From assembly GCA_903902915.1 (NCBI GenBank), contig CAIUWR010000059.1, forward strand, positions 1 to 44,180: a stretch of 44,180 nt of DNA, in the 5' to 3' direction. Origin of the DNA: an uncultured Hyphomicrobiales bacterium (lineage in GTDB: Bacteria; Pseudomonadota; Alphaproteobacteria; Rhizobiales; Beijerinckiaceae). Shown here piece by piece: positions 1-44,180 of this stretch. The notes under the pieces were generated by a model. The model worked only from the letters and a program-made list of their open reading frames with translations. It did no database searches and was not told the origin of the DNA. A program made the translations under genes and the position numbers. Every line of letters begins with the position of its first letter. Within the stretch, counting starts at the first letter, position 1.

Positions 1-52
1 GCCGAGGGTCTTTCAGGGCGGAGAAATGATCAAGCAGCGCCGCTTTCGACAT
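1..52 (-). mobile_element. N-terminus of an ISAs1-like transposase (runs off window)
   Basis: Reading leftwards from an ATG at 52, the frame gives MSKAALLDHFSALKDPR and runs off the window edge. The pattern LLDHFSALxDPR resembles the start of ISAs1-family (H-repeat) transposases, which begin with a short leader and then L-x-H-F-x-x-x-x-D-P-R. Only 17 residues are visible, so the family call is tentative and intactness cannot be judged. A GAGGT Shine-Dalgarno sequence lies 5 nt before the ATG, inside the hairpin at 54-79. The gene points the same way as recO and starts just after its stop, so read-through from recO would enter it. Confidence 0.5.
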
Positions 53-53
53 G

Positions 54-79
54 GGAGACCTCGCTGATTCGAGGTCTCC
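54..79 (-). promoter_or_regulatory. Perfect hairpin covering the transposase ribosome-binding site
   Basis: GGAGACCTCG, a 6-nt loop and CGAGGTCTCC form a perfect 10-bp stem between the recO stop and the transposase ATG. In the minus-strand transcript the 3' arm contains the GAGGT Shine-Dalgarno of the transposase. No T-run follows, so a classical rho-independent terminator is less likely than RNA structure that hides the start site in read-through transcripts, a protective device known from several IS elements. This role is inferred. Confidence 0.5.
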
Positions 80-85
80 TATGAA

Positions 86-865
86 TCACGCAGTCACCCC
101 CAAGGGAATCCCGCTCAAGCTTTCAAGCGATTGCCCTGACCCCAACCGCTGCAATTCCGCGATAAAGGCCCGCCTCGCCTCGGGCGGCTTGACGCCGCGC
201 GGACCGAAGACGTCGCGCTCGAGAAAAAAGCCCGTCAGCGCGAAACCCGCCAGCACGTCGGCGTGGGAGGCGCCTGCTTCCAGTCGGGTAGCCGCGAGAA
301 AATCCGGCAGGGGCAGCAGACGGTCGCGCCACGGCTCTCCCGCCGCGCGGCAAACTGCGCGGCCTGATTTCGGGGAGACGTAGATCAGGTCGTCCTTCAC
401 CCCGCTCGCCGCGCATTCGGTGAGATCGAGGCCGAAACCAAGTTCGCTCAGCACGGCGAGTTCAAGCCGCACCATGAGGGCTGGTCCCATGGCGGGATCG
501 TCCAGGTGGCTCGCGATGATCTCGGCGGTCTCGAAGAGCGCTGGCAAGGGATCGCGCTCGGGCAGCAGCCGCAGCAGCGCGCCCAGCAGATTGACGCCCT
601 GCAAGGCCAGCCCCGACCCCATGATGGCCGCCGCCCGCGTGCGGATCGGCTCCACCGTCAATGTCCCCATCTGCTCTTCAATACGGGCGCGCCAGACGCA
701 GGCCACGCTATTGCCCGGTTGCAGCACCGGCTGCATGCGCTGCGAGCGTCCGCCCCGCACCATGCCCAGATGGCGCCCATGGTCGCGCGTCATCACCTCG
801 ACGATGGCGGCGCTTTCGCCGTGTCGCCGGATGCCGATGATGAGGCCCTCGTCGCGCCATTCCAT
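86..865 (-). CDS. recO: DNA repair protein RecO
   Basis: RecO works with RecF and RecR in recombinational repair: it binds single-stranded DNA and SSB and helps load RecA at gaps. The 259-residue product has the usual RecO length. It starts MEWRDEGLIIGIRRHGESAAIVEVMT, shown here as the MEWRDEGLIIG start of an N-terminal OB fold, followed by GxxRG(GRS) at about residue 37. A helical C-terminal domain follows, with two cysteines near residues 152 and 172. It is the last gene of the lepB-rnc-era-recO cluster, where recO commonly follows era in Hyphomicrobiales, but here an MFS gene and a DUF1737 gene lie between them. The MFS gene ends only 7 bp upstream, so co-transcription is likely. Confidence 0.93.
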   Translation of the reverse strand: MEWRDEGLIIGIRRHGESAAIVEVMTRDHGRHLGMVRGGRSQRMQPVLQPGNSVACVWRARIEEQMGTLTVEPIRTRAAAIMGSGLALQGVNLLGALLRLLPERDPLPALFETAEIIASHLDDPAMGPALMVRLELAVLSELGFGLDLTECAASGVKDDLIYVSPKSGRAVCRAAGEPWRDRLLPLPDFLAATRLEAGASHADVLAGFALTGFFLERDVFGPRGVKPPEARRAFIAELQRLGSGQSLESLSGIPLGVTA

Positions 866-872
866 GGTTGAA

Positions 873-2123
873 TTATCGCGCCTGCGTCGTTCGGCTCAAG
901 GCCAGGGCCACGGCCTGAACGCCAACCATCAAGAGACCACAGAACAAGGCGACGCCGACCCAGCCATGGGACGCCCAGAAAACGCCGCCAAGGCTGCCCG
1001 CGATTCCGCCGCCGATATAATAGAGCAGCAAATAGAGCGAGGAAGCCTGCGCCTTGTCGGCCGACGCGGCGGCGGGCGCCCAGCCTGCGCATATCGCGTG
1101 CGCGCCGAAGAAGCTGAAGGTCAGCAAGGACAGGCCAGCGACGATCATGACGAAGGAATCCGGCGTCATGAGCGCGAGCCCCGCCAGCATGGCCAGCGAA
1201 CAGCCCACCAGCACCGGCCCCCTGCCCCGCCGCGAGGCCAGCGCCCCCAGCCAGGCCGAGCCGAGCGAGCCCAGCGGATAGGTCAGGAAGACCAGTCCCG
1301 CCAATCCCGGACTGAGGCTGAAAGGCGCCGCTTCAAGGCGAAAACCAAGATAGTTGTAGAGGGTCATGAAACTGCCCAGCAGGCAGAATCCCGCCAGCAC
1401 CAGCAGCGAGATGGCGGGCGTCTTGAGAAGGCGCAGCATGGAGCGGCTGAGCCCGCTGAAGCGCAGCTCGCGCGCCCTGAAATGGCGCGAGGGCGGCAGC
1501 AGTCGCCAGAAAAAAACCGCCGAGATCAGACCCATGATCCCGATGCCCGCCATGGCGAGGCGCCAGGAGCCATGGCCCGCGCCGACATCGGACCCCAGCG
1601 CCGCCGCCAGCCGCCCCGACATGCCGCCCAGCGCACTGCCGCCGATGTAGAGGCCCACAGCCGCAGGTACCGCCTTGGGGGACATCTCCTCGCCCAGATA
1701 GGCCAGCGTCACCGCAGGCGCGCCGCTGAGGGCGAGGCCCGCCAGCGCTCGCAGCCACAGCACCGAGTCCCAACCGGGCGCGGCCCAGAGCGCCAGCGTC
1801 AGCGCCGAGGATGCGACGAGCGCGCCCAGCATCATCGCCTTGCGGCCCAAAGCCTCGGAGATCGAACTGGCGAAGAGCATGGACACAGCCATGACGACGG
1901 CGGTGATCGACACGGCGATGGAGCTTTGCGCGGGCGAAACGCCAAATTCCGCCACGAACAGCGGCAGCACCGGCTGCGGGCAATAGAGAATGGCGAAAAT
2001 GGCGAAGCCGCAGAAAAAGACCGCGACATTGGTGCGCCGGAATTCGGGCGTCCCCGCCTCGATCCGCGCATTATGCGCAGGTACTACGAACCCGTCGCGC
2101 GCGTCGGCTCTGGCCTCATCCAT
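873..2123 (-). CDS. MFS transporter, YnfM-like exporter
   Basis: A 416-residue polytopic inner-membrane protein with about 12 hydrophobic segments, the typical size of a major facilitator. The N-terminal half has a loop SISEALGRKAMMLGA at about residue 88 that fits the MFS motif A position between helices 2 and 3. A segment FAILYCPQPVLPLF in helix 1 is characteristic of YnfM-type exporters related to arabinose and drug efflux proteins. A hydrophilic N-terminal tail of about 30 residues precedes the first helix, so the true start could be slightly downstream. The gene sits between a DUF1737 gene and recO with a 7-bp gap to recO. Its substrate cannot be inferred from sequence. Confidence 0.85.
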   Translation of the reverse strand: MDEARADARDGFVVPAHNARIEAGTPEFRRTNVAVFFCGFAIFAILYCPQPVLPLFVAEFGVSPAQSSIAVSITAVVMAVSMLFASSISEALGRKAMMLGALVASSALTLALWAAPGWDSVLWLRALAGLALSGAPAVTLAYLGEEMSPKAVPAAVGLYIGGSALGGMSGRLAAALGSDVGAGHGSWRLAMAGIGIMGLISAVFFWRLLPPSRHFRARELRFSGLSRSMLRLLKTPAISLLVLAGFCLLGSFMTLYNYLGFRLEAAPFSLSPGLAGLVFLTYPLGSLGSAWLGALASRRGRGPVLVGCSLAMLAGLALMTPDSFVMIVAGLSLLTFSFFGAHAICAGWAPAAASADKAQASSLYLLLYYIGGGIAGSLGGVFWASHGWVGVALFCGLLMVGVQAVALALSRTTQAR

Positions 2124-2216
2124 ATCCGATCCTTTTCCACGCGCCGGAGCGGCGTTCCCGCCACCCCTACCGGAGTCGCGCAGCCGAGTCTTCCGCTCGA
2201 CGCCTTCGAGGACGAC

Positions 2217-2456
2217 TTACAGATCGCCGAGCTTCAACTCGGACGAATAGGCGAGGTCTTCCACTTCCTTGGTCACCGCCTGTCCGCAGATCACCCGACC
2301 CTTGAGCGGATCGAAGGTGAGCGTGGGAGAGCCATAGAGCAGCCAGCCCTTGCTCAGCGCCTCGCTCACCTTGTGGCAGAAGGCGGAATCGTCCGGCCCG
2401 GTGAGGTAGCGGTAAACCGTGGTGCGCCTGGACATGGAGAGGGGCGATTGGGACAT
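2217..2456 (-). CDS. DUF1737 domain protein
   Basis: A 79-residue protein with the pattern VYRYLTGPDDSAFCHKV, SEALSKGWLLYGSPTLTFD, then VICGQAVTKEVE. This matches the small DUF1737 family, in which a short domain carries a Y-x-L-TG-x-D and G-W-x-L-x-G-x-P signature. Function is unknown. The ATG at 2456 was chosen because the domain begins about 15 residues later; upstream codons in this frame run back into the era coding sequence. era ends 14 bp upstream, so the gene probably belongs to the lepB-rnc-era transcript. No membrane segment or signal peptide is visible. Confidence 0.75.
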   Translation of the reverse strand: MSQSPLSMSRRTTVYRYLTGPDDSAFCHKVSEALSKGWLLYGSPTLTFDPLKGRVICGQAVTKEVEDLAYSSELKLGDL

Positions 2457-2470
2457 GGGGGCTCCACGCT

Positions 2471-3376
2471 TCAGTTCTTGGGGAATTCCAGACCCATTTC
2501 GCGATAACGCTCGGGATCGTCGATCCAGTTTTCGCGCACCTTCACGAAGAGGAACAGATGGATCTTCGTCTCGGCGGCTTCCGCGATATCCTTGCGGGCG
2601 GACATGCCGATGGACTTCAGCATCTGCCCCTGTTCGCCGATGACGATCTTCTTGTGGGCGTCGCGCGTCACATAGATCGTCTGTTCGAGCCGGGCGGAGC
2701 CGTCGGGCATTTCCTTCCACTGCTCGGTCTCGACGGTGATCTGGTAGGGCAGCTCGTCATGCAGCCGCTCGAAGATCTTTTCGCGGGTGATTTCCGCCGC
2801 CAGCGAGCGCAGGGGCGCATCGGAGATCTGGTCTTCGGGATAGAGCCACGGTCCCTTGGGCATGAGTTCGCCGAGCTTGTGGCGGAAGAGTTCGACGCCA
2901 TGCTGGCGCAGGGCGCTGATCATGAAGGTTTCGTCGAAGCGGACGATCTCGTTTATCGAGGCCGCGAGTTCGAGCAGCTTCTCCTTCTTCACCACATCGA
3001 TTTTATTGATGACGAGGATCTTGGGTTTGCGCACATCCACGAGCTTGGCGAGAATGCCCGCCACTTCATCATCGACCCCGCGTCCGGCGTCGATCAGCAG
3101 CGCGACTGCGTCGGCGTCCCCAGCCCCGCTCCAGGCGGTCGTCACCATGGCGCGGTCGAGCCGCCGCTTGGGCGCGAAGATGCCGGGCGTATCGACGAAG
3201 ATGATCTGCGCGTCCCCATCCAGCGCGATGCCGCGCACCAATGCGCGCGTCGTCTGCACCTTGCGCGAGACGATGGAGACCTTGGCCCCCACCAGCGCGT
3301 TGAGGAGGGTCGATTTTCCCGCGTTCGGCGCGCCGATCAGGGCGGCGAAGCCGCAGCGATGCTGCTGGTCGCTCAT
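2471..3376 (-). CDS. era: GTPase Era, 16S rRNA/30S assembly factor
   Basis: Era is an essential GTPase that binds the 3' end of 16S rRNA during small-subunit maturation. The 301-residue product shows the G domain with Walker A GAPNAGKST (about residues 15-23), the switch DTPGIF (about 62-67) and NKID (about 124-127). A C-terminal KH domain includes IVIGEQGQMLKSIG, the RNA-binding GxxGxxL signature at about 243-256. Its ATG overlaps the rnc stop by 4 bp, so the two are translationally coupled. The lepB-rnc-era order is conserved in alphaproteobacteria. Confidence 0.97.
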   Translation of the reverse strand: MSDQQHRCGFAALIGAPNAGKSTLLNALVGAKVSIVSRKVQTTRALVRGIALDGDAQIIFVDTPGIFAPKRRLDRAMVTTAWSGAGDADAVALLIDAGRGVDDEVAGILAKLVDVRKPKILVINKIDVVKKEKLLELAASINEIVRFDETFMISALRQHGVELFRHKLGELMPKGPWLYPEDQISDAPLRSLAAEITREKIFERLHDELPYQITVETEQWKEMPDGSARLEQTIYVTRDAHKKIVIGEQGQMLKSIGMSARKDIAEAAETKIHLFLFVKVRENWIDDPERYREMGLEFPKN

Positions 3377-4095
3377 GACTCGAGTCCTTCTGTGAGAGGT
3401 GCTGTCGGCAAAACGCCTTCCCTTTCCAGAAAAGCACGGGCGACGGACTGTTCGGCCACCCGCTTGGAAGCGCCCGTGGCGCTTATGAGTTCGAAACCTT
3501 CGACGACGACGCCGATGATGAAGAGCGGCGCATGGGCCGGCCCGGAGCGCCCGACTTCACGATAGACGGGCGCTGGCAAGCCTCGGCCCTGCGCCCATTC
3601 CTGTAAAGAGGTTTTGGCGTCCTGCAAGGGGCGCTTCGGCTCGGCCATGCGTTTGGAGAAGCTGCGCACCACCAGATCGCGCGCCGCCTCATAGCCTGCG
3701 TCCAGATAGACCGCGCCGATGATCGCCTCGCAAGCATCCCCAAGGATCGCCGTCTTCTGACGCCCGCCGGTGGCGGACTCGCCCGCGCCCAGACGCAGAT
3801 GCGGACCAACATCCCAGTCGCGCGCCACCTCGGCGCAGGTCTCCTTGCGCACCAGCGCGGCGAGGCGCCGCGAAAGGTCGCCCTCCTCGGAGGCCGGAAA
3901 CAGCTCGTAAAGCATGGCGGCCACCGCCAAGCCGAGCACACGGTCGCCCAGAAACTCAAGTCGCTGGTAGCTTTCGGTGCGCTTCTGGATGGCGCTGACA
4001 TGGGTCAGCGCGTGTTTCAGCAGGTCGCGCTTGACGAAGATATGGCCGATTGCGACTTCAAGCGCCTCGACCGGCGGCTTTGGCCCCCTCGCCAT
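3373..4095 (-). CDS. rnc: Ribonuclease III
   Basis: RNase III cleaves double-stranded RNA and processes the 30S pre-rRNA. In the 240-residue product the catalytic signature QRLEFLGDRVLGL lies at about residues 44-56. A second acidic metal-binding motif, GDACEAIIGAVYLDAG, lies near 113-128. The double-stranded RNA-binding domain occupies the last 75 residues or so, with GRSGPAHAPLF at its core and an alanine/lysine-rich SATGASKRVAEQSVA helix. The ATG directly abuts the lepB stop codon and the gene overlaps era by 4 bp, so it lies within a tightly packed operon. Confidence 0.96.
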   Translation of the reverse strand: MARGPKPPVEALEVAIGHIFVKRDLLKHALTHVSAIQKRTESYQRLEFLGDRVLGLAVAAMLYELFPASEEGDLSRRLAALVRKETCAEVARDWDVGPHLRLGAGESATGGRQKTAILGDACEAIIGAVYLDAGYEAARDLVVRSFSKRMAEPKRPLQDAKTSLQEWAQGRGLPAPVYREVGRSGPAHAPLFIIGVVVEGFELISATGASKRVAEQSVARAFLEREGVLPTAPLTEGLES

Positions 4096-4875
4096 CTATC
4101 GCACCGGCTGGAAAAGCCTGCTCCAACGGATCGCGGTGGGCCATTTCCAGACCTGCCAGCCATCCACGCCCTCATCGAGCGAGAAGAAGATCACCTCGGC
4201 GCGGCCGACGAAATTCTCGAAGGGAACATAGCCGACGCCGCCCTGCTCGGGAGGCACGCGCGAATCGGTGGAATTGTCCCGATTGTCGCCCATCATGAAG
4301 TAATTGCCGGGCGGCACTTCATAGACGCCGGTGTTGTCATAGAAGCCCGTATCCCCATCACGCTCGATGATGAGATGGGACACGCCGCCGGGCAGCGTCT
4401 CCTTGTAGGTCGGCACTTCGGTCTGACGACCATATGCGTCCGTGGTTGTGATCTTCTGAACGGGCTCGCGCTCGACCTTCTGTCCATTGATGATGAGCCG
4501 CCCCTCGATCATCTGGATCTTGTCGCCCGGCAGGCCGATCACGCGCTTGATGTAATCGGTCTGACCATCGCGCGGCAGTTTGAACACCGCCACATCGCCG
4601 CGTTTGGGCTCGGAGGCGAGGATTCTGCCAGAAAAGAGATCCGGCGCGAAAGGCAGCGAAAAGCGCGAATAGCCGTAGGAATATTTCGAGACGAACAGAT
4701 AATCGCCAATCAGCAGAGTGGGGATCAGCGAGCCCGAGGGAATGTTGAAGGGCTGGAACAGAACCGTGCGCACCACCAAAGCAATCAACAAAGCCTGAAC
4801 GATGACCTTCACGGTCTCGCCAAACCCGCCTTCTTCAGCTTGCTTTTTGGCCTTTAGCTCTACCGGTTCGCTCAT
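4096..4875 (-). CDS. lepB: Signal peptidase I
   Basis: LepB removes signal peptides from secreted proteins at the periplasmic face of the inner membrane. The 259-residue product has one N-terminal membrane segment (VIVQALLIALVVRTVLF, about residues 23-40). The catalytic serine lies in PSGSLIPTL and the general-base lysine in DYIKRVIGLPGD. The serine motif has leucine where most family members have methionine (SGSM), a conservative change. The late signature GDNRDNSTDSR is intact. I chose the ATG at 4875 because GAGGAA lies 7 nt upstream; a start at 4905 would add ten residues without an obvious site. Its upstream neighbour in related genomes is acpS, but here parDE intervenes, so lepB may use its own promoter in 4876-5090. 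Confidence 0.95.
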   Translation of the reverse strand: MSEPVELKAKKQAEEGGFGETVKVIVQALLIALVVRTVLFQPFNIPSGSLIPTLLIGDYLFVSKYSYGYSRFSLPFAPDLFSGRILASEPKRGDVAVFKLPRDGQTDYIKRVIGLPGDKIQMIEGRLIINGQKVEREPVQKITTTDAYGRQTEVPTYKETLPGGVSHLIIERDGDTGFYDNTGVYEVPPGNYFMMGDNRDNSTDSRVPPEQGGVGYVPFENFVGRAEVIFFSLDEGVDGWQVWKWPTAIRWSRLFQPVR

Positions 4876-5094
4876 CAAAGTTCCTCGAAGTCGCGCCCAC
4901 CTCAACGGCCCCGATCAGGGCTGCGCGCGGGCGGGACGTCAGCCGCTTCATGGCGGATATACAGGCGGGCGCTCACGGGCGCAAACGGCGCAGCGGGAGA
5001 TTGGCCAGTCCGTCGCAAAAACATCCGTCTCAACTTGACCTCACCCGGGGAAACGGCCGGACCATACCGCGATTTTCATCGCCCGCAGGCCACA

Positions 5095-5123
5095 TTGACC
5101 CCAGTGTTACCAGGTACTACCAT
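5095..5123 (+). promoter_or_regulatory. Candidate parDE promoter with overlapping operator
   Basis: TTGACC at 5095-5100 and TACCAT at 5118-5123 are separated by 17 bp and make a plausible sigma-70 promoter 34 bp before the parD ATG. The palindrome GGTACTACC (5113-5121, four-base arms around one base) overlaps the -10 element. Type II antitoxins of the ParD kind usually repress their own operon by binding palindromes at the promoter. Assignment is by inspection only. Confidence 0.4.
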
Positions 5124-5156
5124 CAGTCAATTGCTCCTCCCCGAGAGAACAGGCTG

Positions 5157-5432
5157 ATGACCGTCAAATCCTCGATCTCGCTCACCGATGAACAACACGC
5201 TTTCGCAAGAAGCCTGGTCGACGCCGGGCGCTTCCCAAGCGTCAGCTCCGTGTTGCAGCAAGGCGTCGACTTGTTGCGCAGGCAGATGGAAGACGAAGCG
5301 CTGGAGCGTGCGGCTCTTGTCGAAGTCATGGCGCAGCGGCGTTCCGGCGCTTTCGTGTCAGGATCCGAGTTGGACGCCAGATTGATGCGGATGCTGAATA
5401 AGAAGCGCCAGGCCCATGCCGTTCGCGATTGA
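5157..5432 (+). CDS. parD: ParD-like antitoxin of a type II toxin-antitoxin pair
   Basis: A 91-residue protein starting MTVKSSISLTDEQHAFARSL. It matches the ribbon-helix-helix N-terminus of ParD/CopG-type antitoxins: a short beta strand with ISLTDEQ, then a helix, then GRFPSVSSVLQQGVDLL. The charged C-terminal half (MEDEALERAALVEVM and the tail up to KKRQAHAVRD) would wrap the toxin. It overlaps the downstream toxin gene by 17 bp in another frame, the usual translational coupling in such modules. The start was set at 5157 because it places the ribbon strand at residues 5-10; upstream in-frame codons do not continue the fold. The pair stands on the opposite strand to the surrounding operon, between lepB and acpS. 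Confidence 0.82.
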   Translation: MTVKSSISLTDEQHAFARSLVDAGRFPSVSSVLQQGVDLLRRQMEDEALERAALVEVMAQRRSGAFVSGSELDARLMRMLNKKRQAHAVRD

Positions 5433-5787
5433 GTTTTCGGCCCGGTCCGAACGCGACTTCGAGTTGATCTTCGACCATTTGTTCGAGAGCTATCAGAGTT
5501 TTGGAGAAAGCGTCGAGGAAGCGCTCGATCATGCCCACAGACGCATCCTCGACATCCGCAAGGCTGCCGACACACTCTCTTCTTTCCCCATTCGCGGCAC
5601 GGTGCGCGACGATATCCTGCCCGGGCTTCGCTATCTGAGCATTGATCGAGCGATCTACTGGTTTGACGTGGATGAAGCCGCCGGGAAAGTCCGCATCCTC
5701 GCCGTCTTTTTTGGCGGGCAAGACCATGTTCGGCACATGCTGGTTCGTTTGCTTGGGAGGGACGAGCGGGCTTCAAACGATGGTTAA
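5416..5787 (+). CDS. parE: ParE/RelE-family toxin
   Basis: A 123-residue protein with the RelE/ParE fold pattern. It starts FAIEFSARSERDFELIFDHL, shown as SARSERDFELIFDHL, a first strand plus a helix. A helix with FGESVEEALDHAHRRILDI follows, then the core FPIRGTVRDDILPGLRYLSI and the final strands IYWFDVDE and VRILAVFFGGQDH. The GLRYLSIDRAIYWF block matches ParE toxins, which poison DNA gyrase, although some relatives act as ribosome-dependent nucleases; which applies here cannot be read from sequence. It ends 22 bp before the convergent acpS stop codon. It is probably expressed only together with parD. Confidence 0.82.
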   Translation: MPFAIEFSARSERDFELIFDHLFESYQSFGESVEEALDHAHRRILDIRKAADTLSSFPIRGTVRDDILPGLRYLSIDRAIYWFDVDEAAGKVRILAVFFGGQDHVRHMLVRLLGRDERASNDG

Positions 5788-5809
5788 ATCAATGGCCGGT
5801 TCGAAATTA

Positions 5810-6217
5810 TCATACCGCGGCGACGGGCGACGCCTCGATGATCACATAAGCCATGGCCATCGGAAACTCGTCCGTAATGCTGAGGTGGATCACCGCCTCG
5901 CATCCCGCAGGGATCAGCTGAGCCAACTTCTCCGCAGCGCCACCTGTCAGCTTCATCGTGGGCTTGCCCGAGGGCAGGTTCACCACGCCCATGTCACGCC
6001 AGAAGACGCCTTGGCTCAGGCCTGTCCCCAGCGCCTTGGCGCAGGCCTCCTTGGCGGCGAAGCGCTTGGCGTAGGAGGCGGCGCGCTGGGCGCGACCTTC
6101 GGACTTGCGCTGTTCCAGCGGCGTGAAGCAGCGCTGGATGAAGCGGTCCCCATAGCGGGCCAGCGTCTCCTCGACCCGGGATATGTTGCAAAGGTCGGAG
6201 CCGACGCCGATGATCAT
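5810..6217 (-). CDS. acpS: Holo-[acyl-carrier-protein] synthase
   Basis: AcpS transfers the 4'-phosphopantetheine arm of CoA to acyl carrier protein, switching on fatty acid synthesis. The 135-residue product has the N-terminal metal-binding motif [14 protein letters not shown] (Asp at residue 8) and the conserved [15 protein letters not shown] (Glu at about residue 59), the two acidic sites of the family. It overlaps the pdxJ stop by 4 bp and is the last gene of the pyrE-pdxJ-acpS run. Downstream the conserved order to lepB is interrupted by parDE, whose 3' end faces acpS across a 22-bp gap. Confidence 0.95.
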
Positions 6218-6978
6218 GACGCTTGCCCGCGTCCCTCGTCCATGGCCTGGCGCATGCGGCGGATGGCTTCGGTCAAACCCACGAAGATGGCCTCGCCTAT
6301 CAGGAAATGGCCGATATTCAGCTCCACGATCTGCGGGAGGGAGGCGATCCTGAACGCTGTGTCATAGTCGAGCCCATGGCCCGCGTGACACTCGACGCCG
6401 AGTTCCTGCGCTCTTGCGGCGGCGACGCGGATGCGGCCGAATTCGTGGTCGGCCTTGTCCATCTCGCCATGAGCGATGGCGTCGCACCAGGCGCCCGTAT
6501 GCAGCTCAACGACGGGCGCGCCAATGGAGCGGGCGGCGTCCAGCGCATCCAGCGACGGCTCGATGAACAGGGAGACGCGCACGCCCGCCCGGTCCAGCTC
6601 GGCGGCGATGATCTTGAGGCGGTCATGGCCGCCGCGCACGTCGAGCCCGCCTTCAGTGGTGCGTTCGCTGCGCTTCTCGGGCACGAGGCAACAGGCGTGT
6701 GGGCGGGTGTGCAGCGCTATGCCCACCATTTCGTCGGTGGCCGCCATTTCGAAATTCAGCGGCTTGCTGATCTCGCGGCGCAGGCGCGCCATGTCCTCGT
6801 CGCGAATGTGGCGGCGGTCTTCGCGCAGATGGGCGGTAATGCCGTCAGCGCCCGCCTCGATGGCGAGCAGCGCGGCGCGCACGGGATCGGGCACGGCCCC
6901 GCCGCGCGCGTTGCGCACCGTCGCCACATGGTCGATGTTGACGCCCAGCCGCAGCCGTGGAGGCGCCTGGGCGCTCAT
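6214..6978 (-). CDS. pdxJ: Pyridoxine 5'-phosphate synthase
   Basis: PdxJ condenses 3-amino-2-oxopropyl phosphate with 1-deoxyxylulose 5-phosphate to make pyridoxine phosphate, in the DXP-dependent vitamin B6 route. The 254-residue TIM barrel starts [19 protein letters not shown], the family signature. [14 protein letters not shown] follows at about residues 44-57 and ELHTGAW at about 159-165. The C-terminal [18 protein letters not shown] binds phosphate. The gene overlaps both pyrE and acpS by 4 bp, so all three are translationally coupled. Confidence 0.96.
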
Positions 6979-7562
6979 GCCGCGAGGCCCCGGCTGCCCG
7001 GCTTGATGGCTGGCAAAGCGGCGAGTTCGGGCGGCAGATCGTCCGCCGCATAATCGGGAATGACCAGCGAGGCCAGCGCCACGCGCGGCACGCCGCCAAG
7101 ATCAGCTTTGCCGCCGGACCGGTCGATCAGGCAGGCCGCGCCCACCAGATGGCCGGGATGGACGCGCAGCGCCTCCACCGTCTCGCGCAGGGACAGGCCC
7201 GTGGTGATGATGTCCTCGATCACCAGCACCCGATCCTCAGGCCCGATCTCAAAACCACGGCGCAGGGCGAACTTGCCGTTCTCCCGCTCCACGAAAATGG
7301 CGCGGGCGCCCAGATGCCGGGCCGTCTCATAGCCCGGCACGATGCCGCCAACCGCTGGCGAGACCACCACGTCGATCCGGCCGAAGGCCTCTTTCAGCTT
7401 GACCGCGAGCGCCTTGCAGAGCCGCTCGGTGCGGGCGGGATCCTGAAAGACGAACATCTTTTGCAGGAACACCGGACTGCGGCGGCCCGAGGTCAAAATG
7501 AAATGGCCGGTGAGCAGCGCGCCAGCCGCACGGAATTCGTCGAGCACTTCGTCCTGGGTCAT
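6975..7562 (-). CDS. pyrE: Orotate phosphoribosyltransferase
   Basis: PyrE joins orotate to PRPP to form orotidine 5'-phosphate in pyrimidine synthesis. The product has [17 protein letters not shown] near the N-terminus, [16 protein letters not shown] in the middle, and the PRPP-binding loop [14 protein letters not shown] near residue 120. I chose the ATG at 7562 (195 residues) because AGGA sits 9 nt upstream; an ATG at 7571 overlaps that site almost directly and looks less likely. It overlaps pdxJ by 4 bp. The upstream ABC transporter gene ends 68 bp away, so read-through is possible. Confidence 0.95.
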
Positions 7563-7630
7563 GGTCGTCATTCCTGCTTGTCGGTCCCATTTAAGGCCGC
7601 CAGCGAGGCCGCACAAGGGATTGTGGTCCC

Positions 7631-9433
7631 CTACTCCGCCGCTGCGGCGATTTCGCCCGTACCAAGCTGCACTTCCAGCAACCGACGATAAACTCCGTTG
7701 GGACGGGCGAGCAGCTGCGCGTGGGTTCCATCCTCCACCACCGCGCCATGATCGAAGACGAGGATTCGGTCGAGCCGCTGAATGGTTGAAAGCCTGTGCG
7801 CCACCACGATGGTCGTGCGCCCAGCGGACAACCGCTCGATGGCCTGCCGGATATACCGCTCCGAAATGCTGTCGAGGCTGGAGGTCGCCTCGTCGAGCAC
7901 AAGGATGGGCGTATTGGCGAGAATGGCGCGGGCGATGGCGACCCGCTGGCGCTCGCCGCCCGAAAGCTTGATGCCCCGCTCGCCCACCAAAGTGTCATAG
8001 CCCTTGGAGAGCCCCTCGATGAACTCCGCCGCATGGGCGAGGCGCGCAGCTTCGCTGATTTCGGCGATGGTCACGCCGGGACGACCATAGGCGATGTTCT
8101 CCGCCAATGAGCGGTGGAACAGGATGGGGTCTTGCGGCACCAGCCCCACAGCCTCGCGCAAGGAGGCCTGGGTGACGGCGGATATGTCCTGCCCGTCAAT
8201 GGAGATGCGGCCGCTCTCGAGGTCATAGAGCCGCTGAATCAGCTTCACGAAGGTGGATTTGCCTGAGCCCGAATGGCCCACGAGGCCGACCCTTTGCCCG
8301 GCGGGTATCTCCAGCGAGAAATGTTCGAACACCGGCCCCCGCGCGCCCTTGTAGCGAAAGGTGACGTCGTTGAATGAAATCGCGCCCCGCGCCACCGCCA
8401 GAGGCTTCGCGCCGGGCTTGTCGGCCACGTCGATGTCGGCGTCGCGAAAATCCAGCACATCGTCCATATCGTTGATGGTGCGCTGGATCTGGCGCACGTT
8501 CTGCGCGATGTCGCGCAGATAGCCGGTGATGAGGAACTGCGTGGCGATGAGGCTGGCGATGTCGCCGGGCGTCGCAAGGCCCCGGCTCCACAGGAACACC
8601 CCCGTGGTCAACATGACCGCCTGCAAAACGATCAGCATGAGCGCCTGCGCCAGGCCGGTCCAGGCGCCGCGATCCCAGGCGACGATGGAGCGCCGCGCCC
8701 AGGTGGCGGAGACCTGCGCAAACAGGCCATCCTCGCGGCCCTCCGCCGCGAAACTTTTCACCGTTGGATTGCCGGTGACCGAGTCCGCCAGCGTACCGCT
8801 CATTTTCGAATCCATCTCGCGAGCGGCGCGGTTGGCCGGGCTCACCCACAGGATCGACAGCGCGACGCTGACGCTGATGAAGACCACGATGCAGCCGCCC
8901 ACCAGCGCGCCCAGCAACGGCCAGCGCAGGGTGAAAGTGACGGTGACGCCGATCACCACGATCAGGGCGGGCGCGAGATTGAAGGCCAGCGTGTCGGTAA
9001 ACGTGTCGAACGAGTTCATGCCGCGCGTGATCTTGCGCACGGTGGCGCCCGCGAAACTGTTGGCGTGCCAGTCCGAGGAGAAGCGCTGCACCTTGGCGAA
9101 AGCGTCGCGCCCGATGGCGGTGATGGCGCGCGCGCTCATGCGATTGAGCAAAAAGGTCACGAGTTGCCGCGACACCTGAAACGTGGCGGCGAGCCCGATC
9201 AACAGTGCGAGCGCCCAAAGCGCAGGCGCAGGATCATCCCGCGAGCCGGACGCCACCGCGTCTACGAGGCGCCCCGAAGCGATAGGCACCGTGACATCGA
9301 CGAGAGTGGACGCGATGCGCGCGACGACGAGCGTGCCGAACAGCGCGGGCGACAGCAGCCAGTAGTGCGTGACGAAGCGAAAGACCCTGCCGAAGCGGGG
9401 CTTTTTGCGCGGAATGGATTCGCCTTGGGCCAC
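7631..9433 (-). CDS. ABC transporter, fused membrane and ATPase domains
   Basis: A 600-residue half-transporter of the exporter type. The N-terminal half holds about six membrane helices (for example [17 protein letters not shown] and [18 protein letters not shown]). The C-terminal half holds the nucleotide-binding domain: Walker [10 protein letters not shown] (about residue 390), signature [17 protein letters not shown], Walker [14 protein letters not shown] and the H-loop VVAHRLST. Such proteins act as homodimers or heterodimers exporting lipids, drugs or peptides; the substrate is unknown. A small unknown gene ends 6 bp upstream of its start. Its place between rsh and pyrE is not part of the core conserved order, so it looks like a lineage insertion. 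Confidence 0.9.
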
Positions 9434-9439
9434 GATCAG

Positions 9440-9679
9440 CTAATGATGGCTCGCGCCGGGCGGCGTCTCGACGAAGAGCCGCACCCATTGCTCGGGCAAA
9501 GTGTGATGGGCGGCGATCTGCAAGGGGCTCAATCCTTCGCGATACATGCGCACCAGCGAGCGGCGCACCGCGATCGGCAGATCATTGATGCTGCCATAGG
9601 CCCCAGGCGCCGCAGCGCCAGCGACGGGAATCCGAGCCGCTTCGATCAAGCTCTTCATGGATGTCGTCCGTTTGATCAT
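9440..9679 (-). CDS. Small protein of unknown function
   Basis: A 79-residue frame ending 6 bp before the ABC transporter start. I do not recognise a family. The central part SINDLPIAVRRSLVRMYREG followed by LSPLQIAAHHTLPEQWVRLF reads like a short helix-turn-helix or tri-helical segment. No membrane span is visible. Alternative start: ATG at 9658 (MKSLIEAARI); neither start has a strong ribosome site. Tight spacing to the ABC gene and lack of a competing gene on the other strand support it being real. Confidence 0.5.
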   Translation of the reverse strand: MIKRTTSMKSLIEAARIPVAGAAAPGAYGSINDLPIAVRRSLVRMYREGLSPLQIAAHHTLPEQWVRLFVETPPGASHH

Positions 9680-9854
9680 TGCGGAAGTTTAGGCGCACGG
9701 GGCGAAAACATCTACGGAAATGTCTCCCGCCAAGGGCTCGTGCACATGTTTCGCACCAGCGCGCCGCCAAGCTTCGGCGGGCGGCAAGCTTGACACTTCC
9801 GCTTCTTTTCCATGACACTCGCATGACTTTTGCGGTCAAATCCGGGAGGGGCGC

Positions 9855-10148
9855 ATGCCGAAAGCCTATTGGGTCAGTTGCTACCATTCCATTTCCGACG
9901 AACGCAAGCTTGCGGCCTATGCGGCCCTCGCCGGTCCGGCGATCACCGCAGGCGGCGGGCGCTTTCTGGCGCGCGGCATCCCGGCCCTGACCTATGAACA
10001 CGGCCTCAAGCAGCGCACGGTCATCATCGAGTTCGACAGCGTCGAGACCGCGCAAAGGGTGCATGACAGCGAGGGCTATCAAGCCGCGCTCGAAGCCCTC
10101 GGCGATGGCGCCGTGCGCGATCTGCGGATTGTCGACGGCGTGGCGTAA
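9855..10148 (+). CDS. DUF1330 family protein
   Basis: A 97-residue protein of the DUF1330 family, a dimeric ferredoxin-like alpha/beta barrel fold related to antibiotic-biosynthesis monooxygenases. It starts MPKAYWVSCYHSISDERKLA, shown as AYWVSCYHSISDE, then has YAALAGPAITAGGGRFLARG and the closing strand TVIIEFDSVETAQRVHDSEGY. The family's biochemical role is not established. GGGAGGGG lies just upstream of the ATG. A TTGACA at 9790-9795 could be its -35 element, but the paired -10 (TGACAC) is weak. It stands alone on the plus strand, followed by the amidotransferase gene. Confidence 0.85.
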   Translation: MPKAYWVSCYHSISDERKLAAYAALAGPAITAGGGRFLARGIPALTYEHGLKQRTVIIEFDSVETAQRVHDSEGYQAALEALGDGAVRDLRIVDGVA

Positions 10149-10238
10149 GGCTCTGAGCGCGCGTCTTGTTCAATCGTTAAGGCGGGGCATGGCAAACTAT
10201 GTTCACGATGCTCCACCAACTGACTGAAAGCGCTGATC

Positions 10239-11033
10239 ATGTGCCGATGGGTCGCCTATTCCGGTCCGCGCCTGCCGCTTGAAGACGTCATCTTCAATCC
10301 GAAATATTCGCTGGTGCACCAGAGTTTTTCCGCACGCGAGTCCGTCGTCGCCACCAATGCGGATGGGTTTGGCGTCGCCTGGTATGGATCGCGGTCGGAG
10401 CCCGGACTGTTCAAGGACATCCTGCCCGCGTGGCATGACGAGAATCTGCGCTCGCTTTCAAGGCAGATCGAATCCCAACTCTTCTTCGCCCATGTGCGCG
10501 CCTCAACCGGCACGAGCGTCACGCGCGCCAACTGCCATCCCTTCACGTTCGGGAACTGGAGCTTCATGCACAATGGCAGGCTCGGCGGCTGGAGCGATCA
10601 TCGGCGCGAAATGGAGGGGCTGATTGACGGCGCCTTCTACAAGGAGCGCACCGGCACGACCGATAGCGAGGCGCTGTTTCTCATCGCGCTGTCTCACGGG
10701 CTGCGCGAAGATCCACTTGCTGGCTTCACGAAGGCGCTTTCGAGCATCCTGCGCATTCAGGCGGCGGCAGGCGCCGCGGAGCCCACCCGCATATCGGCCG
10801 CCCTGAGCGATGGGACCAGCATCTGGGCCTTGCGATATTCGAGCGATGGCCAATCGCCCAGCATGTATGTCGGCGCGCCGTTCGAGGGACCGCAAGGCGC
10901 CGACAAGGCCTATGTGACCACCATCGCCTCAGAGCCCTTCGACAACGAAGCCGACCACTGGCGCGCAGTTGAGGAAGGATGCTTCCTCCATATTGAAAAT
11001 GGCGCCGTCACGCAGACGAAAATTTATTTGTAG
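10239..11033 (+). CDS. Class II glutamine amidotransferase (YafJ/EgtC-like)
   Basis: A 264-residue stand-alone Ntn-hydrolase glutaminase domain. It begins MCRWVAYSGPRL, with the catalytic cysteine at residue 2 exposed once Met is removed. Other family landmarks follow: LVHQSF, NADGFGVAWY, FFAHVRASTG and NCHPFTFGNWSFMHNG, the last being the substrate-binding N-H-N-G region at about residues 98-113. Relatives include YafJ of E. coli and EgtC of ergothioneine synthesis, which hydrolyses gamma-glutamyl bonds. No other ergothioneine genes are nearby, so the substrate is open. It lies 90 bp after the DUF1330 gene on the same strand and converges on the TonB-like gene. Confidence 0.9.
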   Translation: MCRWVAYSGPRLPLEDVIFNPKYSLVHQSFSARESVVATNADGFGVAWYGSRSEPGLFKDILPAWHDENLRSLSRQIESQLFFAHVRASTGTSVTRANCHPFTFGNWSFMHNGRLGGWSDHRREMEGLIDGAFYKERTGTTDSEALFLIALSHGLREDPLAGFTKALSSILRIQAAAGAAEPTRISAALSDGTSIWALRYSSDGQSPSMYVGAPFEGPQGADKAYVTTIASEPFDNEADHWRAVEEGCFLHIENGAVTQTKIYL

Positions 11034-11073
11034 ATCGCCGCATGTCCGCGCCCATTGGCTGGAACGAGCGCCG

Positions 11074-12201
11074 CTACTCAGGCCCGTAGTCCAGCACCAG
11101 CCCCAACGGCTTGCCATGGGGCGTTGGAGGAAACGGCGAGGCCATGCGAACCGCAGACAGCGCGGCAAAATCGAGGATCGGCACACCACTTGAGCGCGTG
11201 ACGGCGGACGCCGCCAAACGGCCGTTGCCATCCACGACAAACTCGATCCGCACGGGCCTTCGCCTTGATGCCGTCGGCAGCCCTGGGGGCAGACGCACAA
11301 GCGGCACGATCATCCCATAAAGCGTTGACGTATAAGTCGCCTCCGCATTTCCCGAGAGCGCGCGCGAAGCCTTGGCGCCGCCCTCAAATTCCATTTTCGG
11401 CAAAGGCGCGAAAAAGGCGAACCTGTTCGCCGCCGGAGTTTCCGGCTTCGCCTCGCTTTCAGGCTCCCGTTCGGCGGGGTCGGCTGTTTCATCCGGAGCC
11501 GCCTGCGCGCGCACAGGAACGCCTTGCGGATCGGGCGGCGCGTTCTCGGGCGGGGCGGGTTCGGCGAGAGGCGGTTGCGCCGCAGGCTTCGCCGGCTCGG
11601 CAACGGGCGTTAGCGTTGGCGTGGGCGTCGGCGTTGGCGTGGGCGTGGGCTTGGCAGCTTCTTCGACCGGCTTCTCCGGCTCAGGCGTCGGCGCCGCCTG
11701 CGGCGCGCCAAGGATCGGCTGCGTCGCAGAGGCGTCGCCGATAGTCAATTCCGTATCATTTTGCGTCGACTTCGGCGCATCGGTGGCTGGCGGCTCGTCG
11801 AGCGGAACCGTAGGCGGCATCTCCACCTTTTCTTCGTCCGGCTCCTTTGACGCCTCCTCCTGCTTTTGCTCGGCTGGGGGAGGCTCCTTTTTCGCCTCGG
11901 GGGCGGGTTCCGGGGGCTTTTCCTCTTGGGGCTTTTCCTCTTGGGGCTTTTCCGGGGGCTTTTCCTGGGGCGCAGGATCAGGCGCAGGCGGCTCCACAAC
12001 CAGCTCGACGGTGACCGGTTCGGACTCCGGCGGCGGCGACCAGAACATTTCCCATAGAAAACCCGCGCCAATCAGACTGGCGTGCAACAGCAGGGCGAAT
12101 CCCAGAAAAACCAAAGCGCGCAAAGCGCCTCCCACGCGCCCGCGCCCCGAAGCCGGCCCGAGGCGTCGATCCGGATCGCTCGCCCTCAACCCATTCAGCA
12201 T
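11074..12201 (-). CDS. TonB-like energy transducer with long Pro/Glu/Lys linker
   Basis: A 375-residue protein with TonB architecture. A short cytoplasmic N-terminus is followed by one membrane segment (ALRALVFLGFALLLHASLIG, about residues 27-46). A very long periplasmic linker rich in Pro, Glu, Lys, Thr and Ala spans about 60-280. The C-terminal TonB-like domain has VRIEFVVDGNGRLAASAVTR and SSGVPILDFAALSAVRM (about 310-350). TonB passes proton-motive force from ExbBD to outer-membrane receptors. No exbB, exbD or receptor is in the window, so the partner is unknown; a TolA-like role is possible but the C-terminal VxFxVxxxG pattern favours TonB. The linker holds two tandem-repeat tracts. It ends 40 bp from the convergent amidotransferase. 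Confidence 0.75.
   Translation of the reverse strand: MLNGLRASDPDRRLGPASGRGRVGGALRALVFLGFALLLHASLIGAGFLWEMFWSPPPESEPVTVELVVEPPAPDPAPQEKPPEKPQEEKPQEEKPPEPAPEAKKEPPPAEQKQEEASKEPDEEKVEMPPTVPLDEPPATDAPKSTQNDTELTIGDASATQPILGAPQAAPTPEPEKPVEEAAKPTPTPTPTPTPTLTPVAEPAKPAAQPPLAEPAPPENAPPDPQGVPVRAQAAPDETADPAEREPESEAKPETPAANRFAFFAPLPKMEFEGGAKASRALSGNAEATYTSTLYGMIVPLVRLPPGLPTASRRRPVRIEFVVDGNGRLAASAVTRSSGVPILDFAALSAVRMASPFPPTPHGKPLGLVLDYGPE
11604..11655. repeat. Hexamer-like (Pro-Thr) codon repeat in the TonB-like gene
   Basis: About eight imperfect 6-bp units (GGCGTT/GGCGTG/GGCGTC on the plus strand) encode a (Pro-Thr)n run in the periplasmic linker. Such tracts are prone to slippage that keeps frame when whole units are lost or gained. 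Confidence 0.7.
11916..11970. repeat. 15-bp tandem repeat encoding Glu-Lys-Pro-Gln-Glu units
   Basis: The unit GGGGCTTTTCCTCTT recurs about three times, the last copies diverged. It encodes EKPQE, EKPQE and EKPPE in the linker of the TonB-like protein. A 15-bp unit preserves the reading frame on expansion or contraction, so linker length could vary between strains. Confidence 0.75.
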
Positions 12202-12237
12202 AGGTCAAGCGCAAGCCAAGGTTGTGAAGACCCGCGT

Positions 12238-14439
12238 CTAGCCATTCACCCGCTCGACTTTGGAGACCACGCTTTTCGCCCTCAAATGACTGATGATGGC
12301 GTTCAGATGCTTCAGGTCGCGAACCTGAAGGTCAAGAACAATATCGCGGAAATCCGACGATCTGTTGACGAATTCGATGTGGTCGATATTGCCGCCCTCA
12401 TCGCCGATGACTGTGGCGATGGAGCCAAGGGCGCCCGGTTCGTTCATGGCGTTGACGATGATCTGGGCGGGAAACAACTCGCCATTTTCGTCGAGATCCC
12501 ACCGGACGTCGAGCCAGCGTTCGGGCTGATCGTCAAAGGCCGTCAGAGCCGGAGACTGGATGGGGTAGATCGTGATCCCCTCCCCCGGCGTCAGAATGCC
12601 GACAATCCGATCGCCGGGCACTGCGCCGCCATTGGGCGCAAAGCGCACCGGCAGATCGCCATTCAGGCCACGAATGGGAATGGCGTTGGAGGAGACCTCG
12701 TCAGCGCCGGGCACCTTGAACACAAGGCTCGCCGCCTTGCGCAGTCCAAACCAGCCCGGCTCTCCCTTGGCGGGCGTCGCCTGGGGGCGGCGCTCCTCGC
12801 GGAAATCCGGATGGACGGCCCGCACCACATCGCCAGAGAACATCTCGCCACGGCCCACCGCCGCCAGCACATCCTCGACGTTCTGGCGGGCGAGGCGCGG
12901 CAGCGCGGCCTTCAACCTGTCTTCGGAGAAAGCCTTGCCCGCCCGCTCGAAAGCGCGCAGCACGATCTGACGGCCGAGCCCCGCATATTGCTTGCGCACG
13001 GCGTCTCGCGTCGCCCGGCGAATGGCGGCCCGCGCCTTGCCCGTCACGACAAGCGACTCCCAGGCGGCCGGGGGCGCCTGTCCGTCGGCCCGCGTCACCT
13101 CGACTTCGTCGCCATTCTGTAATTCCGAGAGCAGCGGCGCGATGCGGCCGTTGATCTTGCAGCCGATGGCGCCGTTGCCAAGCTCCGTATGCACCGCATA
13201 GGCGAAGTCGATGGGGGTCGCTCCGCGCGGCAGCGCGATGAGCCGCCCCTTGGGGGTGAAGCAGAAGACCTGATCATGGAACAGCTCAAGCTTGGTATGC
13301 TCGAGAAACTCTTCGGGACTGTCCCCTTCGGCCAAAAGCTCGATGGTGCGGCGCAGCCAGTTATAGGCGCGACTTTCGTGGGTCAGCTTGTCCGGATCGC
13401 CGACGCGGCCATCCTTGTAGAGCGCATGGGCCGCGATGCCATATTCGGCGATGTCATGCATGTCGCGTGTGCGCACCTGAAGCTCGACGCGCTGGCGCCC
13501 CGGGCCGACCACGGTGGTGTGGATGGAGCGGTAATCGTTCTGCTTCGGGGTCGAAATATAGTCTTTGAAGCGGCCCGGCACGGTCGGCCATTTCATGTGC
13601 ACGACGCCCAGCGCCCGATAACAATCCTCCACATCCTTCACCACGATGCGAAAGCCGAAGATGTCGGAGAGCTGCTCGAAGGCGATCGACTTGTGCTCCA
13701 TCTTGCGGAACACCGAATAAGGCGCCTTCTGTCGACCCTTGACCTCAGCTCCAATGCCCCGTCTGGCCAACTGCTCGGTCAACTCCCCTTCGATGTCGGA
13801 GATGAGTTTGCCATTGTTGGCCTTGAGATCGGCCAGCCGCGCCTCGATCATGGCGTCGGCTTCGGGCATGAGGGTCTTGAAGGCCAGATCCTCCAGCTCG
13901 TCGCGCATGTGCTGCATGCCCATGCGTCCGGCCAGCGGCGCGTAGATGTCCAGCGTCTCCTGCGCCACGCGCGCCCGCTTTTCAGGCGGCACGAAATGCA
14001 GGGTGCGCATATTGTGGAGACGGTCGGCGAGTTTGACGAGAAGCACACGCACATCGTCGGCGATGGCGAGGAGCAACTTGCGGAAATTTTCGGCCTGTTC
14101 GGCGCGCTTGGAGACAAGATCAAGCTTCTTGAGCTTGGTCAGCCCGTCCACAAGCCCGGCGATCTCGGCGCCGAAGAAGTGCTCGATCTCTTCCTTGGTC
14201 GAGGCGGTGTCCTCGATCGTGTCATGCAGGACCGCCGCCACGATGGTGGCGTCGTCCAGCTTCAGATCGGTGAGGATCGCCGCGACTTCGAGGGGATGGG
14301 AAAAATAGGGGTCGCCGGACGCCCGCTTTTGCAAGCCATGGGCCTTCATCGCATAGACATAGGCGCGATTCAGCAGATCCTCGTCGGCGCTCGGATTGTA
14401 TTTCCGTACGCGATCAACGAGTTCGTACTGACGCATCAT
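12238..14439 (-). CDS. rsh: Bifunctional (p)ppGpp synthetase/hydrolase (RelA/SpoT homologue)
   Basis: Rsh makes and degrades the alarmone (p)ppGpp, driving the stringent response; most alphaproteobacteria have one such long enzyme. The 733-residue product has an HD hydrolase domain with LHDTIEDT (about residue 70). The synthetase domain carries FGFRIVVKDVEDCYRALG and NDYRSIHTTVVGP (about 245-310). A TGS domain follows (LPRGATPIDFAYAVHTELG), and a C-terminal ACT domain (ALGSIATVIGDEGGNIDHIEF). The intact HD residues suggest hydrolase activity is retained. I preferred the ATG at 14439 (MMRQYELVDRV) because the longer frame would begin with a TTG without support; GGAG lies about 12 nt upstream. 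rpoZ ends 119 bp upstream, the conserved rpoZ-rsh arrangement. Confidence 0.95.
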   Translation of the reverse strand: MMRQYELVDRVRKYNPSADEDLLNRAYVYAMKAHGLQKRASGDPYFSHPLEVAAILTDLKLDDATIVAAVLHDTIEDTASTKEEIEHFFGAEIAGLVDGLTKLKKLDLVSKRAEQAENFRKLLLAIADDVRVLLVKLADRLHNMRTLHFVPPEKRARVAQETLDIYAPLAGRMGMQHMRDELEDLAFKTLMPEADAMIEARLADLKANNGKLISDIEGELTEQLARRGIGAEVKGRQKAPYSVFRKMEHKSIAFEQLSDIFGFRIVVKDVEDCYRALGVVHMKWPTVPGRFKDYISTPKQNDYRSIHTTVVGPGRQRVELQVRTRDMHDIAEYGIAAHALYKDGRVGDPDKLTHESRAYNWLRRTIELLAEGDSPEEFLEHTKLELFHDQVFCFTPKGRLIALPRGATPIDFAYAVHTELGNGAIGCKINGRIAPLLSELQNGDEVEVTRADGQAPPAAWESLVVTGKARAAIRRATRDAVRKQYAGLGRQIVLRAFERAGKAFSEDRLKAALPRLARQNVEDVLAAVGRGEMFSGDVVRAVHPDFREERRPQATPAKGEPGWFGLRKAASLVFKVPGADEVSSNAIPIRGLNGDLPVRFAPNGGAVPGDRIVGILTPGEGITIYPIQSPALTAFDDQPERWLDVRWDLDENGELFPAQIIVNAMNEPGALGSIATVIGDEGGNIDHIEFVNRSSDFRDIVLDLQVRDLKHLNAIISHLRAKSVVSKVERVNG

Positions 14440-14558
14440 TTGCGAATCTGTCTCCGGGCGAGGCAAGCGGCGGACCGACGCGCTTGCGGGTCCGCCGACT
14501 ATCTACGCAGTAGGCCTGCGAAACAAGCCCCCGGCTTGCGGCGCCGCCAAAGCAGCAA

Positions 14559-14951
14559 TTACTCGCCGTCGTCCTCGGTCTCTGCGGGAGGCACCAGGCC
14601 TTCAAGGCCGCGCAGAAGATCTTCTTCGGTCATCCGGTCGAACTGCACGTCGGAGTGCGGCTGACCAAGAGCCTCGTTGACCGAGGAGAGAGCGGGCACA
14701 GCCTCCGCTTCGGGCTCGTCGACCTCGACGTTCTTTTGCAGCGAGTGGATGAGGTCTTCCATCAGATCGTCGGGCTGAAGCGTGGAATCGGCGATTTCAC
14801 GCAGCGCCACGACGGGGTTCTTGTCGTTGTCGCGATCAATGGTGATCTGCGAGCCAGACGACAGCAGCCGCGCGCGATGGCTCGCCACGAGAACGAGTTC
14901 GAAACGATTCTCGACTTTGTCGATGCAATCTTCGACGGTGACGCGGGCCAT
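14559..14951 (-). CDS. rpoZ: RNA polymerase omega subunit
   Basis: Omega helps assemble RNA polymerase and in many bacteria forms part of a ppGpp-binding site, which fits its place next to rsh. The 130-residue product starts [20 protein letters not shown] with the family block [26 protein letters not shown], shown as HRARLLSSG and [14 protein letters not shown]. An acidic C-terminal extension of about 60 residues is usual for alphaproteobacterial omega. AGGA lies 10 nt before the ATG. A small frame (14967-15089) stops 15 nt upstream. Confidence 0.96.
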
Positions 14952-14966
14952 GGGCGGCGATCCTGT

Positions 14967-15089
14967 TCAGCGAGCTTTCCGGGAAAGGTGGCCGATACAC
15001 CCGCTGGCGGCCGAATGCAACCCCCGCCACGCCATTCGAATGCTCAAGCCCCCGTTAAACGGCCTTGACCTTTGCAAGAAAAACGTCAT
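14967..15089 (-). CDS. Possible 40-residue leader ORF upstream of rpoZ
   Basis: On the minus strand TTGAAGGAGAGTATATG provides a near-perfect Shine-Dalgarno (AAGGAG) 5 nt before an ATG at 15089. The frame runs 40 codons, beginning MTFFLQRSRPFNGG and ending HLSRKAR, and stops 15 nt before the rpoZ ATG. It is basic and resembles no family I know. It could be a translated leader that couples to rpoZ, or an accidental frame behind a strong ribosome site. The rest of the 14952-15331 intergenic region shows nothing firm. Confidence 0.35.
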   Translation of the reverse strand: MTFFLQRSRPFNGGLSIRMAWRGLHSAASGCIGHLSRKAR

Positions 15090-15331
15090 ATACTCTCCTT
15101 CAATTTAACGAAGAGTGTTGACTTTCCCGCCATAAATCGCTGATTGTGAGACTAGTTTACGAACCTCTGCTTCGTTCCGGAATTGTACGATTCGGTGACG
15201 GTGCGAGAGGTTCGGCAGAAGCTCATGGGTTCCATTTCAGGGTTGCTCCGATTCAGCGGGTCGCGGCGCAAGCGTAAGCTTAATCCCCGGAATTCATGGA
15301 TTTTTCGAGACCCCGTGTAGAGATCAAGATT

Positions 15332-15961
15332 ATGGCGGATCAAGAACGTATCGCTTTGTTTATTGATGGTGCGAACCTTTATGCGACGGCCAAGTCGCTC
15401 GGCTTCGACATCGACTACAAGCGGCTCCTCAAGGAATTTCAGTCCCGCGGTCGCCTCATTCGCGCTTTCTATTACACCGCGCTGGTCGAGGATCAGGAAT
15501 ATTCCTCCATCCGCCCGCTCATCGACTGGCTAGATTACAATGGCTACGCCGTCGTCACCAAGCCAACGAAAGAGTTCGTGGATTCGCTTGGTCGCCGCAA
15601 GGTGAAGGGCAACATGGACATTGAACTGGCGGTGGACGCCATGGAAATGGCCGAAAACATCGACCATCTCGTACTCTTCTCCGGCGATGGCGACTTCCGT
15701 TCCCTCGTGGAGGCGGTGCAACGCAAGGGCGTGCGCGTGTCGGTGGTCTCCACCATCACCACCCAGCCCCCGATGGTCGCCGACGAACTTCGCCGTCAGG
15801 CGGACGAGTTCATCGATCTGGTGCAGCTCGTGAGCAAGATCGGCCGCGATCCGGTCGAGCGCACCGAGCGTCCCCGCTTTGTGGAGCGTCGCACCACGGT
15901 CGGCGCGCCTGCCGCAGCGGCCCCCCAGGCGGCCCATGTGGGCGACGATTCGGATCACTGA
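15332..15961 (+). CDS. NYN-domain (LabA/DUF88-like) putative RNase
   Basis: A PIN-like NYN domain protein of about 209 residues. The signature RIALFIDGANLYATAKSLG at the start carries the first catalytic Asp. NMDIELAVDAMEMAE and HLVLFSGDGDFRSLVEAVQ at about residues 95-130 complete the acidic metal site, and VSVVSTITTQPPMVADELRRQAD follows. NYN proteins are metal-dependent ribonucleases, and LabA-like members affect gene expression. The close homologue typically sits beside rpoZ/rsh in Hyphomicrobiales. I chose the ATG at 15332; another in-frame ATG at 15296 would add 12 residues and has GGA at 6 nt, so it cannot be excluded. The last 35 residues are low-complexity Arg/Ala-rich. Confidence 0.88.
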   Translation: MADQERIALFIDGANLYATAKSLGFDIDYKRLLKEFQSRGRLIRAFYYTALVEDQEYSSIRPLIDWLDYNGYAVVTKPTKEFVDSLGRRKVKGNMDIELAVDAMEMAENIDHLVLFSGDGDFRSLVEAVQRKGVRVSVVSTITTQPPMVADELRRQADEFIDLVQLVSKIGRDPVERTERPRFVERRTTVGAPAAAAPQAAHVGDDSDH

Positions 15962-16048
15962 TCCCTGTCCCGCACAGCTCAAGCCTCATCTTCAATCGCG
16001 CCCGGGTCGGAAGGTCCCGGGCGCGATTGTCCTTTGTGCCCTCGCCTC

Positions 16049-16681
16049 ATGGAGTTTCGCCTTGAAGCGCGGGCGCGGGAGCCTGACTGGCATAATGCGC
16101 CAGTGCCAACCTTCGGCCCCGCTTCCGCCCGCCTCCTGATCGTGGGCCTGGCGCCGGGCCTGCGCGGCGCCAATCGCACCGGGCGACCCTTCACAGGGGA
16201 TTGGGCTGGCGACCTTCTCTTCGAAACGCTAATAGATCTTGGCTTTGCGCGCGGCGTCTATGACGAGCGGCCCGACGATGGGCTTGCGCTGGTGGACACG
16301 CGCATCACCAACGCCGTGCGCTGCGTGCCGCCGCAAAACAAGCCCACCCCGGCCGAAATCAAGACCTGCCGCAGATTCCTCGACCAGACCATCGCCGCCA
16401 TGCCAAGGCTCACGGCCATCGTCGCGTTGGGGCGCATCTCCCATGACAGCGTAAGCCGGGCGCTGGGCGAGAGCCCTTCCCGCCTGCCCTTCGCCCATGG
16501 CCGCGAATTCGCATTGCCACAGATCGGCGGTGGCGTAACGCTCTTCGATAGCTATCACTGCTCCCGCTACAACACGAACACGGGCGTCCTGACGCCGCAG
16601 ATGTTCCGGGCCGTCTTCGCGCGGGTGCGTGGCTTGCTGGATGGGGTCAGCGCCAGTCCGGCGCCCGCAGAGCCGCGATGA
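16049..16681 (+). CDS. Uracil-DNA glycosylase, family 5 (UDGb)-like
   Basis: This enzyme class removes uracil and other deaminated bases from DNA to start base-excision repair. The 210-residue product has motif LLIVGLAPGLRGANRTGRPF followed by TGDWAGD. The pattern GLAPxxxGxNRTGRxFTGD is typical of thermostable family 5 (UDGb) enzymes, which lack the usual catalytic Asp/Asn of family 1. The second motif, DSYHCSRYNTNTG (about residue 170), carries the conserved His. VRCVPPQNKPTPAE supplies a Cys, but an Fe-S cluster cannot be assured. I set the start at the ATG 16049; upstream codons begin with TTG at 16034. Its last 35 bp overlap the convergent peroxiredoxin gene. Confidence 0.88.
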   Translation: MEFRLEARAREPDWHNAPVPTFGPASARLLIVGLAPGLRGANRTGRPFTGDWAGDLLFETLIDLGFARGVYDERPDDGLALVDTRITNAVRCVPPQNKPTPAEIKTCRRFLDQTIAAMPRLTAIVALGRISHDSVSRALGESPSRLPFAHGREFALPQIGGGVTLFDSYHCSRYNTNTGVLTPQMFRAVFARVRGLLDGVSASPAPAEPR

Positions 16682-17222
16682 CGTCGCCAGCGTTCCGGTC
16701 CGGCGGGAAGATCGGATAGAAGACCTTCACGATCCGCCCGGCTTCCACGATGAGCGTGAGGCGGCGGTTGAGGATCATGCCAGCCACCTCCAACATCGGC
16801 AGGCGCAGGGCGTCGGCCAGTTTGCGCTCCTCATCCGACAGAAGCGCGAAAGGCAGATGCAGCCGCGTGGCGGCTTCGGCCTGATAGGCCGTCGTCTGTG
16901 TCGAGACGCCAAAGACCGCGCTGACGCCAAGCGCCTGCAGCTCTGCGAAATGATCCCGAAAGGCGCAGGACTGGGGCGTGCAGCCCCGCGCGCCCGGAAT
17001 CATGTCCCAGCCCTCAGGCAGCGGCTCGTCGGGCCTGCCAGTGCGCGGATAGAAATAGAGGACGCCCAGCCCTTTGAGGCCGGTGAGATCCACGCTTGCG
17101 CCATCGGTGGCGGCGAGGGTGACGGGCGGAAGCCGCATCCCCGGCAGGTGATCGGCGCCGCCATCGTCGAGCGGGATGGGCAGATTGTCGGGAAGGGTTT
17201 CCAGAATGACGGCTTGACGCAT
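16647..17222 (-). CDS. Peroxiredoxin (AhpC/TSA, BCP-like)
   Basis: A 191-residue thioredoxin-fold protein. The line GLGVLYFYPRTGRPDEPLP precedes the active site GARGCTPQSCAFRDHF (about residues 80-95), with a peroxidatic Cys and a second Cys five residues later as in atypical BCP/PrxQ enzymes. FGVSTQTTAYQAEAATRLHLP and the closing strand RLTLIVEAGRIVKVFYPIFPP complete the fold. It should reduce peroxides in the cytoplasm using thiol donors. The ATG at 17222 is preceded by GGAG at 7 nt; an upstream ATG at 17252 lacks a site. Its 3' end overlaps the uracil-DNA glycosylase gene. Confidence 0.86.
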   Translation of the reverse strand: MRQAVILETLPDNLPIPLDDGGADHLPGMRLPPVTLAATDGASVDLTGLKGLGVLYFYPRTGRPDEPLPEGWDMIPGARGCTPQSCAFRDHFAELQALGVSAVFGVSTQTTAYQAEAATRLHLPFALLSDEERKLADALRLPMLEVAGMILNRRLTLIVEAGRIVKVFYPIFPPDRNAGDVIAALRAPDWR

Positions 17223-17298
17223 AAGGTCGCTCCAGATGAAACGCGCCTGCAATGGCCTCGAAAACCAGATTAATAAAAAGCCACAATAATCTGATCTA

Positions 17299-17772
17299 TC
17301 AACCTTTTTCCTTCATCAACCGGCTCTTCTCGCGGTTCCAGTCGCGCTGCTTTTCGGTCTCGCGTTTGTCGTGCAGCTTCTTGCCGCGCGCGATGGCGAT
17401 TTCGATCTTGGCGCGACCCTTCTCGTTGAAATAGGCCTTGAGCGGCACAATGGTCATGCCCTCACGCTCGATGGCCTGCGAGAGCTTGCCGATCTCGCGC
17501 TCGCGCAGCAGCAGCTTGCGGGGGCGTTTGGGCTCGTGGTTGAAGCGGTTGCCCTGGAGATATTCCGGGATGTTGGAGTTGATCAGATAGACCTCGCCCT
17601 TGCGGTCCACGCTGACATAGCTCTCCGCGATGGTCGCCTTGCCGCCGCGCAGCGACTTGACCTCGGTTCCGGTCAGCATGATCCCCGCCTCGAAGACCTC
17701 GCCGATCTCATAATCGAAGCGCGCCCGGCGGTTGTCCGCAGCGATCTTGAAATCTCGTGTGTCCTTGGCCAA
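17299..17772 (-). CDS. smpB: SsrA-binding protein SmpB
   Basis: SmpB binds tmRNA and brings it to stalled ribosomes for trans-translation. The 157-residue product contains [22 protein letters not shown], shown as [14 protein letters not shown], then [18 protein letters not shown] and [32 protein letters not shown] and [12 protein letters not shown] complete the RNA-binding OB fold and the basic tail that becomes helical on the ribosome. It follows dapA on the same strand, the normal alphaproteobacterial arrangement, with a repeat sequence in the gap. Confidence 0.96.
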
Positions 17773-17816
17773 TCGGGGTCTCCGGCGCTCGGCGCCTCTC
17801 AGGCCTTCAGACCGCC

Positions 17817-17889
17817 TTAAGGCGCTCTGAATTCTTTTGGTTTAACGCGTTTTCTTGACGCGAACCGGCATCCACTTCGCTTGAAAACG
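17817..17889 (-). repeat. Rhizobial-type intergenic palindromic repeat
   Basis: The dapA-smpB gap, read on the minus strand, contains AAGCGAAGTGGATGCCGGTT, then CGCGTCAAGAAAACGCGTTA, then AGAATTCAGAGCGCCTTAAG. This closely resembles a dispersed intergenic repeat that I recall from Bradyrhizobium and relatives (consensus part AAGTGGATACCGGTTCGCGT...AAAACGCG). It has local palindromes (CGCGTcaagaaaACGCG). No second copy is seen in the window, so the repeat status rests on memory of the motif. Confidence 0.55.
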
Positions 17890-18777
17890 CTATAGAAGGC
17901 CCGCATGCGCCATGGCGGCGCATATGATCTGCTTGGTGGACTCGGTCGAGGGCACGAGGGGCAAACGCACCTCCTCCGTCAACAGGCCGAGCTGGGAAAG
18001 CGCATATTTGGCGCCGGTGACGCCCGCCTCGGTGAAGACGCCCGCATGCAGCGGCACGAGCTTGTCCTGAATGGCCAGCGCGCCCGTAGGATCGCCCGCG
18101 AACCAGGCCTTCATGAGGTCGGCGCACAGACGCGGCGCCACATTGGAGACCACGGAAATGCAGCCATGGGCGCCCGCCGCCAGGCAGGACAGCGCTGTGA
18201 TGTCATCGCCCGAGAGCTGGATGAAGTCCTCCCCCATGGCGTGGCGCTGGAGCGAGATGCGCGCCACATTGCCGGTCGCGTCCTTCACGCCCGCGATGTT
18301 CTTCAGCTCGAACAGCCGCTTCATGGTGTCGACGGACATGTCGACCACCGAGCGGGGGGGAATGTTGTAGATGATGATCGGAATGCCGACGGCGTCGTTG
18401 ACCGCCTGGAAGTGGCGGAACATGCCTTCCTGATTCGGCTTGTTGTAATAGGGCGTGACCACCAGCACCGCATCCGCGCCCGCCTTTTGCGCGTGCACAG
18501 CAAGCTCGACCGCCTCATGGGTGTTGTTGGAGCCCGCGCCCGCGATCACGGGAACCCGGCCCCGCGCCTCGGAGATGCAGATCTCGACGACGCGCCGATG
18601 CTCTTCATGGGACAGCGTGGGGCTTTCGCCCGTGGTGCCCACCGGCACAAGGCCCGCCGTGCCTTCGTTGATCTGCCAGTCGATCAGGGCGCGGAAAGCC
18701 TGCTCGTCGAGCTTGCCCCCCTTGAAGGGCGTGACGAGGGCCGTGATCGAGCCCTGAATATTGGCCTTCTTCGCCAT
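17890..18777 (-). CDS. dapA: 4-hydroxy-tetrahydrodipicolinate synthase
   Basis: DapA condenses pyruvate with aspartate semialdehyde in lysine and diaminopimelate synthesis. The 295-residue TIM barrel shows [16 protein letters not shown] at the start, [14 protein letters not shown] (about residues 47-60), [15 protein letters not shown] with the catalytic Tyr (about 138), and [14 protein letters not shown] with the Schiff-base Lys (about 166). [20 protein letters not shown] gives the final active-site loop. The start ATG gives [18 protein letters not shown], in line with family members. Confidence 0.96.
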
Positions 18778-18942
18778 GTGACTTCTCCAGACTGGCAGAC
18801 GCGCCCCGCCCTGCTCTCTGCAAGGACGGAACCCACCACAGATAGCCGCTGCGCCGCCATGAGGAAAGAGCAGAAGTCGAGCTTGTGGGTTTGAGTGGGG
18901 GTGGGGATGTGCGCAACGCTGCTGGCGGCGCGCAGTTCCTGC

Positions 18943-19260
18943 TCAAGCCACAGCCTGCAACCCCTTCCTCGCGACAAGCGTGAGCAGCTTCAGCGAGGCG
19001 CCGCGCGGATGCTTCTCGCCCCGCTCCCACTGGCTCACCAGCCCCGTGGTGACATTGAGGTACCGGGCGAACACCGCCTGGCTCGCCTGCTCCTTTGTTC
19101 GGATCTCGCGGATCTGCTCGGGCGACAGCGGCTCGACCGGGGTCAGGCACATTTCGTCAAAAGCCTTCATGGTCTGCTTGTCCACGACGCCGATCTCAGC
19201 GAGCCCGGCTGCGGTCTCGTGGACGGCGGCCAATGCGTCACTGCGGTACTGCTTACCCAT
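18943..19260 (-). CDS. Xre-type HTH regulator, NadS/HigA-like orphan antitoxin
   Basis: A 105-residue protein with a long N-terminal helix region (GKQYRSDALAAVHETAAGL) and a C-terminal HTH: LSPEQIREIRTKEQASQAVF, then ARYLNVTTGLVSQWERGEKHP, then GASLKLLTLVARKGL. This layout matches antitoxin-like regulators of the NadS/HigA group, which usually follow a RelE/HigB toxin gene. No toxin gene stands next to it: upstream is the divergent lytic transglycosylase, downstream dapA. The ATG at 19260 has GGAG at 9 nt. A perfect 19-bp palindrome 40 bp upstream is the probable autoregulatory operator. Confidence 0.8.
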   Translation of the reverse strand: MGKQYRSDALAAVHETAAGLAEIGVVDKQTMKAFDEMCLTPVEPLSPEQIREIRTKEQASQAVFARYLNVTTGLVSQWERGEKHPRGASLKLLTLVARKGLQAVA

Positions 19261-19300
19261 GGCGAAGGATCTCCGTGGTCGAAGCCAAAGCGCGATCATT

Positions 19301-19319
19301 CATAGCACTGAGTGCTATG
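19301..19319. promoter_or_regulatory. 19-bp perfect palindrome, likely operator of the HTH regulator
   Basis: CATAGCACTGAGTGCTATG has 8-bp perfect arms around a 3-bp centre. It lies 40 bp before the HTH gene ATG and about 140 bp before the divergent lytic transglycosylase. Regulators of this antitoxin type normally bind such palindromes in their own promoter. The assignment is positional inference. Confidence 0.6.
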
Positions 19320-19460
19320 TTTTGAAACGAGAGCCTTGGTTATGACCGACGCAGGCCCAACGCCCCCTCCCACCGGCATGAAATTCGCAACTCCCGGTCC
19401 ATGCGCCTATATGTTGGTTGCGCCGCTGTCGGGTGATTCAGGGCGGCGCAAGGGAACCGG

Positions 19461-21596
19461 ATGAGCAAGCTTCGCGCGTCATTCCATGCCGTGCTGTCCC
19501 TTGGGTGCCTGGGGGCCGGGCTGCTTGCGGCCTTTCCTGCAGGCTCGCCCGCCCCGGAGCGCGACCCCAGCGACAAGCCCAGCGCAAATGCCACGGGCGC
19601 CACTCTCGCCACCGCCAGCCTCAACCCCAACAAGCCACACCCGCTTCCCGGCACAGGCCCCGTCCTCGCCTATGCCCGGCAAGCCGAGCCCAGCCTCAAC
19701 GATGGCGCGCCCGCCCTTGCCGAGCCGCCGCCGATCCTCGTGGACGTGACCGGCCTGCGCGAGGCCATCGCCGCCTATCGGGGGGGCGATCTGAAGGCGG
19801 GCGACGCCGCCGCACAGGCGACCACCAACCCGACGGCGCGCGCGGCCGCCGACTGGGCGGCCTTGCGCCTGATGCCGCGCGAAACGGGGTTCGACCGCAT
19901 CAACGCCTTCCTCGCCGCGCAGCCAAACTGGCCGACCGCGACCGCCCTGCGCCGCCGCGCCGAGGAGGCGATCTATTATGACAAACGGCCTCCGGCGGAG
20001 GTCATCGCTTATTTCAACGCGCGCCGCCCGGAAACCGCTTTCGGCAAATGGGCGCTGGCGCGCGCGCTGCAGGCCACGGGCGCCGCCGCCCTCGCCCGCG
20101 AAGTCTGGCGCGAGGCGGATCTCACGCCCTCCCTCGAATCCGCCCTGCGCAAGGACTTCCCCGACGTTCTGACCCGCGCCGACCACAAGGCCCGGTCGGA
20201 CCGCTTCTTCTACAAGGAGAACGACGCCGCCTCCCAAAGGGCCGCCTTGCTGGCTGGCCCCGATGTGCTGGCGCTGGCCAAAGCGCGCGAGACGCCTTCG
20301 GACAAAAACCTCGCCGCGCTCACGCCCGAGCTGCGAAAAGACCCGAGCCTGCAATTTGCGCAAATCCAGAAATTGCGCCGCGACAACAAGATAGCGGAAG
20401 CGGCGAAGCTGATGCTTGAAGCCCCGCGCGACCCCGCCCTGCTGGTCAGCCCCGACGACTGGTGGGCCGAGCGCCGCACCCTCGCCCGCAAGCTGCTCGA
20501 CATCGGCGACCCCAAGACCGCCTATCGCATCGCCGCCGAGCATAGCGCGCAGGCCAGGGACCAGCGCATCGACGCCGAGTTCCACGCGGGCTGGATCGCC
20601 CTGCGCTATCTCTCCGACGCAACGCTCGCCGCGCCTTCCTTCGAAAGAGCCGCCAGCCTCGCCGAGACCCCCATCTCCATCGCCCGCGCCGCCTATTGGC
20701 AGGGGCGCGCTGCGGAGGCGCTGGGCAAGCAGGCGGAGGCGCAACGCTTCTACGAGACGGCGGCCACCCAGCCCATCGCCTATTACGGCCAGCTGGCGCT
20801 GACGCGGCTGGGGCGCGGCAAGCTCGCCATGCGCCAGCCCGCGAAGATCGCCACCGGCGACGACCGCGCCATGGCGATCCGCGTGGTGGAATTGCTCGGC
20901 GCGCTCGACCAGAAAGACCTCGCCGCGCCTTTGGCCCTGGAAAGCGCCCGCACCCTGGATGACGAAAGCCAACTCGCCGCTCTGGGGGCGGTCGCCGCCC
21001 GCGCCCGCGACGCGCGCACCACCCTCATGGTGGGCAAGCTGGGCGGCCAGCGCGGCTTCCTGCTCGACGAGACGGCCTTCCCGATCTTCGGAATCCCCGC
21101 CTTCGAGCCCCTGCCCGGCTCCGCCACGCCAGCCCTCGTCTACGCCATCGCGCGGCAGGAAAGCTCCTTCGAATCAAGCGCCCGTTCAGGCGCCGGCGCC
21201 AAGGGACTGATGCAGATGCTGCCCTCCACCGCCCGCCGCACCGCGCAACGCGCAGGCGTAGCCTTCGACGAGGGGCGGCTGATGACCGACGCCAGCTTCA
21301 ACGCGCAGCTCGGCGCGGCGCATCTGGGCGAGCTGATGGGCGAGCACCCCGGCTCCCTGATCCTCACCTTCGCCGCCTATAATGCAGGCGGGCGGCGCGT
21401 GAAGGAATGGATCGCCGCTTATGGCGACCCACGCGACCCCAATGTGGACCCCATCGACTGGGTGGAGCGCATCCCCTTCACCGAGACCCGCAACTATGTG
21501 CAGCGCGTGACGGAGAATTTCGAAATCTACCGCCTGCGGCTTGGTGAAAGCGCGACGCTGGATATCGCGAGCACGTTGCGGAGCGCGGAGCGGTGA
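19461..21596 (+). CDS. slt: Soluble lytic murein transglycosylase (Slt70-like)
   Basis: A periplasmic enzyme that cleaves the MurNAc-GlcNAc bond of peptidoglycan, forming anhydro-muropeptides. The 711-residue product starts with a signal-like segment (SFHAVLSLGCLGAGLLAAF, about residues 7-25) and a long alpha-helical U-shaped region of TPR-like repeats (about 90-520). The C-terminal SLT domain has the catalytic Glu in IARQESSFESSARSGAGAKG (about 567), LMQMLPSTARRTAQ and LTFAAYNAGGRRVKEWIAAYG, the family's motif set. The start ATG has AGGGA 6 nt upstream. It is divergent from the orphan HTH gene, so the palindrome at 19301 might also affect it. Confidence 0.93.
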   Translation: MSKLRASFHAVLSLGCLGAGLLAAFPAGSPAPERDPSDKPSANATGATLATASLNPNKPHPLPGTGPVLAYARQAEPSLNDGAPALAEPPPILVDVTGLREAIAAYRGGDLKAGDAAAQATTNPTARAAADWAALRLMPRETGFDRINAFLAAQPNWPTATALRRRAEEAIYYDKRPPAEVIAYFNARRPETAFGKWALARALQATGAAALAREVWREADLTPSLESALRKDFPDVLTRADHKARSDRFFYKENDAASQRAALLAGPDVLALAKARETPSDKNLAALTPELRKDPSLQFAQIQKLRRDNKIAEAAKLMLEAPRDPALLVSPDDWWAERRTLARKLLDIGDPKTAYRIAAEHSAQARDQRIDAEFHAGWIALRYLSDATLAAPSFERAASLAETPISIARAAYWQGRAAEALGKQAEAQRFYETAATQPIAYYGQLALTRLGRGKLAMRQPAKIATGDDRAMAIRVVELLGALDQKDLAAPLALESARTLDDESQLAALGAVAARARDARTTLMVGKLGGQRGFLLDETAFPIFGIPAFEPLPGSATPALVYAIARQESSFESSARSGAGAKGLMQMLPSTARRTAQRAGVAFDEGRLMTDASFNAQLGAAHLGELMGEHPGSLILTFAAYNAGGRRVKEWIAAYGDPRDPNVDPIDWVERIPFTETRNYVQRVTENFEIYRLRLGESATLDIASTLRSAER

Positions 21597-21645
21597 GGGG
21601 GTGGTAGAGACGTTAGGATGACGAGCCTTGGCTCCTTCCGGCCTT

Positions 21646-22614
21646 TCATTCTGCGACGATTTTCGCGTCCAAAATGATTTTGGTCCACTTCTCGCGGTCG
21701 CTTGCGATGAAGTCGCCAAGCTCTTTAGGACTGGAACCTTTGGGTACGCCGCCCAGCAAGGTAAATTTCTCCCGCAGGCTTGGGCTCGCAAGCGCGATGC
21801 GAACTTCGGCGCTCAACCGATCGACAATGGCGGCGGGGGTTCCGACTGGCGCGAACAGCGCCCACCAGGTGGATGCGTCAAACCCCGGATAGCCCTGTTC
21901 GGCGACGGTCGGGGCTTCCGGCAACAGCGGATTCCGGTTAGGGCTCGGCACGCCCAGCACCTTGAGCGCGCCCGCCTTCGTTTGCCCGATTACTTCGGGC
22001 AGATTGACGGCCAGGAGCGGAATATGCCCGCCCAGCGCATCGGTGATGGCGGGTTGCCCGCCGCGATAGACGACATGTTGCAGCTTGATGTCGGCAACCC
22101 GCTGAAACAGCTCCATCATCAAATGCGCCGACGAGCCCGCGCCCGGCGAGCCATAGTTCAGCGCCCCGGGCGCGGCCTTCGCCTGCCCGACAAGATCTTT
22201 GAGCGAGGCGCCCGAAAAGCCAGGACCGGCTGCGATGACAGGCGGCGCGGCGCCGATGGAAGAAATCGGCGCGAAGTCCTTTTGGACGTCGAAGCCGGGA
22301 TTCGCATAAAGCGACATATTGGTCGTCATCCCGTTGGCGCCTACGAGCAATGTATAGCCATCGGGCTTGCTGCGAGCCGCCGCCACCGCTGCAACATTCG
22401 AATTGGCGCCCGGCCTGTTCTCGATCACGACAGGCTGGCGCAACTGTTCCTGTAACTGCGCCCCCAGCGTGCGCGCCACGATATCCACCGCGCCCCCAGG
22501 CGCGAAGCCGACCAGTAGCGTGATGGGCCGCGATGGATACTCCTGCGCGGCAGCGCCGAACATGGGCAGGCTGCCGACGATCATCGAGACCGCGCAAACA
22601 AGAACCTTCTTCAT
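21646..22614 (-). CDS. Bug-family (TctC-like) solute-binding protein
   Basis: A 322-residue periplasmic binding protein of the Bug/tripartite tricarboxylate transporter family. A signal peptide (MKKVLVCAVSMIVGSLPMFG, cleavage near AAAQ) precedes EYPSRPITLLVGFAPGGAVD, shown as YPSRPITLLVGFAPGG, the family's first beta strand and ligand loop. VVIENRPGANSNVAA and LNYGSPGAGSSAHLMMELFQ are further family marks. These proteins bind carboxylates or amides. No TctA/TctB membrane partners are present here, common for the very numerous orphan Bug proteins. It follows the other binding-protein gene after 27 bp, so they likely share an operon. Confidence 0.9.
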   Translation of the reverse strand: MKKVLVCAVSMIVGSLPMFGAAAQEYPSRPITLLVGFAPGGAVDIVARTLGAQLQEQLRQPVVIENRPGANSNVAAVAAARSKPDGYTLLVGANGMTTNMSLYANPGFDVQKDFAPISSIGAAPPVIAAGPGFSGASLKDLVGQAKAAPGALNYGSPGAGSSAHLMMELFQRVADIKLQHVVYRGGQPAITDALGGHIPLLAVNLPEVIGQTKAGALKVLGVPSPNRNPLLPEAPTVAEQGYPGFDASTWWALFAPVGTPAAIVDRLSAEVRIALASPSLREKFTLLGGVPKGSSPKELGDFIASDREKWTKIILDAKIVAE

Positions 22615-22641
22615 TGTGTCCCTCCCGTGGTTGTCTGACTC

Positions 22642-23466
22642 TCAATCCGAAGTCGAAACCAAAGCCCCGCGAAGGCCTGATCTGGCGATGGCCGCAGCAA
22701 CGATCCCCTCGACCCTCGCGTCTCTGGTGAAGCCGCGCACAAATGACAGACCTGCCTCACGCCCCTTTGGCACGGCGATGGCGTGGCGCTCAAGGCCCCA
22801 ATGGCCATTGAGCACGCGCGAGCCCGGCAGCTTCTCGGCCATTTCGAAAAGGGTGGCTTTGTTGGTCGCAAAAGCGTCGATTTTGCATGTGGCCAGCATG
22901 TCGAGGGCGATGGCGAAGGTTTCGGAGGGGATGACCTGAGCCTGTTTCAAATCGCGCGTCAGAACGCCCTGCGAGGAACTGCCGAGGGTGACGCCGATCT
23001 TCCGTCCTGGCCGATCCACATCCCCGAGTGACTGGAGCGTGGAGTCGGCGGGCGCCAGATAACCCAGCTCGATGTCGAGATAAGGCGGGCCGAAGTCCAT
23101 AAGCTGCGCGCGGGCGGGCGAAGCATTGGTGAAAGCCACATCGGCAGCGCCTTTTTGCACAGCCTCCAGCACATCCGCATTCTTGGCGAAGACAATCGGC
23201 TCATATTCGACGCCAAGTCGCTTCGCCATCTCTCGGCCAAGCTCGAAGCCGACGCCGCGCGAATTGGCGCCTTCGTCTTTTAGAATGGATGTCGGCGTCC
23301 CCGCATAGAGGGCGACCTTGAGCTTGCGGCCCGGCGCAAGACTGGCCTGCGCCGCACTGTCCTGCCCGAACGAAGGAATGCTTTGAACAGGCAAAAGCAG
23401 CGTCAAGGCGACGCAAGCTTTCACCAGCGACGTCGCAAGGAACCGGGTTGCTGAACCTTTCCACAT
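22642..23466 (-). CDS. ABC-type amino-acid-like substrate-binding protein (PBP2)
   Basis: A 274-residue periplasmic binding protein of family 3. The N-terminus has a signal-like segment (SLVKACVALTLLLPVQSIPS, about residues 13-32). KLKVALYAGTPTSILKDEG and GVGFELGREMAKRLGVEYEP give lobe 1. ADVAFTNASPARAQLMDFGP and GRKIGVTLGSSSQGVLTRDL give the hinge and lobe 2. The ligand is unknown; the D-F-G-P-P-Y line is typical of polar amino acid binding proteins. No permease or ATPase gene is adjacent; instead a Bug-type binding protein follows. Confidence 0.85.
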   Translation of the reverse strand: MWKGSATRFLATSLVKACVALTLLLPVQSIPSFGQDSAAQASLAPGRKLKVALYAGTPTSILKDEGANSRGVGFELGREMAKRLGVEYEPIVFAKNADVLEAVQKGAADVAFTNASPARAQLMDFGPPYLDIELGYLAPADSTLQSLGDVDRPGRKIGVTLGSSSQGVLTRDLKQAQVIPSETFAIALDMLATCKIDAFATNKATLFEMAEKLPGSRVLNGHWGLERHAIAVPKGREAGLSFVRGFTRDARVEGIVAAAIARSGLRGALVSTSD

Positions 23467-23754
23467 TCTCGTCTCCTCCCCATTTTGGGCGCGCCGCCCT
23501 TCTCAAAAACAGATCAGCTCTCGCCAACTTTTACAAGCGAGCGATCTGACGCCTGCGCCAAGAACAGGCCCAAGAAGGAAAAAGCGTTCGGAGGAACGCC
23601 TCGCAGCTTTCGAGCCTCATAGATTCCGTATAGCGCCATCGCAGCTTCCAGAGCGCCACCACGACACATGCAATCGAACACGGTGCCCGAGACGGCAAGG
23701 CTTTTGCTCCGCACCGCCCTCGGCTAGACTTGCACGCCAGTTGAGGGACGCGCC

Positions 23755-24630
23755 ATGACCAAGCCCACGCCCACGCCAATCAGCCGCTTCTATGTCGCCA
23801 AAGATGGCCTCAAGTTGCATATGCGCGATTGGGGCGCGCCCACAGGCGCCCTGCCCGTGGTCTGCCTGCCCGGCCTCTCCCGCAACGCCGGCGATTTCGA
23901 TGTGCTCGCCGCCCGGCTCGCCGCCTCACGCCGCGTCGTCGCGCTGGACTATCGGGGGCGCGGACTGTCTGGTCGCGACCCCGACTGGAAGCACTACGAC
24001 CTTTTCGTCGAGAATGTCGACATCCTCACGGTGCTGGAAGCCGCCGGGATCGGGGCAGCGATCTTCGTGGGCACGTCTCGCGGCGGGCTGCATTCCATGC
24101 TCCTCACCGGCACGCGCCCGACCCTGCTGCGCGGCGTGGTGCTGAACGACGTCGGCCCCGTGTTGGAGATCGAGGGGCTGCGGCGCATCCAGTCCTATGT
24201 GGGCAAGCTGCCCACGCCGACCTCCTGGGCGCAAGCGGTGGAGATCGCCAAGGGAATCATGGGCGCGCATTTCACCGGCTTGAGCGAAGCGTACTGGGAC
24301 GCCTACGCCCGCCTCACCTTCGAGGAGACCGCCGCTGGCTTCGTGACGCGCTACGACCCCGCCATCATGAAAGCCTTCGGCCAGATGGACCTCGACAAGC
24401 CCATTCCTGCCCTGTGGGAACAGTTCGAGGCGCTGGCCCCCGTGCCGGTGCTGGCGATCAGGGGCGAGAACTCGGACCTGCTCTCCCCCAAAACCCTGGC
24501 GGAAATGACCCAGCGCCACCCCGATTGCGAGGCCTTCACCGTCCCCGGCCAGGGCCACGCCCCCCTCCTGATGGACGCGCCCACCCTGATGAAGATCGAG
24601 GCCTTCATCGCAAGGATCGACGCCGCATAG
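23755..24630 (+). CDS. Alpha/beta hydrolase
   Basis: A 291-residue cytoplasmic alpha/beta hydrolase. VVCLPGLSRNAGDFDVLAAR supplies the oxyanion region (about residues 36-55). VALDYRGRGLSGRD follows, and the nucleophile elbow FVGTSRGGLHS has Ser at about 112. The C-terminal VLAIRGENSDLLSPKTLAE carries the acid and VPGQGHAPLLMD the His. The substrate cannot be inferred; relatives act on esters, epoxides or C-C bonds. It is the last protein gene before tRNA-Ser. Confidence 0.9.
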   Translation: MTKPTPTPISRFYVAKDGLKLHMRDWGAPTGALPVVCLPGLSRNAGDFDVLAARLAASRRVVALDYRGRGLSGRDPDWKHYDLFVENVDILTVLEAAGIGAAIFVGTSRGGLHSMLLTGTRPTLLRGVVLNDVGPVLEIEGLRRIQSYVGKLPTPTSWAQAVEIAKGIMGAHFTGLSEAYWDAYARLTFEETAAGFVTRYDPAIMKAFGQMDLDKPIPALWEQFEALAPVPVLAIRGENSDLLSPKTLAEMTQRHPDCEAFTVPGQGHAPLLMDAPTLMKIEAFIARIDAA

Positions 24631-24762
24631 CGCAGCGCCGAAGCCCGGCGAAAATCTCCCCAGCTATCCTGAAGCGAAATGCGCGCCCCTCCTTGCCAAG
24701 CCCGCCCCGGTGGGGCATAGAAACGCCGTTCGCGTCGGATGCGTGCGTCTGGTGGGAACTGC

Positions 24763-24852
24763 GGAGATGTGGCCGAGAGGCTGAAGGCAACGGTTTGCTA
24801 AATCGTCATAGGGGAAACCCTATCGTGGGTTCGAATCCCACCGTCTCCGCCA
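24763..24852 (+). tRNA. tRNA-Ser (anticodon GCT), CCA encoded
   Basis: A 90-nt gene with acceptor stem GGAGATG/CGTCTCC (one G-T pair) and D-loop GGCCGAGAGGCTGAAGGC. The anticodon loop is TTTGCTAAA with GCT at 24797-24799. The long variable arm (hairpin AGGG/CCCT) marks class II serine tRNAs. The T-arm is GTGGGTTCGAATCCCAC. G and CCA close the gene at 24849-24852. It reads AGC/AGU serine codons. The sequence right after it is more AT-rich and accessory in content, so the tRNA may have served as an integration site, though no repeated 3' end was found in the window. Confidence 0.97.
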
Positions 24853-25299
24853 ATGAACTTTTTCAAACTCTCCAGACCCACGATTTAGACGCGAAAATCC
24901 CCGGGATTTCCGCAGATTTGCTGGTTCCAACCCAACCTCTGAGACCGCCGCGCGCCGAAATCCGGTCTCAAAAGCGCTTCCGTCTCATTCGGACCCAACC
25001 TGAGTCCCATCGGGGTAGATGCAGATTTGAATGCTTTTTCAATGGTTTAAAATCGCTGCGTAGGTAGTCTATTTGTACTGGATCACTTGGTCTCAAGATA
25101 GATAAAACCTCGGGTAGGCGTGGTCGAGCGTATTTGTGCGGTACGCAGAATTACGCCATGCCTTCAGAAAAGGGTGGGCATCCAATATCCTCGACAACAC
25201 CCGATTTAGCCGCGTGACGACGCGGTAGCCTACGCCCCCAACGCTGGAGGCCCAAATGTTCCTGATACCATCGAGACCATTCAATTCGGAGACCTAAGC
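24853..25299. other. Intergenic stretch after tRNA-Ser, no gene recognised
   Basis: About 450 bp between the tRNA and the VOC gene. A 63-codon open frame on the minus strand (25093-25284) shows no recognisable family or ribosome site and is probably chance. Composition shifts from GC-rich to AT-richer along the stretch, as expected for degraded integrated DNA. No att-type copy of the tRNA 3' end was found. Confidence 0.5.
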
Positions 25300-25716
25300 A
25301 TGCGCAGCCACTTCCATCTCGCCTACAATGTCAGGGACCTTGACGATGCACGGCGTTTCTACCGTGACGTGCTAGGCTGCCGTGAGGGCCGGAGCGCCCC
25401 GACCTGGGTCGATTTCGACTTCTTCGGACACGAAATCTCGCTGCATCTCGGCGAACCGTTTCCGACTGCGCGAACCGGTCGCGTCGGCGATCATCTCGTG
25501 CCTATGCCCCACCTTGGGGTCGCATTGCAGCTTGAAGACTGGAAGGTCCTGGCTGGGAGATTGAGCGAGCAAGGCATCAACTTCGAACTGGCTCCAAGTG
25601 TACGCTTCCATGGGCAACCCGGCGAGCAGTGGACGATGTTCTTTTACGATCCCTCCGGCAATCCAATTGAGATAAAGGGATTTCCTACGCTAGACGCGCT
25701 TTTCCAGACTGCCTGA
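25300..25716 (+). CDS. VOC-superfamily (glyoxalase/dioxygenase-like) protein
   Basis: A 138-residue protein of the vicinal oxygen chelate fold. It begins RSHFHLAYNVRDLDDARRFY, shown as HLAYNVRDLDDARRFYRDVLG, i.e. first metal-ligand His then the D-x-x-x-A-x-x-F-Y helix. HEISLHLGEP is in the middle and MFFYDPSGNPIEIKGF at the end carries the metal-binding Glu. Two betaalphabetabetabeta units fit the length. Relatives include glyoxalases, fosfomycin/bleomycin resistance proteins and extradiol dioxygenases, so the activity is open. The final 16 codons recur as a relic at 34963-35017. Confidence 0.85.
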   Translation: MRSHFHLAYNVRDLDDARRFYRDVLGCREGRSAPTWVDFDFFGHEISLHLGEPFPTARTGRVGDHLVPMPHLGVALQLEDWKVLAGRLSEQGINFELAPSVRFHGQPGEQWTMFFYDPSGNPIEIKGFPTLDALFQTA

Positions 25717-26034
25717 AGTGAGCAAATCGCCGTCCTTCCATGCCCCCTTCATCTGGCTTGGCTTGGCTTTGGGGCCTCGTAAGACCGAGCAAAGACTCCC
25801 CTGACCTACTCAAGCATATGGGCGGCCCTATCTTGACCATGGCGTCCAAGAAGACGAATGCCGAACTCTCGTTACTTGTGCGCCGACGGCCGTAAATTTG
25901 AGGCGATTGGCTTAAGGATGCATTTTACGTTGGACCTAGTCAGTTTGACTCCGACACAATTTCAAGGTTCCTGCTAGGCAATAGCCGCTCCAATAGCGGT
26001 TTCGCCAAAAATGCCAGAAACAAGTGAGGATACG
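25717..26034. other. Intergenic region before the cupin gene
   Basis: About 318 bp without a recognisable gene. A small hairpin (CCGCT, 5-nt loop, AGCGG at 25985-25999) lies 36 bp before the cupin ATG. No further structure is evident. Confidence 0.4.
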
Positions 26035-26472
26035 ATGGACGACCATAGCCACGCCACGAAGGGTTACCAGACCTTCAGTTACAAGAAGCCCGACAACCTG
26101 CGTAAGGGCAAGGGAATCGTGCAACTCGCCCAGTCACAGTTGATTCGCGGCCGTGTGCAGATAGTCCAGGAAGGCGGAGAGAACAACCTGCATTCGCACA
26201 CGGGGATGGATGGATTCTGGTTCGTGCTAGCGGGGAAAGTGAAGTTCTACGGACCAGGAGATGTCCTGATCGGCGAGTACAGCAAGCATGAGGGCATACT
26301 TATTCCCGCAGGCGTCGAATACTGGTTTGAGAGCTCGGATCAAGATGAAGCGCTTGAAATCCTGCAGATGGCGGGATTCGAAAAGGGCGTGAAGGCGACC
26401 CGCAATGATGTGGCGGCCCAGAAACTGGATCCGGCATCCGTAGAGATCCAGAATATCACTGTCGAAAGTTGA
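26035..26472 (+). CDS. Cupin-domain protein
   Basis: A 145-residue single-domain cupin. The first motif reads GGENNLHSHTGMDGFWFVLAG, here given as NNLHSHTGMDGFWFVLAG, with two His of the metal site. The second reads GILIPAGVEYWFESSDQDE without the usual second-motif His, so metal binding may be partial. ATG 26035 was chosen since GAGG lies 6 nt upstream; an in-frame ATG at 26011 would add eight residues. Function is unknown; small cupins often act as isomerases, dioxygenases or accessory proteins near catabolic enzymes such as the flavin-type monooxygenase that follows. Confidence 0.82.
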   Translation: MDDHSHATKGYQTFSYKKPDNLRKGKGIVQLAQSQLIRGRVQIVQEGGENNLHSHTGMDGFWFVLAGKVKFYGPGDVLIGEYSKHEGILIPAGVEYWFESSDQDEALEILQMAGFEKGVKATRNDVAAQKLDPASVEIQNITVES

Positions 26473-26665
26473 GGATGCCTTTGTTACCTATCGCGGCGCG
26501 TCAACGGATTCGCTTTTCGGGACCATGTTAGCGATTGGTAAGCCACTTATTCAATCAAGATCATCTGACAGAGAAAAGCCTAACTTCAGGCTATTCCATC
26601 ACCTATAAGGCTTCCTCAAAAGCCTCAACCTGTCTGTTGATCGCGGAACATAAAGGATACGCTTG

Positions 26666-27784
26666 ATGGAATTCTCAACGATGGTTCTCACAATGTACGT
26701 CCCAGTCGATGAAGACTTGGCGTCGGACGAGCGCATCCTTGGGATCGCCATCGAACAAGCGCTGATGGCGGCGGAACTCGGATATAATCCTTGGTTTACT
26801 GAGCATCATTTCCGCGGGCCTTGGCATTCCAACCCTATGCAGTTCGCGTCCTACATAGCTCCCCAGATCTCTCCTGAACGATACCTTGGCTTTGGTGTCC
26901 TTTCCGTGCCTTTCTATAATCCGGTTCGCCTTGTCGAAAGCATGAACCTGCTGGACCAGTTGACGAAGGGGCGCACGCTCTATGGTCTTGGCAGTGGTTG
27001 GGCGGGCGCCGAGCCCGACGCAATGGGCATTGAAGCCAGTTACCACGCCAATAGCCAGGCGGCAGAAGACACGCTGGAGATCGTAGAGAAGCTCTGGGAC
27101 TTCAAAACTGGGGATCCGGCGCTCGTCTATGATACCCCCCTGCATCGCGGGACCATCAAAAGGCGCGTGACCCCTTCGCCCTATCGCAAGCGACACCCTA
27201 CAGTCATTCGAACCGCCGGGCGGGACGCTTCGGTCATCAAATCTGCTCAAAAAGGTTGGCCTGCCTTCCTTGGCGCCTTCAGCGCGGAATCGTCGCTGGA
27301 GGATCAGATCAGCCTCTATCGCAGCACGCTCGCCGCAGCGAACCATTCCCAAGACGTCGTCGAGGAGTGCCTGCGCTGGTGCACATGCGATTGGCTGGCG
27401 GTTGTCGTGGCTAACACTGATGAAGAAGCACGGGCGCTAGCCGCCGAAGCGCGCGCAGAGCACCTTATCATGCGTGACAATTACATCGCCCAAAACGGGC
27501 CGATGCACGGCCCCGTCGCAAAGCCGAAGAAAGAACAATCAAACCAGGCGTCCTATGCGGCGGGCGGCGATATGATCGGCGTCATCGCTGGCACCCCGGA
27601 CACAGTCGCAGCGCGTGTACAACAACTCGCCGATGTCGGCATAAACCATCTGCTGCTTCGGTTCCTTGGCGAATGGCCCGGCAAGACAAGGCATATCTCA
27701 GAGCAGTCGATGCGGATGTTCTCGCAACATGTTGCCCCACGGTTCCGGGACATTCCGCCGCTGCGGATCCTATCTCCCAGATAA
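26666..27784 (+). CDS. Luciferase-like (LLM) flavin-dependent oxidoreductase
   Basis: A 372-residue TIM-barrel protein of the bacterial luciferase family, which uses reduced FMN or F420 and usually oxygen to oxidise organic substrates. Landmarks are FSTMVLTMYVPVDED at the start, YNPWFTEHHFRG (about residues 37-48, the EHH signature), LGFGVLSVPFYNPVRLVESM, GRTLYGLGSGWAGAEPDAMG and PTVIRTAGRDASVI. ATG 26666 has AGGA at 9 nt; an adjacent TTG would add one residue. The downstream perfect terminator at 27800 ends the transcript. With the cupin and VOC genes it could form a small catabolic set, but the substrate is unknown. Confidence 0.88.
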   Translation: MEFSTMVLTMYVPVDEDLASDERILGIAIEQALMAAELGYNPWFTEHHFRGPWHSNPMQFASYIAPQISPERYLGFGVLSVPFYNPVRLVESMNLLDQLTKGRTLYGLGSGWAGAEPDAMGIEASYHANSQAAEDTLEIVEKLWDFKTGDPALVYDTPLHRGTIKRRVTPSPYRKRHPTVIRTAGRDASVIKSAQKGWPAFLGAFSAESSLEDQISLYRSTLAAANHSQDVVEECLRWCTCDWLAVVVANTDEEARALAAEARAEHLIMRDNYIAQNGPMHGPVAKPKKEQSNQASYAAGGDMIGVIAGTPDTVAARVQQLADVGINHLLLRFLGEWPGKTRHISEQSMRMFSQHVAPRFRDIPPLRILSPR

Positions 27785-27799
27785 GTTCGGAATGAGGGC

Positions 27800-27836
27800 G
27801 TCCGGAAACATTCTTATGGTGTTTCCGGACTCTTTT
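27800..27836 (+). terminator. Rho-independent terminator after the LLM oxidoreductase
   Basis: GTCCGGAAACA (27800-27810), a 9-nt loop and TGTTTCCGGAC (27820-27830) form a perfect 11-bp stem followed by TCTTTT. It starts 15 bp after the stop codon. Confidence 0.85.
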
Positions 27837-28070
27837 GCTGAAGTTGAACCAGCAAAGCGCCCTTCCATGAGAAATTGATTCTGCAATCAGTATTGGATTC
27901 CCAGTGTCGGCTTTCTAGCTAATAGGCACATATTCACCACCCGTCGTTCCGCACACCCACAGAGTTTGATTTGCTGCTGCTACTTGCTCGTAATAGCGGC
28001 AGGATTCTCATGCGCTAGAAAATTCCAACAAAGATAAGGTGGCCAGCAGACGCGGGGCGGCGCTACCTTA

Positions 28071-28200
28071 TTGTCTGGTGCCGGGGTCGCACCTGGAACT
28101 CCCTATCGTTACCCCTGTCTTGCCCAGATGACAGGTTCCGTTGCCGGAGGCTTGAACAGGGCTGTTGAACATGCCAGCCTGCTATTTCCAAGCCGGAGTG
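28071..28200. other. GC-rich structured non-coding block, possible IS remnant
   Basis: In an AT-richer gap this block holds hairpin CCTGTC/GACAGG (28114-28119 with 28130-28135). Directly after it comes TCCG-TTGC-CGGA (28137-28148), then CTTGAACAGGG, whose ACAGGG could pair instead with CCCTGT of the first arm. No conserved protein can be read in either strand. It recalls the structured non-coding ends of some IS110-type elements, but I cannot verify that. The remainder of 27837-28228 shows nothing. Confidence 0.3.
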
Positions 28201-28228
28201 GCGCGCGCTCCCGATTAAGCCGCATGCT

Positions 28229-28777
28229 TCACTCCAGCGGGGTTGCATCGCTAGGGGCTGGAACCTGGAAGGTTTTGATGGTCATGCAAATGAGCGTGTA
28301 GAAGCCGACCGCCGTGACGATCTCTAGAACCAAGTCGACCCCAAACTCCTGCTCCGCTCGCATATATGTCCCATCCGAAACCACTTTCGTATCCACGAGC
28401 TCGTTCGTGATTTCGTAAATGAGCTTCTGCCGCTCATGAGAGAAAGGTGGAATGCGCCGTGTGCGGATCGCTTCGATGACTTCAGGCTCTAGTCCCACAC
28501 GCGTCGCTTCTTTGGCGTGGACCGACCATACGTAGTGCGCTGTCCATTGGCGAGCCACGAGCAGGGTGATCATTTCAAACAGCGTGGCCTCGAGCTTGCC
28601 CTCGTAACGCAGGAGTTTCGCCATTTGGCCCGTCACTGCTGCGAGACCGGCGTTGCGGATCCACATTGAGGAGGGACCCTGGAGTTTCCCGTCAGGCCGG
28701 GACGCGATCATTGCGTCATAAAGCTTGCGTTGCTCTGGACTGAAGGCGGTGGGATCGATCTGCGGAACGCGGCTCAT
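28229..28777 (-). CDS. Carboxymuconolactone decarboxylase (AhpD-like) family protein
   Basis: A 182-residue all-helical AhpD/CMD-like protein. The pattern starts VPQIDPTAFSPEQRKLYDAM, continues LEATLFEMITLLVARQWTAH and then YVWSVHAKEATRVGLEPEVI, which places the conserved W-x-x-H-x-x-E-A at about residues 83-93. The redox CxxC of true AhpD is absent, so a peroxidase role is unlikely. Relatives act in protocatechuate catabolism or as unknown proteins. It lies downstream of the thiamine operon on the same strand, with about 220 bp between. Confidence 0.83.
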   Translation of the reverse strand: MSRVPQIDPTAFSPEQRKLYDAMIASRPDGKLQGPSSMWIRNAGLAAVTGQMAKLLRYEGKLEATLFEMITLLVARQWTAHYVWSVHAKEATRVGLEPEVIEAIRTRRIPPFSHERQKLIYEITNELVDTKVVSDGTYMRAEQEFGVDLVLEIVTAVGFYTLICMTIKTFQVPAPSDATPLE

Positions 28778-28997
28778 GTGTGTCTCCTCTCAATTTTGTC
28801 ATTGGAGCGGTCAAGCAACCCTACCGCTCCACTTAACAACCCTGCTGCAGCCCACTTAAAAACCCCGTGTGCTCTCTATGAGTGCCGATTCGGAGCTATT
28901 TTGACCTGAACAGTGGGTTTCTCAAAGACGTAGATAACTAACGCACGCCCTAGGCTCTCAAGCACGTCCGGTAGAGTTATAGAAGCATGAACTTCCC

Positions 28998-29606
28998 CTA
29001 AAATTCCGCCAAATAAGCAATAACGTTTTTTTCAATCTGATCTTCCATGTAAATACCGCCCATCACTGCAACACCATCAACTCCTTCATCCATCACCGCT
29101 TTAACAAGCTCCGGATTTATGCCCCCAAGAGCGATAATAGGGATCCCCACCGCAGTCGCTGCCCTCAGAATGCCGAGGCCTAAGCACGGCCCATAACCTG
29201 GCTTGCTCATAGTCTCGAAAATCGGGCTCAGGGTAATATAGTCGGCACCCATGGCCTTCGCCCTTGCCACATCATCGAGGGAATGAGCCGACAGGCCAAT
29301 GAGGGCCTGCGCGCCGAGGTTCTGACGGGCTTCGGCCACATCGGCAGCCATGGACAGATGCACCGCCTTGAGCCCCAGCTCCATCGCAAGCCCGATGTCA
29401 GAACCAACGGTCATCACAGCCCTGCCCCCGATCGCCGCCAGAATCTGACGCGCCAGCGCCAGACGCTCCTGCCGTTCCAGATCCTTGTCGCGAAACCAGA
29501 CCCAGCGGGCGCCCGCGCTCACAGCGTCATCGACGACTGAGGCGAGATCACGCGCCGCCAGCCGTCGATCCGTCACAAGCAGCAGGCGACAGGGGAGAGG
29601 CGTCAC
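28998..29606 (-). CDS. thiE: Thiamine-phosphate synthase (ThiE/TenI-like)
   Basis: ThiE joins the pyrimidine and thiazole phosphates to form thiamine monophosphate. The 202-residue TIM barrel starts [16 protein letters not shown], then [54 protein letters not shown] and [39 protein letters not shown] forms the phosphate site. Several ThiE paralogues (TenI) are thiazole tautomerases; linkage to thiG allows either. It overlaps thiG by 4 bp and is the last gene of the operon. Confidence 0.85.
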
Positions 29607-30370
29607 GAACCCACCAATCCCATCTGAGGGCTCGACGGCTCCGCGCGCCCGCGTCGGGGGATTCGCCCCGCCAGATAAGCGAAGCGGCCGGCTTCAACCG
29701 CGTGTTTCATGGCGAGCGCCATGCGCACGGGATCGTCAGACTTCGCCACCGCCGTGTTCAGCAGAACGGCGGAGGCCCCCAGCTCCATGGCGATGACCGC
29801 ATCGGAGGCCGTGCCAATGCCTGCGTCCACGATTACGGGAACCGGGGAGCGGCGGCAGATGAGCTCGATATTGGCGGGGTTGGCCACGCCCATGCCTGAG
29901 CCGATCAGCGAGCCCATTGGCATGACGGCGGCGGCGCCCACATCAGCGAGGCGCATGCACAGAACTGGGTCATCGTTGCAATAGGGCAGAACCACGAAGC
30001 CCATGTCCACGAGCTTGCGGGTCGCCTCCAGCAATTCGCTGGTGTCGGGATAGAGGGTTTCCCGATCCCCGATCACTTCCAGCTTCACCCAGTTGGTCTC
30101 CAGCGCTTCGCGCGCCAACTCCGCCGTCAAGATCGCATCCCTTGCGGTTTCGCAGCCCGCCGTATTGGGCAGCAGCCTGTAGTTGGAGAGAATGTCCACC
30201 GTATTGGCGCCATGCCCCTCCAACGATACCCGGCGAATGGAGACGGTGACGAGTTCGCAGCCGCTCGCGTGAACCGCATCGCGCAGGATCCCCTGATTGG
30301 GATAGCCCGCAGTGCCCAGAAAGAGCCGCGACTTCAGCTTCACGCCCGCTATTTCAAGATCGTCGTTCAT
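29603..30370 (-). CDS. thiG: Thiazole synthase ThiG
   Basis: ThiG builds the thiazole ring from deoxyxylulose phosphate, dehydroglycine and ThiS-thiocarboxylate sulfur. The 255-residue barrel starts [20 protein letters not shown], with a catalytic Lys in [52 protein letters not shown] and [20 protein letters not shown] follow, with [20 protein letters not shown] near the end. GGAGG lies 5 nt before the ATG at 30370, preferred to the longer frame from 30403. The gene begins 1 bp after the thiS stop. Confidence 0.95.
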
Positions 30371-30371
30371 T

Positions 30372-30584
30372 TCATCCTCCCGAGATGGCCCGCACGACTT
30401 CAACCCTGTCGCCGGCCTTGATCATGGTCGTGGTCCATTCGGCCTTGCGCACCAGAGCCCCGTTGAGGGCGATGGCGAAGCCGCGCGAGGACTCAAGCTC
30501 GCGTTCGGCTTGCTCGATGTCCCAAAGCTCCTGAATGGTGGTGCAGTCGATGGTGGTGTCCTTGCCGTTTACTTGGATTTTCAT
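30372..30584 (-). CDS. thiS: Thiamine sulfur-carrier protein ThiS
   Basis: A 70-residue ubiquitin-like protein ending in Gly-Gly (VVRAISGG), the C-terminus that is adenylated and turned into a thiocarboxylate to donate sulfur to ThiG. It starts [14 protein letters not shown], with [15 protein letters not shown] in the middle, the ThiS signature. It overlaps thiO by 4 bp and precedes thiG by 1 bp. Confidence 0.93.
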
Positions 30585-31804
30585 GGCCTCCTCCCGAAGC
30601 GTTGCAGATTGAGGGATTGCGCGGATGGGGCGACCTGTGTTCCCAGCGCCCAGCTCGCGATGGCGTCGGCTGTGGCGGGGGCGAGCAGAATCCCGTTACG
30701 GTGATGCCCCACCGCCAGCAGCAGACCGGGCAGGCCCGCCGCGCCAAGAATGGGCGCATCATCCTCCGACGTCGGCCGGAAGCCCGACCAGACCGCCTCG
30801 ACGGCCACATCTTCCACGGAGGGAAGCGCGCGGCGGGCGGCGTCCAGCAGGGCGAAGAGCCCGCCCACGGTCACATTGGCGTCAAATCCCACCTCCTCGA
30901 CGGTGGCGCCGACGATCAGGCGCCCGCCGGACTTGGGGGCCATATGGACCTGCTCGGTCCAGATCACATGGCGCAGCAGGGGCGGCTGGTTGGCGGAGCT
31001 TCGTAGGCTTACGGACTGGCCGCGCAGGGGGCGAACCGGAATGGCGAGATCGGCGGGAAGCAGCTGGCCCGAGCCTGCATAGGCGCCGGTGGTCAGCACA
31101 ACGAGAGGCGCCTGGCATTCGTCGTCGCCAGAGGCGACCCCGCTGATCGCGCCTGCGCTGGTCACGAGGCCAATGACATCCACGTTCTCGACGATGATCA
31201 CGCCCGCGCGCTTCGCCGCGATTTCCAGCGCGGGCATCACCCGGCGCGGATCGACCTGAAAATCCCCGGGGCAATGAATGCCCGCCGTGACCGTGGGCCG
31301 CAAACCGCCCTCGAAATCGCGCACCTCCGCGCCTGTCAGCCACCGGCTCTCAAGCCCGACTTTCTGATGCAGTTCAAACCTGCCGCGCAGACGGGCCGTC
31401 TCGTCGCGCGTCATGGCGACCACGATGGTGCCGCTGCGGTCAAAATCGATATCAAGGCCGCTGGCCTGTTCGAGCTCAGCGCCGAAGGCCTCCCAGCGCC
31501 GCTGGCTCTCCAGCGCGAAGGCGATGAGGATCTCGCCTCCCGCCTCATATTCGGCGGCGGCTGCCAGCATGCCCGTCGCCGCGAGGCTGGCGCCTGATCC
31601 GACCTGTCCCTTGTCGACGACGACGACCTTCTGGCCGGACAGCGCCAGCCGCCAGGCGATGGACAGGCCGATGATCCCCGCCCCCACGACCACGACATCC
31701 GCCGTTTCGGGCAGGCGCGAACCGGCAGCCGCCACGGAAAGCGATTCGCCCTCCGCAGCCAAGCGGCGGCCCGCGATGATCTGGCTTGCACGTCCCGAAT
31801 ACAC
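30581..31804 (-). CDS. thiO: Glycine oxidase ThiO
   Basis: ThiO oxidises glycine to dehydroglycine for thiazole synthesis; in anaerobes ThiH replaces it. The 407-residue FAD protein has the dinucleotide motif VVVVGAGIIGLSIAWRLAL at about residues 37-55. VVVDKGQVGSGASLAATGML and AAEYEAGGEI follow. FQVDPRRVMPALEIAAKRAG and the FAD-closing GVGFD-like end (LLAVGHHRNGILLAPATADA) are also visible. The GTG at 31804 has GAGG 5 nt upstream and leaves a 36-residue extension before the FAD motif, longer than usual; a later start cannot be excluded. It is the first gene behind the TPP riboswitch. Confidence 0.9.
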   Translation of the reverse strand: MYSGRASQIIAGRRLAAEGESLSVAAAGSRLPETADVVVVGAGIIGLSIAWRLALSGQKVVVVDKGQVGSGASLAATGMLAAAAEYEAGGEILIAFALESQRRWEAFGAELEQASGLDIDFDRSGTIVVAMTRDETARLRGRFELHQKVGLESRWLTGAEVRDFEGGLRPTVTAGIHCPGDFQVDPRRVMPALEIAAKRAGVIIVENVDVIGLVTSAGAISGVASGDDECQAPLVVLTTGAYAGSGQLLPADLAIPVRPLRGQSVSLRSSANQPPLLRHVIWTEQVHMAPKSGGRLIVGATVEEVGFDANVTVGGLFALLDAARRALPSVEDVAVEAVWSGFRPTSEDDAPILGAAGLPGLLLAVGHHRNGILLAPATADAIASWALGTQVAPSAQSLNLQRFGRRP

Positions 31805-31855
31805 ATCAACCTCGCAGAAAAAGGCGCAACGGTCGAAGGTTTCGAGATAGGCTCC

Positions 31856-31958
31856 GATCCCTACGCCGGTGCTAACCGGGTCAGGTTCGAAGGATTTCCG
31901 CGCTGACGGGGTCGGTAAGGACCCAGCCCAGCGGTTTCTCAGCCTCTTGTCGAGGATC
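31856..31958 (-). promoter_or_regulatory. TPP riboswitch (THI element) for thiOSGE
   Basis: On the minus strand the element begins GATCCTCGACAAGAGGCTGA, holding the conserved GCTGAGA. It ends AACCTGACCCGGTTAGCACC followed by GGCGTAGGGATC, the conserved THI-box core. GATCC and GGATC close the outer P1 stem. It lies 51 bp before the thiO start, and no clear T-run terminator is seen between, so control may be translational. Thiamine pyrophosphate binding should lower expression of the operon. Confidence 0.93.
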
Positions 31959-32091
31959 TCCCTGGAACGTTCAAATTGTCTAACAAGCGTGTCTCAAGGT
32001 CAAGCTAGCACTGTGCAATACTTACCCAGTCGGCACGCTGTGTGACCCGGGAGGCAAACAGCTGAGTTACCTTACGAACTCAAGCAATCGG

Positions 32092-32200
32092 GAGGTCCTT
32101 CCCCTCAAACACCCTCCCCATCGGCTCCGCCCACGGCAGATCGGTTGCCTAGATCATCCGCGTGATCGTGGCTGAAGGTGTCTCCCACCGCAGCGGCAAG
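32092..32200 (-). pseudogene. Relic of the recombinase-associated ParB-like gene (3' part)
   Basis: Minus-strand reading gives RWETPSATITRMI-stop-ATDLPWAEPMGRV, which aligns with WREAPSATLLQMVEATYLPW and AEQMGRVYDGK near the end of the intact gene at 37999-38415. The stretch ACCCTCCCCAT-GGCTCCGCCC of the plus strand is nearly identical in both. One codon is replaced by TAG and the upstream part is missing. It sits in the thiO upstream region, in the same orientation as the intact copy 6 kb away. Confidence 0.8.
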
Positions 32201-32309
32201 GCATGGACCACTTCGCCCAGTCAAATCTATCATATATGATACGAAAGAAGCATTCGACAGCCATGAGCTTGGCTTTTTTGACAAGACAATCGCGATTACG
32301 GAGACGAAG

Positions 32310-33176
32310 ATGGCAGATTCCCATGACTATCAGCCACCAAAGGTATGGACTTGGTCCAACCCCAATGGGGGGAAATTTTCGAGCACCAATCGACCAATCG
32401 CTGGGGCAACGCACGAAAAGGACCTTCCTGTCGGCAAACACCCGTTGCAACTATATTCACTCGGCACCCCGAACGGTGTGAAGGTTACAATCCTGCTTGA
32501 AGAATTACTCGCGCTTGGACACAAGGGGGCGGAATATGATGCCTGGCTGATAAAGATTGGCGATGGCGATCAATTCGGCTCGGGCTTTGTGGAGGTAAAT
32601 CCTAACTCGAAGATTCCTGCCCTTCTAGATCGCAGCGGTCCCAAGCCGATCCGTGTCTTCGAGTCAGGCTCTATTCTCCTATACCTCGCTGAGAAGTTCG
32701 ACGCCTTCATCCCCAAAGACATCGCCGGACGGACTGAGACGCTGAACTGGCTGTTTTGGCAGATGGGCAGTGCGCCCTATTTGGGTGGCGGTTTTGGGCA
32801 CTTCTACGCATATGCGCCTACCAAGATCGAATATGCCATTGACCGCTTCGCTATGGAAGTCAAACGCGAGCTTGACGTGCTAGATCGCCGATTAGCTGAA
32901 AACGCCTATATTGCTGGTGACCAATACACCATCGCTGATATCGCCATTTTCCCTTGGTACGGTGGTCTTGTGAAAGGCTGGTCATATGGCGCGGCTGAAT
33001 TTCTGAGCGTGCAAGAATACAAAAATGTGCAGCGTTGGGCCGACGCCATTCTCGCGCGGACTGCGGTTAAGCGGGGGCGTATGGTCAATCGTCTGACTGG
33101 CGATCCGTCCGAGCAGCTCCGTGAACGACACGAAGCAAGTGATTTTGATACAAAGACACAAGACAAGATGGCATAA
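32310..33176 (+). CDS. yghU: Glutathione S-transferase, YghU type
   Basis: A 288-residue protein, the same length as E. coli YghU, a glutathione-dependent disulfide-bond oxidoreductase. It has the N-terminal extension WTWSNPNGGKFSSTNRPIAG, then the thioredoxin-like domain with LYSLGTPNGVKVTILLEELL, VEVNPNSKIPALLDR and VFESGSILLYLAEKF. The helical domain follows with YIAGDQYTIADIAIFPWYGG. Asn in the first motif fits YghU, which uses backbone and Asn contacts rather than Tyr/Ser. The ATG at 32310 follows GGAG at 6 nt. It starts about 110 bp after the ParB-like relic. Confidence 0.9.
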   Translation: MADSHDYQPPKVWTWSNPNGGKFSSTNRPIAGATHEKDLPVGKHPLQLYSLGTPNGVKVTILLEELLALGHKGAEYDAWLIKIGDGDQFGSGFVEVNPNSKIPALLDRSGPKPIRVFESGSILLYLAEKFDAFIPKDIAGRTETLNWLFWQMGSAPYLGGGFGHFYAYAPTKIEYAIDRFAMEVKRELDVLDRRLAENAYIAGDQYTIADIAIFPWYGGLVKGWSYGAAEFLSVQEYKNVQRWADAILARTAVKRGRMVNRLTGDPSEQLRERHEASDFDTKTQDKMA

Positions 33177-33354
33177 AAAACCGAACCTGATTGGTCGGCT
33201 ACGAATTTTAATGCTTACTAACTGACCATCATAATGTTCGTGAATACAAACCTATGCGCAGCAAAATTATTTTTCGTGTTCATTACATATGAGAATCTGG
33301 CAATCTGCTGGCCCATAAGACCGGTCAGAAGAAAACGATGAAGGATTGGTAGCA

Positions 33355-34155
33355 ATGTTAGAACTCTACCACAATGACATGTCGACATGTGCGCAAAAAG
33401 TTCGCTTAGCTCTTGCGGAAAAAGAAATCTTTTGGGAAAGCAAGCATCTTGATCTTCGGGCTCGCGACCACCAATCAATAGCCTATCTGAAGCTTAACCC
33501 CAATGCTGTAGTCCCGACATTAGTCCATGACGGCAGCGTAATCATCGAGTCAACAGTCATCAACGAATACATTGATGATGCCTTCATCGGGCCTGCACTT
33601 CGACCAGAGAGTTCCATTAATCGTGCTCACATGCGGCTTTGGACAAAGCAATTGGACGAAGGCCTCCATGCAGATACCGGCGTTATCAGCACTTCCATTT
33701 CATTTCGGTATCAAAAACTTGAGAAGGGAGATGCCGAAGTTAGGGCATTGATCGAAAATGTGCCGGACCCTGTGAAACGGGAGCGCGTGCGTGCAAATAT
33801 TTTCGACGGCGTAAATTCACCGTACTTCAGAGAAGCTATTTTACGCTTCGATGCACTTTTAAGCCGTATGGAGGCCGCATTATCAAAATCTATGTGGTTG
33901 GCCGGTGATCAATTTTCACTTGCGGACATTGCCTACACACCCTACCTAACTCGACTCGAGCACCTTCAAATGTCGGAACTTTGGTCTGACCGACCACACC
34001 TTGCAAATTGGTTCAAGCAGATTCAAGTGCGAAAATCTTACGACATTGCAATTATTCAATGGCTAAATCCGAAGTACCTGACCTTGATGGAAGAGACAGG
34101 GAAAAAGGAGATGGCTGCTATAAGAAAAATCCTCGATAGTACAATGCAAAATTGA
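33355..34155 (+). CDS. Glutathione S-transferase (LigF/beta-etherase-like)
   Basis: A 266-residue GST. The thioredoxin-like domain shows LELYHNDMSTCAQKVRLALA, with the active site at S-T-C (about residues 10-12). YLKLNPNAVVPTLVHDGSVI and ESTVINEYIDDAF carry the glutathione-binding cis-Pro and Glu-Ser. MWLAGDQFSLADIAYTPYL marks the C-terminal helical domain. Its closest recalled likeness is the LigF/etherase GST group. Codons here favour A/T endings much more than in the next GST gene, so it has a different origin. ATG 33355 has AAGGA at 9-10 nt. Confidence 0.85.
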   Translation: MLELYHNDMSTCAQKVRLALAEKEIFWESKHLDLRARDHQSIAYLKLNPNAVVPTLVHDGSVIIESTVINEYIDDAFIGPALRPESSINRAHMRLWTKQLDEGLHADTGVISTSISFRYQKLEKGDAEVRALIENVPDPVKRERVRANIFDGVNSPYFREAILRFDALLSRMEAALSKSMWLAGDQFSLADIAYTPYLTRLEHLQMSELWSDRPHLANWFKQIQVRKSYDIAIIQWLNPKYLTLMEETGKKEMAAIRKILDSTMQN

Positions 34156-34206
34156 ATTCTCTCCATTAGGCACCCGCCTTCGCCTCCTAAAGCTAAGTTA
34201 AAGATC

Positions 34207-34962
34207 ATGTCCGAACACAACCTAATTCTCTACCACGGCCTCGCATCGACCTGCTCCAAGAAGGTCCGGCTCTGTCTGTTCGAGAAGGCGCTGCAGTTCG
34301 AAAGCCGGTTGCTAGACCTGCAGAAATTCGAGCAGCACCAGCCGGAGTATCTGAAGCTCAATCCGAACGGGGTGGTGCCAACCCTGGTGCACAAGGGTCG
34401 CCCGGTCGTCGAATCGACGATCATCATCGAATATCTCGACGACGCCTTCCCGGAATGGCCCATGCGCCCGCGCGACCCATATGCCCGGGCGCAGATGCGG
34501 CTCTGGACGAAATTCTCCGACGACGTCGCCTACAAGGCCGTCTATGCGCCGACGTGGATGAAGCTGAGCGCCCCCGCCGCTCGGAACCTCAGCCCCGAGG
34601 AGCTGCAGTCGACACTGGCGCGAATCCCGACCAAGGACCGGCGCGACCGCTGGGAAACCGTCGCCAAGAGCGGCTTCTCCGAAGCTGAACTGCAGGACGC
34701 CTACGACAAGATGGTGGAGTGCCTGACCAGAGCGGAGGCAGCGCTGGCGGAGGGCCCGTGGCTCGCCGGATCCGACTACTCGCTAGCGGACATGGCGATG
34801 GCGCCGTTCATCGACCGCATTCGCAATTTGCGCCCGGACCTCATCGGCGCGGCGGAGTATCCGCTGCTGCTTGACTGGTACGCACGAATGCGGGCGCGCC
34901 CCGCATTCACCAGGGCGTTCGACTTCAAGGATGAGCGCACCACGGCGCTGCCGAATATCTAG
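34207..34962 (+). CDS. Glutathione S-transferase (LigF/beta-etherase-like), GC-rich paralogue
   Basis: A 251-residue GST with LILYHGLASTCSKKVRLCLF at the N-terminus, LDLQKFEQHQPEYLKLNPNG, VVPTLVHKGRPVVESTIIIE and YLDDAFPEWPMRPRDPYARA. The helical domain has WLAGSDYSLADMAMAPFIDR. The FEQH and ESTxxxEYLDDxF patterns agree with LigF-type beta-aryl etherases and their relatives. It is a clear paralogue of the gene just upstream but has GC-rich codon use. 51 bp separates the two. A relic of a VOC gene follows its stop directly. Confidence 0.87.
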   Translation: MSEHNLILYHGLASTCSKKVRLCLFEKALQFESRLLDLQKFEQHQPEYLKLNPNGVVPTLVHKGRPVVESTIIIEYLDDAFPEWPMRPRDPYARAQMRLWTKFSDDVAYKAVYAPTWMKLSAPAARNLSPEELQSTLARIPTKDRRDRWETVAKSGFSEAELQDAYDKMVECLTRAEAALAEGPWLAGSDYSLADMAMAPFIDRIRNLRPDLIGAAEYPLLLDWYARMRARPAFTRAFDFKDERTTALPNI

Positions 34963-35017
34963 TCCAATTCAGATAGATGGGCTTCGTACGCTAGACGGTC
35001 TTCTCCAGACTGCATGA
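34963..35017 (+). pseudogene. Relic of a second VOC gene (last codons)
   Basis: Immediately after the GST stop the sequence reads PIQIDGLRTLDGLLQTA-stop, matching PIEIKGFPTLDALFQTA-stop at the end of the VOC gene 25300-25716. Nucleotides match closely too (TACGCTAGACG and CCAGACTGC shared). The rest of the gene is missing, cut exactly where the GST gene ends. This marks a recombination joint. Confidence 0.75.
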
Positions 35018-35171
35018 TGCGGTTCTAGGGGACGGCCCCGTCAGTCTTGATAGTCTGTTTGTTGAGCAGACGTGCAGCGTCATCAAGATGTCGCATAGGA
35101 ATTTGCTGGTGTCTTCGCTCGGATAACCCTCCTTCCGAGCGCATCATCGATATCTGAATGGAATCTCTGGC

Positions 35172-35942
35172 ATGCGCGTCACCAACGTCCCCTTCATCAA
35201 TGGCCGCTACTGGGCCGCGATCGTCGCCGCCAGTATGTGCGGCACCAACGCTGGCGATCTCGCCGCCGGTCCGCTTGGTTTGGGGCACGTGCGCGGCATC
35301 CTTCCGATCGCCGCAGCGTTCGTCATGATCCTGCTCGCCGAGAAAGCGCTGAAGTGGTCGACAGTTGCGTTTTATTGGCTCGCGATCGTCGTGCTGCGCA
35401 CTATGGCGACCAATATCGCGGACACAGGCACTCATGAGTTCGGGCTAACCTATCCAGCATTCCTGCTTCTGCTCGCAGCCTTCATGATCTGCATGCTGGT
35501 TGTTGATCGCCTGCTGCGCTTTAGACCAGATGCCGAACCGGAGAAAACCGAGGTTCCGGTCGTCCCGGACACGAATTGGCGCTACTGGGTCCTAATGCTC
35601 TCGGCCGGCGTGCTTGGCACCGCACTCGGGGACTGGATCGCCGACGACGGTCTCGAACTGAGCATCGCGCAGGCGTCGCTGCTCGGGGCCATCGCCTTCG
35701 CATGTGTCCTGTTGGCTGCCTATCGCTTCGGCCTCTCGAAGCCGTGGTACTGGCTGGTGGTCGTGATCTGTCGTACTTGGGGCACGGACCTCGGTGACGG
35801 ACTCGTGCGGGCCTTGCGCATAGTCACGAGCAAACCCGAGGCGCTATGGATCAGCACATGCCTGACCGCCGCCCTGCTCGCCATTATCGTCTTTGGCAAA
35901 GTCAGCAGCGGCAAGGATCTGGAAGTCGCGCAGCCGAACTGA
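35172..35942 (+). CDS. Polytopic membrane protein with repeated G-T-x-x-G-D motifs
   Basis: A 256-residue integral membrane protein with about eight hydrophobic segments. Four related motifs recur: GTNAGD (about 23), ATNIAD (about 80), GTALGD (about 150) and GTDLGD (about 205), with R-T preceding two of them (VVLRTMATNIAD, VICRTWGTDLGDG). The layout suggests an internal duplication. It resembles uncharacterised membrane-anchored proteins of the DUF347/COG4705 kind, but I am not certain. The acidic residues lying in membrane segments hint at cation handling. An inverted repeat CGCTCGG/CCGAGCG lies at 35117-35142, 30 bp upstream of the ATG. Confidence 0.7.
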   Translation: MRVTNVPFINGRYWAAIVAASMCGTNAGDLAAGPLGLGHVRGILPIAAAFVMILLAEKALKWSTVAFYWLAIVVLRTMATNIADTGTHEFGLTYPAFLLLLAAFMICMLVVDRLLRFRPDAEPEKTEVPVVPDTNWRYWVLMLSAGVLGTALGDWIADDGLELSIAQASLLGAIAFACVLLAAYRFGLSKPWYWLVVVICRTWGTDLGDGLVRALRIVTSKPEALWISTCLTAALLAIIVFGKVSSGKDLEVAQPN

Positions 35943-36102
35943 TACCGGCTCGGCGAAAACTAAGCGAACGGCCAGACAGGATTCTTGACGTTCTGCACAT
36001 GGGAAGCTGCCGAATACACAAAATCAAACAAATGTGATAATTTGCCATCAACGCATCGGCTGCACACCTTCAAGAATTACACCAGAGTCTCCATCGGTCA
36101 AA

Positions 36103-37425
36103 ATGATCACACAACTCTTCCAGCGTTTCGTGCTGCGCCTCCTCCCCACTATATTTACAGTTTTTCTATCTATTTCTGTTGCATCATCAATTGAGCGCCC
36201 CAATAGCGACGGCCCAGACCCACAGGATGCTGGAGAGGCTCGTTTAATTCCAGGCGATTTGCTGGGGAAACGTATCTTTGAAGACAGTGAGTTATCGGAC
36301 CCGCCGGGCCTTTCATGCGCATCATGTCATGACGCAAAACTTGGATATCGAGGCGACAATAGGTCTTTCATTCCGGGAATACCCAAGGGAAGCCGCGAGA
36401 ATGTCTTCGGGAACAGGAAGACACCATCACTTGCATATATGGCTTACAGCCCTGACTTTAGCTTCGCGAGCCTACCCAATGACGTGACTGGGAAGGTTGA
36501 GACGGTTCCCGTTGGGGGGCAGTTTTGGGATGGGCGCGCGATTGATCTCGAACAGCAGGTAGAGGGACCGCTCTTCAACCCTCGAGAGATGAACATCCCC
36601 AACAAGTCAGCGTTCATCAAACGAGTTCAACTGTCCTCTTATGCTGTTCTCGCCATAAAGGTTTATGGGGCGAACATTTTCGATGAACCACGAGCCTTCG
36701 AAAAACTCGCCTCAGCTGTTGCAGGCTATGAAGCAACCCCTCGGTTTAAACCCTTCTCATCAAAATTCGATGATTGGTTGGAAGGCCGCGGCAAACTTAC
36801 CGAGCAAGAATATAAAGGCTTTCAAGTTTTTATGGACCCAAAACGCGGTAATTGTGTTTCATGTCATGCGGGCGGCGAAGCTTCCGAACACACCGAAAAG
36901 ACCCCAGATAAAAAGTTTCCGCTTTCACGAAACCCAAGAAACTGGCTATTCACCGATTTTACCTATGATGTCCTTGGTGTACCCAGAAACGCTGCAATAC
37001 CTGAGAATGGAGATCCTACGCATTTTGACCTTGGTCTTTGCCAGCGTCTCGACTTGAAGGCATTGGCTCCCGCCGACGTCGCCGTCACTAGTCTATGCGG
37101 AGCATTTAAGACCCCGAGTTTACGAAACGTTGCGATCACAGGTCCTTACATGCACAATGGATCAATGGTTACATTGCGGGACGCTGTAGCTTTCTATTTC
37201 ACCCGTGACACACATCCGGAACGCTGGTATCCGCGCGGCGCCAATGGCGAAGTTGCAAAATTCAATGACTTGCCATTGGCATATCATAAGAATGTCAACG
37301 TTAATCAACCACCATATAATCGCTCCGACAAGGTGGAGCCTATGACGCTCGAAAATGAAATTGACGACATTGTCGCATTTCTAAAGACTCTAACTGACAA
37401 GGAATTTTTACCGAACGCAAATTGA
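36103..37425 (+). CDS. Diheme cytochrome c peroxidase (MauG-like)
   Basis: A 440-residue periplasmic protein. A signal-like segment (FVLRLLPTIFTVFLSISVAS, about residues 9-28) precedes two CxxCH heme sites: LSCASCHDAKLGYRGD (about 72) and NCVSCHAGGE (about 250). NVFGNRKTPSLAYMAYSPDF, GQFWDGRAIDLEQQVEGPLF and KTPSLRNVAITGPYMHNGSM with a Met-type ligand are family landmarks. Such enzymes reduce hydrogen peroxide, or in the MauG branch oxidise protein side chains. The ATG at 36103 gives a proper signal peptide; the longer frame from 36034 does not. Codon use is AT-richer than the backbone. Confidence 0.88.
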   Translation: MITQLFQRFVLRLLPTIFTVFLSISVASSIERPNSDGPDPQDAGEARLIPGDLLGKRIFEDSELSDPPGLSCASCHDAKLGYRGDNRSFIPGIPKGSRENVFGNRKTPSLAYMAYSPDFSFASLPNDVTGKVETVPVGGQFWDGRAIDLEQQVEGPLFNPREMNIPNKSAFIKRVQLSSYAVLAIKVYGANIFDEPRAFEKLASAVAGYEATPRFKPFSSKFDDWLEGRGKLTEQEYKGFQVFMDPKRGNCVSCHAGGEASEHTEKTPDKKFPLSRNPRNWLFTDFTYDVLGVPRNAAIPENGDPTHFDLGLCQRLDLKALAPADVAVTSLCGAFKTPSLRNVAITGPYMHNGSMVTLRDAVAFYFTRDTHPERWYPRGANGEVAKFNDLPLAYHKNVNVNQPPYNRSDKVEPMTLENEIDDIVAFLKTLTDKEFLPNAN

Positions 37426-37534
37426 CCGGCGCCAAAGTAACTTGCTTATCAAGCCGGGGAAAAATTACACCGCGCAGTTCTACCCCAGATTTGCGTATTG
37501 GTATCATGTTTTAGCGACGGAATGAACCCAACTA

Positions 37535-37864
37535 TTAGTGCCCAGCGCGCGGCCCGAAGATAATAACTGAAGCGCCCAGAATGCAGATCGCCGCGCCAAT
37601 GGCGTCCCAGCGGTCCGGGCGGCTCCCTTCGACCGCCCACATCCAGACAAGAGAGGCCAGAATGTAAACGCCTCCGTAGGCTGCGTAGGCACGCCCGGCA
37701 AAATCAGCTTCGATCCGCGTTAGCGCCCAGGCGAACAAGACCAGGCTGGCAACCCCTGGCGCTAGCCAAAATGGGGACTTGTCGATGCGCAGCCACGCCC
37801 AGAAGGAAAAGCAGCCGCCGATCTCCGCGAAAGCGGCAAGCAGATAGGTTGGAATTGCCCACAT
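37535..37864 (-). CDS. YnfA-family (UPF0060) small membrane protein
   Basis: A 109-residue protein with four hydrophobic helices. It begins [20 protein letters not shown], then [20 protein letters not shown] and [20 protein letters not shown], followed by [20 protein letters not shown]. All match the YnfA/UPF0060 pattern (AAFxEIxGCF, [12 protein letters not shown], RPxxxDxxG). Related to small multidrug resistance proteins, but its own transport role is not firmly set. It stands alone on the minus strand. Confidence 0.92.
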
Positions 37865-37998
37865 GGTGTCACTTTTCCCACTAACAGCCGGGAACGGCTC
37901 AAAAACCTAACATGCCCCTTCGACGGGCGATGCGGGCAAACAGCATCGATCGCGTCTTTCCCTTGACCCGTCGTGCACGCTACCGCAGATATCGTCGC

Positions 37999-38415
37999 CT
38001 ACCGCTCCAGGTCCCGAGCGGTTGAGCGTTTCCCGTCATACACCCTCCCCATCTGCTCCGCCCACGGCAGATAGGTAGCTTCGACCATCTGTAAAAGCGT
38101 GGCCGACGGCGCCTCACGCCAAAGCAGCAAGCGCTCAAGCACATCGGGCGACAGGTAGGCCAGTCGCATTATGGGGCCTACAAACTGGGTTGAGACCTTC
38201 TCGGCCTTAGCAATATCTTGGATGGTCGCAGCTTCACCGGTCTCCAGCTTTCGCCGCCACGACCAGGCCCGCCCGAGCGCGCGCAGGATATGGGGGGACT
38301 GAACACGAGCCTGAAAATGGGGATCGACGTCGGGCGCCAGAATTTTAGGGCGTCCGTTCTTCCGCTTGAAGGCAATCGGGATGAAGACTTGGATGGTGTC
38401 GTTTTCCTTGCTCAA
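37999..38415 (-). CDS. ParB-like HTH protein of the serine recombinase module
   Basis: A 138-residue protein with a central HTH: AATIQDIAKAEKVSTQFVGP, then IMRLAYLSPDVLERLLLWRE. This resembles the ParB/KorB helix-turn-helix, where S-x-x-x-V-x-x-x-x-R-L precedes L-P-x-x-V. It overlaps the recombinase stop by 4 bp, so it is co-translated. Genes of this kind very often follow DUF2924 and recombinase in alphaproteobacteria, probably as part of the same element, perhaps guiding or regulating recombination. A broken copy of its 3' half lies at 32092-32200. Confidence 0.75.
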   Translation of the reverse strand: MSKENDTIQVFIPIAFKRKNGRPKILAPDVDPHFQARVQSPHILRALGRAWSWRRKLETGEAATIQDIAKAEKVSTQFVGPIMRLAYLSPDVLERLLLWREAPSATLLQMVEATYLPWAEQMGRVYDGKRSTARDLER

Positions 38416-39743
38416 GCGGCAGCCTCCTGAGACTTGGATGCGGTCAGATCGCGCACGAGGCTTCCAACGCCATGATGACGCAGATCAACGGCGATCCCGG
38501 CAGAGCCAACCGTTACCCTGCTGACAAGCAGGCGGGTGATCCGAGCCTGCTCCGCCGGGAAGAGCGACGCCCAGAGGTCATCAAAGCGTGTGAGGGCCCC
38601 AACAACTGCCCTCTCGTCAATGCTGGTCCCCTCCCCTTTGAATGTCTGGACCACACGCGCGGCCACTTCCGGGGTGGCGATCATCCGGCGCATTTCGGCA
38701 ATGACGACGCCGTCCACCATTGCAGCGGACAAGCGGGTTGGACCGGAGCCCGGCGCTGTTATCCGGTTCTGGATGGCGTCCATCGAGACATAATAATGGT
38801 AGAGGCGGTCACCCTTCCGGGTGTAGGTCGGTGTCATCGCTGAGCCCGAGTTCGAAAATATCAGACCCTTCAGCAGGGCCTCCGAGGTGCTGCGGTTTTC
38901 CGCCCGCCGCTCGCGAGGACTTCTCTGCAGCATCGTATGGAGACCGTCCCAGAGCTCCTTGCTGATGATAGCGGTGTGTTCGCCGGGATAGGCAGTACCC
39001 TTATGGACGGCTTCCCCGATGTAGACACGGTTGTTGATGACTTTGTAGATGAAGCCCTTATCGATCCGGCGGCCGCGCTTGTTGGTGACGCCTTCGGCCT
39101 GTAACGCCCGCGCCAACTTTGACGCTGATCCAAGCGAGAGGAAGCGCTCGAAGATCATCCGGACCTTGTCGGCTTCCGGCTCATTGATGACGAGCTTCCG
39201 GTCCTTGACGTCGTAGCCGATGGGGACAAAGCCGCCCATCCACATCCCTCGCTTGCGGGAGGCTGCGAACTTGTCACGGATGCGCTCGCCGATGACCTCG
39301 CGCTCGAACTGAGCAAAGCTCAGCAGGATGTTCAGCGTGAGGCGGCCCATGGACGTCGTGGTGTTGAAGGACTGGGTGACCGAGACGAAGGTCACGTTGT
39401 TCCGGTCAAGCACCTCCACCAATCTGGCGAAATCCATCAGCGAGCGACTGAGGCGGTCGATCTTATAGACGACGATAACGTCGATAAGCCCTTCCTCGAC
39501 GTCGATCAGAAGCTGCTTCAGCGCAGGCCGGTCGAGCGTGCCGCCAGACCAACCCCCGTCATCATAGCGGTCGCGGATGGCAACCCAGCCTTCAGCCCTC
39601 TGGCTGGCTACATAAGCCTCGCAAGATTCCCGCTGAGCGTCGAGGGAGTTGAACTCCATCTCAAGCCCCTCCTCCGACGACTTGCGTGTGTATATGGCGC
39701 AGCGCGAGCGTTTAGGAACCGTGATTGTGGCTGGCTGGCTCAT
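38412..39743 (-). CDS. Large serine recombinase
   Basis: A 443-residue resolvase/invertase-type site-specific recombinase. The catalytic domain shows RCAIYTRKSSEEGLEMEFNS (nucleophile Ser about residue 19), YDDGGWSGGTLDRPALKQLL and VVYKIDRLSRSLMDFARLVE, then FAQFEREVIGERIRDKFAAS. A recombinase domain follows (PIGYDVKDRKLVINEPEADK, VRMIFERFLSLGSASKLARA). A zinc-ribbon-like part (LLKGLIFSNSGSAMTPTYTR) lacks its cysteines. Enzymes of this class integrate or excise elements without needing a tRNA. It overlaps its DUF2924 neighbour by 4 bp and the ParB-like gene by 4 bp. Confidence 0.9.
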   Translation of the reverse strand: MSQPATITVPKRSRCAIYTRKSSEEGLEMEFNSLDAQRESCEAYVASQRAEGWVAIRDRYDDGGWSGGTLDRPALKQLLIDVEEGLIDVIVVYKIDRLSRSLMDFARLVEVLDRNNVTFVSVTQSFNTTTSMGRLTLNILLSFAQFEREVIGERIRDKFAASRKRGMWMGGFVPIGYDVKDRKLVINEPEADKVRMIFERFLSLGSASKLARALQAEGVTNKRGRRIDKGFIYKVINNRVYIGEAVHKGTAYPGEHTAIISKELWDGLHTMLQRSPRERRAENRSTSEALLKGLIFSNSGSAMTPTYTRKGDRLYHYYVSMDAIQNRITAPGSGPTRLSAAMVDGVVIAEMRRMIATPEVAARVVQTFKGEGTSIDERAVVGALTRFDDLWASLFPAEQARITRLLVSRVTVGSAGIAVDLRHHGVGSLVRDLTASKSQEAAA

Positions 39744-40249
39744 GCGGCACCCTTGCTCTTGTCGCGAAAGCCGAAAAAGCGGAACCCGTTCCAGTTCGTG
39801 CCGGTGATTGCTTTTGCGACCGCTGAAAGAGATTTGTACTTCCGCGACTGCCAGTCATAGCCATCCCTGAGGATTGTGACCGTGTGCTCGATCCCATTCC
39901 ATTCGCGCAGCAACTTGGTGCCCGGCATGGGATTGCGCGGATCGACAGCCATCGGCTTACGAACCAATTTGCCTTCAACTTCATCAGCGAGCATGTCAAG
40001 AATTTGGCGCGTATCGCGCGACAGTCCACCATAGCTCAGTTCCTGAATTCTGCTGGCTATGCGGACTTCCAAAAACGCCCTGCTGTTGTTCGGCGCTGCC
40101 GTTGCGAAGAGGCTTGCCCATTTCTCTTTCAACTCTTTCACAGACATGGCTTGCATCGCCGCCAGTCTTGCCAGGACGGTTGCATCCATCTGGGAATTCT
40201 CACCGGGCCTCGGTAGCGCCTGCTCTTTTGGTTTGCTTGGTTTTCTCAT
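39740..40249 (-). CDS. DUF2924 protein of the recombinase module
   Basis: A 169-residue protein. MQAMSVKELKEKWASLFATA, RAFLEVRIASRIQELSYGGL and PGTKLLREWNGIEHTVTILR, plus YKSLSAVAKAITGTNWNGFR and FFGF at the end, match DUF2924. These proteins almost always sit directly before a large serine recombinase. The function is unknown but likely supports recombination. ATG 40249 has GGAAG 6 nt upstream and begins MRKPSKPKEQAL; the longer frame from 40387 has no support. The 58-residue gene ends 2 bp upstream. Confidence 0.85.
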   Translation of the reverse strand: MRKPSKPKEQALPRPGENSQMDATVLARLAAMQAMSVKELKEKWASLFATAAPNNSRAFLEVRIASRIQELSYGGLSRDTRQILDMLADEVEGKLVRKPMAVDPRNPMPGTKLLREWNGIEHTVTILRDGYDWQSRKYKSLSAVAKAITGTNWNGFRFFGFRDKSKGAA

Positions 40250-40251
40250 CG

Positions 40252-40428
40252 TCAGCTTCCACTTCGATTGCGCAGTTTGCGACGAGCAATACCGCTCTTC
40301 AGAGGCGAGAAGTCGACTAAACTGTCTTTGGTTGAAGCAGATAAAGGACTGGACTGTTCGGTGAGGATCCGCTTCAAGCCCGCGCATAAAAGCTGCGCCA
40401 GTTCCTCAAGGCGTTCATCGCGAGCCAT
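40252..40428 (-). CDS. Small protein heading the recombinase module
   Basis: A 58-residue frame starting MARDERLEELAQLLCAGLKR and ending IARRKLRNRSGS, with a hydrophilic amphipathic helix first. Its stop lies 2 bp before the DUF2924 ATG, so coupling is likely. Short genes with a similar LxxLAxxLxxGLxRL opening commonly precede DUF2924-recombinase modules in rhizobia, as I recall. GAGG lies 12 nt upstream, which is weak; an alternative ATG at 40473 would add 15 residues. Confidence 0.55.
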   Translation of the reverse strand: MARDERLEELAQLLCAGLKRILTEQSSPLSASTKDSLVDFSPLKSGIARRKLRNRSGS

Positions 40429-40738
40429 CGGTTCAAATGAGCCTCGGTTGATCGGTTGATGATGGCTGATCATTGAGAGAGTTCGCTTTTCATTTATGGA
40501 AAGCGAAGAATACGAACATTAAAATTCTAATCAATGTAATTATCGCACCTTAAAAACTCCAGCGGATCGTGTCGAAACACAACGCAAGATTGTCATATGG
40601 AAAAATCTTTACACAGCGCTGTCAGATCAGTTGATGTCAGTGCGTTACCGAAGAAAGGAATCCCCGCAGATTCAGTGAACAAACAAGCAGCCGGTTTACG
40701 AGTCACAAACCTGATTTCATCAGTTACCAGCTTACTGG
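40429..40738. other. AT-rich upstream region of the recombinase module
   Basis: About 310 bp without a convincing gene between the recombinase module and the secreted hydrolase. Besides the inverted repeat at 40482-40507 nothing is apparent. A 69-codon frame on the plus strand at 40597 overlaps the hydrolase 3' end and has no recognised family. Confidence 0.45.
40482..40507. promoter_or_regulatory. Inverted repeat upstream of the recombinase module
   Basis: TTCGCTTT, a 10-nt spacer and AAAGCGAA form perfect 8-bp arms, 54 bp before the start of the module's first gene. A regulator operator is the natural reading. Either the module's ParB-like HTH or a phage-type repressor could bind it; this is inference from position. 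Confidence 0.4.
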
Positions 40739-41800
40739 TTATCGCGCCGCCAAGTTTTCTAAAACTTCAAGCAATTTCGCCTTCCAGAACTTGGCAAACC
40801 CGGTAGTGCCGTGCCCGCGTGTGTCAGGGCTTGCAGGAATGATATAAAGCGAACCGCTTTTCACTTTTTTCATTTCACGCTCCATGATGCCAAGTTCCGG
40901 TGGATTGCGCTCGTCATCTGCGGCATTAATCGCAAGCAAAACTGACGTAATCTTTTCAAGGTTTTTTGTGGCGTCGAAATCAGCTGAAGATTCCCATTGA
41001 TACATGAAATCATTCGCATCAGCGTTGAAACTTGCGTTCAATCGATCAAGCGCTAGCTTATCAGATTTTTCGTGCGTGCTTGCGATCTGGTGATATCCAA
41101 GAGTTCCGCCCGAAGTGGCGACGCCGAACATAGCGCTGGCGTAACGGAAGAGCTTCGGCTGCTCTATGTAATCGCCATTCTTCCAATCTGGATCCGTGCG
41201 AACGGATTCGACAAGAAGTCTGCGCATTGCCCAGTTCCGTCCGGCCATTTCTGTTGGCTGCGACGCCATGGGAACAGTGACATCCATAAAGTCGGGATGG
41301 GTTCCCGCCCATAGCCAGGCCTGCATGCCACCCATGGAATTGCCGATGACCAAGTGAGCGTGCTTCACGCCTAACCCTTCTGTGACGAGACGATACTGAG
41401 CCTCAACCATGTCATCGTAGTTATATTTTGGAAACTTCGCCTTCAAACCATCAGATGGTTTTGTGGACTTTCCTGATCCAAGAGCGTCTGGAATGATGAC
41501 ATAGTATTTTGATGCATCAAGCGGTTGCCCCGCGCCAAAAAGCTCCCCAGCGAAATCGGCGGTCAGGAAATTGGCTGCCGATCCATAGGTACCGTGAAGC
41601 AGAATCACAGGCTTTCCATTCGGCGCGCCAATCGTTGTGTAGTGCAGCCTGACATTCTTTAGCGTCTCGCCTGTGTGGAATTTGAATTCAGGAACTGTCC
41701 AATCTCCTCCCTTGGGCACCGGGTAATCAGCAGCATCAGCGACGCCAGAAATTAACGACACCACTGCAGTACCAGCCATTAGGATGTTCTTGACAAACAT
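40739..41800 (-). CDS. Secreted alpha/beta hydrolase, MetX-like
   Basis: A 353-residue protein with a signal peptide (FVKNILMAGTAVVSLISGVA, cleavage near ADA). An alpha/beta-hydrolase fold related to homoserine O-acetyltransferases follows. Landmarks are VILLHGTYGSAANFL, IIPDALGSGKSTKPSDGLKA, nucleophile elbow HLVIGNSMGGMQAWLW (Ser about residue 152), the acid in LLAINAADDERNPPE, and His in PDTRGHGTTGFAKFW. Export makes a role in methionine synthesis unlikely; the substrate is unknown. The ATG at 41800 with AAGGGG upstream is preferred to 41821. It is AT-richer than the flanking ligD and so probably acquired. Confidence 0.85.
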   Translation of the reverse strand: MFVKNILMAGTAVVSLISGVADAADYPVPKGGDWTVPEFKFHTGETLKNVRLHYTTIGAPNGKPVILLHGTYGSAANFLTADFAGELFGAGQPLDASKYYVIIPDALGSGKSTKPSDGLKAKFPKYNYDDMVEAQYRLVTEGLGVKHAHLVIGNSMGGMQAWLWAGTHPDFMDVTVPMASQPTEMAGRNWAMRRLLVESVRTDPDWKNGDYIEQPKLFRYASAMFGVATSGGTLGYHQIASTHEKSDKLALDRLNASFNADANDFMYQWESSADFDATKNLEKITSVLLAINAADDERNPPELGIMEREMKKVKSGSLYIIPASPDTRGHGTTGFAKFWKAKLLEVLENLAAR

Positions 41801-41853
41801 GCGTTTCCCCTTCGTCAGCACCGAACCAGACGCTATCTAGATCGAATATATAC

Positions 41854-44039
41854 CTACATCTCTCGCGCAAACCACCGAATGCGCCCGACGATGTTCATCT
41901 CATCGACCAGGCGCTCATAGGGAGAATAGTGGGTATTGTCGGAAACGATACGCACCTGAGGTGGGTCGCTGTTTGGAATATGCTCCAAGCGTTTCGCTAC
42001 AAGCCCCATACCGTCATGGAGAACGAAGATGCCGGGCGGCGTTGGCATGCGTCGGCTCGTATCGACCAGCACCACGTCGCCACTGTTGAGGGTCGGCGTC
42101 ATACTGTCCCCCTCGACATGCATGATGCGCAGGTTCGAGGGGTCGGTTTTGAGCCCCTGCTTGATCCATGATTTCTGGAAGTGATAGGGCCGCCCGTAAT
42201 CGGGCTCCATATCAATGTGGTTCCCGCCGCCCATGGAAGGCCTGATGTTCACATAGGGTACGGCGACGAAGGCATGGTCCGGATTCTCAAGGATTGGGGA
42301 CTCGCCTTCCACCTCCCCCAAGCGCTGGATGGCCAGGCCAAGCGGACGTTCGCCGTCGCAATAATCCTCCCAAACCGTCGATTTGGCGATCAGCGCGGGA
42401 ACCGTGCGGACCGTGAATGTCGCGGGGTCGAGGCCCTTCTTCACCTGCCCCCAGCCAAGCGGCATGGACACCGGGGCGCCGGGGCGTCCGCGCGGCGACA
42501 GGGGCGCGACCGCCGTCGCCATGCGGTCGTTGCGCAGATAGTCAAGGAAGATGCGGCCCGCGCGCTCCTTCTTGGCCATGTTCAGCAAAAAGCGATGCGG
42601 CGCGTCGGCGGCCATGGCCTTGCAGAGATCGCGGGCGAAGGCTTTGGCCGCAGGCCAATCGACGCCCTGCCCCATCACTGGGGTCACAACATGCAGCCCC
42701 TTGCCGCCCGTGGTCTTGCAGAAGCTCACAAGGCCAAGCTGCGCGAGCCTGTCGCGGATCTCGCGGGCGCTTTCGATCACAGCGGCGAAATCCACGTCGG
42801 GCGCCGGATCGAGGTCGAACACCAACCGGCCCGGCTGCTCCGGCGCGAAGGGCGCGCAATTCCAAGGGTGCAGCTCCACAGCGCCGCTCTGGGCCGCCGC
42901 CACCAGGGCTTCGATCCGGTCGAACTGGAGATAGGGCTTGCGGTCGCCCCAGACCTCGACTTCGGTGATCAGCGCCGACTGGCCCTTGGCGCCGTGGCGC
43001 TGGAAGAAAGTCTGCGCGCCATTGATCCCGTCGGGCATGCGGATCATCGAACAGGGGCGGCCTTTGACATGGGGCAGCATCCACGCGCCCACCGCCTCGT
43101 AATAACGCGCCAGATCGAACTTGGTGACGGGCTTGCCGTCGTTGGCGTCGGGCCAGAGGGGCTTGTCGGCCTGGCTGATGGTGACGCCCATCACGGGCCG
43201 GGAGCCGCGCGGCAGGACGCTTGCGCGCGCGGGCTCGCGCAGGCCGGTCGCCGCCGGGGCCTCAGCCTGCACTTCCGTGGCGGGCTTGTCCTCGCGCAGC
43301 CCCTTGAAGGACGCCTGACGGATGGCGCCGTCGCCGGTGAAGCCCGCATATTCGATCTCGGCGACAAGTTCCGGGCGGACCCAGTGGACCCCTGCGGCCT
43401 TTTTGGGCGCGCCCTTGCCCTTGAACGGGCTGGCGTCCGTCTCCAGCGCCTTCAGGCGCGGCATGACGCGGGCGAGCGCCTCGCGCCCGAAGCCCGTGCC
43501 GATCCGCCCCACATAAACCAGCTGGCCCTCCCGGTTCACACCGGCGATGAGGGAGCGGAAAGCGTCGCCCGTGGTGGTCCAGCCGCCGATCACCACCTCA
43601 TGGCCCTGTCGGCATTTGCACTTCACCCAGCTATCGCCCCGCCCGGAACGATAGGGCGCGTCCAGCCGCTTGGAGACGATCCCTTCCAGATCCATCCGGC
43701 AGGCGGACTTGAGAACGGCCTCCCCGGCGCTGAGGAAATGATCGACGAAGCGGATATTGGCGGGCGCCTTCGCCACAAGAGCCTTCAACCGCGCCTTGCG
43801 CTCCGCAAGCGGAAGCGGGCGCAAGTCCTCGTTGTCCGCGAACAACTGATCGAAGACGAAATAGACCAGATCCCGCGTGGTCCCTTGCGAGATAGCCGCC
43901 TGAAGCGCGGCGAAGTCCGGCGCGCCGGTGTGGTCCAACGCGACGACCTCGCCATCAAGGATCCCATCCGCCAGCCCCGCCCCGGCGGCGACGATTTCGG
44001 GGAATTTCGCAGACCAGTCGAGCCCCTTGCGGGTCAGAA
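41854..44039 (-). CDS. ligD: DNA ligase D fragment (ligase end + polymerase) fused to an S24 peptidase domain
   Basis: LigD carries out bacterial non-homologous end joining with Ku. The frame is open from the IS66 edge at 44039 ([16 protein letters not shown]) and includes the later ligase part ([47 protein letters not shown]). The primase-polymerase domain follows: [26 protein letters not shown] with catalytic acids, [21 protein letters not shown] and the usual tail [20 protein letters not shown]. The adenylation lysine motif (KxDG) and any phosphoesterase domain are lost upstream. After [10 protein letters not shown], near the normal C-terminus, about 150 residues (41854-42318) form an S24 peptidase domain: [20 protein letters not shown] with nucleophile Ser, and [11 protein letters not shown] with Lys. 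If a start remains, TTG 43938 is a candidate. Confidence 0.8.
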
Positions 44040-44180
44040 GTAGCCATGCGGCGAGGACCGCAGTCTACCGGGATGTATCTCCGTTTTGGAGGTTCGCCTT
44101 TTATATGTTTGTTTTTCAGGCTGCCTGAGAGTGGATGATCGGGGCTTGCGGCTTCCAATGCCACGGGAGCAGTTCATCAA
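44040..44180 (-). mobile_element. End of an IS66-family insertion sequence inside ligD
   Basis: The ligD frame breaks at 44039/44040. From there the sequence begins GTAGCCATGCGGCGAGGACC and continues to CTACC at 44069, a terminal repeat-like end typical in length for IS66. A short non-coding stretch and the end of a transposase gene follow. Only one end of the element lies in the window, so the 8-bp target duplication expected for IS66 cannot be checked. Confidence 0.75.
44116..44180 (-). CDS. IS66-family transposase (TnpC), C-terminal end only
   Basis: The last 21 codons read DELLPWHWKPQAPIIHSQAA-stop. I/VDELLPWxW is the hallmark end of IS66 transposases of the TnpC type. The gene enters from the right edge of the window and ends 77 bp before the element edge. 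Activity of the element cannot be judged from this fragment. Confidence 0.88.
   Translation of the reverse strand, partial: DELLPWHWKPQAPIIHSQAA

Follow-up and report, generated by a model that had tools for sequence, protein, structure and literature searches.

An open reading frame joining LigD and S24 sequence

The window, by which we mean the whole stretch of DNA that was analysed (contig C59, complete at 44,180 bp), carries on its minus strand a reading frame (44058–41857, with its stop codon at 41854) in which LigD ligase/polymerase sequence reads into an S24 domain. Over 2.2 kb this frame, which we read as 734 codons and which the open-frame listing gives as 736, contains neither a frameshift nor a stop; the first ATG, GTG or TTG of the listed frame is a TTG at 43938. 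Its larger part (42322–44039, minus strand) is the 3′ two-thirds of a ligD gene, comprising the last part of the ligase domain, the ligase C-terminal domain and the whole polymerase domain, with the gene's own start missing. Pfam accordingly reports a truncated DNA_ligase_A_M domain that begins at profile position 44, followed by DNA_ligase_A_C and then by LigD_Prim-Pol at residues 312–559, where coverage of profile positions 1–249 of 254 (E 8e-85) indicates a complete polymerase (PrimPol) domain. The LigD part as a whole scores 610 bits against the NCBIfam model TIGR02776, for which the cut-off is 373. The smaller part (41854–42315, minus strand) derives from a prophage CI-like repressor: it is the C-terminal S24 domain, without the helix-turn-helix (HTH) half, and is recognized by Pfam as Peptidase_S24 at residues 620–727 (E 2e-12). 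The original prediction of an in-frame fusion between a LigD polymerase and an S24 domain is therefore confirmed at the level of the reading frame, which is open from 44058 to 41854 and crosses the joint without a stop. The joint, expected near 42,318, falls at 42316–42321; the S24 part is indeed less GC-rich than the LigD part (0.576 versus 0.681), and the nucleophile and base motifs said to be kept, EGDSM and VAKRLEHIP, are both present.

The genes that follow the S24 segment, all on the minus strand, belong to a prophage remnant. An alpha/beta hydrolase gene with a GC content of 0.51 (40739–41821) occupies what we describe below as a cargo slot; its GC content is low and, by eye, the N-terminus of its product resembles a signal peptide. 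Then come a DUF2924 gene of the prophage integration module (39740–40387), a large serine recombinase of phrog_95 that is the prophage integrase (38412–39743), and a 138-aa phage protein of phrog_14161 (37999–38415), beyond which DNA homology to a congener (G036) stops near 37916. At its other side the fused frame runs into a repeated element (44040–44180) within which the contig terminates.

Interruption of ligD and its unfused relatives

The missing 5′ third of ligD, with its LigD_N (phosphoesterase) domain, lies near the end of another contig, C81, where it adjoins a divergent ku gene. There the ligD frame stops at a TGA (5685–5687), 21 bp before a repeated element that starts at 5709. The repeat end on C81 has a second copy on contig C27, and that in the window has further copies at the ends of contigs C25 and C95. 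The C81 and window ends are alike at 17 of their 22 terminal bases, as inverted terminal repeats, and each borders the same 8-bp duplication, TTCTGACC, from which the flanks of the copies on C25, C95 and C27 differ. Repeated ends, inverted terminal repeats and a target duplication, the marks of an insertion sequence (IS), are thus all found, and together the repeat ends and the duplication bear the signature of a single IS within ligD; the same IS ends and duplication would also link C81 to C59. We call this element IS66-like, a family suggested by its GTA ends, by the 8 bp that it duplicates and by a terminal stretch of what resembles a transposase reading frame; the assignment is tentative because a search of the assembly for an IS66 transposase gave no match (the control search matched in 4 of 14 control genomes). 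Collapse of the repeat during assembly would explain the missing transposase. The IS end matched no plasmid at E 1e-5. While the IS ends, their duplication and the in-frame stop are read directly from the assembly, the stop on C81 may be erroneous, given that the contig ends close by.

Because the IS begins at 44040, the fused frame in the window lacks the start and first third of ligD. The phosphoesterase domain and HEIKFDGYR, which we take to be the ligase motif with the adenylated lysine, are on C81, across both the stop and the IS, and so are not part of the window protein. Cut by the IS and the in-frame stop, the gene thus encodes no complete LigD, nor a LigD–S24 enzyme with all of the LigD domains. 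No second ligD was found in the genome; the ligase part has a single further match there, a weak one of 39% identity over about 100 residues, which belongs to a separate 564-codon open frame on contig C40. The ku gene (L026:3943–4794, on C81) looks complete, with a 283-aa product that covers positions 2–188 of the 190-position Ku profile, and since it stands beside a broken ligD the strain may possess Ku but no functional LigD.

The two ligD pieces can be read against an 839-aa LigD from the protein database, P0001, which is 98% identical to this ligD and carries no S24 domain. The C81 piece is identical to residues 1–257 of P0001 at 250 of 257 positions, and the window piece to residues 262–838 at 564 of 577. 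P0001 ends in AIQRLGKVR, a normal terminus three residues past the Leu-Gly at which the window turns to repressor sequence, and four more distant LigD genes (L006, L007, L008 and L010) have a similar end point.

The prophage repressor tail and its module

From 42321 downwards the window matches an intact 222-aa HTH–S24 gene of G036 at 92% DNA identity over 466 bp, and the homology stops at 42321. The product of that gene is a transcriptional repressor in PHROGs (phrog_4) and contains HTH_3; the corresponding gene of a second genome, G031, is 80% identical in DNA to the S24 half over 461 bp. When the whole 222-aa repressor was used as the query against the genome under study, only residues 65–222 found a match, and only at the window locus, the HTH half having no match; no second copy of the repressor was found in this genome. 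Against solved structures, compared by sequence, the S24 half had no match at E 0.01. Among plasmids it matched 31 records, the best at 67% in a 4.6-Mb Shinella record, and among phages 260 records, each below 60%, the nearest being CI-like repressors at 33% identity.

We compared the S24 half with 81 distinct related loci, namely the best 80 of 125 relatives together with that of G031 (L029 was dropped as the same record as L032). The EGDSM serine and the VAKR lysine are identical in all 81 and kept in the window, as is every other position that is invariant across this best-80-plus-G031 set. Substitutions assigned to the window lineage comprise 2 nonsynonymous and 7 synonymous changes, against 2 and 14 in the G036 lineage, with 14 unassigned; with 2 against 7, decay is not visible on the window side, which, like the open frame, counts against the reading of the fusion as a relic, although the sample is small. 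Most of the change in S24 may be older than the joint, and the clean frame together with so few S24 changes and no visible decay suggests that the events at this locus may be recent.

The remnant belongs to a prophage-like module that is widespread, mostly in alphaproteobacteria. As seen in the window (37999–42315) and in relatives (L030 and L032–L111), the module consists of a gene of about 240 codons divergent from an HTH–S24 repressor, a cargo slot, DUF2924, the recombinase and the 138-aa protein. The same last three genes stand in the window at 37999–40387 and follow in G036 and G031, where the DUF2924 gene lies 231 bp from the repressor in G031 and is separated from it by 4450 bp of other genes in G036. 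On the other side of the G031 repressor is a phage-like replication module with a Cas4-type exonuclease, a helicase and a Sak4-like protein; neither the phage helicase of G031 nor the divergent 240-aa gene had a match in the genome under study, in searches that were both run without a positive control and whose empty outcome is by itself no sign of absence. Within the best 80 of 125 relatives plus G031, HTH was found at 79 of the 81 loci and LigD at none. The divergent gene, of about 240–253 codons (for example L029:10170–10931), was found at 76, and neither Pfam nor PHROGs gave a match for its copy in G036. DUF2924 was present at 62 loci of this set, the recombinase at 61 and the 138-aa protein at 47, these lower counts being minima because several loci are short or break off close to the repressor. 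The papers on DUF2924 that we found all concern Wolbachia, to judge by their titles.

Between repressor and DUF2924 the interval ranges from 231 to 5440 bp (63 rows, L029 and L032 being one record) and holds variable genes. In BLASTN comparisons of 11 loci, the DNA is about 90–95% identical up to the end of the repressor; where the cargo differs the match is lost in the slot and returns, at 84–89%, shortly before DUF2924. The largest cargo cluster, to which 32 of the 123 cargo ORFs of at least 120 aa belong, is formed by a gene of about 240 codons directly after the repressor (L032:2393–3112 and relatives); the one member scanned had no Pfam match, and this gene may belong to the phage backbone. 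PADLOC models matched 8 of 20 hand-picked cargo proteins, one per locus, at E ≤ 1e-15 (3 of 10 and 5 of 10; counts taken with no control-gene baseline), among them PD-Lambda-4 and RmrA as well as several candidate systems, although 2 RecD-like helicases and 1 HNH match among the eight are weak evidence. Among 70 cargo proteins scanned together (69 from relatives and 1 from the window), models for PifA, OloA/OloB, ShosA and IetA also matched one each. The cargo slot may be a defence-gene hotspot, and the family of prophages from which the S24 half derives, with its variable cargo and many defence-gene matches in relatives, may matter more than the fusion itself.

Origin of the joint and comparison with known systems

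The window and the intact G036 repressor gene both read TTGGGG at 42316–42321 (minus strand) and then diverge, which places the joint inside the repressor gene. The same six bases fit the Leu-Gly codons of the LigD tail, which at this position, compared as protein, reads Arg-Leu-Gly. The origins of the two halves and the joint between them are thus directly observed in the assembly, and the simplest cause of such a joint is a deletion between two short matches, for which an in-frame outcome has one chance in three. We consider it very probable that the ORF is a chimeric remnant, left by a deletion that ran from the last codons of ligD into a prophage repressor, and that ligD is now a pseudogene. 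On this view, a relative of the G036 and G031 prophages would have integrated at a site now beside ligD; an illegitimate deletion at the short common stretch TTGGGG would then have removed the last residues and stop of ligD, the intervening DNA, the left part of the prophage and the HTH half of the repressor, after which the S24 half happened to be in frame. This ligD carries two further disruptions, the IS insertion with its 8-bp target duplication and the in-frame stop just upstream of it, either of which may have preceded or followed the deletion. A deletion is presumably the event, rather than another rearrangement; the missing prophage parts are probably gone from the cell and not merely from the assembly, and the fused ORF is probably not expressed.

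The original prediction had proposed that the fusion could tie an end-joining polymerase to DNA damage sensing, its polymerase coming under a LexA/CI-like domain that dimerises and self-cleaves. In favor of such a protein are the frame that stays open across the joint, the complete polymerase domain and the retained S24 serine and lysine. Against it, the IS and the stop separate the first third of ligD from the rest, and the 98% identical LigD is unfused. Nor did our searches turn up the architecture elsewhere. We searched about 5.8 billion proteins with residues 540–734 of the fused frame, taking as candidates proteins of 0.55–1.75 times the query length that shared short words with it, and none of the 89 matches among 443 candidates spans the joint; no match covers more than 24% of the query or has an S24 domain listed. 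Of 60 related genomes, 42 gave some match and none listed one across the joint, and no title in the literature we found names a LigD–S24 fusion. Moreover, the aligned linker is Met-Gly in 80 of the 81 S24 loci (best 80 of 125 plus G031), whereas the classical S24 cleavage site is Ala-Gly or Cys-Gly. We therefore regard a functional damage-sensing fusion as extremely improbable. The absence of any homologue across the joint, which the prediction had itself named, along with the lack of a transcript, as grounds for rejecting it, extends over the 89 proteins, the 60 genomes and the 81 S24 loci (best 80 of 125 plus G031); of the sequencing error that it also named, no sign came to light at the joint. 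What survives of the interpretation is the alternative offered alongside, a deletion joint that replaced the DNA-binding half of a repressor, which the missing HTH half and the match of S24 to the tail of the G036 repressor favor.

A shorter product would sidestep the lost 5′ third. Translation from an internal ATG at 43191 (codon 290), just 5′ of the polymerase domain, would yield a stand-alone polymerase of about 445 aa with a new tail, in a frame open to its end. However, a simple scan of the 20 bases preceding this ATG showed nothing that resembles a Shine-Dalgarno word, no relative of this form occurs among the 89 protein matches, and a promoter inside the relic would be required, so that we rate such a protein as very unlikely. 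The chance is equally slight that the 3′ part of ligD lives on as a 445-aa end-joining polymerase with the prophage S24 domain as its dimerising or damage-responsive tail; were it true, a dead ligase and a dead prophage would together have given rise to a new repair enzyme. The joint could, alternatively, be an assembly or library chimera, a concern for an assembly fragmented into 102 contigs, but the two sides of the joint share no more than 6 bp, much less than the overlaps usual in assembly, each half of the ORF occurs just once in the genome, and the prophage integrase is on the same contig; an artefact of this kind is highly unlikely.

The LigD–S24 frame is thus real but looks like a relic, most likely formed by deletion into a prophage repressor, rather than a new damage-sensing repair protein. 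Had the fusion worked, it would have tied end joining to damage sensing, and the evidence speaks against this. The case shows that a frame can be open, and its motifs look intact, in what is a relic; the defects here (the IS, the stop and the missing start) lie outside the coordinates originally considered, partly on another contig.

Compared with LigD ligases of non-homologous end joining (TIGR02776), the locus retains the ligase C-terminal and polymerase domains in their usual order and, on C81, a ku gene divergent from ligD; it differs in that the 5′ third is cut off by the IS, an in-frame stop is present and the final residues are swapped for prophage sequence. It resembles a phage CI-like repressor locus (phrog_4, PF00717) in the invariant S24 residues and in where it stands relative to DUF2924 and the serine integrase, which it flanks on the same side as in relatives, whereas the HTH half and the divergent gene are missing and the S24 domain is in frame with ligD. 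IS insertion and deletion can form chimeric pseudogenes, and with these the locus shares the target duplication, the short common sequence at the joint and the missing halves, differing in that the frame happens to stay open over the joint.
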